Assembly (NCBI GenBank): GCA_002070505.1
Contig: MWDJ01000018.1
Coordinates: 1 to 61,146 of the forward strand
Length of the DNA: 61,146 bases
Source: Bacteroidetes bacterium ADurb.Bin145
GTDB taxonomy: Bacteria; Bacteroidota; Bacteroidia; Bacteroidales; VadinHA17
Direction of reading: 5' to 3'
The stretch's first letter is position 1. The number at the start of each line of letters is the position of its first letter. Made by a program: the position numbers and the translations under genes. Below the pieces are notes generated by a model. That model saw nothing but the letters and a program-made list of their open reading frames with translations, searched no databases and was not told the origin of the DNA. Below, in pieces: positions 1-61,146 of the stretch.

Positions 1-80
1 TTCACATTTTTATTTTTAAAACCCTGCAGAAGGATTTTAGTCACCCTTCCGCCACCGATAAAGCCAATTGATTTATTCAT
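1..80 (-). CDS. ProC-like NAD(P)-binding dehydrogenase, N-terminal fragment
   Basis: This is the first 26 codons of a gene running off the left edge on the minus strand, with its ATG at 78-80. The peptide begins MNKSIGFIGGGRVTKILLQG, a beta-strand followed by a glycine-rich GxGGGR turn and helix, as in the Rossmann fold of pyrroline-5-carboxylate reductase and related dehydrogenases. The start lies 35 bp after the octaheme cytochrome stop, so it may be the last gene of that operon. With only 26 residues visible, the family is likely but the substrate is not; another 6-phosphogluconate-dehydrogenase-type fold is possible. Confidence 0.6.
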   Translation of the reverse strand, partial: MNKSIGFIGGGRVTKILLQGFKNKNV

Positions 81-115
81 AGTATTATTTCTTAATTGTT
101 TGATAATCCAAATCA

Positions 116-2566
116 TTATTTCTGTGTCTCAGTTTTAAGAATACTGAACTGATCATGTATGAAATATATTATTGAAATTAAAACGCTAATAACAACTGAT
201 ATGTCAAATATAGTGTAGGCCACCCTGACTATCTGGTAGATCAGGTCGAACTTGATCATCATCAAAATGCCTGATATAATAGCCAGGATCAGGAAAAAAG
301 TCTGAAGTTTGCAAAGCAGGCTTCCTGAAAGGTTTTCTTTCTTCATTCTCATCCAGGTATATACTCCGGCAACCAATGCGATTACTGTTATTATGAAATG
401 ACTGGCATCAAGTGTCAGTCTGTCGGGGAGCACATAAATGTTAACATCAGGTTTCAAAAAGACAAGGGCTACTCCGGCAGCCAGCACACTATACAAAATA
501 TAGAGATAGCCTGCTTTCACAGCGAAGAACTTCTCTTTTCGGTTCCAGGTACAGACTACTGAAATGAGTAATGTCAGAAGCAGGAAAAGAATTGCAGGAT
601 AGGCAAATGACTTAACAATTTGTTCCCGGAAGGCTGACATTCCCATCATGAAACCGCTCATGCCAAGTTTTTTATATTGAGGTTCCAACACAGGATTGCC
701 GTCATCTCCAAACGGGTATTTTACAACCTGTCTGAAAAACATGTCGGACCCGTAAGCGTGACAATCAATACAACCGTTGGTACCTAATCCCGCTTTTGCC
801 GGAAATACATCATGGCTGTATTTGTAAACCGATGCATAGGGTGAGGATTCCCAGTATTCCTTTTCAAGCATTTGATATTCAGTCCCTGAAAGATACATTC
901 TGTCGTTATTGATCCATACAACCTTTCTTCCTGCGAGGTCGTATCCCTGATCTTTCATGTATGCAGTTACTGAATTGATTAAGGCATCAATCTCTTCAGC
1001 AGTGTTGACCTCAGGGATGGTGTCAGAATTATCATCTCTGATTTTTGCCAGTTCGGGATATTTTGAATTGTCTTTTCTGTGAATGATCCACATATTGTAT
1101 ATATCCCTTTGTTTCGGCTGGTTAAGTCCCTTTTTCCCTTCAGTGTAAATTCCCGGCCATGCACTATGTACTGCATTCACCGGGAAGATCTGTCCTTTGT
1201 ATTTTGCAAACTGAGGAACGAAAGGATCCGAAGGCTGGTCTTTTGCTGTGAACATTGTCAGTTCCCCGTAATGGTTCCAGTAATTCATGTTCTGATCATA
1301 GAATGTCCATATATATTTTGGCGGAGGCGAGATTTTAGTTCCCGGATTATACACGTCGCTTACCTGGACCAGGGCTGATTTCACTTTCCTTTGGGGTATA
1401 TGGCAGGCCTGACATGAGAGCTTTTCAAGATGGAGATCAGGAAGCCAGGCGTGTTTTGCAACAGGGGCATTTAAATAACCTGTGGTATGACAATCGTTGC
1501 AGGTCCGTACCGTATTGTCAAGATCATTCCTCACCCACCCTGAAGGATCATCTCCCTTACCAAACTGATGAATTTCCTTTCCCTTTATTCGTGGATCGGA
1601 TGCCATTGAACCCGAAACATGGCAGTCAACACATTTTAAACCTTTGGCAATATGGACATCTGTAAATTCGGTGAAAGATGAACCACGTTTCTTCCATTGA
1701 GGCTTTGAATGGCAATTGAGACAAGTTTCATTTCTTGGTTCTCTTACAAGATGCATTGAAACTTTACCATCGGGTCCAAACTTGGCAAGGTTGTATTTTA
1801 CCTTTATATCTATTGTATCCTTGATTGATCCATCAACAGATGCTAATCCTGAGCCAGCGGTAGCCATCCATTTAAAGTTGAATTTTGCAAGATGGTCGTT
1901 CCTGGTTTTATAATCGTATTCAGGAAGATGGCAGAGGTTACAGTCAGCTTCAATCACCCCCGACCGGTTCCAATATGCCTGGAAATAATCTCCATCGAAA
2001 TTATTATTTCCCCCGGCTGTAAAACCCTTCTCTTCCATATGCTTATCATATCTGAATCCTTCCCTGTCATATTCGAGAGGTCCTCCACCGGGGTGGCATG
2101 TTGCACAGCCGTTTGTTATAAAAGTGAAAGAGGTCATATCCATTTCCTTCGCTGAGGAATTAGTCTTTGGTGAAAGATAATTATACAGGGGAGCGGGGGA
2201 GCACCAGTTTCCACCGTAATTTCCGGGATTGGAAACCCATTGATATCTTTCGGTCAGGATCCCTGTAGCGGTTTCGTCCTTCCCCTGCTGGAAATGAAAT
2301 CCCTGTGTTATTTTATCATAATCATGACATTTCCCGCAGGTTTGCTTCGGGGAGTAGGGTTTATCGGCATTGACTCCATTAACGGGATCAATAATACTTC
2401 CGTCTTCATCATACAAATTAAAGGGGGGGCATACACCTGACGATGTTGTCAACTCCCGGTCTGTCAAAAGAACCTCCTTCCTTTCAGTCCGTAAAGTAAC
2501 CATCGTTATTACAACCATAACAATAGCAATAAAGAATAACAAAACGTAGATGCTTGTGGACCTCAT
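116..2566 (-). CDS. Octaheme cytochrome c with C-terminal membrane domain
   Basis: The 816-residue protein has an N-terminal membrane/signal segment and then eight CxxCH heme motifs in order: CGKCH, CATCH, CNLCH, CLNCH, CVDCH, CNDCH, CQACH and CIDCH. About 200 residues separate the seventh and eighth. The last 160 or so residues hold about five hydrophobic helices. I read it as a periplasm-facing electron carrier or terminal reductase anchored in the inner membrane by its own C-terminus. It follows the rhodanese-like gene by 10 bp and the ArsR gene, so one operon is likely. Known octahemes act on nitrogen or sulfur oxyanions; the rhodanese neighbour points weakly to sulfur. The substrate cannot be told from sequence. 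Confidence 0.8.
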   Translation of the reverse strand: MRSTSIYVLLFFIAIVMVVITMVTLRTERKEVLLTDRELTTSSGVCPPFNLYDEDGSIIDPVNGVNADKPYSPKQTCGKCHDYDKITQGFHFQQGKDETATGILTERYQWVSNPGNYGGNWCSPAPLYNYLSPKTNSSAKEMDMTSFTFITNGCATCHPGGGPLEYDREGFRYDKHMEEKGFTAGGNNNFDGDYFQAYWNRSGVIEADCNLCHLPEYDYKTRNDHLAKFNFKWMATAGSGLASVDGSIKDTIDIKVKYNLAKFGPDGKVSMHLVREPRNETCLNCHSKPQWKKRGSSFTEFTDVHIAKGLKCVDCHVSGSMASDPRIKGKEIHQFGKGDDPSGWVRNDLDNTVRTCNDCHTTGYLNAPVAKHAWLPDLHLEKLSCQACHIPQRKVKSALVQVSDVYNPGTKISPPPKYIWTFYDQNMNYWNHYGELTMFTAKDQPSDPFVPQFAKYKGQIFPVNAVHSAWPGIYTEGKKGLNQPKQRDIYNMWIIHRKDNSKYPELAKIRDDNSDTIPEVNTAEEIDALINSVTAYMKDQGYDLAGRKVVWINNDRMYLSGTEYQMLEKEYWESSPYASVYKYSHDVFPAKAGLGTNGCIDCHAYGSDMFFRQVVKYPFGDDGNPVLEPQYKKLGMSGFMMGMSAFREQIVKSFAYPAILFLLLTLLISVVCTWNRKEKFFAVKAGYLYILYSVLAAGVALVFLKPDVNIYVLPDRLTLDASHFIITVIALVAGVYTWMRMKKENLSGSLLCKLQTFFLILAIISGILMMIKFDLIYQIVRVAYTIFDISVVISVLISIIYFIHDQFSILKTETQK

Positions 2567-2576
2567 AGTATTATAT

Positions 2577-2999
2577 TTATGGTTTATTCTTGCTTTTTTC
2601 TCTTGCCTTAAGCTGGCACATACATGAACCTGACAGGCGGTAATTTACATCAGTATTTATGGGAAGTCCGTCTCTTTCCCAGTCGACAATTCCGCCTGCC
2701 ATATTGGCAACATTATCATATCCGTGAGAATTCATGAACAAAACACCCTCATGGCTTCTCAGACCGACAGAATCAGCAAAGATCAATGGTTTGTCATCCG
2801 GCAGTTCTTTAAAATGTTCCTCAAGCTGACTCAAGGGGATATAAATCACTTTGTCAACTTTAAACATTTTGAAAGCACTCAGGTAGTCTTCACGAACGTC
2901 GACAATTATTGCCCCCCCTTCACAAAGCGCAAAAGACTCCCGGGGTGTAAGGTTATGGACACCATGTGAAAAAAAACCGGCACTAAACCATTTATTCAT
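2577..2999 (-). CDS. Rhodanese-like domain protein lacking the catalytic Cys
   Basis: A single rhodanese domain of 140 residues without a signal peptide. The usual landmarks are present: IIVDVREDYLSAF near the N-terminus, IPLSQLEEH, and the GGIVDWERDGLPI end. At the active-site loop, where active enzymes have C-x(4)-R-S, this protein reads FADSVGLRS, so the persulfide-forming Cys is replaced. A C-terminal extension contains GSCMCQ. The gene sits between an ArsR regulator 14 bp upstream and the octaheme cytochrome 10 bp downstream. It may bind rather than transfer sulfur, or use the C-terminal CxC; both are inference. Confidence 0.8.
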   Translation of the reverse strand: MNKWFSAGFFSHGVHNLTPRESFALCEGGAIIVDVREDYLSAFKMFKVDKVIYIPLSQLEEHFKELPDDKPLIFADSVGLRSHEGVLFMNSHGYDNVANMAGGIVDWERDGLPINTDVNYRLSGSCMCQLKAREKSKNKP

Positions 3000-3013
3000 T
3001 GTAAAAATGGTTA

Positions 3014-3343
3014 TTAACTTTTTTCGTATTTGACTATTTTAATTTCGGCAAAATCCTTAAAATGCTTTCTGAGAAGTTTCCAGTTTTCGTAATTAATACA
3101 ATACTGAAGTTTCGGAGGGTCAATGCACCCCTGTATTAATCCGGCTCTTTTCAGTTCTGCTAGATGCTGGTATACTGTTGAATTAGCCAGATTTAGTTCA
3201 TTGGATATATCTGTGAAACGGCATGTGTCAAGTGAAGCAAGATGACGGAGGATTGCAATCCTGGCCGGATGACCCAATGCTTTGGCGAATCTGGCAATTT
3301 TTATATCCTCCTGTGTATAATTTCTTTTATCCCCTGGATTCAT
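3014..3343 (-). CDS. ArsR-family winged-helix repressor
   Basis: A 109-residue ArsR/SmtB-type regulator. Residues 20-35 (AKALGHPARIAILRHL) are the family hallmark, and FTDISNELNLANSTVYQHLAELKRAGLI is the helix-turn-helix and start of the wing (quoted region is residues 43-70). Cys41, Cys73 and Cys82 could be thiol or metal sensor residues but do not form the classical ELCVCDL motif. It is the first gene of a run with the rhodanese-like and cytochrome genes. A perfect palindrome lies 37 bp upstream of its start, which suggests autoregulation. The inducer is unknown; a thiol, sulfur or redox signal fits the neighbours. Confidence 0.88.
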   Translation of the reverse strand: MNPGDKRNYTQEDIKIARFAKALGHPARIAILRHLASLDTCRFTDISNELNLANSTVYQHLAELKRAGLIQGCIDPPKLQYCINYENWKLLRKHFKDFAEIKIVKYEKS

Positions 3344-3379
3344 AAAAATGAACTAAGATTAAGACAAAAACAGATGATC

Positions 3380-3399
3380 TTTTCGTAAAATTACGAAAA
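3380..3399. promoter_or_regulatory. Putative ArsR operator palindrome
   Basis: The sequence TTTTCGTAA-AA-TTACGAAAA is a perfect 9-bp inverted repeat with a 2-bp centre. It lies 37 bp upstream of the ArsR start codon at 3343. Size, symmetry and the CGTAA..TTACG core are typical of ArsR/SmtB binding sites, so it is the probable autoregulatory operator of the ArsR-rhodanese-cytochrome operon. Confidence 0.6.
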
Positions 3400-3852
3400 T
3401 TATGAGAAAATCACTCTTATAATCTGAGAAAACAAGCATTTATATATCTAATCTTACTATTTAATACCCATCTGAGAAATTAAAGGTTTTTTTATCTCCT
3501 CAATGCGCGCTCAACAAATCTATCTGTATTCCGAATCGGATTCTTTTCAAATCCCTGGGCTGTCGGAGGTGCTGTTCTGATGACTTTAATACAACATTCT
3601 GTACACGTATGCTCCATTCATGCACATAATTTTCGGAGGAGCTCCTATATCCCTGCAAATGTGGATATTTATTATAGCTGTGAGTCTCATTGTTTTTATA
3701 ATTATCGAACTTGAAAAATGGATCAGGAAACTTCCTCTTCATCCTTTTTGAGTTTAATATTCTGGTATTACTGATCAGATCAGAAGATATTTTTTGTACA
3801 TTTGAATTCAGGTTCTCGCTGGATAAAGAAATTAATAATTTTATAGCTTACT
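3400..3852. other. Intergenic region between ArsR operon and helicase gene
   Basis: About 450 bp between divergent genes. A minus-strand reading frame at 3500-3742 could give 80 residues, but it has no recognisable domain and is not accepted as a gene. The 10-mer ATCTGAGAAA-like sequence occurs twice (around 3421 and 3471). A TACATTTG at 3797-3804 matches a Bacteroidota -7 element 50 bp before the helicase start, but no good TTTG lies at the right distance upstream. Confidence 0.4.
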
Positions 3853-6393
3853 ATGGAAACTGCAGCTAATCAGGATCTTCATTTAGCATTTGACTTTGTT
3901 CAATACACAAACCGCAGTATCTTTCTTACCGGAAAAGCAGGAACAGGAAAGACTACCTTTCTGAAAGATCTGAAACAAATCTCCCCGAAAAGAATGATAG
4001 TTGTTGCTCCGACAGGCGTAGCTGCAATAAATGCGGGAGGAGTTACAATCCATTCTTTCTTTCAATTACCGTTTCACCCTTATATTCCTTCATTTTACCT
4101 GCCGGAACAAAATCTTAACCGCCAGGCAGACCGTAATGATCCGACCGGATATAAAATGAGCCGCGAAAAGATTAACATTATCAAAAGTCTCGACCTGCTT
4201 ATAATTGATGAGATAAGCATGGTAAGGGCTGATACCCTTGACGCTATTGATTCTGCATTGAGAAGATATAAAAACCGATATCTGCCGTTCGGCGGGGTAC
4301 AGCTTTTGATGATAGGTGATCTTCAGCAGCTTGCTCCTGTTATCAAAGAAGAAGACAACGAAATACTAAGCAAATATTATGATTCGTATTTTTTCTTCGG
4401 AAGTAAGGCCCTCCGAAGCACAGATTATGTGACTATTGAATTGAAACATATTTTCAGGCAGAATGATCAGATCTTTATTGACCTTCTAAACAGGATCCGC
4501 GAAAACAAAGTGGATCAGGATGTGCTGAATGAACTTAACAAAAGGTATATACCTGATTTTGATCCTGATTCGGGAGGTGGTTATATTACTCTTACAACAC
4601 ATAATCAACAGGCTCAGAAGATAAATGATTCAAAGCTCGAAAAGCTGCCCGGTAAGACTCATACTTTCACAGCCACTGTAAAAGATGAATTTCCGGAGCT
4701 GTCATATCCTAATGCAACTGAACTGGTCCTGAAAACAGGAGCGCAGGTTATGTTTGTAAAGAATGATATATCGAAAGACAAGCTGTTCTTTAACGGAAAA
4801 ATAGGGAAGGTGAAATATTTCGATAACGATGTAATTGTCGTTAAATGTCCTGACGATGATTTCAGTATCAGGGTTGAAAAGGCCGAATGGCAAAACATGA
4901 AGTATTCGCTTAATGAAGAAACCAAAGAGATTGAGGAGACAGTTATCGGAACATTTACCCAATATCCTCTCAGATTAGCCTGGGCAATAACAATACATAA
5001 GAGCCAGGGTCTTACCTTCGACAGGGTCATAATTGATGCATGTGCTGCGTTTGCCCACGGGCAGGTGTATGTCGCCCTCAGCCGGTGCCGTACATTGGAC
5101 GGGATTGTACTTAGCAGCCGAATCAACAGCCGGAGCTTTATTGATAATCCGCAAATTTCCGGATTTGTGAACGGTTCGACAAAAAACCTGCCAGACAGGA
5201 ACGAGCTTGAAGAGTCAAAAAAAGTTTTCCAACGGCAGCTGATCTCGGAGCTTTTCGATTTTTCTTCATTACTAAACAAACTCAATTATTGTCTTAAGAT
5301 TGTCAATGAACACAAAGACAAAATATCTGGAAATCTAAATGTGAAGCTCGAAAATACTTTATCAGCAGTCAGGACCGACCTTAATGAAGTCTCTGAAAAG
5401 TTCCAGCCTCAGTTAAAAATCCTGTTGGATGAAAATCCTGAACCTGAATTAAATATTACCCTGCAGGAAAGGTTAAAAAAGGCAGCCGTTTACTTCTCTG
5501 ATAAACTAGAGACTATAATCAAAGAAATACCCGGCGGATCAGTTGCAGTGGAAACAGATAACAGGGCAGTTCGCAGGGCAATTATTGAGGCTTTGGAGCG
5601 GGCAGAGAAAGAGGGATTAATAAAGCTGGCCTGCTTTAATGCTGTCAGACCGGGCTTTGAGATAGGAAGATATCTTGATGCCAGGGCAAAATCGGCCATT
5701 GATTTACCTGCTGTAAGATCACATAAGGTTAAATCAGTAGTAGATAATTCCGGGATAGTTAAACACCCATTGTTACTGGAACGGCTCAGGGAATGGCGGA
5801 ATATTAAAGCAAAGGAAACGGACCTGCCGCATTATATGATACTGCCCCGGAGAACAATGATATCCATTGTGAATTATGTGCCACAGTCACTATCTGAGCT
5901 TAAGCGAATAAAAGGCATGGGCACAAAGAAATCAGCAAAATATGGTGAAGAGATACTGGAGATCATCATTTCATATTGTACTGAAAAATGTATTGAATCG
6001 TCTTCTATCCCGCTCGTTGAAAAAAAGAAAGAAAAGAAGGTAAGGGAAAATACGAAGAAAATTAGCTATGATCTTTTCAGGGAAGGTAAGACAATTCCAC
6101 AGATAGCAGCTGAAAGGCAGCTGAGTATCAGTACAATTGAAGGACACCTTGATTATTATGTTAGTACGGGTGATATTCCGGTTGACAAATTTGTATCGCA
6201 GGAAATTATTGATTTGATAACAGAAAAGCTTGACGGGGTTGATGATCTGAGGATGGGGCCGGTTAAAGAAGCTCTGGGGGAAAAGGTTTCCTGGAGCGAC
6301 ATACGGTTTGTGATGAGCCATCTCACTTACCTCAGGAAGCAGAGGGTAAGTCACCGAGGGCACAATCAGCGTGGGGCAGGAGGCAGTGGATGA
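3853..6393 (+). CDS. PIF1/RecD-like helicase with HRDC and helix-turn-helix tails
   Basis: An 846-residue superfamily 1B DNA helicase. Walker A is GKAGTGKT at residues 27-34. Walker B is the LLIIDEISMV stretch, and GDLQQLAPV is motif III. The segment WAITIHKSQGLTFDRVIID followed by VYVALSRCR is the conserved PIF1/RecD C-terminal motif. An HRDC-like domain follows (LLLERLREWR to LKRIKGMGTKKSAKYG). The tail has a helicase-type HTH (FREGKTIPQIAAERQLSIST), as in the RecQ C-terminus. The architecture is common in Bacteroidota and suits structured or stalled DNA such as G-quadruplexes. It appears to be monocistronic. Confidence 0.92.
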   Translation: METAANQDLHLAFDFVQYTNRSIFLTGKAGTGKTTFLKDLKQISPKRMIVVAPTGVAAINAGGVTIHSFFQLPFHPYIPSFYLPEQNLNRQADRNDPTGYKMSREKINIIKSLDLLIIDEISMVRADTLDAIDSALRRYKNRYLPFGGVQLLMIGDLQQLAPVIKEEDNEILSKYYDSYFFFGSKALRSTDYVTIELKHIFRQNDQIFIDLLNRIRENKVDQDVLNELNKRYIPDFDPDSGGGYITLTTHNQQAQKINDSKLEKLPGKTHTFTATVKDEFPELSYPNATELVLKTGAQVMFVKNDISKDKLFFNGKIGKVKYFDNDVIVVKCPDDDFSIRVEKAEWQNMKYSLNEETKEIEETVIGTFTQYPLRLAWAITIHKSQGLTFDRVIIDACAAFAHGQVYVALSRCRTLDGIVLSSRINSRSFIDNPQISGFVNGSTKNLPDRNELEESKKVFQRQLISELFDFSSLLNKLNYCLKIVNEHKDKISGNLNVKLENTLSAVRTDLNEVSEKFQPQLKILLDENPEPELNITLQERLKKAAVYFSDKLETIIKEIPGGSVAVETDNRAVRRAIIEALERAEKEGLIKLACFNAVRPGFEIGRYLDARAKSAIDLPAVRSHKVKSVVDNSGIVKHPLLLERLREWRNIKAKETDLPHYMILPRRTMISIVNYVPQSLSELKRIKGMGTKKSAKYGEEILEIIISYCTEKCIESSSIPLVEKKKEKKVRENTKKISYDLFREGKTIPQIAAERQLSISTIEGHLDYYVSTGDIPVDKFVSQEIIDLITEKLDGVDDLRMGPVKEALGEKVSWSDIRFVMSHLTYLRKQRVSHRGHNQRGAGGSG

Positions 6394-6554
6394 AGAATCT
6401 GATAATTGTGAGCAGTGAGTTTATAAATGAAAAACAATTTAGTTCCTGCTCTTTTTGGGGAAGGTCAGGAAGGGGGTATTCTAAGGTTGCATGGTGATTG
6501 GGATCTTTTAAAAACTCTTTATAGCTTTGCTCAGCTTAACAATTATCCGGCAAT

Positions 6555-6746
6555 ATGCGTTACAAAACCACAGGTAAAAAGAACATACAACCCTTCGAAC
6601 CGCCCTGCCGGAAGACTATCTATCATACGCGTGAGGATGCTGAGGATATGATCAGACATATTGCTGAAACCAGAACCGGAAGAATGATCACGGCTTACAG
6701 GTGCGAGGCATGCGGTTTCTGGCATCTTACCAGTAAACAGAAATAG
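6555..6746 (+). CDS. Small zinc-ribbon-like protein
   Basis: A 63-residue basic protein ending in AYRCEACGFWHLTSKQK. The CxxC followed by G-x-W-H-L-T resembles small Bacteroidota and phage proteins with a half zinc ribbon, in which the His may complete the site. A longer frame starting at 6427 covers the same DNA but ends in non-conserved basic sequence and is rejected. The gene lies downstream of the helicase on the same strand. Function is unknown; nucleic-acid binding is a guess from its charge. Confidence 0.6.
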   Translation: MRYKTTGKKNIQPFEPPCRKTIYHTREDAEDMIRHIAETRTGRMITAYRCEACGFWHLTSKQK

Positions 6747-6884
6747 TCTTATAGTCTGAGAGTCTGATAGTCTTGGAGTCGCGAAATGAGAATAAACTCA
6801 CTACTCATTACTCATCGCTCATCGCTCACCACTTCCGCTATCGCGGAATTTCGTCTCCGCCAGTCGGCGGATCCTCAATCACTG
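6747..6884. repeat. Low-complexity intergenic repeats
   Basis: Degenerate AGTCTGA/AGTCTTG units (6747-6780) are followed by ACTCATC/GCTCATC units (6797-6832) and a CCGCC-AGTC-GGCGG hairpin (6857-6870). The same word types recur elsewhere in the window, at 29481-29549 and 59523-59680. No coding potential is apparent. Confidence 0.55.
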
Positions 6885-7595
6885 TTAGTTCCCAAGTGCA
6901 TTCATCAGGCTGCGTTCCAGCTCCCTGAAATACTCCGATTCAAGCGAACGCTTTTCAAAAGGCAGATCAATCTGCTTTTTCGTTATTATTTGTGCCGGGG
7001 CCCGGCTCAGGACAATTATATCGTTACCAAGCAGGAGTGCTTCATCGACATCGTGGGTAACAAAGATGACAGTTCTTTTATCTGTCTGCCACATCCTTGA
7101 GAAGATCCGGATAAGATTCAATTTCAGTTTAATATCCAGTCCCTTAAGCGGTTCATCCATTAAGATTATATCGGAAGGATATGCAAAAGCCCTGGCTATT
7201 GAAACTCTCTGCCTCATACCGCCGCTCAGCTTGCCGGGATAAAAACCGGCAAAATCTTCAAGCTCCATAAGCCTGATGAGCTGCTCTGTGATCTTTTTCC
7301 GATCTTCTTCAGGGATATCTCTTCGTAGAACAAATCCGATATTTTCTTCAACAGTTTTCCACGGTAGCAGTCTTGGATCCTGGAAGATATAGGAGATCGT
7401 CTTTTCATTGAAGCCGGACAAATGACCACTGTCGGGCTGGATGATATCGCCAATGATATTGAGCAACGTTGTTTTACCGCAACCTGAAGGACCCAGGATA
7501 GAGGTTATAGTACCTTCCTGAAAAGAGATATTGAAATCACTGAATAATGTGAGCTTATCAAATTTCTTGCACAGGTTTTTGATCTCCAGGCTCAT
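6885..7595 (-). CDS. ABC importer ATP-binding protein (NitT/TauT type)
   Basis: An ATPase of about 236 residues. Walker A is GPSGCGKTT, the Q-loop region reads ISYIFQDPRLLPW, the signature is LSGGMRQRVSIARA, Walker B is IILMDEP and the H-loop is VTHDVDEA. The LPWKTVEEN stretch is characteristic of the SsuB/TauB/NrtD group. The ATG at 7595 is preferred because GGAG lies 8 nt upstream; an in-frame ATG at 7610 lacks such a site and would overlap the permease. It is the last gene of a three-gene operon with permease and binding protein and energises import of a small ligand. Confidence 0.92.
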   Translation of the reverse strand: MSLEIKNLCKKFDKLTLFSDFNISFQEGTITSILGPSGCGKTTLLNIIGDIIQPDSGHLSGFNEKTISYIFQDPRLLPWKTVEENIGFVLRRDIPEEDRKKITEQLIRLMELEDFAGFYPGKLSGGMRQRVSIARAFAYPSDIILMDEPLKGLDIKLKLNLIRIFSRMWQTDKRTVIFVTHDVDEALLLGNDIIVLSRAPAQIITKKQIDLPFEKRSLESEYFRELERSLMNALGN

Positions 7596-7597
7596 AC

Positions 7598-8353
7598 TCA
7601 GGATCTCCATGTAATAAATTTGCTTTCAATCCATCTTATCGTTTTCTCAAATATGAAGCTGATAAGCACTGCAATTATTGTCCAGGCTATTACGGCATCA
7701 ACATTCAGGAATGTCTGCGCATTTTGCATCATAGTGCCAATTCCATATTCCGGCTGGCTGAGAACTTCACCAATTATAATTGCCCTCCATCCAATACCCA
7801 GGGCACTGGATGCTCCGCTGACAATGAAAGGCATAATAGCCGGGATATATAATTCACGTATGATCCTTTTCCGGCTTATCTTGTAAAATGTTGCCATGAC
7901 GACAAGCTCACTGTCGATGCTCCGGATACCATCGCTTACATTTGTAGTGATGAAAGGGAACATTGTAAGCATTCCTATAAAAACGGGTACCGCGCCAGGA
8001 TGAAACCATATAAGGGCGAGCAGAATGATTGATATCACCGGTATTGAACGGATTGTCACCAGTATAGGTTGAAGGAATGCATTGATATTAGGATTAATAC
8101 CTGTTATAATCCCTGTCGCGATGCCCAGGATACCGGAAATAATAAATCCTGTAAGACCTCGGAGGATGGTGGTACCTACCGTGGCAAGGAACCCGGTGTT
8201 GCCAAAAAGGGTTAAAGTGGTTACAAGGGTTTTCTCAGGCGAAGGAAGAACGAAATCGGATCTTAAATGCAGGGAAAGGATCTTCCAGACGACAAGCATA
8301 CAGATCACCGAAGCAAGGCTTATATATCTTTTATTAATAGATGAAATTCTCAT
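7598..8353 (-). CDS. ABC importer permease (NitT/TauT type)
   Basis: About 251 residues with six hydrophobic helices. The cytoplasmic EAA loop lies around the ELVVMATFYKISRKRIIRE segment, as in SsuC/TauC/ThiX-type permeases. I chose the ATG at 8353, which has CGGAGG 11 nt upstream; a longer TTG-initiated frame starts at 8374. The gene overlaps the end of the binding-protein gene by 20 bp, which suggests translational coupling, and ends just upstream of the ATPase gene. Confidence 0.9.
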   Translation of the reverse strand: MRISSINKRYISLASVICMLVVWKILSLHLRSDFVLPSPEKTLVTTLTLFGNTGFLATVGTTILRGLTGFIISGILGIATGIITGINPNINAFLQPILVTIRSIPVISIILLALIWFHPGAVPVFIGMLTMFPFITTNVSDGIRSIDSELVVMATFYKISRKRIIRELYIPAIMPFIVSGASSALGIGWRAIIIGEVLSQPEYGIGTMMQNAQTFLNVDAVIAWTIIAVLISFIFEKTIRWIESKFITWRS

Positions 8354-9296
8354 CAGGCATTTTTCCTCCGACAATATCCGGATTCAATTTATAAAAAACA
8401 TTCAGATAATCCTCAATTTCTTTTTTTACCTCTGAGGCTTTTTCAAACCTGAGATTAGAACCAGGAATAGCATTAACTGCAATATCGGCATCTGGCAGTA
8501 TGCCATATTTGACAATCAGAGCCGCTGCACTGTCAGGATGCTGATTCACCCAGCCGGTCGAAAAGGCATATGCTGATATAATACTTTTCACAATTTCAGG
8601 ATCGTCCTGAATGACATTTTCCCTCCCGAGAAAAGCTGTTTCAGCCAGGGCAGCATTCTCAAATTTTTTCCATTCTTTTTCAAGATCGAAAATCAGCCTG
8701 ATATCTTTGTTTTTCTGTATAACAAAGCTTGTCAGGGGTTCAGAAACAATTGCCAGTCCCGCCTGCCCGGCAGCCACAGCATTAGCCAGATCGATATGGG
8801 TTGGGAAACTATAATCAAGAGATACATCTTTATCAGGATCAATGTTATTTTTCAGTAGAAGGTGGCGGAACAGAACATCAGGAGTCATTCCCCTTGCCAT
8901 AACATAGATACGTCTATTCCTCAGATCTTCCCAGTTACTGACTCCCGGATTGCTTCCGACAAGATAAAGAGTTCCCCATACAGGGATGCCTATAAGTCTG
9001 TATTTCAATCCCTTATTATACATTATAGCGGCCATTGTAGTTGGCAGTATGGCAAAATCGGCTGTGCCATTAAGCATCATTTTCCTGACCTGCAGAGGTT
9101 CATTCAGGATCTTTACTTCCACTGAATGTCCCGTGCCATGGTTCAGACTGTCGATCATCCTTATCATACCCATTGCAGAGGGACCTTTCAGAGTGGCAAT
9201 AGTGTGCTCAGGGCTGCCTGCTTCTTTCCGTACCTTGTTGCCGCATCCGTAAAGAACAAAAATTAACAGGAATAAACATGACAGCCTTTTCAGCAT
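8334..9296 (-). CDS. ABC substrate-binding lipoprotein (NMT1/TauA-like)
   Basis: A 320-residue lipoprotein. The signal peptide ends at the lipobox LYGC, and the mature part is a two-lobe periplasmic-binding fold of the NMT1/THI5/TauA/SsuA kind. Typical features are the LNGTADFAILPT segment, the VSNWEDLRNRRIYV linker and VAAGQAGLAIVSEP. It is the first gene of the importer operon. Family members bind sulfonates, nitrate, pyrimidine precursors of thiamine or aromatic acids; nothing here fixes the ligand. The TonB receptor encoded divergently may carry the same ligand across the outer membrane. Confidence 0.88.
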   Translation of the reverse strand: MLKRLSCLFLLIFVLYGCGNKVRKEAGSPEHTIATLKGPSAMGMIRMIDSLNHGTGHSVEVKILNEPLQVRKMMLNGTADFAILPTTMAAIMYNKGLKYRLIGIPVWGTLYLVGSNPGVSNWEDLRNRRIYVMARGMTPDVLFRHLLLKNNIDPDKDVSLDYSFPTHIDLANAVAAGQAGLAIVSEPLTSFVIQKNKDIRLIFDLEKEWKKFENAALAETAFLGRENVIQDDPEIVKSIISAYAFSTGWVNQHPDSAAALIVKYGILPDADIAVNAIPGSNLRFEKASEVKKEIEDYLNVFYKLNPDIVGGKMPDENFIY

Positions 9297-9439
9297 AAAG
9301 GAATTATTTATGCAAAACTATCGATTCAAAGAATTCAGCCATCATTTTTAGCCGGGTTTCTTTTAATTAATCAATTAAGGTTGTCAATAATGATGTTCAG
9401 GCTTATCACAATAATTTACTTTTGAAACCAGCATTTCAT

Positions 9440-9470
9440 TTTGGATATTGAAAAAAAATCACGACCTTTG
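9440..9470 (+). promoter_or_regulatory. Predicted Bacteroidota-type promoter for TM1266-like/TonB operon
   Basis: TTTG at 9440-9443, a 19-bp spacer, then GACCTTTG at 9463-9470. This matches the Bacteroidota consensus TTTG-N19-TAnnTTTG with one mismatch. Transcription would begin near 9477. Confidence 0.45.
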
Positions 9471-9476
9471 TGAAAT

Positions 9477-9587
9477 AATTAACAGAAGGCCTGTGAGGTC
9501 TGAGAAGTGTTCCGGATGGCATCAGATGGTAATTCGGGAATTCAAGGACAAGCAGGTTAAAGATCAATCTAACCCGGAGGTATTCTG
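9477..9587 (+). promoter_or_regulatory. Possible structured 5' leader
   Basis: The predicted leader of about 110 nt can close on itself: GGCCTG near 9490 pairs with CAGGTT near 9552 (two G-U pairs), and TTCCG pairs with CGGGAA inside it, with a bulged G. A strong Shine-Dalgarno sequence (GGAGG, 9576-9580) sits 7 nt before the start codon. I could not match it to TPP, cobalamin or Moco riboswitch consensus. Confidence 0.3.
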
Positions 9588-9842
9588 ATGGAAAAGAGAG
9601 TTGGATCAGTAATTATCCTGATTGAGACACACGAGAACGTTCAGCAGCTGAACGAGATCATTTCAAAGCATTCGCAAATCATTATCGGACGCCTAGGCCT
9701 GCCACGAAGCACCGGCCAGAGCCTCATTTCTCTTGTTCTTGAAGGTACCACCGATCAGATTGGTTCACTTACGGGCCAGTTGGGCCGTTTAAGCGGAATT
9801 CAGATTAAGTCGGTACTTTTAAAGAACATGAAAGATGAATAG
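9588..9842 (+). CDS. TM1266-like ACT-domain regulator
   Basis: An 84-residue protein resembling the TM1266 family, named the iron-only hydrogenase system regulator. It is an ACT-like fold that opens with a VGSVIILIETHENVQQLN strand-helix and has the central IIIGRLGLPR and SLISLVLEGTTDQIGSLTGQ segments. Its start has a clear GGAGG site. The last 8 bases overlap the start of the TonB receptor gene, so the two are translationally coupled. In other genomes the family sits beside hydrogenase maturation genes; here it is linked to an uptake system, so it probably senses a small ligand or controls receptor expression. No hydrogenase gene is in the window. Confidence 0.75.
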   Translation: MEKRVGSVIILIETHENVQQLNEIISKHSQIIIGRLGLPRSTGQSLISLVLEGTTDQIGSLTGQLGRLSGIQIKSVLLKNMKDE

Positions 9843-12261
9843 ATTTTGGTTTTTAAATGCTTTTTTCGCACTTGTTTTTTCACTAAACTCATTCGGACAG
9901 AAATATCTTCTTCAGGGTGTTGTCCGTGATTCAGTAAATAACAAAACTATAGAAAGTGTCGTAGCCCAGGTGATGCCTGTCGGCGTCACGAATACAGCAA
10001 TGCTTAATGAGGTTTCCGATGTACGGGGCCGCTTTGCATTTTCATTGCCTGCAGGCAGATATCTTCTGGCTGTGAAGATACTGGGCTATACTCCCCTTGT
10101 TCGTGAAATAAGTATCAGCAGCGATATAGAACTGGAATTTCTACTGTCACCGCAGACAATAAGTCTTGGAGAAGTGGAGGTTACAAGTCTGATTGTCCAC
10201 CGTAAGGTAAGGGATCTGCCAACCCCGATAACTGTCGTACCGTCATATAAATACAATAAGCTGTCAGCCATTACACTTTCCAATGTCCTTGCATCTGAAC
10301 CGGGTATATCTATGGGTAATGATGGGGTATGGTCCACTAATATAAATATCCGCGGATTCAACGAAAGCCGTCTTGTCACGTTGATTGATGGTAACCGGGT
10401 GGAAACAGCGACTGATCTGACTGCTTCACTCAGCATGACTGATGTTAACGATATCGAAAGAGTCGAAGTTGTTAAAGGTGCTCAGTCGTCTCTTTATGGC
10501 ACCGGTGCCATGGGAGGAATTGTTAATATAATTACAAAAGAGGGACATTTTTCAGAAAAGCCTTATTTCTCAGGAAATATTATCTCCGGCTTTGCTTCCG
10601 CCAACAAGCTTTTTATGAATCATGCAGATATAAATACAGGCTCAGATAAATGGTATCTGAGGTTAAGTGGTGCATACGGTAAAGCAGATGATATACGGAC
10701 ACCTGAAGGCGTTCTGCCAAACAGCCAGTTCACGACAAGCAACATAACTGCAAAGGTTGGAGTGAAGCCTCTTGAAAATCATATCTTCAATCTTCAATAC
10801 CAGCGCAACTGGTCTACCGATGTTGGCATTCCAGGGGGCAGTGCTTTCCCGGGGCCTGCAACAGCTACATATACAGATATAGGAAGGCAGCTGCTGGCTG
10901 CAGGTTATGAGATAAAGAATATCGGAGCAAAACTTGAATCTTTAAAACTTAGATATTTTTTACAGTATATTCAACGTGATGTCGCTCTGTATCCCAATAC
11001 TGTGACTCTTAATCCTACTCCTACAGGCTCACAACGAATTACTCCGGGGCTCGTTACCCCGATCGGAGATCATTTTACCCAGGGTGGTAAGCTGCAGAGT
11101 ACATGGAACCTTTCTGACAAAAACACCCTTATTGCCGGACTGGATCTATGGTCCCGCAAGCTTTATACTGAACGTACGAAGAATATTACTGTGGAAGTTT
11201 TGAATTCCCAGGGTGCTGTTGTAAAAACCAATAATCTCGTTCGTGGAGAAACTCCAATACCTGAGTCATCATTTACAAGTACAGGGGTATTTATTCAGGA
11301 TGAGTCACAGATGCTTGATGACAAGCTGACGCTTATAGCCGGCGGCCGGATTGATGGGATAAGAGTTAAGAACGAACGGGGGTTTGATATCGACTATCTG
11401 ATAACCAATGGAGTGAGGAACGACACACCTCCTAATCAGCGTATAACATTTGAAAAGAGCAGCAAAAGCAGCATCTCGTGGAGCGCCAATACCGGCATGC
11501 TGTACAGCCTGTTTAAAGAAACGGACCTGTCATTTAATCTGGCCCGCTCATTCAGGGCGCCATCTCTTGAAGAACGATTCAAATATATTGATCTTGGGAA
11601 TTATGTCCGGCTTGGTAATATAAACCTCAAACCAGAGAACGGTTATTCTGCTGATATCGGATTAAGGATGTGGAAGACACGATTTACCTTTCAGGCGGAT
11701 ATTTTCGCAAACAGGATACTGAACATGATAGTTGAGGCACCTGGTGAATTCATATATACAATTAATACAGGAACTTCGGAAGGGCTCATAGATACTCTAC
11801 CTGCACTTGTCAATACAAATGTCAGCAAAGCTCTGCTTTATGGTTTTGATTTTGGATTTCAATATAATTTTTATTCTGATCTTGTATTATTCGGCACCGG
11901 ATCCTATGTCCGTGGGAAAGACACTGAAGCCAGGGTCAGCCTTCCTCAGATACCTCCTCTCAGCGGCCGGCTCGGAATCCGCTATACGTATAATAAAATA
12001 GGTTCAGCTGAACTGACAGTAGTAGGAGCCTCAAAACAGGATAAGATAGCGGAAGGAGAAACAGAAACCGGTGGATTTACGAGGCTTGACCTTGCTCTGA
12101 GTTCAACATCGATAAGCCTGGGCATTACCAAACTGCAGGTTTATGCAGGAATTGACAACATAACCGACAGGAGTTACACAAGCCATCTTTCGACGAACAG
12201 AGGAAATATCAGCGTTGAACCTGGACGTAATATCTATCTAAGGATGAATCTGGCTTTTTGA
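9835..12261 (+). CDS. TonB-dependent outer-membrane receptor
   Basis: An 808-residue protein with a signal peptide ending near SFGQ. It has a CarboxypepD_reg-like domain (about residues 25-105), a plug domain (NVLASEPGIS, INIRGFNESR, VEVVKGAQSSLYGTGAMGG) and a 22-strand barrel ending in an aromatic residue (RMNLAF). There is no SusD-like partner, so it more likely takes up a small cofactor, metal complex or vitamin-like ligand than a glycan. It overlaps the TM1266-like gene and is divergent from an NMT1/TauA-type ABC importer, which could complete transport through the inner membrane. Confidence 0.92.
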   Translation: MNRFWFLNAFFALVFSLNSFGQKYLLQGVVRDSVNNKTIESVVAQVMPVGVTNTAMLNEVSDVRGRFAFSLPAGRYLLAVKILGYTPLVREISISSDIELEFLLSPQTISLGEVEVTSLIVHRKVRDLPTPITVVPSYKYNKLSAITLSNVLASEPGISMGNDGVWSTNINIRGFNESRLVTLIDGNRVETATDLTASLSMTDVNDIERVEVVKGAQSSLYGTGAMGGIVNIITKEGHFSEKPYFSGNIISGFASANKLFMNHADINTGSDKWYLRLSGAYGKADDIRTPEGVLPNSQFTTSNITAKVGVKPLENHIFNLQYQRNWSTDVGIPGGSAFPGPATATYTDIGRQLLAAGYEIKNIGAKLESLKLRYFLQYIQRDVALYPNTVTLNPTPTGSQRITPGLVTPIGDHFTQGGKLQSTWNLSDKNTLIAGLDLWSRKLYTERTKNITVEVLNSQGAVVKTNNLVRGETPIPESSFTSTGVFIQDESQMLDDKLTLIAGGRIDGIRVKNERGFDIDYLITNGVRNDTPPNQRITFEKSSKSSISWSANTGMLYSLFKETDLSFNLARSFRAPSLEERFKYIDLGNYVRLGNINLKPENGYSADIGLRMWKTRFTFQADIFANRILNMIVEAPGEFIYTINTGTSEGLIDTLPALVNTNVSKALLYGFDFGFQYNFYSDLVLFGTGSYVRGKDTEARVSLPQIPPLSGRLGIRYTYNKIGSAELTVVGASKQDKIAEGETETGGFTRLDLALSSTSISLGITKLQVYAGIDNITDRSYTSHLSTNRGNISVEPGRNIYLRMNLAF

Positions 12262-12409
12262 GTATTCTTTGTTATGTTTAGAGTAATTTTTTACCAAATT
12301 ATTTAGTGAGGGCATAACTAATTAGTCTGATAATTATTTTCAATGAGATGTTTTTCAATGATTTCTAAAAATATTTGACTTATTGTCAGCGATTTATAAC
12401 AATATTTGA

Positions 12410-13366
12410 ATGCGTTTATTCAAACCGGAAGTCTTCCAGGGCAGCCTGAGAAAGAAAAATTATTTTGAAGGATGGTATTTTAAGCAGGTAACTGGTGACT
12501 TATCGCATACTATCGCTATTATACCGGGAATTTCAATTGTGAAAAATGATTCCCATGCCTTTATCCAGGTAATGGACAGCTCTAATGGCTTCACAGATTA
12601 CATAAGATATCCGCTTGAAGAATTCAGATGGGAGGAGAAGGAATTTTCAGTTAAAGTCGGGTCGTCTGAGTTTAGCCGACATGAGATGATTCTCGACATC
12701 AGGTCAGAAAGGACGAAACTGGTCGGGAAAGTAACTTTCAGGAATGATGTGGCATATCCAAAAAGTTTATTTGCTCCCGGTATTATGGGCTGGTACTCAT
12801 TCGTTCCTTTCATGGAATGTAACCATGGAATAGTATCGGTCAGCCATGATCTTTCAGGAAGTATCTCACTGAATAATAATATCATAAATTTCGAAGGAGG
12901 TAAAGGATATATTGAGAAGGACTGGGGAGTGTCATTCCCGGAGGCATGGATATGGGTGCAGAGCAATAATTTCAGCGGTCACGACACTTCATTCATGCTT
13001 TCAATTGCCAAGATACCCTGGATGGGAAGATTCTTTATAGGATTGATCTCGTTCCTGTATCTTAATAATAAGTTCTACCTTTTCAGCACTTATAACGGAT
13101 CTGTATTTTCAGATATTCAGAATAATAAAGACACACTTTATCTAACTCTTCTGAATAAAACTCACAAACTCAGGATCAGGATCATCAAAAACTCATTCTG
13201 TGACCTCAAAGCGCCATTAGCAGGTGAAATGTCGAGAAGGATAAAAGAGAGCATCGATTCGGAGGTTTATCTTCAGTTGTTTAGTATTTCCGGTGAATCA
13301 CTATATGAAGGGACAGGTAAAAGTGTCGGACTTGAAATAACAGAAGAGATATTCAAATATTTCTAA
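12410..13366 (+). CDS. Tocopherol cyclase-like protein
   Basis: A 318-residue soluble protein with no signal peptide. Its N-terminal KNYFEGWYFK motif (residues 16-25) and later GYIEKDWGVSFPEAWIW segment are the marks of the tocopherol cyclase-like family, a split-barrel fold related to lipocalin-type hydroxysteroid proteins. Bacteria without tocopherol also carry members, so the plant reaction should not be assumed. It stands alone, with a palindromic repeat element downstream. A role in modifying a quinone or other hydrophobic ligand is inference. Confidence 0.82.
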   Translation: MRLFKPEVFQGSLRKKNYFEGWYFKQVTGDLSHTIAIIPGISIVKNDSHAFIQVMDSSNGFTDYIRYPLEEFRWEEKEFSVKVGSSEFSRHEMILDIRSERTKLVGKVTFRNDVAYPKSLFAPGIMGWYSFVPFMECNHGIVSVSHDLSGSISLNNNIINFEGGKGYIEKDWGVSFPEAWIWVQSNNFSGHDTSFMLSIAKIPWMGRFFIGLISFLYLNNKFYLFSTYNGSVFSDIQNNKDTLYLTLLNKTHKLRIRIIKNSFCDLKAPLAGEMSRRIKESIDSEVYLQLFSISGESLYEGTGKSVGLEITEEIFKYF

Positions 13367-13447
13367 GAATATTGATTATCAGAAATCGGAAGGCCATCTG
13401 AGGTCAACACTTTATGTACATCTTTTTTAATTCTCTTTCTAAAGAGG

Positions 13448-13670
13448 GAAATCCCTCACTCGTCAATCCTTCGCAAACCCTCAGGATTGACTCGATCGGG
13501 ATGACACGGTCTCTTTAGGGACAAGGGGGAATGAGGCAGGGCGTTTTGATTCAAATTCTTTTTCTTGTAACGACTTATCAACAAAACGCCCTGCCTCATT
13601 CCCCCTACTACAAACAAAGACACCGTGTCATTCCGAATCCCGATTCATCGTGATGAGGAATCTCCTTCCT
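13448..13670. repeat. Nested palindromic repeat element, copy A
   Basis: The inner stem is a perfect 25-bp inverted repeat, 13524-13548 with 13582-13606, core GAGGCAGGGCGTTTTG. It encloses a 33-bp centre starting ATTCAAATT. Outer arms GGGATGACACGGT (13498-13510) and ACCGTGTCATTCC (13622-13634) match at 12 of 13 positions. The outermost flanks (ATCCCTCACTCG and GATGAGGAATCTCC) also resemble each other in inverted orientation. Related copies lie near 31.4 and 59.2 kb. No transposase is encoded, so it is a MITE-like or REP-like element. It fills most of the gap between 13367 and 13781. Confidence 0.8.
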
Positions 13671-13781
13671 CACAACAGCATCTATTCTGAAAAAAATACA
13701 AAACGCTGCAGCGTTTCAGAGTCCTGCTGCGTATCAGTATTGTATTCTAAACCTAAAACAAAATTTTTAAAAGATAATCAT

Positions 13782-15026
13782 ATGCAAAATAACGTAATAC
13801 TATTATTAGCAGGAGTGGCAGTAGCTGCTTTTGCCGGCTCATGTTCAAAGAATGAGAATTCTGAGCCCGATCTGACCCCAAAGAACATTACGCTCACTGC
13901 AATGGCACCTCAGGCAATTGAGAGCAGCAATGAGTTTGGTATCGAGCTATTCACAAAGGTAGCTGTATCTGAAGATAAGAATCTTATGTTTTCTCCACTC
14001 AGTGCAAGTACTGCGCTGACAATGCTTCTTAACGGATGCGGTGGGGATACCTATACACAATTGCAGGGGACACTTAAGTACCCGTCCGGAATGACGATAA
14101 GCGATATCAACGAAGCCTATAAGAGCCTTGTTGAACAACTGCTTAACGCCGATCCAAAAGTTAAGCTTGCACTCGCAAATGCAATTTTTTACCGTACCGG
14201 GTTTGTCGTCAAGGACCCTTTCCTGAATGTCATGAACAATGATTACAAGGCTTATATAAAAGGGCTCGATTTCAGTGCCCCGTCAGCGCTTACTACAATC
14301 AATAAATGGGCCAGCGACAATACAAACGGAAAGATTCCCGAAGTGCTGAAGGAAATATCAGGCCAGGCAGTAATGTTCATAATGAACGCTCTTTATTTCA
14401 ATGGTGACTGGAGCTACCAGTTTGATAAATCACTGACACAGGACTGTCCTTTCTATCCCAATGGCGGAAGTACAGTTAATGTCAGCACTATGAACGGAGA
14501 AGTGGGTTCGAAAACTGTTAACGGTAATGGTTTCAAGGCCATTGAAATGCCTTATGGCCGCACAAATTTCACAATGATTGTGATAGTCCCTGATGAAACC
14601 CTGAGTGACTTTTATCCTTCTTTTACACCCACATCATGGGATCAGCTCACAACTAATCTTGATCAGATCCCTGAGTTCGGAAAAAGGAAAGTATTTATGC
14701 CGAAGTTCAAATTCTCATATGAAAAGTATCTCAATGATCAATTAGGGAGTATGGGAATGGTTGATGCATTCATCCCATTCCAGGCTGACTTGTCAGGGAT
14801 CTCGGACGCATCAATATATGTCAGTTTCGTAAAGCAGAACACTTTCGTTGAGGTTGATGAAGAGGGAACTGAAGCTGCAGCAGTAACGACTATTGGCATC
14901 GATGTAACCAGCATGCCATCAGAACCACCTCAGTTCGTTATTGACAAGTCATTCATTTTTGCTATACGCGAAAGAACAACGAATACACTGATGTTCATTG
15001 GGCAGGTTGTGTGCCCGGAGGAGTAA
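13782..15026 (+). CDS. Serpin lipoprotein
   Basis: A serine/cysteine-protease inhibitor of the serpin family, 414 residues from the ATG at 13782. A longer frame from 13650 runs through the repeat element and is rejected. The signal peptide ends at the lipobox AGSC, so it is a membrane-anchored lipoprotein. The hinge reads VDEEGTEAAAVT, the pattern of inhibitory rather than non-inhibitory serpins. The predicted scissile region is around Thr-Ser-Met, in a loop slightly longer than in alpha-1-antitrypsin. A secreted protease gene lies 1.2 kb downstream; because that is a metalloprotease the serpin would not be its direct inhibitor. Protection against other or host proteases is inferred. Confidence 0.93.
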   Translation: MQNNVILLLAGVAVAAFAGSCSKNENSEPDLTPKNITLTAMAPQAIESSNEFGIELFTKVAVSEDKNLMFSPLSASTALTMLLNGCGGDTYTQLQGTLKYPSGMTISDINEAYKSLVEQLLNADPKVKLALANAIFYRTGFVVKDPFLNVMNNDYKAYIKGLDFSAPSALTTINKWASDNTNGKIPEVLKEISGQAVMFIMNALYFNGDWSYQFDKSLTQDCPFYPNGGSTVNVSTMNGEVGSKTVNGNGFKAIEMPYGRTNFTMIVIVPDETLSDFYPSFTPTSWDQLTTNLDQIPEFGKRKVFMPKFKFSYEKYLNDQLGSMGMVDAFIPFQADLSGISDASIYVSFVKQNTFVEVDEEGTEAAAVTTIGIDVTSMPSEPPQFVIDKSFIFAIRERTTNTLMFIGQVVCPEE

Positions 15027-15240
15027 GGCAAGGGGCAGGGAGCAGGGAGCCGAAGAAAGGGAGACAGAGGAGAGGCGAGGAGCAACGCGACGAAGTTCCG
15101 CACAGCGGAAGGGCGATAGGGTGAGGGGGAGACAAGGAGCAACGCGACGAAGTTCCGTAAGGCGGAAGGGTGAGGGTGTGAAGAGAGTTCTACGAAAATC
15201 AGCGATCCCGATAGCTATCGGATCTCCGGGAAAGTCAGAA
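15027..15240. repeat. Purine-rich intergenic repeats and short palindromes
   Basis: A 23-nt sequence containing AGCAACGCGACGAAGTTCCG occurs twice (15078-15100 and 15135-15157). Each copy is followed by a small hairpin-prone segment (CCGCACAGCGG and CCGTAAGGCGG). A perfect palindrome CCGATAGCTATCGG lies at 15208-15221. The DNA is G-rich and unlike the AT-rich genes that follow. Reading frames across it (such as 14998-15249) are low-complexity and not accepted. Confidence 0.6.
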
Positions 15241-15295
15241 GAAAGATAGTTGGAGACTGATTAATGAGCACTTAAAACAAAGAACAATAACAATT

Positions 15296-15391
15296 ATGAA
15301 ACCCACATGTATCAAATACACAAACACATATGTATATAATTTTGAATCATGTGGGTTCCATCAGACCTTTAAAATCAAAATTATATACTGA
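15296..15391 (+). CDS. Candidate leader peptide ORF (copy 1), coupled to downstream lipoprotein
   Basis: A 31-codon frame starting MKPTCIKYTNTYV and ending FKIKIIY. Its TGA overlaps the ATG of the next gene (TGATG). Nearly the same sequence lies directly before the beta-helix gene at 34311. Between copies there are four substitutions, two of them synonymous, and one 21-bp in-frame insertion. The nucleotide sequence also forms a 10-bp stem (AACCCACATG with CATGTGGGTT). It is either a true leader peptide or an RNA/DNA element that happens to stay open. Confidence 0.45.
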   Translation: MKPTCIKYTNTYVYNFESCGFHQTFKIKIIY

Positions 15392-15759
15392 TGAAAAGAG
15401 TTATGTTTATCGTTTTTATCATACAATCTTTATGTCTTGGATCGTGTGAAAAGAAGATCCCCTCTGCATGTAACGTTGAAAATCCGATTGAGAATATTCA
15501 ATGGTTAAAAGAAGAAGTCGAAAAAGCAGGTATCACTAATTATCCTCTGCAGGTATATTCATTCTATTTTGAAAACAGGGAGCTTTTATTAATAGATGAA
15601 GAATTCGGCTGGTATATTAAGGATTGTTGTGGTAACCTGGTTTGTCATCAGGGGGATTTTGAAGGAGACTGTAGTAAAGAAATTATTCAAGCCACCTCAG
15701 ACAAGACACTTATTTATGAATGCAATACAGATATTCATGATCCTGATCCAAAAAAGTAA
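15391..15759 (+). CDS. Small Cys-rich lipoprotein (tandem copy 1)
   Basis: A 122-residue lipoprotein with lipobox LGSC. The mature part has NPIENIQWLKEEVEKAG, a tyrosine-rich YSFYFENRELLLI strand and a Cys-rich core (DCCGNLVCHQGDFEGDC). This resembles a family of small Bacteroidota lipoproteins of unknown function with a (D/N)P-x-E-x(2)-WLKE motif. It begins at the TGATG junction with the leader ORF. A near-identical paralogue follows 45 bp downstream, then an M4 protease. A protease-inhibitor or surface-binding role is suggested by context only. The DNA is visibly more AT-rich than the serpin gene. Confidence 0.75.
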   Translation: MKRVMFIVFIIQSLCLGSCEKKIPSACNVENPIENIQWLKEEVEKAGITNYPLQVYSFYFENRELLLIDEEFGWYIKDCCGNLVCHQGDFEGDCSKEIIQATSDKTLIYECNTDIHDPDPKK

Positions 15760-15804
15760 TAATTAAGCCATGAAAAAATTAATAACCTAACATTGTTTAG
15801 AATT

Positions 15805-16170
15805 ATGAAAAGAGTTATGTTTTTCGTTTTTATCATACAATCTTTATGTCTTGGATCGTGTGAAAAGAAGATCCCCTCTGCATGTAACGTTGAAAATCCG
15901 ATTGAGAATATTCAATGGTTAAAAGAAGAAGTCGAACAAGCAGGTACCACTTATTATCATCTACAGGTTTATTCATTCTATTTTGAAAACAGGGAGCTTT
16001 TATTAATAAATAAAGAAGGATACTACTGGTGTATTAAAGATTGTTGTGGTAACCTAATATGTCATCAGGGGGATTTTGAAGGAGACTGTAGTGATGAAAT
16101 TATTCGAGCCACCTCAGACAAGACACTTATTTATGAATACAATACAAGTATTTATGACCCAAAAAAGTAA
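15805..16170 (+). CDS. Small Cys-rich lipoprotein (tandem copy 2)
   Basis: A 121-residue tandem duplicate of the preceding lipoprotein. The first 47 residues are almost identical, including the LGSC lipobox and the NPIENIQWLKEEVE motif, while the middle and C-terminus have diverged (YYWCIKDCCGNLICHQ). The ATG at 15805 is used; an in-frame TTG at 15793 adds four residues and is less likely. The close similarity of the first 140 bases points to recent duplication. The M4 protease gene starts 12 bp downstream. Confidence 0.75.
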   Translation: MKRVMFFVFIIQSLCLGSCEKKIPSACNVENPIENIQWLKEEVEQAGTTYYHLQVYSFYFENRELLLINKEGYYWCIKDCCGNLICHQGDFEGDCSDEIIRATSDKTLIYEYNTSIYDPKK

Positions 16171-16182
16171 TAATTAAAAACC

Positions 16183-18567
16183 ATGAAAAAAATATTTGTC
16201 CTCTTGTTTTTTATTTTTGTCATCAGCGATAATATAAACTTTTGTCAGGATAGTATATATCTTAGACAAAATGGAACTCCAAGGATGATCACTTTTAAAG
16301 AAGGAGTTCAATCTATAGTCAAAATTAACTTCATCGACTTCTTAAAAAAGGAATTACAGACGGATCCACTGGATACTTTTTTACCCATGGATACTATAAT
16401 ATCACCCAATGGGACTATTCACTTTTCTTTCCAACAGTATTTTAAAAAACTAAAAGTATTAAATGGAGAATATGTCATACACACTCGAAATAATAGCATT
16501 ACTTCGATAAATGGTAATTATATTAGAATCCCTGAGAAAGTGGAATCTCTACCTCCTCTCTCAAATGAAGAGGCTTTTCGAATACTTTTAACAACCTTAG
16601 AAGATCAAGATGGTTTAAAAAAAGAAGTTATTCCCAATATTATCTCAAAATTACGTTATACGTGTGATACTATAATATGGAGCAATTGGAAAGGCGAAAA
16701 TATTCAACTAGCATATAAATTTACCTTAGAGGGCAATAAAACCATTCGTGATCAAGTAATCTGCATCAACGCAATAAATGGGAAACTTATTGATAAGCAT
16801 TATTTATTAGATTTAACCTCTGCTGATGGCACAGCAGATACATATTATAGTGGTGATGATCTGGCAATTAAAACAGATCTTGTATCTAATACTTACTATT
16901 TGAGAGATATAAGTAGAGGTTCTACAACAATTGAGGTAAAAAATCTAGATGATCATGATGCAAGTTATAAAGGTTCTGCTGAAATATTCACAGATGCAAA
17001 TAATGTTTGGACCTCAGCAGAATATGAAAATGGTAGTGAGGACATGGCAGCATTAGATGTCATGTGGGGATTACAGAGAACATGGGACTATTTTCACGAT
17101 ACACATTCTTGGCATAGTTACAATGGAACCAATGGAACAATGACAGGATATGTCCATTGGTATGATCCATATTATGGCATGGATAATGCAGGTTCATTAT
17201 ATGGAGATTATTTATTTGGGGATGGTATTATTGATCCTGTTGTAGCACTTGACATTGTGGGTCATGAATTTGCACATGGCATTAGCAAGACGCAAATCAA
17301 TTTTAATAATTCTGGGGAACCAGGGGCTATAAATGAAGGATTAAGCGATATATGGGGTGCCTGCGTCGAGGATTATGTTAATATGGGAAAAGACATATGG
17401 ATAAACGCGGATGAGATACCTGTGATAGCAAGAGATCTTGAAGATCCTCATAATACAGAGAATCCTGACACTTATGGAGAGGGGGATCCTTATTGGGGGG
17501 AAGAAATACATCTAAACTCAACTGTACTTAGCCATTGGTTTTATCTTCTTTCTGAGGGGGCAGCTGATGAGAACTCGAATGGTGATCCTTATGTTGTATC
17601 ATCTATCGGAATTGAAAAAGCTGCACATATTGTTTTCTTAATGGAAACTGAAGATTATTTTGTTAGCAGTTCTGATTTTGAAGACGCTAAGTTGGCCGCA
17701 ATCGAAGTTGCTGCAGAAGAATATGGGTACAATTCTAATGAATATATTCAGGTTACTAATGCTTGGTATGCTGTGGGAATAGGTGATGAAGTTCCAAATC
17801 TCATTATGGGAGATACTATAATTTGTAATTCCTCTTATCAATATTCGCTCCCTGTTGAATTTGAAAATGAAACAATTACCTGGTCAACTAGTGCCAATCT
17901 CCAAATTATATCAGGACAAAATTCAAGAACCGTTACTGTATCTAAATATGGCAGCACTGGCGGTAGCGGTACTATAACAGCCACGTATAACCATGGTGCT
18001 GGAAATATTGAATGCGAGATGGCGGTATGGATTGGGGTTCCAACACTTTATTATATTGTTCCAGAATCTGGAGAATATGGATATCCTGGGAATTCTTATG
18101 GATTTGCTATATGGCCAGCATATTATAATTTATACCCATGGGAGTATTACTGCTATACAGATCCATATGCTGATGTATGGTCACTGGAAGATTGCTATGC
18201 ACAGATATATTTTGAAGATCCAGGTAATTATGATATCTATGCCTATGCCACTAATTCATGTGGAACAAGCAACACTGTTGATTATTCTGGTTTTTTAATC
18301 ATGGGAGATTACTTCTCCTTAAGTCCAAATCCGGCTTCTGATGAGGTAGCTGTTACAATAAGTGAAAATCCAGAATTAGATTCAAGCACATCTGATCAAG
18401 AGCATAATGTTATCATTTTTGATATGTATGGCACAACAATGATCAATAAAAAATATTTTGGTGACAAATTCGCCATACCAATAAGAAACTTAAAAGATGG
18501 AAATTATTTTATAAGGATAAGTAATGGCAGGATGACATTAACTAAAAAATTAATAATTAAACATTAA
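16183..18567 (+). CDS. Secreted M4 (thermolysin-like) metalloprotease with T9SS sorting domain
   Basis: A 794-residue secreted protease. A signal peptide is followed by an FTP-type propeptide (about residues 40-200). The zinc site HEFAH is at residues 361-365, with the third ligand Glu385 in AINEGLSDIWG. The LNSTVLSHWFYLL segment corresponds to the catalytic-His region of thermolysins. A C-terminal region of Ig/PKD-like strands ends in a type A T9SS sorting domain (SLSPNPASDEVAV to KLIIKH). It should leave the cell through the type IX system, of which PorQ is encoded at 56.7 kb. Two small lipoprotein genes lie immediately upstream. The AT-rich composition suggests acquisition with them. Confidence 0.93.
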   Translation: MKKIFVLLFFIFVISDNINFCQDSIYLRQNGTPRMITFKEGVQSIVKINFIDFLKKELQTDPLDTFLPMDTIISPNGTIHFSFQQYFKKLKVLNGEYVIHTRNNSITSINGNYIRIPEKVESLPPLSNEEAFRILLTTLEDQDGLKKEVIPNIISKLRYTCDTIIWSNWKGENIQLAYKFTLEGNKTIRDQVICINAINGKLIDKHYLLDLTSADGTADTYYSGDDLAIKTDLVSNTYYLRDISRGSTTIEVKNLDDHDASYKGSAEIFTDANNVWTSAEYENGSEDMAALDVMWGLQRTWDYFHDTHSWHSYNGTNGTMTGYVHWYDPYYGMDNAGSLYGDYLFGDGIIDPVVALDIVGHEFAHGISKTQINFNNSGEPGAINEGLSDIWGACVEDYVNMGKDIWINADEIPVIARDLEDPHNTENPDTYGEGDPYWGEEIHLNSTVLSHWFYLLSEGAADENSNGDPYVVSSIGIEKAAHIVFLMETEDYFVSSSDFEDAKLAAIEVAAEEYGYNSNEYIQVTNAWYAVGIGDEVPNLIMGDTIICNSSYQYSLPVEFENETITWSTSANLQIISGQNSRTVTVSKYGSTGGSGTITATYNHGAGNIECEMAVWIGVPTLYYIVPESGEYGYPGNSYGFAIWPAYYNLYPWEYYCYTDPYADVWSLEDCYAQIYFEDPGNYDIYAYATNSCGTSNTVDYSGFLIMGDYFSLSPNPASDEVAVTISENPELDSSTSDQEHNVIIFDMYGTTMINKKYFGDKFAIPIRNLKDGNYFIRISNGRMTLTKKLIIKH

Positions 18568-19048
18568 TTTCATTGAAGTTTCGCAGGTAAGATACGGTAA
18601 GATTATGACATAAGAAAGTACTGGAATTTTTCAGATATCTCTGAAAATCAGCATACTTAAATTAGCCAAAAAAAATAACTGATCCCAATGCATAGTAATA
18701 AAGGTATGAATTTTTTCTCTGAGATCAATAGTTTTTTCCGGAGAATGAGAACCCAAATGCAATTAACAGCATAATGTATATTTCCCAGCATCTGAAAATA
18801 AACCGTAAATCCTGTAACTTGAGAGTAATGACAACTGCAAATTCACACTGTTACCGGTGTTATAGCTATTATTGTTGTTTCCTTAATACATGGTCAGCAA
18901 CGTTTTTCATTATTCTGAATCCATCATGTTTAAGGTTCTCTCGTGCAAGGAGGATGTTTTCTACCGCTTTATGGTTAATGGCTCTTTGGATTGTAAGGTG
19001 CTCTAATACAACATTCCTGGAACCACTTGCGAAACTTAAATAATATAA
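18568..19048. other. Intergenic region with possible gene remnant
   Basis: About 480 bp. A plus-strand frame at 18774-19043 is Cys/Leu-rich and implausible. On the minus strand about 50 codons ending at a TAA near 18879 read like real protein (segments SGSRNVVLEHLTIQRAINHK and LKHDGFRIMKNVADHVLRK). They lack a start and a recognisable family, so they may be the 3' remnant of a lost gene. Nothing else is apparent. Confidence 0.35.
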
Positions 19049-20341
19049 ATGAATATGAAGACTATTATTAAAACATCCATTGTTCTCATGGTACTGGCCG
19101 CTTCGTTAAGCGGTTGTATGGACAAGACTGTTGAGAGGGTGACGTATAAGGCAAACGTACCTGTTTACATGCCTTTCACTGAATTCCGGAACAGCTTCAG
19201 CAAGGGCGAGGCAACTGAGATCACCAATCCAGGGAAGATCTATTTCAAAGATAATTACCTTTTTGTCAACGAGGTAGGCAAAGGTATACATGTCATCGAT
19301 AACTCTGACCCGGCAAATCCGGAGAAGGTTGCCTTTTACGAGATCATGGGAAATGTTGACATGGCTATAAAGGGAAATATTCTATTTGCCGACAGCTTTA
19401 TAGATCTTGTTGCTATAGATATTTCTGACATTAATAACCCGGTAGAAATCAGCAGGATTGAAAACATCTTTCCAGAGGTTGTCCCGGAAGGCGACAAATG
19501 GTATCCTTATGCTATGGTCGATAAATCAGAAGGTGTAATTATAGACTGGAAAGTAGAGACAGTAACTGAAGAGTATGAACCGGGAAGCACCTGGGGTGGA
19601 TGGTTATACAGGGGTGAGATGTTATTAATGTCTGCCAATGATGCTGGTGCTAACTGGTCGGCAGGAGCCGGAGTTGCAGGTTCGATGGCTAGATTCATGC
19701 TCAATGATAAGTATCTGCATGTGATTGCACATCCCTGGATGCTTAAGACTGTAGATGTTGAAGATGCTGAAAAGATGAATATTGTGGACAGCCTGGATGT
19801 ATCACGCAATATGGAAACACTTTTCATGCTTGGGGAAAAAATGTTTGTTGGTACAACTACCGGCATGCTGATATACGACGTTACAAATGCTACAAAACCA
19901 AAACAGATATCACATTATGACCATATAACCGCCTGCGACCCGGTTGTTGCTGACGGGGAATACGCTTATGTTACACTTCGTACAGGAAACAGATGTGCCA
20001 ACGGACAGAACCTTCTCGAGGTTATCGATATATCATCAATAACAGCTCCTTTCCTGGTGAAGTCTTATCCTATGTACAACCCGCACGGACTCGGAATAGA
20101 CGGTAATCTTCTTTTCATATGTGATGGTTCAGCAGGACTGAAAATCTATGACAGATCTGATCCGCTTGATATCATAAATAATAAACTGGCGCATTATCCC
20201 GATTTCTTTGCCTTCGATGTCATACCAATGAATGGGGTTCTGATGCTTATAGGAGAAGATGGTATATACCAGTACGATTATTCTGATCCGTCTAACATCG
20301 TACAGATAAGTCAAATTACGATAACTGATGATGGAAAGTAG
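19049..20341 (+). CDS. LVIVD-repeat beta-propeller lipoprotein
   Basis: A 430-residue lipoprotein (lipobox LSGC) made of repeated blades of the LVIVD type, for example YLFVNEVGKGIHVIDNSDP, LVAIDISDINNPVEIS, LLEVIDISSITAP and LKIYDRSDP. Each blade ends in a (I/V)xD-x-S-DP turn. Such proteins form surface beta-propellers of uncertain function, probably binding or scaffolding. The outer-membrane protein gene follows after 3 bp and the ECF sigma gene a little further on. An alternative ATG two codons later is equally possible. Confidence 0.82.
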   Translation: MNMKTIIKTSIVLMVLAASLSGCMDKTVERVTYKANVPVYMPFTEFRNSFSKGEATEITNPGKIYFKDNYLFVNEVGKGIHVIDNSDPANPEKVAFYEIMGNVDMAIKGNILFADSFIDLVAIDISDINNPVEISRIENIFPEVVPEGDKWYPYAMVDKSEGVIIDWKVETVTEEYEPGSTWGGWLYRGEMLLMSANDAGANWSAGAGVAGSMARFMLNDKYLHVIAHPWMLKTVDVEDAEKMNIVDSLDVSRNMETLFMLGEKMFVGTTTGMLIYDVTNATKPKQISHYDHITACDPVVADGEYAYVTLRTGNRCANGQNLLEVIDISSITAPFLVKSYPMYNPHGLGIDGNLLFICDGSAGLKIYDRSDPLDIINNKLAHYPDFFAFDVIPMNGVLMLIGEDGIYQYDYSDPSNIVQISQITITDDGK

Positions 20342-20344
20342 AAT

Positions 20345-21088
20345 ATGAACAATAAAAGGATATCAGCAGTAGTTGTCCTGTTTGCATTGACTGTCACTCT
20401 CTCAGCGCAAAAGCGTGACAGACAGACAGTAGTGTTTGACGGTGGTTCCCGGATAACGGGCACTATCCTTGTCGATTCCTCAGACTACCTGAAACTGCGA
20501 ATAACGTCGCCGCAGATTGTAACACTTAAAAAATCAGAGATATCATACACAGTACCGGCAAGTGGAATTGAAAAACCTTTTATCGACAGGCATGGCTATT
20601 GGGTAAGGGTTTCGGCATCGGCACTTACAGGCCGTAACGATGAAGAAAATGTTGGCAATATGAGCTTCCACTTCTCAAACGGATACCGGTTTCGGAACGG
20701 GTTAAGTCTCGGACTCGGAACCGGGCTGGAAGAGCTCGATGTGGCAGTTATGCCATTATATGCTGATCTGAGATATTATCCTCTCAAAACCCGTTTGTCT
20801 CCGTTTGTTTGGCTGAAGAGTGGATATTCGTTCGCGTTTGGAGACAGGGAGGAAGGACAATATTATTACTATGGTTATTATCCTGAAGCAAGAGGAGGAT
20901 TTATGTTCAATACAGGAGCAGGTATCGAACTCGCTTCATGGCGCAGGAATGCTGTAAATATTGGTGTCGGTTATCGTTATCAAAAGATCATTTACAGGCG
21001 CGTGAATAACTGGGTGGAAGATATGACTAATGAACTTGTCACCAATTTTAACCGGATTGAGATTCAATTAGGTTTTATCTTCCGTTAA
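20345..21088 (+). CDS. Outer-membrane beta-barrel protein of unknown function
   Basis: A 247-residue exported protein with a signal peptide ending LSAQ. The first third (FDGGSRITGTILVDSSDYLKL) looks like a small beta-domain that responds to or binds something. The remainder is alternating amphipathic strands with aromatic girdles and ends in an aromatic-rich strand (IQLGFIFR), as in small porin-like barrels. It follows the LVIVD lipoprotein by 3 bp, so the two probably act together at the surface. No specific family was recognised. Confidence 0.7.
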   Translation: MNNKRISAVVVLFALTVTLSAQKRDRQTVVFDGGSRITGTILVDSSDYLKLRITSPQIVTLKKSEISYTVPASGIEKPFIDRHGYWVRVSASALTGRNDEENVGNMSFHFSNGYRFRNGLSLGLGTGLEELDVAVMPLYADLRYYPLKTRLSPFVWLKSGYSFAFGDREEGQYYYYGYYPEARGGFMFNTGAGIELASWRRNAVNIGVGYRYQKIIYRRVNNWVEDMTNELVTNFNRIEIQLGFIFR

Positions 21089-21155
21089 TAAGAATTATGA
21101 GTAAATCAGTAATAAGACCATCTAAATTAAGTTATTTTGATGAAGCTTAATATGG

Positions 21156-21749
21156 ATGGCAGGAATGAGAAGGAGTGCTGAAGATGACAGAACATTATCG
21201 GACCTTGAGCTTATCAGGCGTTGTTCAGAAGGGGAGTCCCGGGCACAGGAACTTCTTTACAGACGCTATTTCTCATTCGCAATGTCGGTATGTATAAGAT
21301 ACACAAGAGACCAGTATGAGGCTATGGAGATCGTTAACGACAGTTATATGAAAGTGCTGGACAATATTGAAGAATTCGATGGTTCGAGATCATTCCGGTC
21401 GTGGTATGGAAGGATAGTTGTCAATTCGGCTATTGACAATTACAGGAGGAACTCAAAGCATGTATCGCATCTGCAAATAAGTGATCTTGAATCAACGGAG
21501 ATTGAAGAACCTTCAATAAGTGCTGAATTATCGGCAAACGATATCCTCTCTCTCTTCAGTAAGCTGCCTGATAACTACAGGGTTACTTTCAACCTGTTTG
21601 AGATTGAGGGATATACTCATGAGGAAATAGGGCAGATGCTTCAAATCAGCACATCAACTTCAAGATCAAACCTTTCGAGAGCAAAAAAAATGCTAAGGGA
21701 TCTTTATAAAAGGAATTTCAATTCCGGGATTAGTAATGAAGCACTTTGA
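21156..21749 (+). CDS. ECF RNA polymerase sigma factor
   Basis: A 197-residue extracytoplasmic-function sigma factor. Region 2 runs from ELLYRRYFSFAMSV through AMEIVNDSYMKVL to SFRSWYGRIVVNSAIDNYR, and region 4 contains LPDNYRVTFNLFEIEGYTH and EIGQMLQISTSTSRSNLSRA. The last 14 bases overlap the anti-sigma/beta-barrel gene, the usual coupling of an ECF factor with its regulator. The signal presumably reaches it through that membrane partner. Confidence 0.93.
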   Translation: MAGMRRSAEDDRTLSDLELIRRCSEGESRAQELLYRRYFSFAMSVCIRYTRDQYEAMEIVNDSYMKVLDNIEEFDGSRSFRSWYGRIVVNSAIDNYRRNSKHVSHLQISDLESTEIEEPSISAELSANDILSLFSKLPDNYRVTFNLFEIEGYTHEEIGQMLQISTSTSRSNLSRAKKMLRDLYKRNFNSGISNEAL

Positions 21750-23025
21750 CGACATATTCAAGGAAAATGTTGAAAAGGTTTTCAGCAGCTTCAATGCCGA
21801 TCATCTTGCTGATGAAGGATGGAATTCGTTTGTAGTAAGGCAAAAAGGCCAGCGCAGGCGTGCAGTAATCATACCACTGTGGGCACGTGCTGCTTCAGTG
21901 CTTCTGATAATCGGGCTTGGGATCTTTTTTACTTACAAAGTCACAACGAAGCATAGTGCCAGGGGATTGATTTCCGGAAATGAGTCTGCAGTACAAGAGG
22001 CTGAAGAAATTGGACTACTCAATGAAGGCAAGAAAACTCCTGTTCCGGTCATTATTGAGAAAGCAGAACCGTTTAGCAGGAAGGAGCGTATTGAGCTGAG
22101 AACAACAGAGACCAGGCAGACCAGTTCAACTGCTAATTCAATATCAGAACCGGTAGTATTGAGTGAGGAATACATCATTGTTCAGGAAGATACTGAAAGC
22201 AGGTTTATGATCCCTTCAACAATAACTGTTTTGCCTGATCCCGGAATATCAGGCAAGCCATTGCATAACTTAATATCAGAAACCCTTACAACCGGTTTAG
22301 AGACAAATGATTCTCAAAGGTCAGAAAAAGAAACTGGAAGTCGTTACGGAGGGAGGATACTTATGGCAGGTTTATCGGGATTATCAGCGCAGAGCGGAGG
22401 GAAAGCTTCTCCGGCGTCCGGATTATCAGTTGGGTTATATCTCGATCAGAAGCTCACAAAGAAGATTTCTATCAGACCGGGGCTTGCACTTGCCATGCAG
22501 TCATTTGTGCTCGATAACGGGAGCATCCCTACTGGAATCAATAATCCTATATCATTAAACGATGGCACTAACGGCAGTCTTTATTCATCTGAAGGGCAGT
22601 TCAGTATGCTGGCTATGGAGGTGCCGCTGAATTTAGTTTTCAGGATTGTTGAAAAGAAGCGTTCAGTATTTTATGTATCTGCAGGAGCTTCATCAATGAT
22701 ATATCTCAGCCAGCAATTCAAGGTTGATTTCGTTAATAAATACACAAAAGAAAGTTATAATTCAACGACCGATGAGTTATCTTACGAAACAAATTATTCA
22801 ACTGTCAGAGTAGAGAACGATTATGGGGCATTAAGACGTGCGGATTTTTTCGGGTTGGCCAATTTGTCAGCCGGATATTCATTTCCATATAGTAAAACAG
22901 GCACTCTGCTTATTGAACCATTCCTGCAGGTGCCTGTCAGTGACCTTACCAGTCTTGACCTCAGATTAAGGTACGCCGGTATTTCAATGAAGATGCAATT
23001 CGGGAAAAAACCACGCGATAATTAG
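21736..23025 (+). CDS. Anti-sigma-like membrane protein fused to a beta-barrel-like domain
   Basis: A 429-residue protein. The N-terminus (FDDIFKENVEKVFSSFNADH) is cytoplasmic and anti-sigma-like, without a zinc motif. One transmembrane helix (AASVLLIIGLGIFFTYKV, about residues 50-68) follows, then a Ser/Thr/Glu-rich linker to about residue 200. The C-terminal 220 residues resemble a small outer-membrane barrel (YGGRILMAGLSGL, SVGLYLDQKLTKKISIRPGL, ISMKMQF end). The overlap with the sigma gene supports an anti-sigma role. The barrel-like part may be a periplasmic sensor or may insert into the outer membrane; the sequence does not decide. Confidence 0.75.
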   Translation: MKHFDDIFKENVEKVFSSFNADHLADEGWNSFVVRQKGQRRRAVIIPLWARAASVLLIIGLGIFFTYKVTTKHSARGLISGNESAVQEAEEIGLLNEGKKTPVPVIIEKAEPFSRKERIELRTTETRQTSSTANSISEPVVLSEEYIIVQEDTESRFMIPSTITVLPDPGISGKPLHNLISETLTTGLETNDSQRSEKETGSRYGGRILMAGLSGLSAQSGGKASPASGLSVGLYLDQKLTKKISIRPGLALAMQSFVLDNGSIPTGINNPISLNDGTNGSLYSSEGQFSMLAMEVPLNLVFRIVEKKRSVFYVSAGASSMIYLSQQFKVDFVNKYTKESYNSTTDELSYETNYSTVRVENDYGALRRADFFGLANLSAGYSFPYSKTGTLLIEPFLQVPVSDLTSLDLRLRYAGISMKMQFGKKPRDN

Positions 23026-23045
23026 GAGGATATTGATAAGAAATT

Positions 23046-23432
23046 TTACTTCTGAACGTTTTCCTTCAGATCGCAGATCCCATTTTTATTTTCATCGACA
23101 TAGTTTCTTCCTCCGGGAGCTGTGCCACGACCCTGGCCGGGACCCATGCCACGTCCCTGAACCGATCTCATTCCTCTGCCCTGGCCGGCAGCCATGCCTC
23201 TTCTTCCGGGTGTTGCAGAAGCAGCACCATTTCTCCGTCCACCCCTGTTAAAACTGCCATTAGTTTCATAATAATCACAGATACCATTCTTATCGGCATC
23301 AACGTAAGCTCCCCTTTCCGGCTGAGCTGCCTGTTTTTGAGCCTGTGATGCATTGTTCTGCTGTGCAGAAGCCATTGTTGTTAAAGCTATTAAAGCCAGT
23401 CCTGTAATAAAAAGTTTTGTTTTCATAACCAT
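23046..23432 (-). CDS. Secreted EF-hand-like calcium-binding protein
   Basis: A 128-residue exported protein with a signal peptide ending ASAQ. It has two calcium-loop motifs, DADKNGICDYYE (about residues 45-56) and DENKNGICDLKE near the C-terminus. They flank a Gly/Arg/Met-rich stretch of RGMG-type repeats. The D-x-D/N-x-NG-x-CD pattern is that of thrombospondin-3/EF-hand-like loops. It is the last gene after the Spy-like protein in a sigma-factor operon, so it may be part of a metal or envelope stress response. Confidence 0.7.
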   Translation of the reverse strand: MVMKTKLFITGLALIALTTMASAQQNNASQAQKQAAQPERGAYVDADKNGICDYYETNGSFNRGGRRNGAASATPGRRGMAAGQGRGMRSVQGRGMGPGQGRGTAPGGRNYVDENKNGICDLKENVQK

Positions 23433-23452
23433 AAAATTTAATTAATAATTAC

Positions 23453-24007
23453 TTAGTTAATAAATCTGCCGCCACGACCTCTTCTGCGCTGACCTCTCAT
23501 TCCATTTGGTCCTGCCGGAATATCTGTGGCGAACATATCCCTGAACATTAGTTCAAGTTTTTCCTGTTGCTGCTTATCGCAAATGTTTTTAAAATCAAGG
23601 TAATAACCATATGTAAGTTTTTTCAGATCGGCATGCAGATATCCAAGGGAATCAGCCAGGGTATTTAATCTGGTTGTATTACTTCCTTCGGCAGACAATT
23701 CATTCAGCATCTGCTGTCTTAATTCAGCTAACCTGATATTTATCTCCCGTACCTGTTGTCTGAATTCCGGATTGAAGCGGGAAAACTCTGACATCTGATC
23801 TCTGCTGAGACTGAGCTGATCGCGGAAGTATCGTCCGCTGAACCTTGACGAAGAATTCACGAACTCATTTTCCCGGTTTTGTTGTACATTCAATACTTCT
23901 GCAACCTGTCGACGGTTGTAAAGAACGGTTACAATCATAGCGACATTCATCGCCGCCAGGATAACAATTGTCCATATCATCCATCTTTTTGTGTTCTCAG
24001 TTCTCAT
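23453..24007 (-). CDS. Spy/CpxP-like periplasmic protein (heavy-metal sensor type)
   Basis: A 184-residue protein with an N-terminal membrane anchor (WMIWTIVILAAMNVAMIV) and a helical domain. QLSLSRDQMSEFSRFNPEFR is followed by LAELRQQMLNEL and ends in an Arg/Gly-rich tail. The LSxxQ pattern and helices are those of Spy/CpxP/CnrX-like proteins, which are periplasmic chaperones or metal sensors. The ATG at 24007 is chosen because GGAGGAG lies just upstream; a longer frame to 24061 would overlap the anti-sigma gene. Confidence 0.8.
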   Translation of the reverse strand: MRTENTKRWMIWTIVILAAMNVAMIVTVLYNRRQVAEVLNVQQNRENEFVNSSSRFSGRYFRDQLSLSRDQMSEFSRFNPEFRQQVREINIRLAELRQQMLNELSAEGSNTTRLNTLADSLGYLHADLKKLTYGYYLDFKNICDKQQQEKLELMFRDMFATDIPAGPNGMRGQRRRGRGGRFIN

Positions 24008-24017
24008 GGTTCTCCTC

Positions 24018-24443
24018 CTATTCATTTGAAAGGTTATCAACTGATTCCAGAGAAGCATCATCTATCATTGCCAGTTCTGCAGGAATTATCCTTGTATTGT
24101 TGTATGGCAGTGATAAATTACCGATCATAATACCCAGAAATACTGCTGCAGCCAGGGATAAGGTCATCAGAGCCGGCCTTAGGATCCTGGTAAATATGTC
24201 CACGGATCTGTACCCTGAGATTTCCCTGTTTCCGATCTTTGCCATCACTCTCGTTATAAGGAATGGATCGGGTTCCAGTTCTTTTTCAGAACCAATTACC
24301 CTGTCGGCGAGGACCTGAATCCTGTACATCTGATTACATGCCTCACATTCCTTAATGTGAGACTCAAGCTGAGTTTTCATATCTGAGGGAAGGATCCCTT
24401 CCAGATATGCATCCAAATTTTCCTGACATAACTTACAATTCAT
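24018..24443 (-). CDS. Zinc-finger anti-sigma factor
   Basis: A 141-residue single-pass protein beginning MNCKLCQENLDAYLEG. The ZAS motif HIKECEAC (H-x3-C-x2-C) is typical of zinc-binding anti-sigma factors. One transmembrane helix (ALMTLSLAAAVFLGIMIG) follows, with a short periplasmic tail. The internal Met at 24443 is chosen over 24470, because the longer version adds a non-conserved stretch and would nearly reach the sigma stop codon. It lies 30 bp after the ECF sigma gene and should bind that factor. Confidence 0.88.
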   Translation of the reverse strand: MNCKLCQENLDAYLEGILPSDMKTQLESHIKECEACNQMYRIQVLADRVIGSEKELEPDPFLITRVMAKIGNREISGYRSVDIFTRILRPALMTLSLAAAVFLGIMIGNLSLPYNNTRIIPAELAMIDDASLESVDNLSNE

Positions 24444-24473
24444 TTTAATGGTTTTTATGGTTAGAAACAAAAC

Positions 24474-25070
24474 TTATTTTTTTCCTACGCTGTTAATCAT
24501 TTTTTTACTATCTGATGATAATTTTTCACGGAGGTTCTTTTTTGCCCTCTGTATAAGCGCTTCAACAGCACCTTCTGAAATGTTCATGATCTCTGCTATC
24601 TCTTTCTGGGGAAGATCATCATACTTGCTGAGGACTATAGCTTTCCTTTGACTTTCAGGGAGGCTGTCAAGCGCTTTACCAAGCCAGTCGGAATGCTCCT
24701 TCCTGATCAGGATCTCTTCGGGGTTTTCCGGCGCCTCATATAAAAATATTTCCTCAGGATCTTTCTCTACCCCTGAAATATTTTTAAAGTATTGTAAGAT
24801 TGATTTCTTTTTGCTATGCCTTATCCTGTTCAATGATGCATTAATGGCTATCCTGTAAAGCCAGGTGGAAAATGCTGATTCCCCTTTAAAGGCGGATAGT
24901 GACTGATATGCCTGAATGAAGACCTCCTGGGTTAGATCATCGGCATCATCTTTATAATGAACGAATCCCAGACAGGTACGGAAAACCAAAGGCTGATATT
25001 TTTCCATCAGCAACCGGTACTTTTCTTTTTCTCCCTGTAGGATAGCCCGGATAATCTCTGTATCCGTCAT
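24474..25070 (-). CDS. ECF RNA polymerase sigma factor
   Basis: A 198-residue ECF sigma factor. Region 2 contains DDADDLTQEVFIQAYQSL and FSTWLYRIAINASLNRIR, and region 4 contains LPESQRKAIVLSKYDDLPQ and EIAEIMNISEGAVEALIQRA. It heads an operon with a ZAS anti-sigma factor, a Spy-like protein and an EF-hand-like protein, which points to an envelope or metal stress regulon. It begins 84 bp after the thioredoxin reductase fusion on the same strand, so partial read-through from that operon is possible. Confidence 0.94.
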   Translation of the reverse strand: MTDTEIIRAILQGEKEKYRLLMEKYQPLVFRTCLGFVHYKDDADDLTQEVFIQAYQSLSAFKGESAFSTWLYRIAINASLNRIRHSKKKSILQYFKNISGVEKDPEEIFLYEAPENPEEILIRKEHSDWLGKALDSLPESQRKAIVLSKYDDLPQKEIAEIMNISEGAVEALIQRAKKNLREKLSSDSKKMINSVGKK

Positions 25071-25154
25071 GATGAAAAATTAGAGGTGATCGAACTTCCA
25101 GTGGTATTTAGCTTAATCAACGGAGCTTTAAAATGTTTTTGCCTTCGTATTTTC

Positions 25155-26423
25155 TTACTCAAGTTCCTTTGCAATAGCCATTGCTGCAATTGTGCCGTCA
25201 GCAACTGCAGTTGTAATCTGCCTGTACTTCTTGCTAATAACATCACCGACAGCATATACTCCTCGGATATTTGTCCTCATATCCTCGTCAGCTTTAATGA
25301 ATCCCCATTTATCCATTTCCAGCTTTTGTTTGAAAAGGTCAGTATTTGGTTTCATTCCAATGAAAATAAAAACACCGTCACTTTCAAGCGATGATCTTAC
25401 TCCTGTCTTGATATTCTCCGTTATCGTAACTATCCTGTCACCCTCTTTCCTGAATTCTCTGGGCTCATTATCGTACAGGAAGGTCACTTTCGGATTTTTG
25501 AATATTTTTTCCTGAGCCTGCCTGTTTGCTGTGAGCTTATCAAACTGGTGAATTATAGTCACTTTACTTGCAAACCTTGAAATGAATTCAGATTCTTCAA
25601 CGGCTGAATTACCTCCGCCAATCACAAGGACTTCCTTATTATCGTAATATTTTGCATCGCAGGTAGCGCAATATGAAATGCCTTTCCCTCTTAGCTCTTT
25701 CTCACCGGTTGCCCCTGTGTTGTTAGGCGTAGTTCCGGTAGCTATTATGATCCTTTTGGCTTTCAGGGTCTCATATTCATCAATGACAACTTCTTTCTTC
25801 TCCAGATCTATACTTGTTACATCGACTGCGACCTTATAAACAGTGCCGCACAATTTTGTCTGTTCGCTCATATTATGCGACAGCAGATAACCGGGAAGCG
25901 GTTCAATAAAACCCGGATAATTTGAAACCTGGTGAGTATTTGCAACGTTCCCGCCCGGCAAAGCAAGGTCGACAAGTACAGTGTTTATTTTAGACTGGCA
26001 CAGATACAGTCCTGCAGTTAATCCACCAGGTCCGGCACCAAGAATAATAACATCAAATTCTGATACTGATGGCTTAATCCGGGATTTAATATCTCTGACT
26101 CTTTCAGGAGAAATCAATGAATCAAGGTTTTTGATTATTTCGCTTCTTTTAATTCCACCTGTCAGTCTGCTGCCTGTTTCTTTACCATCTTCAAAGAAAA
26201 GCAGTGTAGGGGATGATTTCACTCCGAGAGCTTCGGCAAGATTTCTGTTTCCCTGACGGAATATTTTCAGAAATTTTATGTCATGTCCGTATAATTCCGA
26301 CAAATTCTGAAATTTTGATGCCAGTGCTTCGCAGGGAGGGCATTCCGTGGAATAGAAATCAACGACTACTTTCCCACCTTTCAGGACTTCATTGTCAAAT
26401 TCGGATGCGGTTATCTCTTTCAT
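25155..26423 (-). CDS. Thioredoxin-thioredoxin reductase fusion
   Basis: A fusion of 422 residues from the ATG at 26423. Residues 1-100 are a thioredoxin with active site CPPC (residues 28-31, in VVVDFYSTECPPC). The rest is a flavoprotein reductase with FAD motif GAGPGGL, redox motif CATC (ISYCATCDAKYY) and NADPH motif GGGNSAVEE. It would pass electrons from NADPH to its own thioredoxin. The order thioredoxin-then-reductase is the reverse of the better known mycobacterial fusion. It starts only 10 bp after the radical SAM gene, so it most likely supplies reducing power to that system or to the ArsM-like enzyme. Confidence 0.93.
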   Translation of the reverse strand: MKEITASEFDNEVLKGGKVVVDFYSTECPPCEALASKFQNLSELYGHDIKFLKIFRQGNRNLAEALGVKSSPTLLFFEDGKETGSRLTGGIKRSEIIKNLDSLISPERVRDIKSRIKPSVSEFDVIILGAGPGGLTAGLYLCQSKINTVLVDLALPGGNVANTHQVSNYPGFIEPLPGYLLSHNMSEQTKLCGTVYKVAVDVTSIDLEKKEVVIDEYETLKAKRIIIATGTTPNNTGATGEKELRGKGISYCATCDAKYYDNKEVLVIGGGNSAVEESEFISRFASKVTIIHQFDKLTANRQAQEKIFKNPKVTFLYDNEPREFRKEGDRIVTITENIKTGVRSSLESDGVFIFIGMKPNTDLFKQKLEMDKWGFIKADEDMRTNIRGVYAVGDVISKKYRQITTAVADGTIAAMAIAKELE

Positions 26424-26433
26424 TTTATTGTTA

Positions 26434-27762
26434 TTATATTGATCTGAAATACTGTGAAAAACCAAGTTCCATTAACTCCTTTACAGGCCGGCAGTCAGGA
26501 GAACAAATATTCCCGGTACGGTTTTTAGCTACCGAACCGCAACCTCCTCCGCAGGCTAGCTGAACGGAGCAATCCCTGCATTCAGCAATCGAAGTTACGT
26601 CCCTTGATTCCCAGTTATCTATAATTTCTTCTTTCCTTGTAACTGACGGGTAGAAAGTTCCGAGGGATTCATCGGTTTTTCCGACTGTTGCTGTACATGA
26701 GTAGATATTACCTGTATAATCAAATGCCCATTCAGTTTTGCACGCCGGACAGGAGTCAAAAAGAGGCCCGGGGAGTTCCCCATTCTCTTCAAGGTATTTT
26801 GAAACTGAGTAGGCAGGTTTATGAAAATCAAGGATATGGGGATGAATTTTTATCATCTCATAGATCTTCTCATAAAGGGATATCCTGTCAAAAAGCTTAT
26901 CAGGTGATGACTGACAATGGTGCAGCTCGTAATTCCTTCCCAGCTGTGTTTTAAAAAGAGGACTGGCAGTCCATCCTTTTTCCATTGCTAAACGGGAAAG
27001 ATCTGCAAGGTTATCGATGTTTTTTTTATCAACTACCATACGAAGATTGATATTGATCCCTTTTTCGAGACTTTTATCAATGCCTTTTACTATTTTTTCA
27101 AATGTTCCGCCTCCGCCTTTCAGAAAACGCCTGTTATTATGAACTGATTCGGTTCCGTCAAGAGTGACCTGGATCTCTCTTATATCTCCTTTCTTCAATA
27201 AAGGAATATATTCTTCAAGAAAATAACCGTTTGTCACGAAGCAGAGAGACAGACCAGCTTCATTTGATTTCTGAATGATATATCCGATTATATCTTTCTG
27301 CACCGGAGTGTTAAGCAGTGGCTCTCCTCCGAAGATTGTTATGTATTTTTTGCGGGCTGCAAATTCCTTATTTACATAATCGAAAAAGGCATCAACGACT
27401 TCTCTGCTTAGCTTATTTGAAGGATGATCATACTGATCCTGATAGCAATAATGGCAGGCAAAATTACAGCTGTAGTTTGTAACGAAGAAAATCTGGATTT
27501 CATCTTTATCGCGGGAATCGAGGAAATCAAGATACTTACGGCGGTATTCCTTTGATTCCTCAGCCTGGTTGATCAGGTATCCTTTATCAATCAGATCGTT
27601 TTTGAACTCATTATCGATTATATCTTTTCCTTCCCTGGCAGCCCTTATCTTTTCTGCATCCTCAGGTGTCAGTATGTCGGCGTTGCCTGAGAGCAGATTC
27701 ACAATAAAGTAATTCTCTGAATCCCTGATTCCGGAAGTTATATTATATTTTGAAAATATCAT
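26434..27762 (-). CDS. Radical SAM/SPASM peptide maturase
   Basis: A 442-residue radical SAM enzyme. The first 85 residues resemble the recognition-like N-terminal part of RiPP maturases (ADILTPEDAEKIRAA, DLIDKGYLI). The SAM cluster motif is CNFACHYCYQ, with Cys99, Cys103 and Cys106, followed by FGGEPLLN. The C-terminal SPASM region has about ten cysteines, including SCPAC, YSCTA, ECRDCSVQLACGGGC and CSPDC, enough for two auxiliary [4Fe-4S] clusters. A 32-residue Cys-Cys peptide is encoded 79 bp upstream and the thioredoxin fusion 10 bp downstream. I infer modification of that peptide. An anaerobic sulfatase-maturase role is less likely because no sulfatase is nearby. Confidence 0.9.
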   Translation of the reverse strand: MIFSKYNITSGIRDSENYFIVNLLSGNADILTPEDAEKIRAAREGKDIIDNEFKNDLIDKGYLINQAEESKEYRRKYLDFLDSRDKDEIQIFFVTNYSCNFACHYCYQDQYDHPSNKLSREVVDAFFDYVNKEFAARKKYITIFGGEPLLNTPVQKDIIGYIIQKSNEAGLSLCFVTNGYFLEEYIPLLKKGDIREIQVTLDGTESVHNNRRFLKGGGGTFEKIVKGIDKSLEKGININLRMVVDKKNIDNLADLSRLAMEKGWTASPLFKTQLGRNYELHHCQSSPDKLFDRISLYEKIYEMIKIHPHILDFHKPAYSVSKYLEENGELPGPLFDSCPACKTEWAFDYTGNIYSCTATVGKTDESLGTFYPSVTRKEEIIDNWESRDVTSIAECRDCSVQLACGGGCGSVAKNRTGNICSPDCRPVKELMELGFSQYFRSI

Positions 27763-27841
27763 TTTTCGGTACTGTCCACAATGAATCTTTTAAGGCTGCC
27801 ATGGAAAGATAACGATACATTGATCAGCTGTGATCAGTCTG

Positions 27842-27940
27842 TTAATCGTGACAGCCTGCAACAGTTTTGGAGATCTTTGCGCAGCACTGTGCTACTTTGG
27901 CCTTTAACTGGTTCGCTTTGTTTCTGATAAGACTTTTCAT
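27842..27940 (-). CDS. Candidate RiPP precursor: 32-residue Cys-Cys peptide
   Basis: A short ORF between the ArsM-like and radical SAM genes, found by translating the gap. It encodes 32 residues: a basic, helical N-terminal half (Lys/Asn/Gln/Leu-rich, residues 1-17) and a C-terminal core QCCAKISKTVAGCHD with Cys19, Cys20 and Cys30. It starts 12 bp after the methyltransferase stop and ends 79 bp before the maturase start, on the same strand, which is the usual place for a precursor. The leader/core split, small size and vicinal cysteines fit a thioether-bearing or metal-binding peptide. No precursor family was recognised. Confidence 0.65.
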   Translation of the reverse strand: MKSLIRNKANQLKAKVAQCCAKISKTVAGCHD

Positions 27941-27952
27941 TTTCTGTATTAT

Positions 27953-28642
27953 TTAATTGGTAAAATTTACTTCATTTTTACTTCCTGACTCATGATCCCC
28001 GCAGTTGCATTTTCCGGAAGGTTTTTGTCCGGCAACTGTCCAGCTGCATACATTAATACTGCCTTTTTCATACGGAGCCGATTCTTCTATAATCCTGACA
28101 GAAGTAAATCCTGCTTTCTCAAGATGCCGGATGTATTCGTCTCTTGTTACAGCACCTGCCCAGCATTCTGCAACAGCAACAGGATCGTTCCTGTATTTGT
28201 CCGGCACGGGGCTGACAGAATAAATATCACTTACAACAAACCTGCCTCCTTTTTTCAAGATCCTGAAGATCTCTTTCCATACGGCAAGCTTATCCGACGA
28301 ATGGTTAATAGTGCAGTTGGAGATCACCAGGTCAGCACAAGAGTCTTCAAGAATGATCTTTTCAAGCGGACTATGGATGAATTTTACGTTTTTCACCCCG
28401 AGTCTTTCCGCTGTGGACCTGGCTTTCAAAAGCATTCCTTCTGAAATATCCACGCCATATACAAATCCATCTTCTCCGACATTCTCAGCCAGTCGGAGCG
28501 CATCGGTTCCCCGGCCGCTGCCAAGATCGACGCATACTTCTCCTTCTGAGGGTTCAGAATAATTTATTGCCCCTCCGCAGGAAAGACAACAGGATGATTC
28601 TGCAAGGGAACTATATCTTTTATCAATTTCTTTAAGATCCAT
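27953..28642 (-). CDS. ArsM-like SAM-dependent methyltransferase
   Basis: A 229-residue class I methyltransferase with SAM motif VDLGSGRGTD. It has the cysteines expected of arsenite methyltransferases: an N-terminal SSCCLSCGG cluster (Cys18, Cys19, Cys22), ISNCTINHSSDK and AECWAGAV. It is shorter than typical ArsM (about 260-280 residues) because the segment between the N-terminal cysteines and the SAM domain is compact. A C-terminal GKCNCGDH tail is unusual. It lies between a DUF6132 gene and the Cys-Cys peptide. It may methylate As(III) or another metalloid using the linked thioredoxin system, or it may act on the peptide. Confidence 0.8.
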   Translation of the reverse strand: MDLKEIDKRYSSLAESSCCLSCGGAINYSEPSEGEVCVDLGSGRGTDALRLAENVGEDGFVYGVDISEGMLLKARSTAERLGVKNVKFIHSPLEKIILEDSCADLVISNCTINHSSDKLAVWKEIFRILKKGGRFVVSDIYSVSPVPDKYRNDPVAVAECWAGAVTRDEYIRHLEKAGFTSVRIIEESAPYEKGSINVCSWTVAGQKPSGKCNCGDHESGSKNEVNFTN

Positions 28643-28690
28643 TTGACTTTTAGCTTTTTACTGAAGATATATTGATTTCTACGTTATAGG

Positions 28691-28912
28691 TCAGGCTGTA
28701 ATTAAAAATCCCAGAAGCGAACCCATGAATACACTTCCGTACGGACTGCTTGTAATGGGGCAGGTCCCTGAGGTGCAGCCAATAAAATAATAATAAAGGA
28801 ACCCAACCAGTCCGCCTGCAATTATACCAATAAAAGGTTTCCAGAAGTACTTTGATCTCAGGAATTCCTTTACTGTTTTCGGTTTTGCTTTCAGGGATGT
28901 ATTTGAATCCAT
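28691..28912 (-). CDS. DUF6132-type small membrane protein
   Basis: A 73-residue protein with a cytoplasmic N-terminus and two membrane helices (GIIAGGLVGFLYYYF and VFMGSLLGFLITA). They are joined by the conserved loop GCTSGTCPITSSPYGS, which carries two cysteines. This matches the DUF6132 family, often found near rhodanese, thioredoxin or arsenic genes. It is the first gene of the ArsM/peptide/radical SAM/thioredoxin operon. A role in moving or binding a thiol-reactive compound at the membrane is only inferred from the Cys loop and context. Confidence 0.75.
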   Translation of the reverse strand: MDSNTSLKAKPKTVKEFLRSKYFWKPFIGIIAGGLVGFLYYYFIGCTSGTCPITSSPYGSVFMGSLLGFLITA

Positions 28913-28938
28913 ATGTTTTTATCCATCAATTTTCACTG

Positions 28939-28970
28939 CAAAGATAAATTAAAAAATCTATAAATCGCAA
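28939..28970 (-). promoter_or_regulatory. Predicted promoter of the ArsM/peptide/radical SAM operon
   Basis: On the minus strand TATCTTTG (complement of 28939-28946) matches the Bacteroidota -7 element TAnnTTTG exactly. TTGC lies about 20 bp upstream (28967-28970) as a -33 element. The predicted start lies shortly before the DUF6132 gene. Confidence 0.5.
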
Positions 28971-28986
28971 TAGTATCACCATAAAT

Positions 28987-29016
28987 CTTTTTAATATCAC
29001 TATTTTTTTATCTTTG
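28987..29016 (+). promoter_or_regulatory. Predicted promoter of the zinc-ribbon gene
   Basis: TATCTTTG at 29009-29016 matches the TAnnTTTG -7 consensus. CTTTTT around 28987-28992 is a weak -33 element with a spacer of about 19 bp. The gene starts at 29035, giving a very short leader. Confidence 0.5.
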
Positions 29017-29034
29017 CAGTAAGATATTCCTGAG

Positions 29035-29487
29035 ATGGGAGTGATTTTCAAAAAAGAATTATCAGAGAAAGAGATTGAGGAGCTTTTCAGCAGTGATGAA
29101 AGATGCCTGGAATTTCTTGCGGAAGTAAAATGGGAGCATGGCTTTAAATGCAGGAAATGTGGTAATGATAATTATTGCCCGGGGAAGACACTATATTCCC
29201 GTCGTTGTACCAGGTGCAAATCTGAAGAATCGGCAGCAGCCGGTACAATTTTCCACAACTGTAAGTTTCCCTTACATAAGGCATTTTATATAGCATATAA
29301 TGTCTGCAAGGGGAAAGAGGATATTTCAAGCTATGAACTGGCAAGAAGGTTATCACTCCGGCAGATGACCTGCTGGAATTTCAAGACAAAGATCCATCAG
29401 GCTATTGAGGAAATGGATTCCCTCACAGAGAATGAGAGATCATCCCTTAAAAAAATCTTTACTGACACTCCAGGCCTCCAAGACTAG
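29035..29487 (+). CDS. Stand-alone transposase-type zinc-ribbon protein
   Basis: A 150-residue protein matching the N-terminal zinc-ribbon part of IS1595/ISXO2-type transposases: FLAEVKWEHGFKCRKCGNDN, then RRCTRCKSEESAAAGTIFHN and a helical segment (LHKAFYIAYNVCKGKEDIS, LARRLSLRQMTCWNFK). The DDE nuclease domain is missing, and no remnant follows. The gene is intact, has a good promoter and is divergent from the radical SAM operon. It may be a domesticated DNA-binding protein regulating that operon; this is inference. Its last codons lie in an 8-bp tandem repeat. Confidence 0.75.
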   Translation: MGVIFKKELSEKEIEELFSSDERCLEFLAEVKWEHGFKCRKCGNDNYCPGKTLYSRRCTRCKSEESAAAGTIFHNCKFPLHKAFYIAYNVCKGKEDISSYELARRLSLRQMTCWNFKTKIHQAIEEMDSLTENERSSLKKIFTDTPGLQD

Positions 29488-29549
29488 AAGACTAGAAGAC
29501 TAGAAGACTAGAAGACTAGAAGACTAGAAGACTAGAAGACTAGAAGACT
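29481..29549. repeat. 8-bp tandem repeat (AGACTAGA)n
   Basis: About 8.6 perfect copies of AGACTAGA. The array supplies the TAG stop of the zinc-ribbon gene and ends at the stop codon of the convergent carboxylesterase gene. It is a simple-sequence locus likely to vary in length, and it is related in wording to the AGTCTGA units at 6747-6780. Confidence 0.95.
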
Positions 29550-31163
29550 CTAATACACCTTCTCCCACAGCAACCTCAGTTCCCTTGTCGGATCATTTTC
29601 AACCCTGCATTCAAGGTTGAAAATCATTGTAGCCCTTGATTCTGTATCGTAAGCCGGCCAGTATGGGATTTTATCGCAGTTTGGATCTCCTGTTTTACCG
29701 AATGCCAGAACTGTCGATCCGACAATATCCGCCATTTTTCTGGCTTCGAGAGTATTTCCTGCAATAAGGTTCCGCGGATTTCCGAGCACCAGTCCGAGAT
29801 CAACCCCATGAACTGCTCCAAAGCGTCCCTCATAAGCCGGGGAAGGCCATTCGACAACATAAAGGTATGCTTTACCTCTTTTTTGTCTGGATTTCCTCTC
29901 TACCATCATAGTAGCACGTTCACGGGTAGCAGAATCCGTTCTGATACGTGCCTGGACCTGGACAGGAGTTGCGTTAGGATATACTTTCCTGTACGTAGTC
30001 AGTACCAGATTTGCATTTTCCTTATAGGTTTCATTGATCCATTTGATCAATCCTTCCTCATCAAGCTCAGCTCCGGAAAAATTCCTGATGCCTGAATCTT
30101 CCCGGGTATATCCCACAATCATTGGTATATCAGCTGAGATCTCAGGAGCCTCGGGATCGAAAGGATCTTTTGGAATTACCACCCCGTCAACAACAGGGCT
30201 GAATGAGGTGTTTGATTTAGCTTCGATGATGGTATCCCATGGGATTTTCTGAAGATCTTCCGGTTTTGTTTTACTGATTCCGAGTTCGGACAAGAGTTTT
30301 TCTGTCTGGCCGGTATTACGGTCCCTTGAACCGAGAGAAAGAGTGGAGCCGCTCTGGACAAGGGCTTTATGAAACAATCCTTTTGCTGATGGCATTACCA
30401 TAAGGGTTGATACTTTTGCACCTCCTCCGGACTGTCCGAATATCAGGACATTTCCCGGATCCCCTCCGAATACTGAAATATTATCCCTTACCCATTCAAG
30501 TGCTGCAACCAGGTCAAGCATACCTGCTACGGCAGCATAAGCAAATTTGGGAGAACCAGTTACTTTTCCCAGGTCAAGGTAACCCATCGGACCGAGCCTG
30601 TGATTGACTGTCACAACAACTGCATCACCCAGTCGTGCCATCGGATCGCCATCGAATGTAATTCCTCCCGATCCGTCTGTGTAGCCACCTCCGTGGATAT
30701 AAAAGAAAACCGGTCTTTTACCATTATCATTTAAGCCGGGGGTCCATACATTGAGGAAAAGACAATCCTCACTTATCCCTGACTTTACATGTGCGTCCCA
30801 GTTGACAGAATGGGCATAGGGATCAGTCGGATTGCCGGGCTTTTGAGGTGCTGCCGGTCCATAGGCAAAGGCATCGTATACATCTTTCCATCTGGCAGGT
30901 TTTACAGGTGGCATAAAACGGTTAGCTCCGGCAGTACTTGCACCATATCTGATGCCACGGAAAGTTTTTATTCCTGCAGTGTTCATTCCTCTGACTTTCC
31001 CGTATGTTGTTTCAACAACAGGGAAAACATCGGATAAGGCTGCATAACCGTTACGAGGCAGCAGGATGCCGGCAGTTGCTGCTGCCCCAAGGATTGTAGT
31101 CTGCTTTAAAAAGCGGCGGCGTGAGATGCCGTAGTAATTCAGAGATTGATCTTTATTTGTCAT
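29550..31163 (-). CDS. Tat-exported carboxylesterase (type B)
   Basis: About 537 residues from the ATG at 31163, preferred because it places the twin-arginine motif SRRRFLKQT close to the N-terminus. The alpha/beta-hydrolase fold has the oxyanion segment YIHGGGYTDG, the nucleophile elbow GQSGGG (Ser; the usual form is GESAG) and a catalytic His in GAVHGVDL. Type B carboxylesterases cleave carboxylic esters such as aryl or acyl-sugar esters. Export via Tat puts it in the periplasm. It is convergent with the zinc-ribbon gene and otherwise alone. Confidence 0.9.
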   Translation of the reverse strand: MTNKDQSLNYYGISRRRFLKQTTILGAAATAGILLPRNGYAALSDVFPVVETTYGKVRGMNTAGIKTFRGIRYGASTAGANRFMPPVKPARWKDVYDAFAYGPAAPQKPGNPTDPYAHSVNWDAHVKSGISEDCLFLNVWTPGLNDNGKRPVFFYIHGGGYTDGSGGITFDGDPMARLGDAVVVTVNHRLGPMGYLDLGKVTGSPKFAYAAVAGMLDLVAALEWVRDNISVFGGDPGNVLIFGQSGGGAKVSTLMVMPSAKGLFHKALVQSGSTLSLGSRDRNTGQTEKLLSELGISKTKPEDLQKIPWDTIIEAKSNTSFSPVVDGVVIPKDPFDPEAPEISADIPMIVGYTREDSGIRNFSGAELDEEGLIKWINETYKENANLVLTTYRKVYPNATPVQVQARIRTDSATRERATMMVERKSRQKRGKAYLYVVEWPSPAYEGRFGAVHGVDLGLVLGNPRNLIAGNTLEARKMADIVGSTVLAFGKTGDPNCDKIPYWPAYDTESRATMIFNLECRVENDPTRELRLLWEKVY

Positions 31164-31288
31164 GGTTTCGGATTTTGTATTAACAAAGTTAGAATAAGAC
31201 AAATAAAAAGAAATACCTGAACCATGAAATATTCAAGGAATGTTTTCCTATTGTCACACAAGATTTACAAATGTAGGATACCGTAACA

Positions 31289-31680
31289 AGAGGGAGATTC
31301 CTCTCGCGATGAATCGGGATCGGAATGACAGGGTACTTTTGTGAGTGGTAGGGGGAATGAGGCGGGGCGTTTTGGCAGAAAGCTGTTACAAAGAAAAAAA
31401 TTTGAATCAAAACGCCCCGCCTCATTCTCCCGTGTCCCTAAAGAAGCCGTGTCATTCTGAATGAGTCAATCCTGAGTTTGCGAAGGATTGACGAGTGAAG
31501 AATCTCCTTCCATTCCCCAAATACCATAAAGGGTTTCATCGAAACGAATTTCCCTGAGTTTGCGAAGGATTGACGAGTGAAGAATCTCCTTCCATTCCCC
31601 AAATACCATAAAGGGTTTCATCGAAACGAATCTTCCCTGAGTTTGTGAAAGATTGGCGAGTGAGGGATCTCTATGGCTAT
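31289..31680. repeat. Nested palindromic repeat element, copy B, with tandem flank
   Basis: The inner arms 31351-31374 and 31408-31431 pair with one mismatch, core GAGGCGGGGCGTTTTG. The centre is the reverse complement of copies A and C, so this copy is inverted. Outer arms (GGAATGACAGGGT and GCCGTGTCATTC) are also present. After the element, a unit of about 82 bp (CCTGAGTTTGCGAAGGATTG to the GTTTCATCGAAACGAA hairpin) occurs at 31471, 31553 and, degenerated, 31636. Reading frames across it are artefacts of the repeat. It accounts for the 518-bp gap between the esterase and cupin genes. Confidence 0.8.
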
Positions 31681-31720
31681 TCATTTATACCACACCAGGA
31701 TTTTGTTCAGGAACTTTGTT

Positions 31721-32053
31721 CTAACTGCTCCTGATCATTGTAAGTACCATCTTGAACCTCTCAATTGCCTTAAGGGCATGAGGATTATTTGCAGGCATAA
31801 TGATTGTCTCACCAGCTTCAAGGATATGGGAGACACCATTTATGATTATGTCGGCTTTACCGTCAACTATCTGTACCACAGCGTCAAAAGGCGAGGTGTG
31901 TTCGGTCAGTCCTTCCCCTTTGTCAAATGACATCAGACTGATATTCCCGGTTTCCTTTTTAAGTACATGCTTGCTTACAACAGCCTTTTCAGCATAAGCA
32001 ATAGAATCAGCATAGGAGAATTTCTTCCCCTTTTCAAATTCATTGTTTCCCAT
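31721..32053 (-). CDS. Cupin-domain protein
   Basis: A 110-residue single-cupin protein. The first motif region is SFDKGEGLTEHTSPFDAVVQIVDG and the second is AGETIIMPANNPHALKAIE, keeping potential metal ligands His (EHTSP) and His (PHAL). There is no signal peptide. It starts 8 bp after the BFD-like [2Fe-2S] gene stop, so the two form an operon. Small cupins of this sort may sense or bind metabolites or metals; the substrate is unknown. Confidence 0.85.
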   Translation of the reverse strand: MGNNEFEKGKKFSYADSIAYAEKAVVSKHVLKKETGNISLMSFDKGEGLTEHTSPFDAVVQIVDGKADIIINGVSHILEAGETIIMPANNPHALKAIERFKMVLTMIRSS

Positions 32054-32060
32054 GATTAAG

Positions 32061-32237
32061 TTATTTATTAATTTCCTTAAGGATATCTTCTATATCGGGT
32101 ATGCACCCGCCACACCCGGTTCCGGCTGTGGTTTCATCCTGGACTTCCTCAACTGTTTTCAGTCCTTTATCCTTTATAGCTTTTACAATTTCACTTTTCA
32201 TGATGCCCATGCAGTGACAGATTTCAATATCTTCCAT
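32061..32237 (-). CDS. BFD-like [2Fe-2S]-binding protein
   Basis: A 58-residue protein found by translating the gap. It reads MEDIEICHCMGIMKSEI at the N-terminus and TAGTGCGGCIPDIEDIL near the C-terminus. The CHC...CGGC arrangement is the four-cysteine [2Fe-2S] site of the bacterioferritin-associated ferredoxin/NirB-type Fer2_BFD domain. Such proteins pass electrons or help iron mobilisation. It directly precedes the cupin gene. A shadow frame on the other strand was rejected. Confidence 0.85.
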   Translation of the reverse strand: MEDIEICHCMGIMKSEIVKAIKDKGLKTVEEVQDETTAGTGCGGCIPDIEDILKEINK

Positions 32238-32472
32238 ATTTGCTTGTTTAAGTATACAATAATAGCAATAACAATTAAGATGTGAAGAAGGTTCAGAAAA
32301 TAAATGTATTAATTACACTAATAATAATTCTGAAATAATTACTTTTATCATCTGTTTAAAGTCTTGTGAAGAAAAAGAAAGATATCAGGATGATTAAAAG
32401 CTGTACTTTTCGGGATCTTCCAATTATTTATATTCTGTACAGTTCATATGTTAACTTAAAATTATATCAACC

Positions 32473-34173
32473 ATGAAAACTCTTGTTATGTCTTTTACCG
32501 CGTTGATGATCTTTTTCAACGTATTTGCCGGTAATAATGACTCCTCCGGATCTGCCGGTGCAGGAATTTCAGTCCTGAGCAACGGGACTGCTGTTGAAGA
32601 TATTCCTCCAACTACCTCCCTGGTTTACCCCGGTCCTGACGGCAAGCTTGTTTATATCGCTGACAGCCTTGGTAACAGGATCCCGGATTTTTCAAATGCC
32701 GGATACAAGGGAGGTGGGGTTTCTATACCTTACGTTCCGAATAAAGTAACCGTGTGGCCCGTTGTGGGAGACAACTCAGCAAACATTCAGACTGCAATCG
32801 ACAAGGTTTCATCGCTTCCTTTGGATGCTTCCGGATTTCGGGGTGCGGTGTTGCTTAAAATGGGATTTTACAGACTCGAAAAACCCTTATACATTAAAGC
32901 TTCTGGTGTCGTTCTACGCGGTGAAGGAATGAGTGATATCGGAACCATTCTTTATGGCGTTTTGCCTGCCCGGGATCCAAATGCAACTGGCAGGGAACGA
33001 TTCGGAAGACCCGATATGATAAACATTGGAGCAGAAAATGGAACAGAACTGATAGAAGACAGCAAGCAATCAATTACTGATGATTACGTCCCTTTTGGGG
33101 CTGTTAGTTTTAATGTGAAATCTGCCAAGGGCTTTAAAAAAGGCGATAAAGTGATTGTTAAACGATATGGCAATGAAGCCTGGGTTAAAGAATTGAAGAT
33201 GAAGGATGAAATAGCCAACAGCAGAGCCTGGAAATTTGATATCAATTATGACCGCGAAATTATTAATATCAATGGAAACACCATTACGGTTGATGCACCC
33301 ATTTTTACGGCCATCGATAAACGCTGGGGAGGAGGCGAACTAATAAAATACAACGATAATCGCATTGAGCAGTCAGGTATTGAAAACTTGCGTGGAATAT
33401 CGGATTATAATCCAACGGTAAGAACCACAACCTACGGAAACATGGATCGCGACAAATTGGCGAAAGAGTACCAATACCAGGGAGACGAATATTACTCTGA
33501 CGAAAACCATTACTATAATTTTATCAGTTTTACAAATGTTAAAAATGCCTGGGCGCGAAATGTAACTGCTTTGCATTTTGCTTATAGCGCTGTGATAACA
33601 AGTGGCGGAGCTAAATGGATTACTGTTCAGGATTGCATTTCTATGGAACCTGTTTCGGTCCGGGCAGGTGGCAGGCGTTTTACATTCAAATTGAATGGCC
33701 AGTTAAGTCTGGTTCAAAGATGTTTATCCTATAAAGGCCGTCACTCTTTTGCAGGGGAAAGCGCCACTGCTAGTGGTAATGTGTTTCTTGACTGTAAAGC
33801 CATCAATCCCTACTCTACCAGTGAACCTCATGGCTACTGGGTAAATGGTATACTTTACGACAATGTGAAGGCACCATTAACAGCCCGGTATTGGGACTTT
33901 GTTATGGGATGGGCAGGAGCGAACACTGTCTTTTGGAACTGCGAGGGTGATTTCCTGATTCAAAGTCCGCCAACGGCTGCAAACTATTCCTTTGGACATA
34001 TCGGTGTAAACGCAGTATCATTTAACGCCGCATTGCAGGATTTAACGAAACCAAACGGCCATGTTGAATCGATGGATAAACATGTTACACCAAAAAGTTT
34101 ATATCTTACTCAGTTAAAAGAAAGACTTGGCGAACAGGCAGTTAAAAATGTCATTGGCTCGGATGATAATTAG
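32473..34173 (+). CDS. Secreted right-handed beta-helix protein, paralogue 1
   Basis: A 566-residue exported protein with a signal peptide ending near VFAG. The mature part begins with the shared module PPTTSLVYPGPDGKLVYIAD. A pectate-lyase-like segment follows (DNSANIQTAIDKVSSLPLDA to GVVLRGEGMSDIGTIL) and then many short beta-helix coils (NARVRNV-type turns, VQDCISMEPVS, VFLDCKAIN). The closing region PNGHVESMDKHVTPKSLYL is nearly invariant among the three paralogues. A polysaccharide-binding or lyase role is likely from the fold, but no catalytic triad could be assigned. There is no T9SS sorting domain and no SusC/D pair nearby. Confidence 0.8.
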   Translation: MKTLVMSFTALMIFFNVFAGNNDSSGSAGAGISVLSNGTAVEDIPPTTSLVYPGPDGKLVYIADSLGNRIPDFSNAGYKGGGVSIPYVPNKVTVWPVVGDNSANIQTAIDKVSSLPLDASGFRGAVLLKMGFYRLEKPLYIKASGVVLRGEGMSDIGTILYGVLPARDPNATGRERFGRPDMINIGAENGTELIEDSKQSITDDYVPFGAVSFNVKSAKGFKKGDKVIVKRYGNEAWVKELKMKDEIANSRAWKFDINYDREIININGNTITVDAPIFTAIDKRWGGGELIKYNDNRIEQSGIENLRGISDYNPTVRTTTYGNMDRDKLAKEYQYQGDEYYSDENHYYNFISFTNVKNAWARNVTALHFAYSAVITSGGAKWITVQDCISMEPVSVRAGGRRFTFKLNGQLSLVQRCLSYKGRHSFAGESATASGNVFLDCKAINPYSTSEPHGYWVNGILYDNVKAPLTARYWDFVMGWAGANTVFWNCEGDFLIQSPPTAANYSFGHIGVNAVSFNAALQDLTKPNGHVESMDKHVTPKSLYLTQLKERLGEQAVKNVIGSDDN

Positions 34174-34194
34174 AAATCTGAAAAATCTAAAAAG

Positions 34195-34311
34195 ATGAAA
34201 CCCACATGTATTAAATACACAAACACGTATGTATGTAATTTTCAATCATGTGGGTTCTCCCGCTTAGGCGGGACAGGCTATCAGACCTTTAAAATCAAAA
34301 TTATATACTGA
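34195..34311 (+). CDS. Candidate leader peptide ORF (copy 2), coupled to beta-helix gene
   Basis: A 38-codon frame beginning MKPTCIKYTNTYV and ending QTFKIKIIY. Its stop overlaps the ATG at 34311 (TGATG). It matches the leader at 15296 except for four substitutions and an in-frame 21-bp insertion containing the hairpin CCCGCTTAGGCGGG. The same 10-bp stem (AACCCACATG with CATGTGGGTT) is kept. Whether the peptide or the RNA is the functional unit is open. Confidence 0.45.
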   Translation: MKPTCIKYTNTYVCNFQSCGFSRLGGTGYQTFKIKIIY

Positions 34312-35945
34312 TGAAATCTGTTAAACTGATTCTAATTCCAATATTGTTTTTGGGAGCTGTTGCTTTAATAAAAGCTCAGGATATTCCACCGACAACAACT
34401 TTGGTATATCCCGGAACTGACGGCAAGCTTGTATATGTTGCCGACAGTCTGGGTAATAAAATTCCTGATTTCTCGAATGCCGGATATAAAGGCGGAGGTG
34501 TTCCGATTCCTTATGTTGCCAACAAAGTAACTGTTTGGCCTGTTTTGGGAGATAACTCAGCAAATATTCAGGCAGCAATCGACAAGGTTTCAGCCCTTCC
34601 GTTAGATGCTTCAGGCTTCAGAGGGGCTGTTCTTTTAAAAATGGGTACTTATGAACTTGAAAAACCAATCACCATAAAGGCTTCCGGCGTAGTACTCCGG
34701 GGAGAAGGGATGAGTGAAATTGGTACCATTCTCATAGGCAAAATACCAAAAGACAGACAAGCTTATGGCAGAGGCGGACTTGTAAATATAAGCGGCCCCA
34801 AAGCGATAGCTCCGCAGGAAGATACAAAACAAATTATCACGGATAAATATGTACCGGTTGGTGCTCGCAGTTTCAATGTGGCTTCGGCCAAGGGATTTAA
34901 AGTAGGTGACAAAATCCTGGTTAGGAGAATTGGTAACCAGGACTGGATAAAGGAGATTGGAGAAGATAGTATTTCAGCAGGCAGGAACAAATGGAGGCCT
35001 TTTAACATTACTTATGACAGAGTTATTGTTGATATCAAAGGAAATACAATTACCACTGACGTAACCATTTTCACGGCTGTTGATGCGCGCTGGGGCGGAG
35101 GCGAGATTCTTAAATACACCGATGAGCGTATAGAGCAGTCAGGGATAGAAAACCTTCGTGGTATTTCAGAATATAACCCTTCGGTCCGACAGAAGACGTA
35201 TGGCAACATGGACCGTGACAAGTTAGACCCTAAATTTCAGTATCAGGGCGAAGAGTATTTCTCGGATGAAAATCATGTAAGTAACTTTATTGTAATATCC
35301 AACGCAAAAAATGTCTGGATCAGGAACATCAGTGCACTCCACTTTGCCACAAGTGTTATCCAAAGTAACGCAGGCTCGAAGTGGATCACGGTGCAGGATT
35401 GCGAATCATGGGAGCCTGTTTCGCAACGTTGGGGTGGAAGAAGGTTTATTTACCAGATGAATGGCCAGCTCTGTTTGGTACAGAGGTGTTTTTCACAGAA
35501 AGGGAGACATTCATTTGTTCTTCAGAATGCCGAAGCAAGTGGAAATGTATTTCTCAATTGCGAGGCAGTAAATCCTTATTCCACAAGTGAGCCACATAAC
35601 CATTGGGTGAATGGCGTTTTATACGATAACGTAAAAGCTCCGCTTACAGCAAGGTATTGGGATTACATTATTGGCTGGGCTGGCGCTAATATTGTTTTCT
35701 GGAATTGTGAAGGCGATTTTCTGGTCCAGAGTCCGCCAACTGCAAAAAACTATTCGTTCGGACATATTGGGATAAATGCAGTAATTTTTAATGCCGGTTT
35801 GCAGGATCTCAAAAAGCCCAACGGACATGTTGAATCGATGGACTATCATGTTACTCCAAAGAGCCTTTACCTTACTCAGTTGAAAGAAAGATTAGGCATT
35901 GAAGCTGTCATGAATGTTATTACTGAAGGCCAGTCCTGGAAATAG
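34311..35945 (+). CDS. Secreted right-handed beta-helix protein, paralogue 2
   Basis: A 544-residue paralogue of the preceding protein, with a signal peptide ending IKAQ directly before IPPTTTLVYPGTDGKLVY. It keeps the GDNSANIQAAIDK segment, GVVLRGEGMSEIG, the VQDCESWEPVSQRWGGRRF coil, GNVFLNCEAVNPYSTSEPH and the VTPKSLYLTQLKERLG end. It differs mainly at residues 150-240. It alone among the three is preceded by the conserved leader element. It is probably co-expressed with its neighbours 1 and 3. Confidence 0.8.
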   Translation: MKSVKLILIPILFLGAVALIKAQDIPPTTTLVYPGTDGKLVYVADSLGNKIPDFSNAGYKGGGVPIPYVANKVTVWPVLGDNSANIQAAIDKVSALPLDASGFRGAVLLKMGTYELEKPITIKASGVVLRGEGMSEIGTILIGKIPKDRQAYGRGGLVNISGPKAIAPQEDTKQIITDKYVPVGARSFNVASAKGFKVGDKILVRRIGNQDWIKEIGEDSISAGRNKWRPFNITYDRVIVDIKGNTITTDVTIFTAVDARWGGGEILKYTDERIEQSGIENLRGISEYNPSVRQKTYGNMDRDKLDPKFQYQGEEYFSDENHVSNFIVISNAKNVWIRNISALHFATSVIQSNAGSKWITVQDCESWEPVSQRWGGRRFIYQMNGQLCLVQRCFSQKGRHSFVLQNAEASGNVFLNCEAVNPYSTSEPHNHWVNGVLYDNVKAPLTARYWDYIIGWAGANIVFWNCEGDFLVQSPPTAKNYSFGHIGINAVIFNAGLQDLKKPNGHVESMDYHVTPKSLYLTQLKERLGIEAVMNVITEGQSWK

Positions 35946-36021
35946 ACCGACTCTAATTTTAATCAGATTGAAAATGTAAACAGCTTAGCTGGTTTATAAC
36001 AAATTTTAAAGCTAGTAAATC

Positions 36022-37653
36022 ATGAAAAAACTAATAAAATATTCTTTTGTCTTGTTGATATTTTTTGTCAGCAGGTTTGTTCTTTCGGCTCAGGATTTGC
36101 CACCTACAACCACTTTGGTATATCCAGGAACAGACGGTAAACTGGTCTATGTATCAGACAGTCTGGGTAATAAAATTCCTGATTTCTCAAATGCAGGTTA
36201 TAAAGGCGGAGGTGTACCTATTCCGCGTGTGGCTATTAAAGAAACCGTTTGGCCAATATCTGGAGATAACTCTGTTAATATTCAGGCTGCAATCGATCGG
36301 GTTTCGGCATTAACTCCGGATGCTTCTGGATTTAGAGGAGTTGTACTCCTGAAAATGGGAACTTACCCGCTCGAAAAACCCATTTACATTAAAGCTTCAG
36401 GAATTGTCCTCAGGGGTGAAGGAATGAGTGATATTGGTACAATTCTGATTGGCAAACTTCAGAAGGAAGGACAAGGCAGGTCGTTCGGAAGAGCGGCGCT
36501 TGTAAATATCGACGGTACAGCACTTAAACTACAGGAAGAAACCAAACAGATAATCACCGACAACTATGTACCTGTTGGTGCTCGAAGTTTCAATGTAGTA
36601 TCTGCAAAAGCCTTTAAAACCGGAGATAAAATTATGGTCAGACGAATAGGCAATCAGGCATGGATTAAAGAAATTGGTGAGGATAGCATTGGAGCCGGAA
36701 GAAACAGATGGAGACCATTTAACATCAACTGGGACAGAGTAATCACCGAAGTTAAGGGCAACACAATTACGGTTGATGCGCCAATATTGTGCGCTATTGA
36801 AAAACGCTGGGGCGGCGGTGAAATAATGAAATACGACGACCAGGGGCGACTCGAACAGGTAGGGATTGAAAACTTAAGGGGAATTTCAGAATATAATCCT
36901 ACTGTCCGGATGACTTCTTATGGCAATATGGATCGTGGTAATTTTGATGACAAAACCAGACCGCATTACGAAGGAGATGAATATTATTCGGATGAAAACC
37001 ATTATTTCAATTTCATTAGTTTAACCCACACCGTAAACAGCTGGGTGCGAAACATCAGCGCCTTTCATTTTGGAAGTAGTGTTGTAAGCGCTGGTAATGG
37101 GACAAAATGGATTACAGTGCAGGATTGCGAGTCTTGGGAACCTGTATCGATCAGGGCTGGGGCAAGACGATTTACATACCAACTTAGCGGGCAGCTTTCG
37201 CTTGTTCAAAGGTGTTTTTCGCAAAAAGGGAGACACTCATTTGTTTTGGGCACAAACGCAACAGGTAATGTATTTCTTAATTGTGAAGCAGTCAATCCCT
37301 TTGCAACAAGCGAACCACATGCAAACTGGATAACAGGTTCGCTGTATGATAATGTTAAAGCTCCGCTTTCGGCCCGCTACTGGAAAGACATAAATATTGG
37401 CTGGGCCGGGGCTAATATAGTATTCTGGAACTGTGAGGGTGATTTCCTGATGCAAAGTCCGCCAACGGCCACAAACTATTCTTTCGGACATATTGGAATA
37501 AATGCATCTATATTCAATACTTTTTTTCAGGATCTTACAAAATCCAATGCTCATGTTGAATCGATGGACTATCATGTAACTCCTAAAAGCCTTTATCTTA
37601 CCCAGTTGAAAGAACGACTTGGAGAAGAAGCAGTTAAAAACGTGTTGAAATAA
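36022..37653 (+). CDS. Secreted right-handed beta-helix protein, paralogue 3
   Basis: A 543-residue third paralogue, with a signal peptide ending LSAQ before the LPPTTTLVYPGTDGKL module. It is closest to paralogue 2 in the middle (IGNQAWIKEIGEDSIGAGRN). Shared coils include VQDCESWEPVSIRAGARRF, FLNCEAVNPFATSEPHANW and FWNCEGDFLMQSPPTATNYS. The gene starts 76 bp after paralogue 2, and a strong hairpin terminator follows it. Tandem triplication with divergence suggests related but different polymer substrates. Confidence 0.8.
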   Translation: MKKLIKYSFVLLIFFVSRFVLSAQDLPPTTTLVYPGTDGKLVYVSDSLGNKIPDFSNAGYKGGGVPIPRVAIKETVWPISGDNSVNIQAAIDRVSALTPDASGFRGVVLLKMGTYPLEKPIYIKASGIVLRGEGMSDIGTILIGKLQKEGQGRSFGRAALVNIDGTALKLQEETKQIITDNYVPVGARSFNVVSAKAFKTGDKIMVRRIGNQAWIKEIGEDSIGAGRNRWRPFNINWDRVITEVKGNTITVDAPILCAIEKRWGGGEIMKYDDQGRLEQVGIENLRGISEYNPTVRMTSYGNMDRGNFDDKTRPHYEGDEYYSDENHYFNFISLTHTVNSWVRNISAFHFGSSVVSAGNGTKWITVQDCESWEPVSIRAGARRFTYQLSGQLSLVQRCFSQKGRHSFVLGTNATGNVFLNCEAVNPFATSEPHANWITGSLYDNVKAPLSARYWKDINIGWAGANIVFWNCEGDFLMQSPPTATNYSFGHIGINASIFNTFFQDLTKSNAHVESMDYHVTPKSLYLTQLKERLGEEAVKNVLK

Positions 37654-37695
37654 TCAGAACTTCCTGTACTTCTCAGAGCTCGAATAATCACAAAC

Positions 37696-37727
37696 AAAAA
37701 AACCGGAAGTTATCTCCCGGTTTTTTT
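37696..37727. terminator. Bidirectional intrinsic terminator
   Basis: A perfect 11-bp stem, AAAAAAACCGG (37696-37706) with CCGGTTTTTTT (37717-37727), and a 10-nt loop. It lies between the convergent beta-helix 3 gene and the bicupin lipoprotein gene and has a T-run in both directions. Confidence 0.85.
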
Positions 37728-37752
37728 ATGCTTCAATTGTGCAGGTTATTCG

Positions 37753-39684
37753 TTATAAATAATTCACATAACCTTCCATGTTGGTCCTGATCTTATAGAC
37801 CCAGCTGTAGCTTACTATATACAGTGTTTTCATATCTTCATCACCAAAGCACAGGCTGACGGGGAAATGAGGCAGGTTGATCATACCAACGAATTCACCT
37901 TTGGGATTGAATATCTGAACGCCATAATAGGTGCCTACATAAATATTACCCATTTTGTCAATAGCCATACCGTCAGAACTTGAAGATTTCCCTTTTCTGT
38001 CAAGTACATTGTCAACAAGGAACAGCTTTGCAAACTGTCTGCCGTTACTTATCGTACCATCTTCGTTTACGTCGTAGGCCCAGACATAATTCTCCTTATC
38101 GCTGTTTACAGGGTACCAGGATTCATCGTCGTAACAGTTATTGATATAAAGTGTTTTACCATCAGGAGAAAGCAGGATACCGTTAGGCATAGCAAACTCG
38201 TTAGGTTCAGTTATCCTTGTTATTTTACCTTCAGGTGAGATATAATAAACAGCACGCCCGGGCTGGAATTTCACAGCTTCCATTGTGAACTGCGGATCTG
38301 TGAAGTAGATTCCTCCTTTGGCATCGGTTATTATATCATTCGGTCCATCGATTTTCTTACCTTCATATCTGTCTGCTACAACTCTTACAATTCTGCCTTC
38401 TGTTGTCATCTCAATCACTCTGTGGCCGATCATGTCGCATACAAGGAGGTTGCCGTTCTTATATGGATAAAGACCGTTTGTCTGCATCCTGCCTTCTGTA
38501 ATATTTCTGTAGGAACCATCGGGACTCAATTCTACTATTGAACTTTTATCCGGATGAGCGCCCCATGCCTGGTCAAAACCCATATTTGAGAAATATATCT
38601 TGCCGTTCATCCATTTAGGTCCCTCGGCAAAAGTAATTGATGGTTTTGTAACTGTGCCGTCAACAAGGAGTTCAAGCTTAGAGTCTTCAGGAATAATAGC
38701 ATGATAAGCTTCCAGGGCTGCTTTTTCTTTTGCACTATAATCAGCTCTTGCAGGCCAGAAAATGTCAATAGCATCGCAACCGAGGTCACTTACTTTTGCT
38801 CCATGTACCATGTTCCCGGGTATCAGTACCAGATCATCCTTTTCCATTTTCTGTTCCCCGTCGAGAAGTATTTCATTGCATCCTCCGCGAAGTACAAGCA
38901 TAGTCTGAGCTTCCGGATGAATATGACGGTCGAACAGTGCTCCCGGGTCCATCGAGATAAAACTGATCTGAACATTTTTTCCTGTAATAAGTCTTGAGTT
39001 TGATCCTGCAGCAAGCGGCGTAAACTGAAGATTATAAAGATCATATACTTTGTTCGGAACTACATTCGGAACAGCCGGAATTTTAAGGTCAGCCATTGCG
39101 GCCGGTACTTTTGCAATGCCGGTTTTAACAAGATAGTCAGTACGGACCGGACTATAGACCTCGAAAAGCTTTGCACCATCAGGTCCGGCTGTCAGGGCGT
39201 TCTTGCTGTCTTTTTCAAGATAGACAAAATCTATCCTTGGGGTAACGCTGTGAGCGCCATCCTGTTCTTCTCTTTTTCTTGAGATCATATTTACAGAAGA
39301 TCCATTTATAAGCTGATCCACCGATCCTTCTAAAACAAACAAAAAACGGTCTGAAGGAAGTACTTCCTCGGGGATCTTTGCTCCCGGCTTAAGTTGAAGA
39401 ACGGCAACCATCGTGCCACTCCACCAGTAGATCTTTGCTTCAACTCCTGGATAAAGTGTGGTATTGGAGATATTGTCAAGATTTGTAACTATCCCCGGAT
39501 CCAGATTTGATTCAAGCTTTATCTTAGGCAGACCTGTAAGCTGCCTTTCAGCTAATGCATATTGTTTGATGAGGTCCTTATTTTTTTTCTGCCATTCGGG
39601 TGCCTTTGTGCACTGAGATAGAGTGATCGCTATCATAACCGTTAGTCCGGCAAGAATGATACTTTTTGTTGATTGTTGTTTCAT
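37753..39684 (-). CDS. Bicupin-SMP30/gluconolactonase fusion lipoprotein
   Basis: A 643-residue lipoprotein (lipobox LSQC). After a short helical stretch, two cupin-like domains follow. The first is around residues 70-160 (VVAVLQLKPGAKIPEEVLPSD). The second is around residues 230-310, with metal-site residues in FDRHIHPEAQTMLV and PGNMVHGAKV. The C-terminal 300 residues are an SMP-30/gluconolactonase-type six-bladed propeller (FAEGPKWMNGKIYFSNMG, DGPNDIITDAKGGIYFTDP, PNGILLSPDGKTLYI). The combination suggests a periplasmic sugar-lactone or enol-ester hydrolase. A TACATTTG (complement of 39765-39772) may be its -7 promoter element. Confidence 0.88.
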   Translation of the reverse strand: MKQQSTKSIILAGLTVMIAITLSQCTKAPEWQKKNKDLIKQYALAERQLTGLPKIKLESNLDPGIVTNLDNISNTTLYPGVEAKIYWWSGTMVAVLQLKPGAKIPEEVLPSDRFLFVLEGSVDQLINGSSVNMISRKREEQDGAHSVTPRIDFVYLEKDSKNALTAGPDGAKLFEVYSPVRTDYLVKTGIAKVPAAMADLKIPAVPNVVPNKVYDLYNLQFTPLAAGSNSRLITGKNVQISFISMDPGALFDRHIHPEAQTMLVLRGGCNEILLDGEQKMEKDDLVLIPGNMVHGAKVSDLGCDAIDIFWPARADYSAKEKAALEAYHAIIPEDSKLELLVDGTVTKPSITFAEGPKWMNGKIYFSNMGFDQAWGAHPDKSSIVELSPDGSYRNITEGRMQTNGLYPYKNGNLLVCDMIGHRVIEMTTEGRIVRVVADRYEGKKIDGPNDIITDAKGGIYFTDPQFTMEAVKFQPGRAVYYISPEGKITRITEPNEFAMPNGILLSPDGKTLYINNCYDDESWYPVNSDKENYVWAYDVNEDGTISNGRQFAKLFLVDNVLDRKGKSSSSDGMAIDKMGNIYVGTYYGVQIFNPKGEFVGMINLPHFPVSLCFGDEDMKTLYIVSYSWVYKIRTNMEGYVNYL

Positions 39685-39785
39685 AACCTATATAAATTTA
39701 AGTAATTGTTTGAATATCAGTGGTATAATTTAGATATATTTTCAATCATGGTTTAAATTGAGATCAAATGTAGTAAATTTTTATC

Positions 39786-40484
39786 TCAGATATGGAAAAA
39801 ACTATCGAGTCGTTTCCCCTTCTTAAGTCTGTAATGGTAAAAGAATAATACAAGCGCAAAAGGCAGTGCTGATACACCTGTAATGAGTGACCAGCGCAAT
39901 TCGGTTTTACCGGTGTGAAATTTATCAAGAAAAATTTCGGTTATGATACAGAACCCGGATAGTACCAGAAATCCGGCTGCGATTATATTCAATCCCTTAA
40001 AATGAGCAGCTTTATATAGGATTATTATTATGGCCGTCGCAATAGAGAGTGAAATAGTAACAGGGAATGCAAGGGGGAAGAACCATCTGATACCAGGGGT
40101 AAAGAGGTCTATCAGGAAAAGAGCAGCAAGAATTGTAAGCAATATGCCGGATGACAGTATTAACAGCCGCTTGTGAACGAGGTGGAAAAGAGTCAGAATG
40201 GTCCAGATTGCAAGCAATGCTGTATCTGAAAACAACGACCAGGAAAGGCCCTTTACTGTCAGAAGATCGACTATAGTGCAAATCACAATGTCGGAAAATG
40301 TAATTATTCCGCTCAGCTCCCACAGATACTTTTTGTTTTCTTTTCCCGGATACTGAACGGATTCTGGAAAGTTTTCCGATAATTGATCATCCTGTTCCTG
40401 TACAGACCGCGGATCTTTCCCGCAAAGAGGGCATCTAATAAAGCTTTCATCAAGCTCAACTCCGCAATTGATACATATAACCAT
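39786..40484 (-). CDS. Zinc-ribbon membrane protein (DUF6320-like)
   Basis: A 232-residue protein. The N-terminus has a zinc ribbon, CINCGVELDESFIRCPLCG, followed by a polar linker and about six membrane helices to the C-terminus. This matches the DUF6320 type, which often accompanies a condensation-domain-like acyltransferase, exactly as here (10 bp between genes). It may be the membrane partner of that acyltransferase; the function is unknown. Confidence 0.75.
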   Translation of the reverse strand: MVICINCGVELDESFIRCPLCGKDPRSVQEQDDQLSENFPESVQYPGKENKKYLWELSGIITFSDIVICTIVDLLTVKGLSWSLFSDTALLAIWTILTLFHLVHKRLLILSSGILLTILAALFLIDLFTPGIRWFFPLAFPVTISLSIATAIIIILYKAAHFKGLNIIAAGFLVLSGFCIITEIFLDKFHTGKTELRWSLITGVSALPFALVLFFYHYRLKKGKRLDSFFHI

Positions 40485-40494
40485 GTGTTTTGAT

Positions 40495-41784
40495 TTATGT
40501 TTGGTTCATAATTTTAACGTGAATTCCTTCATCAGTAAGGTGCCTGAAAATAAATTTTTCAAGGTCGTGCGATCGTGAGATATTGGTGAAACAAATTCTT
40601 ATCTTGTCGTTATATGAGACAAGTCCGCAGCTTACCTTTACTTTCGGATTAGGAGGGGGAGGCAGGATCTCAAAAGATTCTACCAACGCAGCCATTTCTT
40701 CAGGCAAAGCTATCTGCCCGAGATTTGTTACAATTCCTGTCCAGCGTTTTGAAGCCAATCCCCTGTAGACGAAAGCAATGCCCATTTTCTTAATGAACAG
40801 TGGGAGTATCCTTACAACGAAGAGCTTTTCATAGCTTACATTCGATGAGAGGAACCTTGATATCTGCTTTAAATCCGTGCTCATCTGAAGCTGGTGATGA
40901 ATTGACCGAAGTATTTCTTCAAAGGTGTACGAACCCAGGCGCAGGTCAATTTCGGGCAGTACAAACAGGGAGAAATTGCGCATTGTGCGGCTGGGGAGCT
41001 TATTTCTCATATTGACAGGGACCTCGACCCTAAGGGCGCTCTTCGTTTTCTTCCTACTTTTCGCTTGACTGTCGCAAAAGATCCTGTAAAGAGAATACAC
41101 ATAAACAGAAACAAAATATTCTGTTAATGTAACTTTATATTTCCTGGCAGTATTGAGAAGCTCACTCACACTTAAATCCGCACGTATTATTCTTACGCGC
41201 GGTTTTTTATTAAGCTTGAAGGGAAGATGCCATGCTTTGATAAGCTTTGCCGGCGGCGGTAACTTACTGAAGTACCTGTTATATCCGTCTTCAAATTCCT
41301 CTTCGGATATTTGTGAATCGGGCAGTATGATATCGCCTGTCTGGGTTATTTGCTTCCCGGTAATTTTAAGGTAGGAGTAAAGCAGCGATTTCAGGTATTC
41401 CAGTGCACCGCCACCATCGGTTAGTATATGCAGGAATTCAACAGAAATGCGGTTTTCTCTTACAACAATCCTGTATAAAAGTTCATTAGTCCTGTTTACA
41501 TCAAATGCCTTGCAGGGCATCCCTTCATCAGCCTGTATTACGGGGATCTGATCATTGAACTCAAGAAAATGCCAGAAAAGGCCGCTTCCCAGTGAGACAC
41601 TGAAATAGGGGAATCTCTTTGAGGTAATGGCAACTGCTTCTTTAAGAGCAGAATACTTAACAGGATCTTTTAGTGATACGGTTATTCTGAAGACGGATGT
41701 CAGGTTTTTCGACATTACAGCCGGAAAAAGTTTCGCAGCATTGTCAAGCTTCAGCCAGCCTCTTTCCTCGAATGATTTTTTGAT
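40495..41784 (-). CDS. Condensation-domain-like (alcohol acetyltransferase-type) acyltransferase
   Basis: A chloramphenicol-acetyltransferase/condensation-fold enzyme with catalytic motif HILTDGG (H-x3-DG). The first ATG is at 41715 and gives 406 residues. The frame is open upstream and encodes GWLKLDNAAKLFPAV, the conserved beginning of this family, back to an ATC at 41784 that follows GGGGAG by 7 nt. I therefore place the start at the rare codon ATC (429 residues). An upstream in-frame stop leaves no ATG, GTG or TTG for the extended form. It is linked to the DUF6320-like membrane protein gene. Substrates are unknown. Confidence 0.75.
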   Translation of the reverse strand: MKKSFEERGWLKLDNAAKLFPAVMSKNLTSVFRITVSLKDPVKYSALKEAVAITSKRFPYFSVSLGSGLFWHFLEFNDQIPVIQADEGMPCKAFDVNRTNELLYRIVVRENRISVEFLHILTDGGGALEYLKSLLYSYLKITGKQITQTGDIILPDSQISEEEFEDGYNRYFSKLPPPAKLIKAWHLPFKLNKKPRVRIIRADLSVSELLNTARKYKVTLTEYFVSVYVYSLYRIFCDSQAKSRKKTKSALRVEVPVNMRNKLPSRTMRNFSLFVLPEIDLRLGSYTFEEILRSIHHQLQMSTDLKQISRFLSSNVSYEKLFVVRILPLFIKKMGIAFVYRGLASKRWTGIVTNLGQIALPEEMAALVESFEILPPPPNPKVKVSCGLVSYNDKIRICFTNISRSHDLEKFIFRHLTDEGIHVKIMNQT

Positions 41785-41888
41785 TGCTTATCTCCCCGTT
41801 TAATTAAATAACAAAGATAATTTTTTATATTAATGTTGAAAAACCGCTCAATTTCACATTCTTCAAAGTGAACTTTAATGAAATACTG

Positions 41889-41919
41889 TTGTTATTTTTA
41901 TATCAAAAATATACATTTT
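41889..41919 (+). promoter_or_regulatory. Predicted promoter of the lactate dehydrogenase gene
   Basis: TTG at 41889-41891, a 20-bp spacer, then TACATTTT at 41912-41919, one mismatch from TAnnTTTG. Transcription would start within a base or two of the ATG at 41927, so the message may be leaderless. Confidence 0.35.
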
Positions 41920-41926
41920 ATTATCC

Positions 41927-42886
41927 ATGGATGATATTATTCACAAGGGACTTAAACGTAAAGTTGTTATTGTAGGCGCCGGTCTTGTAGGATCAACATA
42001 CGCATATTCATTATCACAAAGCGGTCTGGCTGATGAGATAGTGCTGATCGACAGAAATGAAGAGCTTGTAAAAGGACAGGTACTGGACCTTGTTCATGGG
42101 GAGGCGTTTGTCCCTACAGTGAGCATAAGGGAGGGCAGCAGTGAAGATTATGCTGATGCTCAGCTTATTGTCATAACGGCCGGATCTGCTCAGAAACCCG
42201 GAGAAACACGTCTTCAGCTCCTGAAGAAGAACGCCGATATCGTAGGAAGCATTGCCGGAGAAGTAAGCAGACAGGGATCAAAAGGTGTCATGCTTATTGT
42301 AAGCAATCCTGTCGATGTGATGACCTGGGTAGCTCTTAAGAGTTCAGGATGGGAGAGAGGCAGGGTGATCGGTTCCGGTACAGTTCTTGACAGTGCCCGT
42401 TTCCGTTATCTGCTTGCAAAACATTGCGGGATAGATGTTCATAATGTGCATGCATATATTCTGGGTGAGCATGGAGACAGTGAGTTCGCTGCCTGGTCAA
42501 TGACAAATGTTGCAGGGATGGTAATTGATAATTACTGCCCGGTCTGTAAAAAATGTTCCGACTGGAAGAGCGAAAGGACGATAATTGAACAGCAGGTACG
42601 TGAATCAGCCTATCACATCATAAATGCAAAGGGAGCAACTCATTTTGCTGTCGGGCTTGCTATGGTACGGATCACAGCGGCAATACTGCGTAAGCAGAAC
42701 AGCGTCATGACTGTCTCAGTCTTCCTTAACGGGGAGTTCGGATTAAGGGATGTCTGCCTGAGCGTTCCTTCTATCGTTACAAACACAGGTGTTACAAGAG
42801 TTATTGCCGGTCCTCTGTCGGATCAGGAAATGAAATCGCTAAGGCATTCAGCAGGGATAATAAAAGAAGCGATTGATTCACTTTAA
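41927..42886 (+). CDS. ldh: L-lactate dehydrogenase
   Basis: A 319-residue NAD-dependent 2-hydroxyacid dehydrogenase. The Rossmann motif is VVIVGAGLVGSTYA, the mobile loop AGSAQKPGETRLQLL, SGTVLDSARFR follows, and the active site is LGEHGDSE. Gln in the loop (SAQKPGETR) is the residue that favours lactate over malate; malate dehydrogenases have Arg there. It reduces pyruvate to L-lactate with NADH, which points to fermentative capacity. It is monocistronic. A CxxC at VCKKC is an unusual internal feature without known meaning. Confidence 0.92.
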   Translation: MDDIIHKGLKRKVVIVGAGLVGSTYAYSLSQSGLADEIVLIDRNEELVKGQVLDLVHGEAFVPTVSIREGSSEDYADAQLIVITAGSAQKPGETRLQLLKKNADIVGSIAGEVSRQGSKGVMLIVSNPVDVMTWVALKSSGWERGRVIGSGTVLDSARFRYLLAKHCGIDVHNVHAYILGEHGDSEFAAWSMTNVAGMVIDNYCPVCKKCSDWKSERTIIEQQVRESAYHIINAKGATHFAVGLAMVRITAAILRKQNSVMTVSVFLNGEFGLRDVCLSVPSIVTNTGVTRVIAGPLSDQEMKSLRHSAGIIKEAIDSL

Positions 42887-42987
42887 ACCGTTCAATAACA
42901 TTTTTTACAATTCCTTAAATCAGTTTAATTTGAATTTTCGAAGAAAAAAACTGTACGATCAGCGTCATTCATCGGCCTGGGAATTTA

Positions 42988-44061
42988 TTATTTGCCGTAT
43001 CTTCTGCAATCGAAGAGCAGGTTATTGACTATTGAATTACGTTTATCAAACTGGCTGTAGAAACCGTCGAGATATTTTATCATATCGGTTTTTGACTTTT
43101 CTTTCAGGTATGGGAAATCCCTGATAACTCCATAAATAGCATCCTTGTTATCAGAGAACTCTTTAAGTGCCTTCTCAAAATCCTGCTTCTCCCTGCACAG
43201 TCCAAGGTAGGCCCGCTCCCGTACTGATTTAATGTCAACGCCTTCTCCGGGAACAGCATAATCAGTATCGACAATACCGGAATAATCGAAATCGTATGGT
43301 ATGCATATTCCAAGGTCGGGTCTGTCTGACTGGCCGCTCTGGAGCACCACTACATTGTGCTGGTTCCCGACAGCCCAGTCGACATTACCGATCATATAAT
43401 TGAATATTGCCATTCTGTCGAACATGTCCGGTTTGATTATATTTCTATGCAGTGTTCGTAATGGTACTTCAAAGGAATTGAGCCGTTTTGACAGTAAATC
43501 AACCGGTTCTATGGCAAAAGCAAACTGCCTGTCTCTTTTATTCGCATCTCCTGTATTGATGTAATTGATCCTTAATAATCTGACTTTAAAACTATAATCA
43601 GTAAGTATGTTATATATTTTATATACAAGGTATTCCCTCAACAGGTAATCTTCCTGCCCTTTCTTGCAGATTGTGACCATCTTCAGCTTGTTTATTTTAT
43701 TGAATTCTTTACCGACGGAGTCCTTTGCTTTGAAATTGAGCAGAAGCGGTGGGAAATCACAATATTCGCGGCGCATTATACCGCGCGAGCGGAGCTTAAT
43801 GTTCCTTGTAATGGAATCATTTTCTCCTGTGTAGTAGGTAAGTACTGCATCAAGGTATTCCTCATCAGACCTCTTTCTCTTATAATATTTTATGTCGAAA
43901 CTAAGAGATATATCCAACACTTCATCCTTTGAAAAAAGATTGTAATCATCAGGTAAAGTATCTGTTACCGAATAAACAGTGTCGGCAGCATCATTCTGGC
44001 TCAATAAAGGTGTACTTATTAATCCGGACAGAATAAGCAAGAGCAGTAAAGTTTTCTTCAT
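42988..44061 (-). CDS. Exported CotH-like (atypical kinase fold) protein
   Basis: A 357-residue protein with a signal peptide ending LLSQ. Weak similarity to CotH-type kinases is suggested by RSRGIMRREYCDFPPLLL near residue 95, NKLKMVTICKK (possible ATP-binding Lys), FNYMIGNVDWAVGNQHNVVV (catalytic-loop-like, with Asp and Asn) and PYDFDYSG (DFD in place of DFG). It is divergent from a PPP-type phosphatase gene, also exported. The kinase assignment is based on motif order only; it could be a related but inactive fold. Confidence 0.55.
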   Translation of the reverse strand: MKKTLLLLLILSGLISTPLLSQNDAADTVYSVTDTLPDDYNLFSKDEVLDISLSFDIKYYKRKRSDEEYLDAVLTYYTGENDSITRNIKLRSRGIMRREYCDFPPLLLNFKAKDSVGKEFNKINKLKMVTICKKGQEDYLLREYLVYKIYNILTDYSFKVRLLRINYINTGDANKRDRQFAFAIEPVDLLSKRLNSFEVPLRTLHRNIIKPDMFDRMAIFNYMIGNVDWAVGNQHNVVVLQSGQSDRPDLGICIPYDFDYSGIVDTDYAVPGEGVDIKSVRERAYLGLCREKQDFEKALKEFSDNKDAIYGVIRDFPYLKEKSKTDMIKYLDGFYSQFDKRNSIVNNLLFDCRRYGK

Positions 44062-44219
44062 TTTATCATGATTCTTTCATTTCCTGGCCTCCGATACCAA
44101 ATTTATGAAATTTAATCGATTAACATATATAAACCATTTGGCTCAGAATTTGTTTTATAATGCATAGTTAATTTATTTAATTTTAGGGTGTCTTTTTGTC
44201 TTTAGAATTAGCGGGAATA

Positions 44220-45314
44220 ATGAACAGCTTAGTAAGATTATTACTATTCATATTATTTTCCATTAGTACACCTCTCCTTGGCCAGCAGGTACCAGTTTCT
44301 CCGGGAGCGATAGATGATGGACCCTATTTTTTCAAATCAAACGATACGATCGCTGCTATATGGATAAAGAATAATAATCTTTATAGCAGGATTATTTTGC
44401 CGGATAATTTTGCAGGGATCAGATCGATGTTCGGTTTTTCTTTTAATTACAATTATCTCGTAAAAACTTTCCGGCAGTCACCAGGGTTCAGTCAGAAGTT
44501 CACGGATGTCGACAATATTTGTGTAATAAGTGATATTCACGGGAATTTTGAGAGCTATATCACTTTGTTGAAAGGTGCATCAGTAATTGACGGGAATCTG
44601 AGGTGGAAATTTGGCAAGGGACATCTTGTAATACTTGGAGACATATTTGACAGGGGAGAAAAAGTGACTGAGATCCTGTGGCATGTATTTGATCTCGAAA
44701 AACAGGCGTTAGGAGCAGGAGGCAGGGTTCATTTAATTCTTGGTAATCATGAACTTATGGTACTGAGTGGTGATCTCAGGTATATACATGAGAAATACCT
44801 GATAACGCAAATGCTCACCGGAATAAGCTATTCGGGACTATTTTCGGGGAACAGCATCCTGGGAATGTGGTTACGGTCGAAACCTGCAGCTGTGACGATC
44901 AATGATATTCTCTTCATTCATGGCGGGATTTCCGTTGATATGATCGAAAACGGATTAACGGTGAAGGATATCAATGAAGCTATTTATAATGATCTTATTG
45001 GCAAGGAACCGGTTGATTCTTCTCACATCATTAAACTTGATCTGCTGATTGGTGATAACGGACCATTATGGTACAGGGGTTTCTTTTCAGAAACAGGTAT
45101 AGATAACCAGAACCTGGATAAGATCCTGGCCTTTTATGGTGTAAATCATATAATTGTCGGGCATACTCCCGGCAATGTGATCCGGTCAGTTAACAATGAT
45201 AAGATATTCGGGGTTGATGCAGGTATAACTAACGGCCTGCCCGGAGAACTCCTGCTGATAAAAAAAGGGGAATTCTTCCGGGTAGACTCTTCCGGGATCA
45301 GAACAAAATTATGA
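44220..45314 (+). CDS. Exported PPP-family (Shewanella-like) protein phosphatase
   Basis: About 364 residues from the ATG at 44220; a TTG start at 44196 is possible but gives a poorer signal peptide. The signal peptide ends near LLGQ. All PPP metallophosphatase motifs are present: SDIHGN, GDIFDRGEK, GNHEL, HGGIS and VGHTPG. These bind two metals and hydrolyse phosphoesters, often on Ser/Thr or Tyr phosphoproteins. Being exported, it acts in the periplasm. Its neighbour across the divergent promoter is a CotH-like, kinase-type protein. Confidence 0.85.
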   Translation: MNSLVRLLLFILFSISTPLLGQQVPVSPGAIDDGPYFFKSNDTIAAIWIKNNNLYSRIILPDNFAGIRSMFGFSFNYNYLVKTFRQSPGFSQKFTDVDNICVISDIHGNFESYITLLKGASVIDGNLRWKFGKGHLVILGDIFDRGEKVTEILWHVFDLEKQALGAGGRVHLILGNHELMVLSGDLRYIHEKYLITQMLTGISYSGLFSGNSILGMWLRSKPAAVTINDILFIHGGISVDMIENGLTVKDINEAIYNDLIGKEPVDSSHIIKLDLLIGDNGPLWYRGFFSETGIDNQNLDKILAFYGVNHIIVGHTPGNVIRSVNNDKIFGVDAGITNGLPGELLLIKKGEFFRVDSSGIRTKL

Positions 45315-45316
45315 CA

Positions 45317-45835
45317 CTAATCAAGTGCCCCGGCGGTTATTGTTGCATCAAAGAGCACTCCTGCATTGAATGCCATAGGTCCGCTGGCTGTTCCTGAAGC
45401 AGTCAGAGTGATTTTCTTTTCATTCTTCAGCTTTTCGCCAGCCTGATTAAGTTTTGCAGCGTCGACTGCCGGAGTGAATGAATTGTTTGTTGAGGTGATG
45501 TTGTTCTGTGTAAACAAAGTCCCGACACCTGCTACATCAAGCGACAAGGTATTGATTGTCTGCTCTGGGATAAGACCTGTAATTGTGATCACTACAGATT
45601 TAAGGTCAATTTTCCTCAGTTTGTTGAGGTATGGCTCTACATCCTCATTATCAGCAAGTTTAAGTTCACTTGAAGCTGTGTAGTTTAAGGTGGCTTTATT
45701 TCCTGAGCTTACCGTAACAGGTATGTTAACTGTCAGATCGGTCGAGAAATCAACCTCTCCAAGTCCTTTTATCCAATCGCATCCTGTGAGAGCGATGGCT
45801 GTCGCGAAAAGCAACAATGTCATTGTTTTTTTCAT
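45317..45835 (-). CDS. Lipoprotein of unknown function
   Basis: A 172-residue lipoprotein (lipobox LTGC) whose mature part is mostly beta-strand: TDLTVNIPVTVSSGNKATLNY, KIDLKSVVITITGLIPEQTI and ITLTASGTASGPMAFNAGV. The LRKIDLKSVVITITG segment resembles small Bacteroidota lipoproteins with a jelly-roll-like domain. It is convergent with the phosphatase gene (2 bp apart). No function can be assigned. Confidence 0.75.
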   Translation of the reverse strand: MKKTMTLLLFATAIALTGCDWIKGLGEVDFSTDLTVNIPVTVSSGNKATLNYTASSELKLADNEDVEPYLNKLRKIDLKSVVITITGLIPEQTINTLSLDVAGVGTLFTQNNITSTNNSFTPAVDAAKLNQAGEKLKNEKKITLTASGTASGPMAFNAGVLFDATITAGALD

Positions 45836-46165
45836 GGGATTTAAATATTGGTTTTTATTATTTAATTATTAATAACATCCTCGCCGGACAAAAGTTCATT
45901 GACAGCCGGATTCTTATGGAAAGTCAATAATTATTGAATCTGGTTGATCCAATTTTCGGGCTTCTATATAGTGTAAATATAAGAAAAATCCCCGAAATAA
46001 ACAAAGATCTCAGGCATTCTTTTACTGATTTTATGACGCATTACAGCTTTTCTTTTACTTACGGCTGATTTTTCATATTTCGTATAAATCATAAGCAGCT
46101 TTGATAAAGATCTTAAAAAACGTTGATTACATTTAAGTCGCGAAATTTTATCGATAATTATACAA
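45836..46165. other. Intergenic region before glpD
   Basis: About 330 bp of AT-rich DNA between divergent genes. A minus-strand frame (45964-46197) overlaps the glpD start and is not accepted. No clear promoter pair, RNA gene or repeat was seen; TTACATTTA near 46124 is a weak -7 candidate for glpD. Confidence 0.35.
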
Positions 46166-47764
46166 ATGAATCCGATTAAGTCTGCTGTTGATCTCAACAG
46201 GGAAGAATTTATTGACCAGCTTAAAAGTCCTCATAACGACTGGGATTTTATTATTGCTGGAGGAGGAGCTACCGGCCTTGGCATAGCAGTTGATGCTGCC
46301 AGCAGGGGGTTCAGGACTCTACTTCTGGAGCAATCCGACTTTGCAAAAGCAACCTCAAGCAGGAGTACAAAACTTGTTCACGGAGGAGTACGTTACCTCC
46401 AGAAAGGCGATGTGTCTCTTGTCAGGGAAGCTCTGAAGGAAAGAGGGTATCTCGCTAAAAATGCGCCTCATCTGGTGAAGAGCCAGCGTTTTATAATTGG
46501 AAATTTTAAGTGGTGGGAGAGACCTTTCTATACTATCGGGCTCACTTTTTATGACCTGCTTTCAGGTTCCATGTCAATGGGACGATCGCTGCCCATGAGC
46601 AGGAAGGAGGTTATAAGATCGATCCCGGGAATAGTTCAGGAAGGGCTGAGAGGAGGAGTGATCTTTTATGACGGCCAGTTTGACGATTCCCGTCTTGCAA
46701 TAAACCTGATGCAAACTGCCGTTGAACATGGTGCAACAGTGATAAATTATTGCCGTGTATCAGCACTTTTGAAAGATAATAAAGGTAAGATCACCGGAGT
46801 TGTTGCAGAAGATATGCTTGACAATTCAAAATTCAATCTCAATGGACGCTGCATCATTAACGCAACCGGGATATTTGTTGATGAGCTGATTAAAATTGAT
46901 AATCCTTCCATGAAACCGCTTGTAAGGCCCAGCCAGGGGATACACCTCGTGGTCGACAAGTCATTCCTGGGAGGCGATGATGCTATTATGGTTCCCAAAA
47001 CAAGTGATGGAAGGGTTATGTTTGGAGTGCCATGGCATAATCGTGTCATCCTGGGGACTACTGATATACCTGTAAAGGACTTTGTTCTTGAGCCAAAAGC
47101 ACTTGATGAAGAGATCGATTTTATTCTCGAGACCGCGGGCCGTTACCTCAAAAAGAAGCCGCAGAGAAAAGATGTCCTCTGCGCTTTCGCAGGACTGCGT
47201 CCGCTGGCTGCTCCAAAAAATGATGACGGTTCATCAAAAACAAAGGAGATATCAAGGAGCCATAAACTGGTGGTCTCACAATCCGGACTGGTTTCAATCA
47301 CAGGCGGCAAATGGACAACCTACCGCAGGATGGCTGAAGATACAGTAAACGCTGCTTTAAAGTTTTCAGGGCTGGAATTCAGGCAATGCAAAACCAAAAA
47401 CCTGCATATTCACGGTTATAAACAGAACCCTGACCTGAATGACCGGTTATATGTCTACGGAAGCGACCGGGATCAGTTAATCAGTTTTTTAAGAGAAGAT
47501 CCTGCACGTGAAAAGAAACTGCACCCTGATTATGAGATGACAACCGGAGAGGTAATCTGGGCTGTAAGGAAAGAAATGGCCCGGACTGTTGATGATGTCC
47601 TGGCAAGAAGGATAAGATTATTATTCCTCGATGCCAGAGCTGCGGTAATCATAGCACCAAGCGTAGCGGAAATAATGGCTGAAGAGCTAAACAAATCCGG
47701 CGAATGGCAAAAGCAGCAGGTTAATGAATTTTCTGAAATAGCTAAAGCCTATATTATTTCCTGA
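46166..47764 (+). CDS. glpD: Aerobic-type FAD glycerol-3-phosphate dehydrogenase
   Basis: A 532-residue flavoprotein that oxidises glycerol-3-phosphate to dihydroxyacetone phosphate and feeds electrons to quinone. The FAD motif IIAGGGATGLGIAVDAASRG is followed by ATSSRSTKLVHGGVRYL, the GlpD signature. GLRPLAAPK and SITGGKWTTYRRMAED complete the oxidase fold, and the C-terminal DAO_C domain ends the protein. It stands alone, 4 bp from the convergent YqeY gene. Confidence 0.93.
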   Translation: MNPIKSAVDLNREEFIDQLKSPHNDWDFIIAGGGATGLGIAVDAASRGFRTLLLEQSDFAKATSSRSTKLVHGGVRYLQKGDVSLVREALKERGYLAKNAPHLVKSQRFIIGNFKWWERPFYTIGLTFYDLLSGSMSMGRSLPMSRKEVIRSIPGIVQEGLRGGVIFYDGQFDDSRLAINLMQTAVEHGATVINYCRVSALLKDNKGKITGVVAEDMLDNSKFNLNGRCIINATGIFVDELIKIDNPSMKPLVRPSQGIHLVVDKSFLGGDDAIMVPKTSDGRVMFGVPWHNRVILGTTDIPVKDFVLEPKALDEEIDFILETAGRYLKKKPQRKDVLCAFAGLRPLAAPKNDDGSSKTKEISRSHKLVVSQSGLVSITGGKWTTYRRMAEDTVNAALKFSGLEFRQCKTKNLHIHGYKQNPDLNDRLYVYGSDRDQLISFLREDPAREKKLHPDYEMTTGEVIWAVRKEMARTVDDVLARRIRLLFLDARAAVIIAPSVAEIMAEELNKSGEWQKQQVNEFSEIAKAYIIS

Positions 47765-47768
47765 GAGT

Positions 47769-48218
47769 TCACTTAAGCAGATCCTTCACCATAGCCGAAA
47801 TTTCTTTTCCGTCGGCTTTCCCTGCCAGCTCTTTCATAGCTGTTCCCATTACCTTTCCCAGGTCGGCAGACGATTTCGCCCCGACACGTTCGATAATGCC
47901 TTTAATGACGGCTTTGAGATCCTCACTGCTCATCTTTGCCGGCAGGTATTTCTCAAGTATCTCAGCTTCAGCAATTTCATTCTCATAAAGATCAGCCCTG
48001 TTCTTTTCTTTATAGATAGCCGCGGATTCTCTTCTCTGTTTAACTAATTTCTGGATGATCTTCAGTTCTTCCTCAGGGGTAAGGGCCGAATCAGCACCTT
48101 TCTCGCTCCGGGCAAGTAAGAAAGCAGTCTTTGCAGCTCTGATAGCTTCAAGTGCGACTTTGTTCCTGGCTTTCATCGCTTCTGTGAGATCGTGTGCAAT
48201 TTTCTCTGTAAGTGACAT
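47769..48218 (-). CDS. GatB/YqeY domain protein
   Basis: A 149-residue stand-alone YqeY protein of the type KIAHDLTEAMKARNKVALEA, with EELKIIQKLVKQRRESA and the C-terminal QxM-like region (LGKVMGTAMKELAGKADG). The domain is the tRNA-interacting tail of the GatB amidotransferase subunit. Stand-alone members are widespread and may act on tRNA or on mischarged tRNA, though the reaction is unknown. It is convergent with glpD. Confidence 0.93.
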   Translation of the reverse strand: MSLTEKIAHDLTEAMKARNKVALEAIRAAKTAFLLARSEKGADSALTPEEELKIIQKLVKQRRESAAIYKEKNRADLYENEIAEAEILEKYLPAKMSSEDLKAVIKGIIERVGAKSSADLGKVMGTAMKELAGKADGKEISAMVKDLLK

Positions 48219-48442
48219 GACAGTATTATTTGATTTTCTTACAAAATTAGAAAATCATTTCAGACTTCAATTATGATTATATCCGTTTATAGGCTTCAAA
48301 GCTACAGGTCAAATCCGGGTTTTAACAAAATTTTAATACTTTTGGTGAGATTTTTTTTAAGGCAGCTCTTCTTTAAAAGGAAGTCAAATCTTATTTTTGC
48401 CGATTATCATTTTAATCATATATCAAATTAAGGAGGAAATTT

Positions 48443-49591
48443 ATGTCGTTACATGCTAAATTTATCCGTTTGTCTCTTTCGGTTTTCGTTGGATTATTCC
48501 TGAGTGGTCATTTAACCACGAAAGCAGGAGATTTTGAACTTTATACTCCATTTCGCAGGATTGCTGTACCTCCGGGCGAATCTATCGATTATTCCATTGA
48601 TGTAATTAATAATACTGATGGAACCAAGGAGGCTGACCTTACAATAACAGGTATGCCGGCAGGATGGAATTACACTTTGAAATATGGTGCATATGTGATA
48701 CGTCAGATATCAGTTCTGCCGGGTGAAAAGAAAAGTCTGAGTCTGAAGGTTGAAGTTCCCCTGAAAATCAATAAAGGCACCTACAGGTTCCAGGTTGTTG
48801 CAGGAGATCTCTATTCACTGCCGCTGATCGTTACGGTATCGGAGCAGGGTACTTTCAAGACCGAATTCACATCCACACAGCCTTATATGGAAGGTATAGC
48901 TACCTCCACTTTCAATTACCAGGCTACATTGAAGAACAGCACTCCCGAATTGCAGCATTACGGTTTATCAGCTGATGCGCCGGCAGGCTGGGTGGTCGTA
49001 TTCCGTCCCAACTACAGGCAGGCTACAGCTGTTGATCTCGAGGCAAACAGTAAGGTAGACGTAGCTATCGATATTGATCCGCCGGACAAGACCCCGAAAG
49101 GTACCTACAGGATACCGGTAAGGGCTTTTACAAATGAAACATCTGCCAATATTGATCTTGAAGTTGTGATCACCGGTACCTATAGTATGAATCTTACAAC
49201 GCCGACCGGCTTGCTAAGCACTTCTGTCACAGCCGGTGATACCAAACGTCTGCCTATGCTTATAAACAATACCGGTTCGTCTGAACTGCATAATATTACA
49301 ATAGCTGCAGAAGCTCCCATAAACTGGAAAGTGACATTCGAACCTGACAGGATTGATATGATCCCCCCTGGAGGATCGGCCAGGATCTTTACCATAATAA
49401 ACGCAGATAAAAAAGCTATCGCTGGCGATTACATAGTGACGGTCGAATCTGTTGTCCCCGAAACATCCTCCAAAGTATCTTTCAGGGTCATCGTAAAAAC
49501 TCCGATGATATGGGGCTGGCTAGGTATATTCATTATAATCGGTGCTCTGGGACTTGTATTCTATCTGTTCCGAAAGTATGGAAGGAGGTAA
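48443..49591 (+). CDS. Exported NEW3-domain membrane protein
   Basis: A 382-residue exported protein with a signal peptide, about three Ig-like NEW3 domains and a C-terminal anchor (WGWLGIFIIIGALGLVFYLF) followed by RKYGRR. The domains show the PPGESIDYSIDVINNT, MPAGWNYTLKYG and PGEKKSLSLKVEVP pattern. A perfect AAGGAGG (48430-48436) precedes the start, unusual for this phylum, and TATTTTTG at 48392-48399 is a candidate -7 element. The ABC ATPase gene follows after 3 bp, so it is probably an accessory subunit of that exporter. Confidence 0.82.
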   Translation: MSLHAKFIRLSLSVFVGLFLSGHLTTKAGDFELYTPFRRIAVPPGESIDYSIDVINNTDGTKEADLTITGMPAGWNYTLKYGAYVIRQISVLPGEKKSLSLKVEVPLKINKGTYRFQVVAGDLYSLPLIVTVSEQGTFKTEFTSTQPYMEGIATSTFNYQATLKNSTPELQHYGLSADAPAGWVVVFRPNYRQATAVDLEANSKVDVAIDIDPPDKTPKGTYRIPVRAFTNETSANIDLEVVITGTYSMNLTTPTGLLSTSVTAGDTKRLPMLINNTGSSELHNITIAAEAPINWKVTFEPDRIDMIPPGGSARIFTIINADKKAIAGDYIVTVESVVPETSSKVSFRVIVKTPMIWGWLGIFIIIGALGLVFYLFRKYGRR

Positions 49592-49594
49592 TAC

Positions 49595-50581
49595 ATGGAT
49601 TCTTCTGTCATTGAGTTTACTGATCTGACGAAAAAGTACGGATCATTCACAGCAGTCGATAGGCTTAACCTTTCAATAAAGGAGGGAGAAATATTTGGTT
49701 TACTGGGGCCCAACGGGGCAGGTAAATCGACAACTATTCTCATGATGCTGGGATTGACCGAACCTACTTTCGGATCTGTAACAGTCTGTGGGATCAATTC
49801 TACGACAAACCCGGTTGATGTCAAGAAAAAAGCAGGTTACCTGCCTGAAGATGTTGGTTTCTATGATGATTATACAGGTTTTGAAAACCTTATGTACTCA
49901 GCCAGGTTGAACAGCATACCTGAAAACGAGGCAAAGGAAAAAGTGACGTACCTGCTCGACAGGGTCGGATTATCAGATCAATCAACCAAGAAAGCCGGGA
50001 AATACTCAAGAGGTATGCGTCAGCGGCTTGGTCTGGCTGATGTGCTTATTAAAAGTCCCGAAGTGATAATTCTCGATGAGCCTACGCTCGGCATTGATCC
50101 GAAAGGAGTTAATGAATTCCTCGATCTTATTGTGAGACTGAGCCGTGAAGAGAAAAATACTGTACTGCTTTCCTCTCATCACCTGCACCAGGTACAAAAA
50201 ATCTGTGACCGTGTAGGATTGTTCGTCGGAGGCAAGCTGATAGCTCTGGGAGACATAAAGACTTTGTCCCAGCAACTTTTCTCCCATGAACCTTTCATAA
50301 TTGAGGCAGGAGTGGATTCATCATTGAAGGGGCTTGGTGCAGACCGGCCTTTTCAGCATCTCGCGGAAGATCTTGAATCACAGATCAGGACTATACAGGG
50401 TGTTGTATCAGTTGTAAGGGATAATGATCTTTTCAGGATCACAGCCTCGGATGATATTACAGGCGACATCGCTAAAGCGATAGTAGGATCAGGGTTACAA
50501 TTGAAATCGCTCTCGAGGAAAGAATATGGGCTGGATGATATTTATAACCGTTATTTCGAAGAGAATGGAAATAGTAAATAA
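49595..50581 (+). CDS. ABC exporter ATP-binding protein
   Basis: A 328-residue ATPase of the ABC-2 exporter class. Walker A is GPNGAGKST, the Q-loop YLPEDVGFYDD, the signature YSRGMRQRLGLADVL, Walker B VIILDEPTLGIDP and the H-loop SSHHLHQV. The C-terminal 80 residues form an extra domain usual in CcmA/NatA/NosF-like ATPases. It is preceded by a NEW3-domain protein and followed, with a 17-bp overlap, by its permease. The substrate is unknown; NosF-type copper or antibiotic export are alternatives. Confidence 0.9.
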   Translation: MDSSVIEFTDLTKKYGSFTAVDRLNLSIKEGEIFGLLGPNGAGKSTTILMMLGLTEPTFGSVTVCGINSTTNPVDVKKKAGYLPEDVGFYDDYTGFENLMYSARLNSIPENEAKEKVTYLLDRVGLSDQSTKKAGKYSRGMRQRLGLADVLIKSPEVIILDEPTLGIDPKGVNEFLDLIVRLSREEKNTVLLSSHHLHQVQKICDRVGLFVGGKLIALGDIKTLSQQLFSHEPFIIEAGVDSSLKGLGADRPFQHLAEDLESQIRTIQGVVSVVRDNDLFRITASDDITGDIAKAIVGSGLQLKSLSRKEYGLDDIYNRYFEENGNSK

Positions 50582-51638
50582 TTTGTCCGACCGGATACGG
50601 AAGCTGAAAGACAGCAGTTTCATAAGAAGCATAAGATCTGCCCTTTCTGTTGGTGAAAGGCCTGCTTATGAATATCACAGCGGAACTCCCGGTCCTTTTG
50701 CAGTAATGATCAAAAAGGAAATTTCTGATCATATCAGGAGCTGGAGATTCATAATATTATTTGTAATAATAATACTTGCCTGTCTGGGATCAGTGCTTTC
50801 CGGATTGCAGGGATTCAGCAACGCTGTTAAAGCGGCAGGACGTGATGAAGAATCATTCTTCTTTCTCAGGCTCTTTACAGCCTCCGACGAAACTCTTCCT
50901 TCTTTCTTTGTATTCATCAGCTTCCTTGGCCCTCTTCTGGGTATTGCAATGGGGTTTGATGCAATAAACATGGAAGAGAATAAGGGGACTATGAGCAGGA
51001 TAATGTCCCATCCTATCCATAGGGATAATATAATAATCGCCAAATTCGTGGCTGCTATTGCTGTTCTTAGCGTGATGTTCTTCTTCCTGGGATTCATCAC
51101 AATAGGATTAGGCATCATTACTATAGGCATCCCGCCGACCCCTCAGGAGTTTCTGAGAATAATGAGTTTCATAATATTAAGTATCCTTTATGTTTCTTTC
51201 TGGCTCAGCCTTTCAATTTTCTTTTCCGTAAGGTTCCGTCAGCCCGCAACTTCTGCCCTGTCAGGTATTGCAGTCTGGCTTTTCCTTACAGTTTTTTACA
51301 GTATTATAGTAAGTGTCATTGCCAAGGCAGCTGCCCCGTCAGAAATGGCATCCACACAGCAGGTTATGAAATACCAGCAGGTTATTGTCGGGTTATTCCG
51401 GATTCTTCCCAGTGAACTGTACAGCGATGCAACAACAACCCTTCTTGTCCCGACTGTTAGAAGCCTTAGTCCGCTCACTCCGGAGAAGATCTATGGTGCT
51501 ATACCCAACGCATCATTACCGCTCGGGCAGAGTATCCTGATCGTATGGCCCCAGATAACAGGACTTATTGCAGCTACAATAATATGTTTTGTGATATCAT
51601 ATGTCACATTTATGAAACGCGAAATACGGTCAAGATAG
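50565..51638 (+). CDS. ABC-2 type permease
   Basis: A 357-residue permease of the NosY/ABC-2 type, using the ATG at 50565. The frame continues upstream to 50526, but that would overlap the ATPase by 56 bp. A cytoplasmic N-terminus of about 65 residues is followed by six hydrophobic helices, including FIILFVIIILACLGSVLSG, IAVLSVMFFFLGFITIGLG and the last one near the C-terminus. The NMEENKGTMSRIMSHPI stretch is characteristic of this permease group. It works with the ATPase just upstream. Confidence 0.9.
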   Translation: MEIVNNLSDRIRKLKDSSFIRSIRSALSVGERPAYEYHSGTPGPFAVMIKKEISDHIRSWRFIILFVIIILACLGSVLSGLQGFSNAVKAAGRDEESFFFLRLFTASDETLPSFFVFISFLGPLLGIAMGFDAINMEENKGTMSRIMSHPIHRDNIIIAKFVAAIAVLSVMFFFLGFITIGLGIITIGIPPTPQEFLRIMSFIILSILYVSFWLSLSIFFSVRFRQPATSALSGIAVWLFLTVFYSIIVSVIAKAAAPSEMASTQQVMKYQQVIVGLFRILPSELYSDATTTLLVPTVRSLSPLTPEKIYGAIPNASLPLGQSILIVWPQITGLIAATIICFVISYVTFMKREIRSR

Positions 51639-51642
51639 TTGT

Positions 51643-52011
51643 ATGTACCGCCATCTCTTCCGGTTTGCCGTTACAACTCTTACGATCCTGACAGCCAACC
51701 TTATTACAACGGCGATAAGTGATTACGTGATAGGGTATAAAAATAATTTCAAACCACTTGTTTTTACCCTTCTGGGAATGGGCCTGATAGTGCTTATCTT
51801 CTATCCGCTTTTTATGAAGGTAAACGAATGGGTAAATGGCTTGTCAGTGAGAATAATAAGATCGGGACGTTCGCTCGCAGGGAAATATCTTGGCCTGATA
51901 CTGGCTTTTATTTCAGCATTGGGTATACTGACATATTTCTATGCCAGGATGTGGTATAATATCGACCTTATTAAGCTAATTTTTCATGGGAACCTGAAAG
52001 GATATATCTGA
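51643..52011 (+). CDS. Small membrane protein of the exporter operon
   Basis: A 122-residue protein with three predicted membrane helices (VTTLTILTANLITTAISDYV, LVFTLLGMGLIVLIFYPLF and LGLILAFISALGILTYFYA). It follows the ABC-2 permease by 4 bp and so belongs to the same operon with the NEW3 protein and ATPase. No family was recognised. It is probably a further membrane subunit or an assembly factor. Confidence 0.7.
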   Translation: MYRHLFRFAVTTLTILTANLITTAISDYVIGYKNNFKPLVFTLLGMGLIVLIFYPLFMKVNEWVNGLSVRIIRSGRSLAGKYLGLILAFISALGILTYFYARMWYNIDLIKLIFHGNLKGYI

Positions 52012-52049
52012 TCAGAAGAAATAAATTGCAGGGAGCCCCGGTATCTGAT

Positions 52050-52907
52050 TTATCTTTTCAGCTGAGGTTCTACATGTATTGTCACGGTGATATTATCGTA
52101 AAGAGAGTTTAACTTATCTTCAATCATGTCGCAGTATGAATGGGCGTTTCCTACGGATTCATCTTCAGGTATCTCAACATGGATATCGACAAACCTGTAA
52201 TTACCCGCCACCCTTGTCCTGAGATCGTGGTAGTTGACTTCCATCTGGTTAAGTCTTCTTTCAAGATCTTCGATCTCATCCTCTCCCCAGGCAGTATCAA
52301 GAAGAGGAGTGAAAGCCCGCCGCAGGAGTGAATATGATTCTTTGATAATGAACAGGGCAACAAGGATTGCCACGAAAGGATCAAGCCATTTGATGCCGGT
52401 TATGAATATCAGACCCAACCCGACTGCAACGCCTGCTGAGGTATATACATCAGTCTTAAGATGAAGAGCATCAGCTTCAAGGGCTACAGATTTTGTCTCG
52501 CGGGCAACCTTGTAAAGCTTTCTTGAAACTAAAGTATTCACTATTGCCGAAATAAGCATTACCGATGAACCAAGCCAGATCACATCGAGCACTATCTCTT
52601 CGCAAAGAAGCTTCTTAACAGCTTCTGTGATGATCCAAATTGCTGCAATAAAGATGAGTATTGCTTCTATGACTCCTGAGATGTTTTCAACCTTACCATG
52701 ACCATACGGATGCCTTGAATCAGGAGGGTTATCCGAAACCTTTACCGAAAAGAAAGCTATTAAAGCTGCTATAAGGTCCATTGATGAATGGATAGCTTCA
52801 GAGATGATACTGACTGATCCGCTCAGAAGTCCGACAACGATCTTAAGGATTATAAGAAAGGTATTTGAGACTATTGAAAGTCGTGCAACTTTTACTTTTG
52901 CATTCAT
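52050..52907 (-). CDS. Cation diffusion facilitator (CDF) transporter
   Basis: A 285-residue divalent-cation/proton antiporter of the CDF family. Six membrane helices include the metal-site motif SEAIHSSMDLIAALIAFF (H-x3-D) and HPYGHGKVEN. A cytoplasmic C-terminal dimer domain follows (RFVDIHVEIPEDESV, NITVTIHVEPQ). These transporters remove Zn, Fe, Co or Mn from the cytoplasm. Metal specificity cannot be read from the sequence with confidence. It is convergent with the exporter operon. Confidence 0.93.
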   Translation of the reverse strand: MNAKVKVARLSIVSNTFLIILKIVVGLLSGSVSIISEAIHSSMDLIAALIAFFSVKVSDNPPDSRHPYGHGKVENISGVIEAILIFIAAIWIITEAVKKLLCEEIVLDVIWLGSSVMLISAIVNTLVSRKLYKVARETKSVALEADALHLKTDVYTSAGVAVGLGLIFITGIKWLDPFVAILVALFIIKESYSLLRRAFTPLLDTAWGEDEIEDLERRLNQMEVNYHDLRTRVAGNYRFVDIHVEIPEDESVGNAHSYCDMIEDKLNSLYDNITVTIHVEPQLKR

Positions 52908-52962
52908 TTGTAAGTAAGACCTTACTGTAAAGATAACAAAACAGATTGATCAGTACGGGTAT

Positions 52963-54081
52963 TTAAACCGTAATAAGATCATAAGATAAATTGCCCAATC
53001 CTATCTTCTCAGCATGTTCAAGTCCTGATAACCAGTGAGTGTCAGGGTGAGTGAGGCTGAATTTATCCGCCCCTTTCAGGTCATTTCCATCGTGTCCCTG
53101 ACATATCCTGCTCCCCGGCAGAGCCGGCGCTGCAGTTACCATATCAGCACAGGCTTTATCGAGAGCGACCGGGTCAAAAGATGCTGCTATTCCAATATCG
53201 GGCACCAGGGGGTAATCGTTGAATCCGTAGCAATCACAATCGGGCGATACATCCATGATGAAGCTTATATGGAAAGAGGGTTTGTCTTTCAGGACGGCAT
53301 AAGCGTATTCCGATACTTTTTTGGATACCAGTTCAGAAGAATTCTGCCATACTACCTGCGCTGCATCATACTGGCATACAGCTATGCACTGGCCGCATCC
53401 CACACATTTCTTGTAGTCAATACGTGCGATCTTGTCTTTGCCCACATGAACGGCATCGTGGGCGCAATTCTTCTCACACATACGGCATCCGGTGCAGTTT
53501 CTCTGGACTATCTTTGGTGAAGCGCCTGAATGAAGGAACAGTTTTCCTCCGACTGAAGCTGCTCCCATGCCAATGTTCTTAAGTGTACCTCCAAACCCCG
53601 TCATTTCATGTCCTTTAAAATGCGTCAATGAAATGACTATGTCGGCATCGGCAACCGCAGATCCTATTTTAGCACTTTTTGTAAGCTCCAGGTTGACCTC
53701 AATTTCACGATATTCAGTTCCTTTAACACCATCAGCTATAATTACAGGGCAGTCTGTCGCAAGAGGATTATATCCGTTCTCAAATGCAGCTTCCAGATGT
53801 GAGGGGGCATTCGATCTCCTGCCATAATAAAGTGTATTGCTGTCAGTCAGAAAAGGTATTGCCTGCTTCGATTTCAGGAATTTCACTATCCTGCCTGCAA
53901 AATTCGGCCGGAGATATGCCATATTACCGGGTTCACCGAAATGGATCTTGAGCGCAACAAGTTTCTTATTAAAATCTATAGTCTCAATCCCGGCTTTAAT
54001 GACGAGATTTTCGAGCTTTTTTAAAAGGTTCTGGGAAGATCTTACTCTTAGGTCGGTGAACCATACTTTTGAGGGTGCCAT
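52963..54081 (-). CDS. DUF362 protein with two [4Fe-4S] ferredoxin motifs
   Basis: A 372-residue protein of the DUF362 family (KLVALKIHFGEPGNMAYL, ISLTHFKGHEMTGFGGTLKN), with a ferredoxin insert that holds two 4Fe-4S motifs: CTGCRMCEKNC and CVGCGQCIAVC. It probably takes part in an anaerobic redox reaction, but the activity of DUF362 proteins is unknown. It starts 2 bp after the PfkA stop codon on the same strand, so the two are co-transcribed. Confidence 0.9.
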   Translation of the reverse strand: MAPSKVWFTDLRVRSSQNLLKKLENLVIKAGIETIDFNKKLVALKIHFGEPGNMAYLRPNFAGRIVKFLKSKQAIPFLTDSNTLYYGRRSNAPSHLEAAFENGYNPLATDCPVIIADGVKGTEYREIEVNLELTKSAKIGSAVADADIVISLTHFKGHEMTGFGGTLKNIGMGAASVGGKLFLHSGASPKIVQRNCTGCRMCEKNCAHDAVHVGKDKIARIDYKKCVGCGQCIAVCQYDAAQVVWQNSSELVSKKVSEYAYAVLKDKPSFHISFIMDVSPDCDCYGFNDYPLVPDIGIAASFDPVALDKACADMVTAAPALPGSRICQGHDGNDLKGADKFSLTHPDTHWLSGLEHAEKIGLGNLSYDLITV

Positions 54082-54083
54082 AT

Positions 54084-55064
54084 TTAAACTGATAAAATTC
54101 TTGCAAGATCTAAAAGAGACAGGTCAACTTCCTTATTTTGCTTGACTGCACGGCGGAAAGGGACAAGAACTATTTCGCCATTTGCAAGGCCAACCATTAC
54201 ACTCTTCTGATCATCGATAAGAGCTTCAACAGCGGCATGACCAAGCCTGCTGGCATTTACCCTGTCGATAGCCGTGGGAGATCCTCCTCTCTGAAGATGC
54301 CCAAGCACAGATACTCTGATATCATAACCGCTGAATTCGTTTTTCAGCTTTTCCGCAATGGCGAAAGCACCGCCTTCAGTTTCTCCTTCAGCAACTATTA
54401 TAAGATTGCTTGATTTCTTTCGGATATTGCCATCCTCGATCATTTTCTTCAGGTCGCGCTGCTCTCCCTTTATTTCAGGAATAAGTATTGCTTCAGCACC
54501 GGTGGCAATACCGCTGTAAAGAGCAATAAAACCGGCTTCAGCTCCCATCACCTCAACAAAGAACATCCTGTTATGGGCGCTTGCTGTATCTCTTATCTTA
54601 TCAACAGCTTCAACAACGGTGTTAAGAGCTGTATCGTAGCCGATTGTATAATCGGTTCCGAAAATGTCATTGTCTATTGTCCCCGGAATGCCTACAAAAG
54701 GCAGATCATATTCTTCGTTAAAGATCCTGGCTCCTGTAAAGGAACCATCTCCTCCGATAACAACGACTCCGTCGATCTGAGCTTCTTTAAGGTTATTGTA
54801 TGCTTTAGCACGGCCTTCAGGGGTTTTAAATGCCTCACACCTGGCTGTTTTAAGTATTGTACCGCCTCTCTGAATGATATCGCTGACACTTGATGCTTCA
54901 AGGGGAATGAAATTCGCGTCGATCAAACCCTGGTATCCATGACGGATCCCGACAACCTCAATCCCGTTAAAAATAGCAGTCCTGGTCACTCCCCTTATCG
55001 CCGCATTCATACCGGGGGCATCACCGCCAGAAGTTAAAACTCCTATTTTTCTGATCTTTCCCAT
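54084..55064 (-). CDS. pfkA: ATP-dependent 6-phosphofructokinase
   Basis: A 326-residue glycolytic enzyme that phosphorylates fructose 6-phosphate. ATP-binding and catalytic motifs are LTSGGDAPGMNAAIRG, VVIGGDGSFTGA and PGTIDNDIFGTDYTIGYDTA; the catalytic Asp lies in TIDND. VLGHLQRGGSPTAIDR completes the substrate site. The Gly in GGDG supports ATP rather than PPi as donor. Located with DUF362, ispH and cmk in a minus-strand housekeeping run. Confidence 0.96.
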   Translation of the reverse strand: MGKIRKIGVLTSGGDAPGMNAAIRGVTRTAIFNGIEVVGIRHGYQGLIDANFIPLEASSVSDIIQRGGTILKTARCEAFKTPEGRAKAYNNLKEAQIDGVVVIGGDGSFTGARIFNEEYDLPFVGIPGTIDNDIFGTDYTIGYDTALNTVVEAVDKIRDTASAHNRMFFVEVMGAEAGFIALYSGIATGAEAILIPEIKGEQRDLKKMIEDGNIRKKSSNLIIVAEGETEGGAFAIAEKLKNEFSGYDIRVSVLGHLQRGGSPTAIDRVNASRLGHAAVEALIDDQKSVMVGLANGEIVLVPFRRAVKQNKEVDLSLLDLARILSV

Positions 55065-55133
55065 ATATTATTTTCTGAATAAGCGCACAAAGGTAATATA
55101 TTTATTAAAACGGCAAAGATTTTTATTTGCTTT

Positions 55134-56009
55134 TCAGATAGCTGATACAACATCATATACTTTATCTATCAGCCATTTAGGTGTTGAGGTTGCGCCGCAG
55201 ATCCCTGCCGATCCCTTGCCTTTGAACCATGATATCTCTATCTCATCGGGTGATGAAATAAAATAGGTATAAGGATTTATAGCTTTACTGATTGAATACA
55301 GCACTTTCCCGTTCGAACTTTCTTTACCGCTTACAAATATTACTATATCATGATTACGTGCAAATTCCTTTAATGACGTCTCTCTGTCGGAGACCTGCCT
55401 GCAGATGGTGTTATGAATGTGCAGATGTTTATCCGGGTCAATTGTACCTTTTTTCTGCATTTCGGATCTCAGCAATTCAATAAAACCGGTATAATCAATT
55501 GTGTTCATAGTGGTTTGCGAAAAGATCCAGACAGGTTTAGTGACATCTATTTTCCGGAGGTCCCCCGGCCCGGAAACCAGTATGCCTTCATCCTGTACCT
55601 GACCCATCAGCCCTATGACCTCTGCATGGCCCGGCTTGCCGAAAATAACGATCTGCCCATCCTCTTCCTTTATTCTGAGCCAGGTATTTTTTATCCGCGA
55701 CTGCAGTTTGCTGACAATCGGGCAGGTCGCCTCGATTATGGTGATATTATTCTCTTTCGCTATGCGGTAGGTCTCAGGCGGTTCACCGTGTGCCCTTATA
55801 AGAACACTTACATCCCTTAGCTGCCGGAACTTGTTGTGGTCGATCGTTACAAGGCCGAGTTTCTTAAGTCGTTCCACCTCTTTATCATTATGCACAATAG
55901 GGCCCAGTGAGAATACTTTTTCTCCTTTCCTGAGGGCTTCCTCTGCTATTGCAATGGCATTCCGGACACCAAAGCAGAATCCGGATTTCCTGTCAATTTC
56001 AGCTTTCAT
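55134..56009 (-). CDS. ispH: 4-hydroxy-3-methylbut-2-enyl diphosphate reductase
   Basis: A 291-residue [4Fe-4S] enzyme that makes IPP and DMAPP in the last step of the MEP pathway. The three cluster cysteines are in GFCFGVRNA (Cys12), EATCPIV and AGICGATSTPKW. The catalytic region includes RAHGEPPETY and QTTMNT. Its start overlaps the end of cmk by 11 bp, so it is translationally coupled to it. Confidence 0.96.
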   Translation of the reverse strand: MKAEIDRKSGFCFGVRNAIAIAEEALRKGEKVFSLGPIVHNDKEVERLKKLGLVTIDHNKFRQLRDVSVLIRAHGEPPETYRIAKENNITIIEATCPIVSKLQSRIKNTWLRIKEEDGQIVIFGKPGHAEVIGLMGQVQDEGILVSGPGDLRKIDVTKPVWIFSQTTMNTIDYTGFIELLRSEMQKKGTIDPDKHLHIHNTICRQVSDRETSLKEFARNHDIVIFVSGKESSNGKVLYSISKAINPYTYFISSPDEIEISWFKGKGSAGICGATSTPKWLIDKVYDVVSAI

Positions 56010-56694
56010 TTATTTTTCTTTCGATGATGCTGCGAACCCATACCATCTGCTCTTCAACTGTCATCCTGCTGTTATCGAGGACAACTGCATCATCAGCTCT
56101 CCGAAGCGGACTTATGTCACGGTTCTCGTCAGTAATGTCCCTTGATACAATGTTTTCCCTTACGTCCCGGAAATCAACCTTAATTCCTTTTCCCAGCAGC
56201 TCATCGTATCTTCTTTTCGCCCTTATATCGACAGAGGCGGTCATGAATATCTTAAGCTCCGCGTCAGGGAATACTACTGTTCCTATATCCCGTCCATCCA
56301 TGACTATGCCTTTCAGAACGCCAATCTGCCGCTGCAAAGCCACCATTCTGGTACGGACTTCAGCGATCTTGCTGACAGCGCTTACATGTGATGATACTTC
56401 AATGCTCCTTATCTCTTTTTCAACGTTTTCCGAGTTCAGATAAGTCTCAAATTCCCCTATATCAGGATTAAAAATAAATTCGATGTTTATATCATCAAGT
56501 TTACTTATGATCGCAGTCCTGTCTGGTATTCCGGCTTCAATAAAACCGTTCCTGATACAATAAAGAGTGACGGCACGGTACATTGCGCCACTATCTATAT
56601 AAATATAATTCAGCTCCCTGGCAATAGCTTTGGCAAAAGTGCTCTTGCCGCATGATGAATAGCCGTCTATTGCTATGATAATTTTTTTCTTCAT
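55999..56694 (-). CDS. cmk: (d)CMP kinase
   Basis: A 231-residue nucleotide kinase. P-loop GYSSCGKSTFAK (residues 11-22), then YIDSGAMYRAVTLYC and GRDIGTVVFPDAELKIFMTAS, the cytidylate kinase signatures. It phosphorylates CMP and dCMP. It precedes ispH with an 11-bp overlap and follows porQ, an arrangement seen in many Bacteroidota. Confidence 0.96.
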   Translation of the reverse strand: MKKKIIIAIDGYSSCGKSTFAKAIARELNYIYIDSGAMYRAVTLYCIRNGFIEAGIPDRTAIISKLDDINIEFIFNPDIGEFETYLNSENVEKEIRSIEVSSHVSAVSKIAEVRTRMVALQRQIGVLKGIVMDGRDIGTVVFPDAELKIFMTASVDIRAKRRYDELLGKGIKVDFRDVRENIVSRDITDENRDISPLRRADDAVVLDNSRMTVEEQMVWVRSIIERKINES

Positions 56695-56733
56695 TGGAAT
56701 AAAATTACAGATTACCGCTGTAATAACAAAACG

Positions 56734-57762
56734 CTATTTACTGAACCTGCTGTAAATTTTGTCGGTTTTCAGCGCCAGAGAAATATGTGTTGAGGATCCT
56801 GCAAGATGATAGGTTGCACGGCCAAGTTCAAGGTTGATCATTGAAGTGTTGATCCCGAATCCCCAGGAGAAACCTACGGTCGATACCTTTGAATCGACCT
56901 GCAGCTCTTTTCTTCTCTGGTAATTATAACCAAAGCTCAGATAGAAATTCTTATGCGGGAGGATCTCAGCTGACAGGATCGCATGTCTGAAAAGATTCTC
57001 AAGAAATTCTGACGACTGGAAATAATTATTGTCAGGATCCTTATCATAACTATGTGTAAGATCATATTTCTCCAGGTGTCTGAGAGTAAGCGAAAACCTG
57101 AGCGGTGCATGATTTAGTCGCTGGGATACCCCGGCAATGATCTCGAAAGGCAATTTCTGCCTGTCCTCTCCTGCATATGCAGTAATTTGTAATCCGGCGT
57201 TGCGTATTACCATCCCGGCTGAAAAAAGCCCGGATTGATTGTGATATGAGGCACCCAGATCGAATGCAAGACCGAAGGATGTATATTTTTCCAGATGCGA
57301 CAATACCGGTTTGAGATCTATGCCGGCGGAAAAGTGAGAATTGATTTCCTTCGAATATGCCAGTATCATCGCATATTCTGAAGCTCCGAATGTCCCTGTA
57401 ATAACTCCTGAAGCATCAGCTTCGGTGAACGAACCATAATTCAGATAAGTGAGTCCGGCGCTGAAGTGCCCGATATTGTCGTATGATCTTGAGTACATTG
57501 CCAGTCCGAAATTGATCCCTGCAAAATAGTTTACATAATCAAGGACAAGGGTCTTTTCCATCTCCTTGTTCAGCAGGGCGGGATTATGGTAAGCAAGATT
57601 AAGGTTACCGGTATTCAGGGAGACATTTGAACCTCCGAGGGAAGCAACAAACCCTGAGTGAGTGAGGTTGAGGAATTCATATACATTATCTCCGCCAGTC
57701 TGGGCGTTCAGATTGCATGCTATCAGGCAGCCTGTGAGTATATAGAAGCTTTTTCTCAGCAT
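56734..57762 (-). CDS. porQ: Type IX secretion system protein PorQ
   Basis: A 342-residue outer-membrane protein with a signal peptide ending LNAQ. It is beta-strand-rich and belongs to the PorV/PorQ (FadL-like) barrel class. VYEFLNLTHSGFVASLGG, NLNLAYHNPALLNKEM and YVNYFAGINFG at the N-terminus are characteristic of PorQ. In the T9SS it helps the attachment-complex function of sorting. Its presence shows that this genome carries T9SS, consistent with the M4 protease at 16-18.6 kb. It is directly upstream of cmk. Confidence 0.92.
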   Translation of the reverse strand: MLRKSFYILTGCLIACNLNAQTGGDNVYEFLNLTHSGFVASLGGSNVSLNTGNLNLAYHNPALLNKEMEKTLVLDYVNYFAGINFGLAMYSRSYDNIGHFSAGLTYLNYGSFTEADASGVITGTFGASEYAMILAYSKEINSHFSAGIDLKPVLSHLEKYTSFGLAFDLGASYHNQSGLFSAGMVIRNAGLQITAYAGEDRQKLPFEIIAGVSQRLNHAPLRFSLTLRHLEKYDLTHSYDKDPDNNYFQSSEFLENLFRHAILSAEILPHKNFYLSFGYNYQRRKELQVDSKVSTVGFSWGFGINTSMINLELGRATYHLAGSSTHISLALKTDKIYSRFSK

Positions 57763-57855
57763 AGGAGTGAGTCACACCAAATATAAGGGATTTTTATTAA
57801 ACGAGGCTAATCGTAAAATAGTATGAATGAAAGGGATATAAGCGTCATTATGCGG

Positions 57856-58779
57856 TCATGCTGTTTTTCCTGCGAGAACCGAGGCATTATCAACATTCTT
57901 CCTGTGACCGTTTATCTGCGACATGAAAATCCCGGCAATAACTATTATTATACCGGCCATATTCTGGATTGTAAGCCTGTCGCCGAGAATCAGGAATGAA
58001 AAGAATGCTGTAAGAACAGGAATGCAGTTTGTGAAAATGCTGGCTTTTGTTATTCCCATCTTATTAACAGCAAGTGCAAAAAGGATGAAGGCTCCGCACG
58101 ATGCGAATACTGAAAGTTCCAGTATTGGTATGAAGCTTTTCAGCAGAAAAGGAGTATTTATGAAATGATTTAAATCAATAATTAGAAAGAGAGGCAAGAA
58201 TAATATCGTGCCTATCAGGTTCTGTATGTAGACGATAAACACAGGTTTGTATCTGCCTACCAGTGTGGTTAGAGTAAGGTTATAACCGACAGCCGACAGT
58301 ACGGCAAGGGAGAGCAGCGCCAGTCCTGAAATATTGAATGACAGGGTTCCGTTCCGGTTGAAAAGAAATACCAGTACCCCGATAAAAGAGACAGCTATCC
58401 CTGCGTAGTTGATTATTCTTAACCTTTCTCTGAAGATAAGCCAGGCACCCAGGGTGACAAAAACGGGGATAGTTGAAATTATAACTGAACCGACTGTTGC
58501 CGACACGTATGCAAGTCCAAAGCTTTCGCCAAGGAAGTAAAGGAAAGGTTCGAAAAGGGCAAGCATGAAGAAGAGTCGTCTGTCTTCTTTCCTGATCTTT
58601 TCCATGCCTTTTGTCGCCAGCAGGAAAATCGAAAGTATAACGACGGCGAGAGCAAGTCTTATCAGGATTATTGTTACCGGCCTGTATGTTTCATTGGCTA
58701 TCTTGAACCAGATGAATGAAAAGGCCCAAAAGATCATTGCCAGAACCAGGGCAATATATATACCTGCTGTTTTTTTCAC
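57856..58779 (-). CDS. EamA-family (DMT) transporter
   Basis: A 307-residue protein with ten predicted membrane helices in two EamA repeats (MIFWAFSFIWFKIANETYRP to VFLFNRNG, and LALLSLAVLSAVGYNL to IIIVIAGIFMSQ). Family members export amino acids, nucleotides or other small molecules. The gene is upstream of porQ on the same strand but has its own 93-bp gap, so co-transcription is uncertain. Confidence 0.92.
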   Translation of the reverse strand: MKKTAGIYIALVLAMIFWAFSFIWFKIANETYRPVTIILIRLALAVVILSIFLLATKGMEKIRKEDRRLFFMLALFEPFLYFLGESFGLAYVSATVGSVIISTIPVFVTLGAWLIFRERLRIINYAGIAVSFIGVLVFLFNRNGTLSFNISGLALLSLAVLSAVGYNLTLTTLVGRYKPVFIVYIQNLIGTILFLPLFLIIDLNHFINTPFLLKSFIPILELSVFASCGAFILFALAVNKMGITKASIFTNCIPVLTAFFSFLILGDRLTIQNMAGIIIVIAGIFMSQINGHRKNVDNASVLAGKTA

Positions 58780-59691
58780 TGAATCCGGATCTGTTTATTT
58801 TTCCGGCGACGCGAATTTAAATCTAATATTTAAATAATTTCATTTTTTCCTGAAGTAACACGAAAAAGGTTATAGTTTTTTAGGCATTGACATTACCATG
58901 CAACATGCACCTTTTCCGGTTTCGCGGAATCGTCACTTTGCTTTTTTTTCAGATGTTGCGGAATCTCCGCTATGCTTCAAGCTCCGTGCACCATGTAAAA
59001 ACATAATCCTCTGCCATAGGGAGGGAGATCCCTCACTCGTAAATCCTTCCATCAACAGCAGCGTCAAAAATCTTTTCACAGAAATCTCTTCCGTACACTG
59101 TTTACAGTGGAGGAGATCCCTCATTCGTAAATCCTTCGTAATCTCAGGATTTACTCGATCGGGATGACACGGCAAAATAGGGGGTATAGGGGAATGAGGC
59201 GGGGCGTTTTGATTCAAATTCTATTTCATGTAACGACTTTCTGGCAAAACGCCCCGCCTCATTCCCCCACTATTCACCAAAAACACCGTGTCATCCCGAG
59301 TCCGCCGGCTGGCGGAAGAGGGATCTCCTTCTCGTACCTGTGCATAATCCCTGGCTCACCAAAAGCAATCTTATGAATATCTGTACAGAAGTACTTGTGT
59401 ATAAAGATTAGCAGATTTACTGGGTTTTATTCATGTCTGACCGCCTGTCAGCGGCCTTATGGGGAATGCAAAATAAATGGTACTATTTCTCTGTCATAAC
59501 TATGGGATTATACTTATATATGCAATGATTCATCGCTCACAACCCACCTCTCGTCGCTCAACCTATGCCTCTGCACCTTGCACCCTACACCTTGTATCAT
59601 GTACCCTGCACCAAACACTTTTACTTCCTTTTCATCTCTGTCATCTCATCTCTCATCTCTCACAACTCATCGCTCACCTTCCGCCTTCTGC
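58780..59691. other. Long intergenic region with repeat element copy C and simple sequence
   Basis: About 910 bp without a credible gene. It contains partial duplicates of the GGAGATCCCTCACTCG flank (59025 and 59112), the full repeat element (59105-59335), a hairpin CCGCC-GGCT-GGCGG (59302-59315), and a CT-rich low-complexity stretch of CATCTCT/CTCATCGCTCAC units (59523-59680). Frames across it are repeat artefacts. Confidence 0.6.
59105..59335. repeat. Nested palindromic repeat element, copy C
   Basis: The inner arms 59189-59211 and 59245-59267 form a perfect 23-bp stem with core GAGGCGGGGCGTTTTG. The centre begins ATTCAAATTCTATTTCATG, close to copy A in the same orientation. Outer arms CGGGATGACACGG (59160-59172) and CCGTGTCATCCCG (59286-59298) are perfect complements. 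Flanks again carry GGAGATCCCTCATTCG and GGGATCTCCTT. Confidence 0.85.
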
Positions 59692-60826
59692 CTAAAAGAA
59701 TGGATCATACCTCCCGCCTGTCTGGTCAGTATAAACTATCAGTTCTCTGCTTCTGCACAATGCAATTATGCCATTTCCGCCTACAATATTTCCGTTAATA
59801 TTCACCAGTTCAGAAAAAGGATCGTCCTTTTGTGTATTAAAAGTATAAAGACTCTTATAGAAAAGATAGGTTTCTTTAGAAATGGACATGAGTCTGATTC
59901 TAAAACATTTTATGTAACCAGGTATAAATCGTTCGTAATCCCAATAAGTGGATATTTTAAGAGTACAGTACGGAATTCTACCCGGGTCAATAAAATATGT
60001 ACTTGACAATTGTCTTAACCTTACAATATCTCCGCAATAATTAAACATACGATTCTTAAATTTCTGAATAGTTTTCCTATCATGTAAGTGGAAGAAGAAA
60101 CCATTAGTGTTACATTCTAATATGTTGAACTCTATGAGATTAGATCCCCATCCGGGAGACCAATCAACTCTTGAATCACTATATGATCCAATTAGAAGAA
60201 CTGCATAATATGAATCTGGATTGATATTAGAAAACGAAAATTCAATTTCAGCGGTTCTCCTGATAAATTTGTCAACTCCTCCAAGGGAACAGCGGTAATC
60301 ATTAGGTTTATCCAGGATCAGTATATCTGTTTTGAGCGAAATTAAAGAGAGTTCGGGGGGTGGTTTAGGTACCATTATCTCTGCTGAAATATCAGGTGTT
60401 TCTTTCTCCTTCGCATGAAAAAAATACTTCCCCCCTGATTCAAAACTAATACTATCAGAAATTTTATATTCAAAATTCTTGCCTGCAAGTTTGTTTTTAT
60501 AAAATATTATTTCTTTTTCATCATTTGAGATGCCGAAAGAAAATTCTCTTAGTGAGTCATTTATAACATCTGGATATTCAGTTAAAAAATGATTTTTCAA
60601 AATATATGCTACGAGAAAAAGCCATACTATCGCGAGGGATGAAGGGAGGGCGTAAAGGGGAGTATGTATCATAATAGATTGTATCATCAATATCTATAAT
60701 ACCGATAGCACAAAGCTGTTCTGGCAGATCAGGTCTGTAATATCTTTCCTTACCTTCACACTGAAGGATAATCAATGCAACAAATACTAAAAGCCAAATG
60801 TGCGATCCCCGCTTAATTACAGCCAT
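59692..60826 (-). pseudogene. DUF4249 lipoprotein gene with a +1 frameshift
   Basis: The N-terminal part starts at the ATG at 60826 (MAVIKRGSHIWLLVFVALII, lipobox ILQC) and runs to a TGA near 60578. The rest of the same protein (HFLTEYPDVINDSLREFSFG to QTGGRYDPFF) continues in the next frame to 59692. The frame changes at a run of six A (T on the coding strand) at 60584-60589; removing one base restores a single 370-residue DUF4249 lipoprotein. Sequencing error, phase variation or true decay are all possible. DUF4249 proteins usually accompany a TonB receptor, which may lie outside the window. A paralogue begins to its right. Confidence 0.7.
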
Positions 60827-61019
60827 TTTTAATTTGGTTAGCTTCAGTAAATTTAGAAAAAAACCTGTACAATGCAACTTGTCTTCTGCAGGGAGCTGAA
60901 TATGGATTTATTTTTTCCGTGACAATCCGCGTCAGTCCATGGTTAAAAAAGAATTCACCACGGTCCCGATTGTCATCGGGATCACGGAGTATCCATGGAG
61001 TTGGGTACAGAGTAATTTC

Positions 61020-61146
61020 CTAAAAAAATGGATCATACATTTTACCAGTCTGGTTAATATTAACGATAAGGTCTCTGCTCCTGCAAAGAGCGATGATACC
61101 ATTTCCACCAACCACATTCCCGTTAATATTTATCAATTCACCGAAA
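61020..61146 (-). CDS. DUF4249-type protein, C-terminal fragment (paralogue)
   Basis: The last 41 codons of a gene that continues beyond the right edge, with its TAG at 61020-61022. The sequence NINGNVVGGNGIIALCRSRD with the ending YDPFF is about 75 percent identical to the C-terminus of the frameshifted neighbour. It is therefore a tandem paralogue. The 190 bp between the two genes contain a small palindrome (CCCGATTGTCATCGGG) and nothing else evident. Confidence 0.75.
   Translation of the reverse strand, partial: FGELININGNVVGGNGIIALCRSRDLIVNINQTGKMYDPFF

Follow-up and report, generated by a model that had tools for sequence, protein, structure and literature searches.

The question raised by this locus is whether a 32-residue reading frame lying between a methyltransferase gene and a radical SAM gene encodes a genuine precursor peptide, and what the operon around it might make. 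The window, that is, the whole stretch of DNA that was analysed, covers 61,146 nucleotides of a contig from Bacteroidetes bacterium ADurb.Bin145. The pairing of the peptide with its own maturase is well supported. With modest confidence, we favour the view that the operon makes a small, modified, SCIFF-like peptide, likely a RiPP that is not exported and is served by a thiol reductase of its own.

Organization of the operon

The operon consists of five genes, all on the minus strand and separated by gaps of 48, 12, 79 and 10 bp. A small DUF6132 protein of 73 aa (28691..28912; PF19628, 27.9 bits against a cut-off of 23.2) is followed by an ArsM-like class I SAM methyltransferase of 229 aa (27953..28642), recognized by profile, by PDB sequences and by fold. 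Next come the precursor peptide of 32 aa (27842..27940), recognized by its profile and its conservation beside the maturase, and a radical SAM/SPASM peptide maturase of 442 aa (26434..27762), recognized by the cysteines of both domains. The last gene codes for a fusion of an N-terminal thioredoxin domain (CPPC) and a thioredoxin reductase (CATC), here termed Trx-TrxR, of 422 aa from its ATG (25155..26423); a longer form of this gene, with a TTG start, runs to 26465. The genes and all four gaps of the preliminary description agree with these coordinates. Its remark that the combination is not a described system stands within the reach of NCBIfam, Pfam and literature searches, where no account of the operon appeared among the matches listed. 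No Rfam-known RNA was found in the window at gathering thresholds.

The precursor peptide and its maturase

The peptide, MKSLIRNKANQLKAKVAQCCAKISKTVAGCHD, carries cysteines at positions 19, 20 and 30 and can probably be divided into a leader, MKSLIRNKANQLKAKV, and a core, AQCCAKISKTVAGCHD. Among its homologues the core follows the pattern A-[Q/L]-C-C-A-K-x-[S/T]-x4-G-C-H-D-stop, in which the residues A, C, C, A, K, G, C, H and D are invariant in 49/49 peptides, although the pattern of the residue-count script itself demanded CC and CHD-stop, whereas the profile search did not. At position 24, 47 of the 49 have Ser and the other 2 have Thr. The N-terminus is also conserved, reading MK[S/T]L[I/V]KK in most peptides, and would represent the leader bound by the maturase.

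A profile built from 22 peptides matched 49 of the 393 genomes sampled from the order (E 2e-9 or better) and 6 of the 395 from the phylum (E 1e-12 or better), while the peptide itself matched no NCBIfam model at E 1. These matches across genomes, together with the mixed synonymous codons that encode the invariant residues, rule out a chance reading frame. The short frame noted earlier between the methyltransferase and the maturase is thus a real gene: in 55 of 56 genomes its core stands next to this maturase, and the remaining locus is cut by the end of its contig. Loss of the frame or its cysteines beside the maturase, named in the preliminary description as evidence against its reading, is not what is found: the core is kept in those same 55 genomes.

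The co-occurrence of the two genes is equally close. Within the order sample (n=393) the maturase is present in 49 genomes; both genes occur in 48, a truncated maturase alone in one and the peptide alone in another (G037), and in the phylum sample (n=395) peptide and maturase, the latter counted at E 1e-100 or better, fall in the same 6 genomes. In addition to the 49 genomes of the order, the pair is thus found in 5 further genomes labelled as the same phylum. Distribution is patchy, as the two other members of the genus and two further members of the family in the sample lack both genes. Paralogous maturases are 27-32% identical among the matches listed, and 17 phylum genomes with only such paralogues gave no peptide match at E 1e-5. 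The idea that the same peptide lies beside paralogous maturases was rejected on this profile result and on the inspection of 10 of 23 paralogue loci for ATG-start two-Cys short reading frames, which contained no GCHD peptide. A plasmid-borne system was likewise rejected: a plasmid-collection search gave 7 records at E 1e-20, only 26-30% identical, which therefore belong to other families.

Two genomes raise the thought that the short peptide acts unmodified, for example by binding a metal or a thiol, and that the maturase works on something else. G037, which is 99% complete, has the peptide but lacks this maturase and the close methyltransferase, and G311 holds a second peptide copy remote from any maturase. 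The near-perfect co-occurrence in both samples and the adjacency of the two genes make this improbable. The precursor-maturase pair is clean and unnamed, and its peptide family is ready to be given a name and used in searches.

The maturase itself shows the radical SAM motif CX3CX2C (C99, C103 and C106; PF04055, 80.7 bits) in 47/47 aligned homologues. SPASM domains carry the cysteine motif CX9-15GX4C, CX2CX5CX3C, C, and cysteines 338, 356, 395, 398, 404, 408 and 424 of the maturase are kept in the same 47/47. Scored against known RiPP radical SAM families, a comparison called for earlier, it falls far under the cut-off of every named NCBIfam maturase: 162.4 bits against 600 for CefB (NF038107; 180 and 145 bits for the L034 and L077 homologues), 149 against 525 for TIGR04463, 131.9 against 340 for PapB (NF047865) and 95.2 against 425 for the SCIFF maturase TIGR03974. 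A sulfatase maturase, which the preliminary description had set against its own view, is rejected by a score of 70.9 bits, well under the cut-off of 349 of the anaerobic sulfatase maturase model TIGR03942. The closest solved chain is 5wgg, which we take to be the SCIFF maturase CteB. For a leader-binding RRE there was neither a Pfam call nor a PqqD match in the maturase; its N-terminal strands and helices are modelled in an order that would fit an RRE, in a model of low mean pLDDT (47) that is too poor to show one. The RiPP reading is thus well supported: the peptide is conserved and paired with a dedicated SPASM maturase, and both kinds of contrary evidence foreseen earlier failed to appear.

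The ArsM-like methyltransferase and a possible metalloid role

Residues Cys22, Cys37, Cys110, Cys160 and His114 of the methyltransferase are kept in 44/44 aligned homologues. Cys22, Cys110 and Cys160 align with the ArsM cysteines of PDB sequences, the As(III)-binding residues numbered 72/174/224 in the algal enzyme, and ranks 1-13 of the fold search are all ArsM/AS3MT. The earlier label "ArsM-like" therefore holds by sequence and fold, yet the protein lies under the curated arsenite-methyltransferase cut-off of PRK11873 (184.4 bits against 263). Two ordinary ArsC-ArsM-Acr3 operons lie elsewhere in this genome, and the enzyme studied here is 35-36% identical to their two ArsM proteins, from which it differs in having His114 for Leu and Cys37 for Val (44/44). 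It is a separate paralogue of ArsM, and the clade-specific His114 and Cys37, with the missing C-terminal insert, suggest another substrate.

These features bear on a metalloid role, a special case of the favoured SCIFF-like reading and a rival as to role, whereby the peptide thiols would bind As(III) (or Sb, Se or Te) and deliver it to the ArsM-like enzyme, Trx-TrxR would supply the reducing power, and the peptide would assist detoxification or biosynthesis. The conserved cysteine triad, the ArsM fold and the three invariant thiols of the peptide are consistent with it, and Acr3 is commoner in maturase genomes (41/49 against 159/344 others, as raw counts uncorrected for kinship and genome size). 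Against it stand the residues that suggest another substrate and the two ordinary ars operons, and queries with the ArsC, Acr3 and ArsR of the window genome found no match at E 1e-5 in any of 58 neighbourhoods. On the latter two grounds, an ordinary arsenic operon was rejected. The metalloid proposal of the preliminary description thus keeps its ArsM cysteines and its Acr3 association but is weakly supported and rather doubtful. Two loci, L065 and L069, contain another ArsR-type regulator, named by reading.

Accessory genes and proposed function

Both Cys pairs of the Trx-TrxR fusion are kept in 40/40 aligned proteins. Where enough flank is available (52 loci), a TrxR lies nearby in 45, as full-length Trx-TrxR in 44, and is absent nearby from 7; the family methyltransferase lies at most 2.2 kb upstream in 49 and, in the other 3, further up behind a TonB-receptor-like gene. 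DUF6132, with Cys46 and Cys51 conserved in 20/20 aligned proteins, was detected in 23/56 loci and is an optional member of the operon. DUF302 occurs in 19/56 loci, always downstream of the maturase and in its orientation, and in 9/56 a DUF1847 gene is the next one after the maturase, again co-oriented.

Such accessory genes point to thiol or sulfur redox rather than to metalloids. A second special case of the favoured reading is one of sulfane sulfur or thiol stress, in which the peptide would be a persulfide or thiol carrier, TrxR/Trx would release or reduce the sulfur, and the methyltransferase would cap sulfide or thiols. The recurring neighbours are thioredoxins, DUF302, DUF2892-like and DUF1847 proteins and Crp-type regulators. 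In G037, the solitary peptide gene has DsrE (Pfam) and peroxiredoxin-like and Hdr-like genes in its vicinity; L036 and L037 contain rhodanese-like genes, and L047 and L153 contain sulfide-quinone-reductase-like ones, all but DsrE named by reading. These neighbours are, however, optional and vary by lineage, their recurrence being given as raw observations, and of such accessory genes the window operon has only DUF6132. We regard this case as plausible, short of probable.

In two lineages, TonB-receptor-like genes, named by reading, interrupt or flank the operon. One family (f39) separates methyltransferase from peptide in L073, L075 and L078, and another (f33) follows the maturase in L074, L077, L079 and L080. 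In L062 the next gene after the operon codes for an MFS-type transporter, again by reading. Both observations could mean that the product leaves the cell, as an exported metallophore or signalling RiPP re-imported by TonB-dependent receptors. Receptors of this kind are widespread among these bacteria, however, and the receptor and transporter genes are absent from the window operon and most loci. No exporter or leader peptidase was read among the protein clusters occurring in at least 4 of 51 loci, and export is accordingly considered unlikely. An intracellular fate is most likely for the modified peptide.

In the favoured SCIFF-like reading, the maturase would introduce a thioether, or a comparable bond of radical origin, into the core CCAKx[S/T]x4GCHD. 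The best candidates for the linked residues would be Cys19 and Ser/Thr24, given the five-residue spacing of the SCIFF Cys32-Thr37 bond, or else Cys30 and Asp32. Any thiol left free may be kept reduced by the Trx-TrxR fusion. The substrate of the methyltransferase would be soft and thiol-bound, either offered by the peptide or arising from it, with sulfide or sulfane sulfur, a metalloid and a peptide thiol as candidates. The role of the peptide would accordingly lie with thiols, sulfane sulfur or metalloids. A bolder and decidedly speculative proposal is that the matured CCAKxSx4GCHD peptide is an intracellular thiol cofactor that carries sulfane sulfur or a metalloid to the ArsM-like enzyme and is recharged by Trx-TrxR, so that a RiPP would stand in for a small-molecule thiol such as glutathione. 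In gene content the operon resembles one for a non-antimicrobial peptide, and its ArsM-like enzyme and Trx-TrxR offer a direct way into the function of such cysteine-bearing RiPPs.

Comparison with known systems

The closest parallel is the SCIFF/ScfB/CteB system of the ranthipeptides, in which a short peptide with several cysteines is likewise encoded next to a dedicated SPASM maturase. To our knowledge, the role of the SCIFF peptide is unsolved. Its thioether joins Cys32 to Thr37, as given in PMC8326336, which also argues that the family is non-antimicrobial, and Cys19 and Ser/Thr24 of the new peptide are spaced in the same way. The new peptide, however, has three cysteines rather than six, its maturase scores 95 bits against the TIGR03974 cut-off of 425, its operon adds an ArsM-like methyltransferase and a Trx-TrxR, and it occurs, patchily within its order, in a Bacteroidetes-type phylum, whereas SCIFF is found in Clostridia. 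CefB, TIGR04463 and PapB are the top-scoring named maturases (162, 149 and 132 bits), yet all lie far under their cut-offs (600, 525 and 340). PapB accepts Cys-Xn-Asp with n of 0-6, according to PMC9413430, a range that would include Cys30-His-Asp32 of the new peptide.

The operon methyltransferase shares with ArsM/AS3MT the fold and the three As-binding cysteines, but it is shorter, falls under the PRK11873 cut-off and has His114 and Cys37 where the two ordinary ArsM proteins of its genome have Leu and Val. In the arsenosugar cluster ArsM/ArsS, a radical SAM enzyme is paired with an ArsM-type methyltransferase, as it is here. The maturase, in contrast, reaches 68 bits against the 400 of NF038099, matches peptide-maturase families instead, and is accompanied by a precursor peptide.

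Peptide and maturase

The operon comprises, on the minus strand, genes for a DUF6132 protein (28691-28912), an ArsM-like methyltransferase (27953-28642), a 32-residue candidate RiPP precursor, here called the GCHD peptide (27842-27940), a radical SAM/SPASM maturase (26434-27762) and a Trx-TrxR fusion (25155-26423). The same-strand order and the gaps of 48, 12, 79 and 10 bp were confirmed, taking the fusion from the ATG at 26423. No NCBIfam or Pfam family matches the peptide at E 1.

The preliminary description had called for a search for the 32-residue ORF beside the same maturase in relatives, and it is present in 55 of 56 genomes: 49 from the order sample (including that of the window), five from the phylum sample and two contig-collection records titled 'Bacteroidetes bacterium', neither of which matched the other loci compared by blastn at 1e-20. 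The 56th is G263, an order genome cut off at a contig end inside the maturase, which makes it uninformative on this point. The peptide lies upstream of the maturase in 47 order loci (including the window), on both extra contigs and in all five phylum loci; in genome G384, which is split over contigs, it shares another contig with the N-terminal part of the maturase. The distance is mostly below 200 bp, reaching 426 bp in locus L036 and 1075 bp, with another gene in between, in L066.

Among 49 peptides, the core residues A, C, C, A, K, G, C, H and D are invariant; Q precedes the leading Cys in 47 and L in two, and position 24 carries Ser in 47 but Thr in two. The collecting pattern demanded CC and a terminal CHD-stop, such that the invariance of those five positions is partly a product of selection; the profile search did not demand them. 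The lysine-rich leader varies in length and mostly starts with MK[S/T]L[I/V], one of the 49 (L055) lacks an ATG start, and the genes vary at synonymous codons. The peptide is thus a real, conserved gene.

A maturase match at E 1e-60 or better occurs in 49 of the 393 order genomes, including that of the window, the others being 50-69% identical. A profile built from 22 peptides, run against the same genomes, likewise finds the peptide in 49 at E 2e-9 or better, leaving out of the count four weaker matches (E 7e-4 to 8e-3), and 48 of these are maturase genomes. The exceptions are G263 (maturase without peptide) and G037 (peptide without maturase). In the phylum sample, the peptide appears at E 1e-5 in six of 395 genomes, exactly the six with a close maturase (the window's among them), and in none of the 17 with paralogous maturases only.

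Genome G037, 99% complete, contains neither a close maturase (best match E 2e-7, 29% identity) nor a close methyltransferase of the operon type (best 38% identity). In locus L149 (region 4499-7520), its lone peptide follows a different methyltransferase, near genes for DsrE (Pfam), a Fur-type regulator and, by reading, peroxiredoxin-like and Hdr-like proteins. In genome G311, a second peptide copy (L150, 6612-6725) sits on another contig, away from the maturase, between DUF2892-like and DUF302 genes, with thioredoxin-like and, by reading, transposase-like genes near. Both cases count against strict pairing. The system is also patchy within sampled relatives, as both genes are absent in the order sample from G112 and G294 (other genus members) and from G212 and G358 (further family members).

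All 47 maturase homologues of at least 400 aa keep the radical SAM triad and seven SPASM cysteines without exception. Among named models, CefB scores highest (162 bits, cut-off 600), followed by TIGR04463 (149, cut-off 525) and PapB (132, cut-off 340); for L034 and L077, two divergent clade members, the listed families likewise remain under cut-off. A sulfatase maturase identity was rejected at 71 bits versus a cut-off of 349, so that neither of the two observations named at the outset as contrary to the proposal, this identity or an unconserved ORF, was borne out. The nearest solved chain in a PDB search is 5wgg. A two-sequence AlphaFold model was of poor quality, and the leader-binding domain is expected rather than visible there. 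Among the matches listed, distant phylum paralogues (27-32% identical) adjoin, in some cases, other short Cys-containing ORFs (e.g. L089, L090 and L108).

No NCBIfam model reaches its cut-off on peptide or maturase, and the literature covered, preprints and most subscription journals lying outside its scope, contained no description of the system among the matches listed; within that scope, the initial view that this is not a described gene combination holds. Peptide and maturase constitute a new precursor-maturase family of known general type. The accessory gene set is not known to have an earlier description.

Neighbouring genes and arsenic context

Among the 52 loci with enough flank, a methyltransferase of the operon family lies at most 2.2 kb upstream in 49 and further upstream in L073, L075 and L078, while TrxR is near in 45 (the full-length fused form in 44) and missing nearby in L064, L065, L074, L077, L079, L080 and L034. 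DUF6132 was detected in 23 of 56 loci, DUF302 (Pfam) in 19, with constant strand and side, and DUF1847 (Pfam) in 12, nine of them directly after the maturase with constant strand and side; DUF2892-like genes (nine loci) and Crp-type regulators (13) were named by reading. These counts represent recurrence, which does not amount to proven enrichment.

Divergent from the operon, a small protein matching an IS1595-type zinc-ribbon domain (29035-29487, plus strand) is the sole match of its kind within its genome, with relatives near the operon in eight loci (including the window) and in L152; it is perhaps a domesticated transposase fragment serving as a regulator. Profile matches identify an ECF sigma factor (24474-25070) and a zinc-finger anti-sigma-type protein (24018-24470) downstream on the same strand, and a BFD-type [2Fe-2S] protein (32061-32237, minus strand) with an adjoining cupin (31721-32053, minus strand).

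The ArsM-like assignment of the methyltransferase stood: profile, PDB sequence and fold searches (the last with a model of mean pLDDT 80.6) all lead to ArsM/AS3MT, and Cys22, Cys110 and Cys160 align with ArsM cysteines. His114 and Cys37, present in 44 of 44 homologues, set the clade apart, as the two ordinary ArsM proteins of the genome have Leu and Val, respectively, at these positions. Those two proteins are encoded elsewhere, in ArsC-ArsM-Acr3 operons (named by reading) on contigs C42 and C62, where TIGR00832 also places Acr3; the operon methyltransferase is therefore a paralogue distinct from them. ArsC, Acr3 and ArsR queries from the same genome match none of 58 operon neighbourhoods at E 1e-5; an ArsR-type regulator was nevertheless named by reading in L065 and in L069. 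Within the order sample, Acr3 is more frequent among genomes with the maturase (41/49) than among the others (159/344; Fisher p 5e-7, ignoring kinship and genome size).

Proposed product and comparison with known systems

The best reading of the operon product is a RiPP that stays in the cell, resembling SCIFF peptides, the ranthipeptides matured by ScfB/CteB. No exporter or peptidase was read among the clusters present in at least 4 of 51 loci, a point in favour of an intracellular product. The TonB-receptor-like genes of two lineages and an MFS-type transporter in L062 speak instead for a product that leaves the cell. Sulfur and metalloid alternatives are versions of the SCIFF-like reading, and their odds overlap with its own. 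Judging from the protein families, Trx-TrxR would be the reductant and the methyltransferase would act on a soft, thiol-bound substrate. By analogy with characterized maturases, a bond might be formed at Cys19-Ser/Thr24 or at Cys30-Asp32.

According to PMC8326336, SCIFF peptides carry a Cys32-Thr37 thioether, and Cys19 to Ser/Thr24 has the same spacing. Position 24 is mostly Ser here, whereas the SCIFF bond involves Thr, and a SCIFF-type Cys-Thr bond is impossible at most of these sites because Ser has no gamma carbon. PapB takes Cys-Xn-Asp with n of 0-6, as stated in PMC9413430, and Cys30-Asp32 of the peptide would fall within that accepted range.
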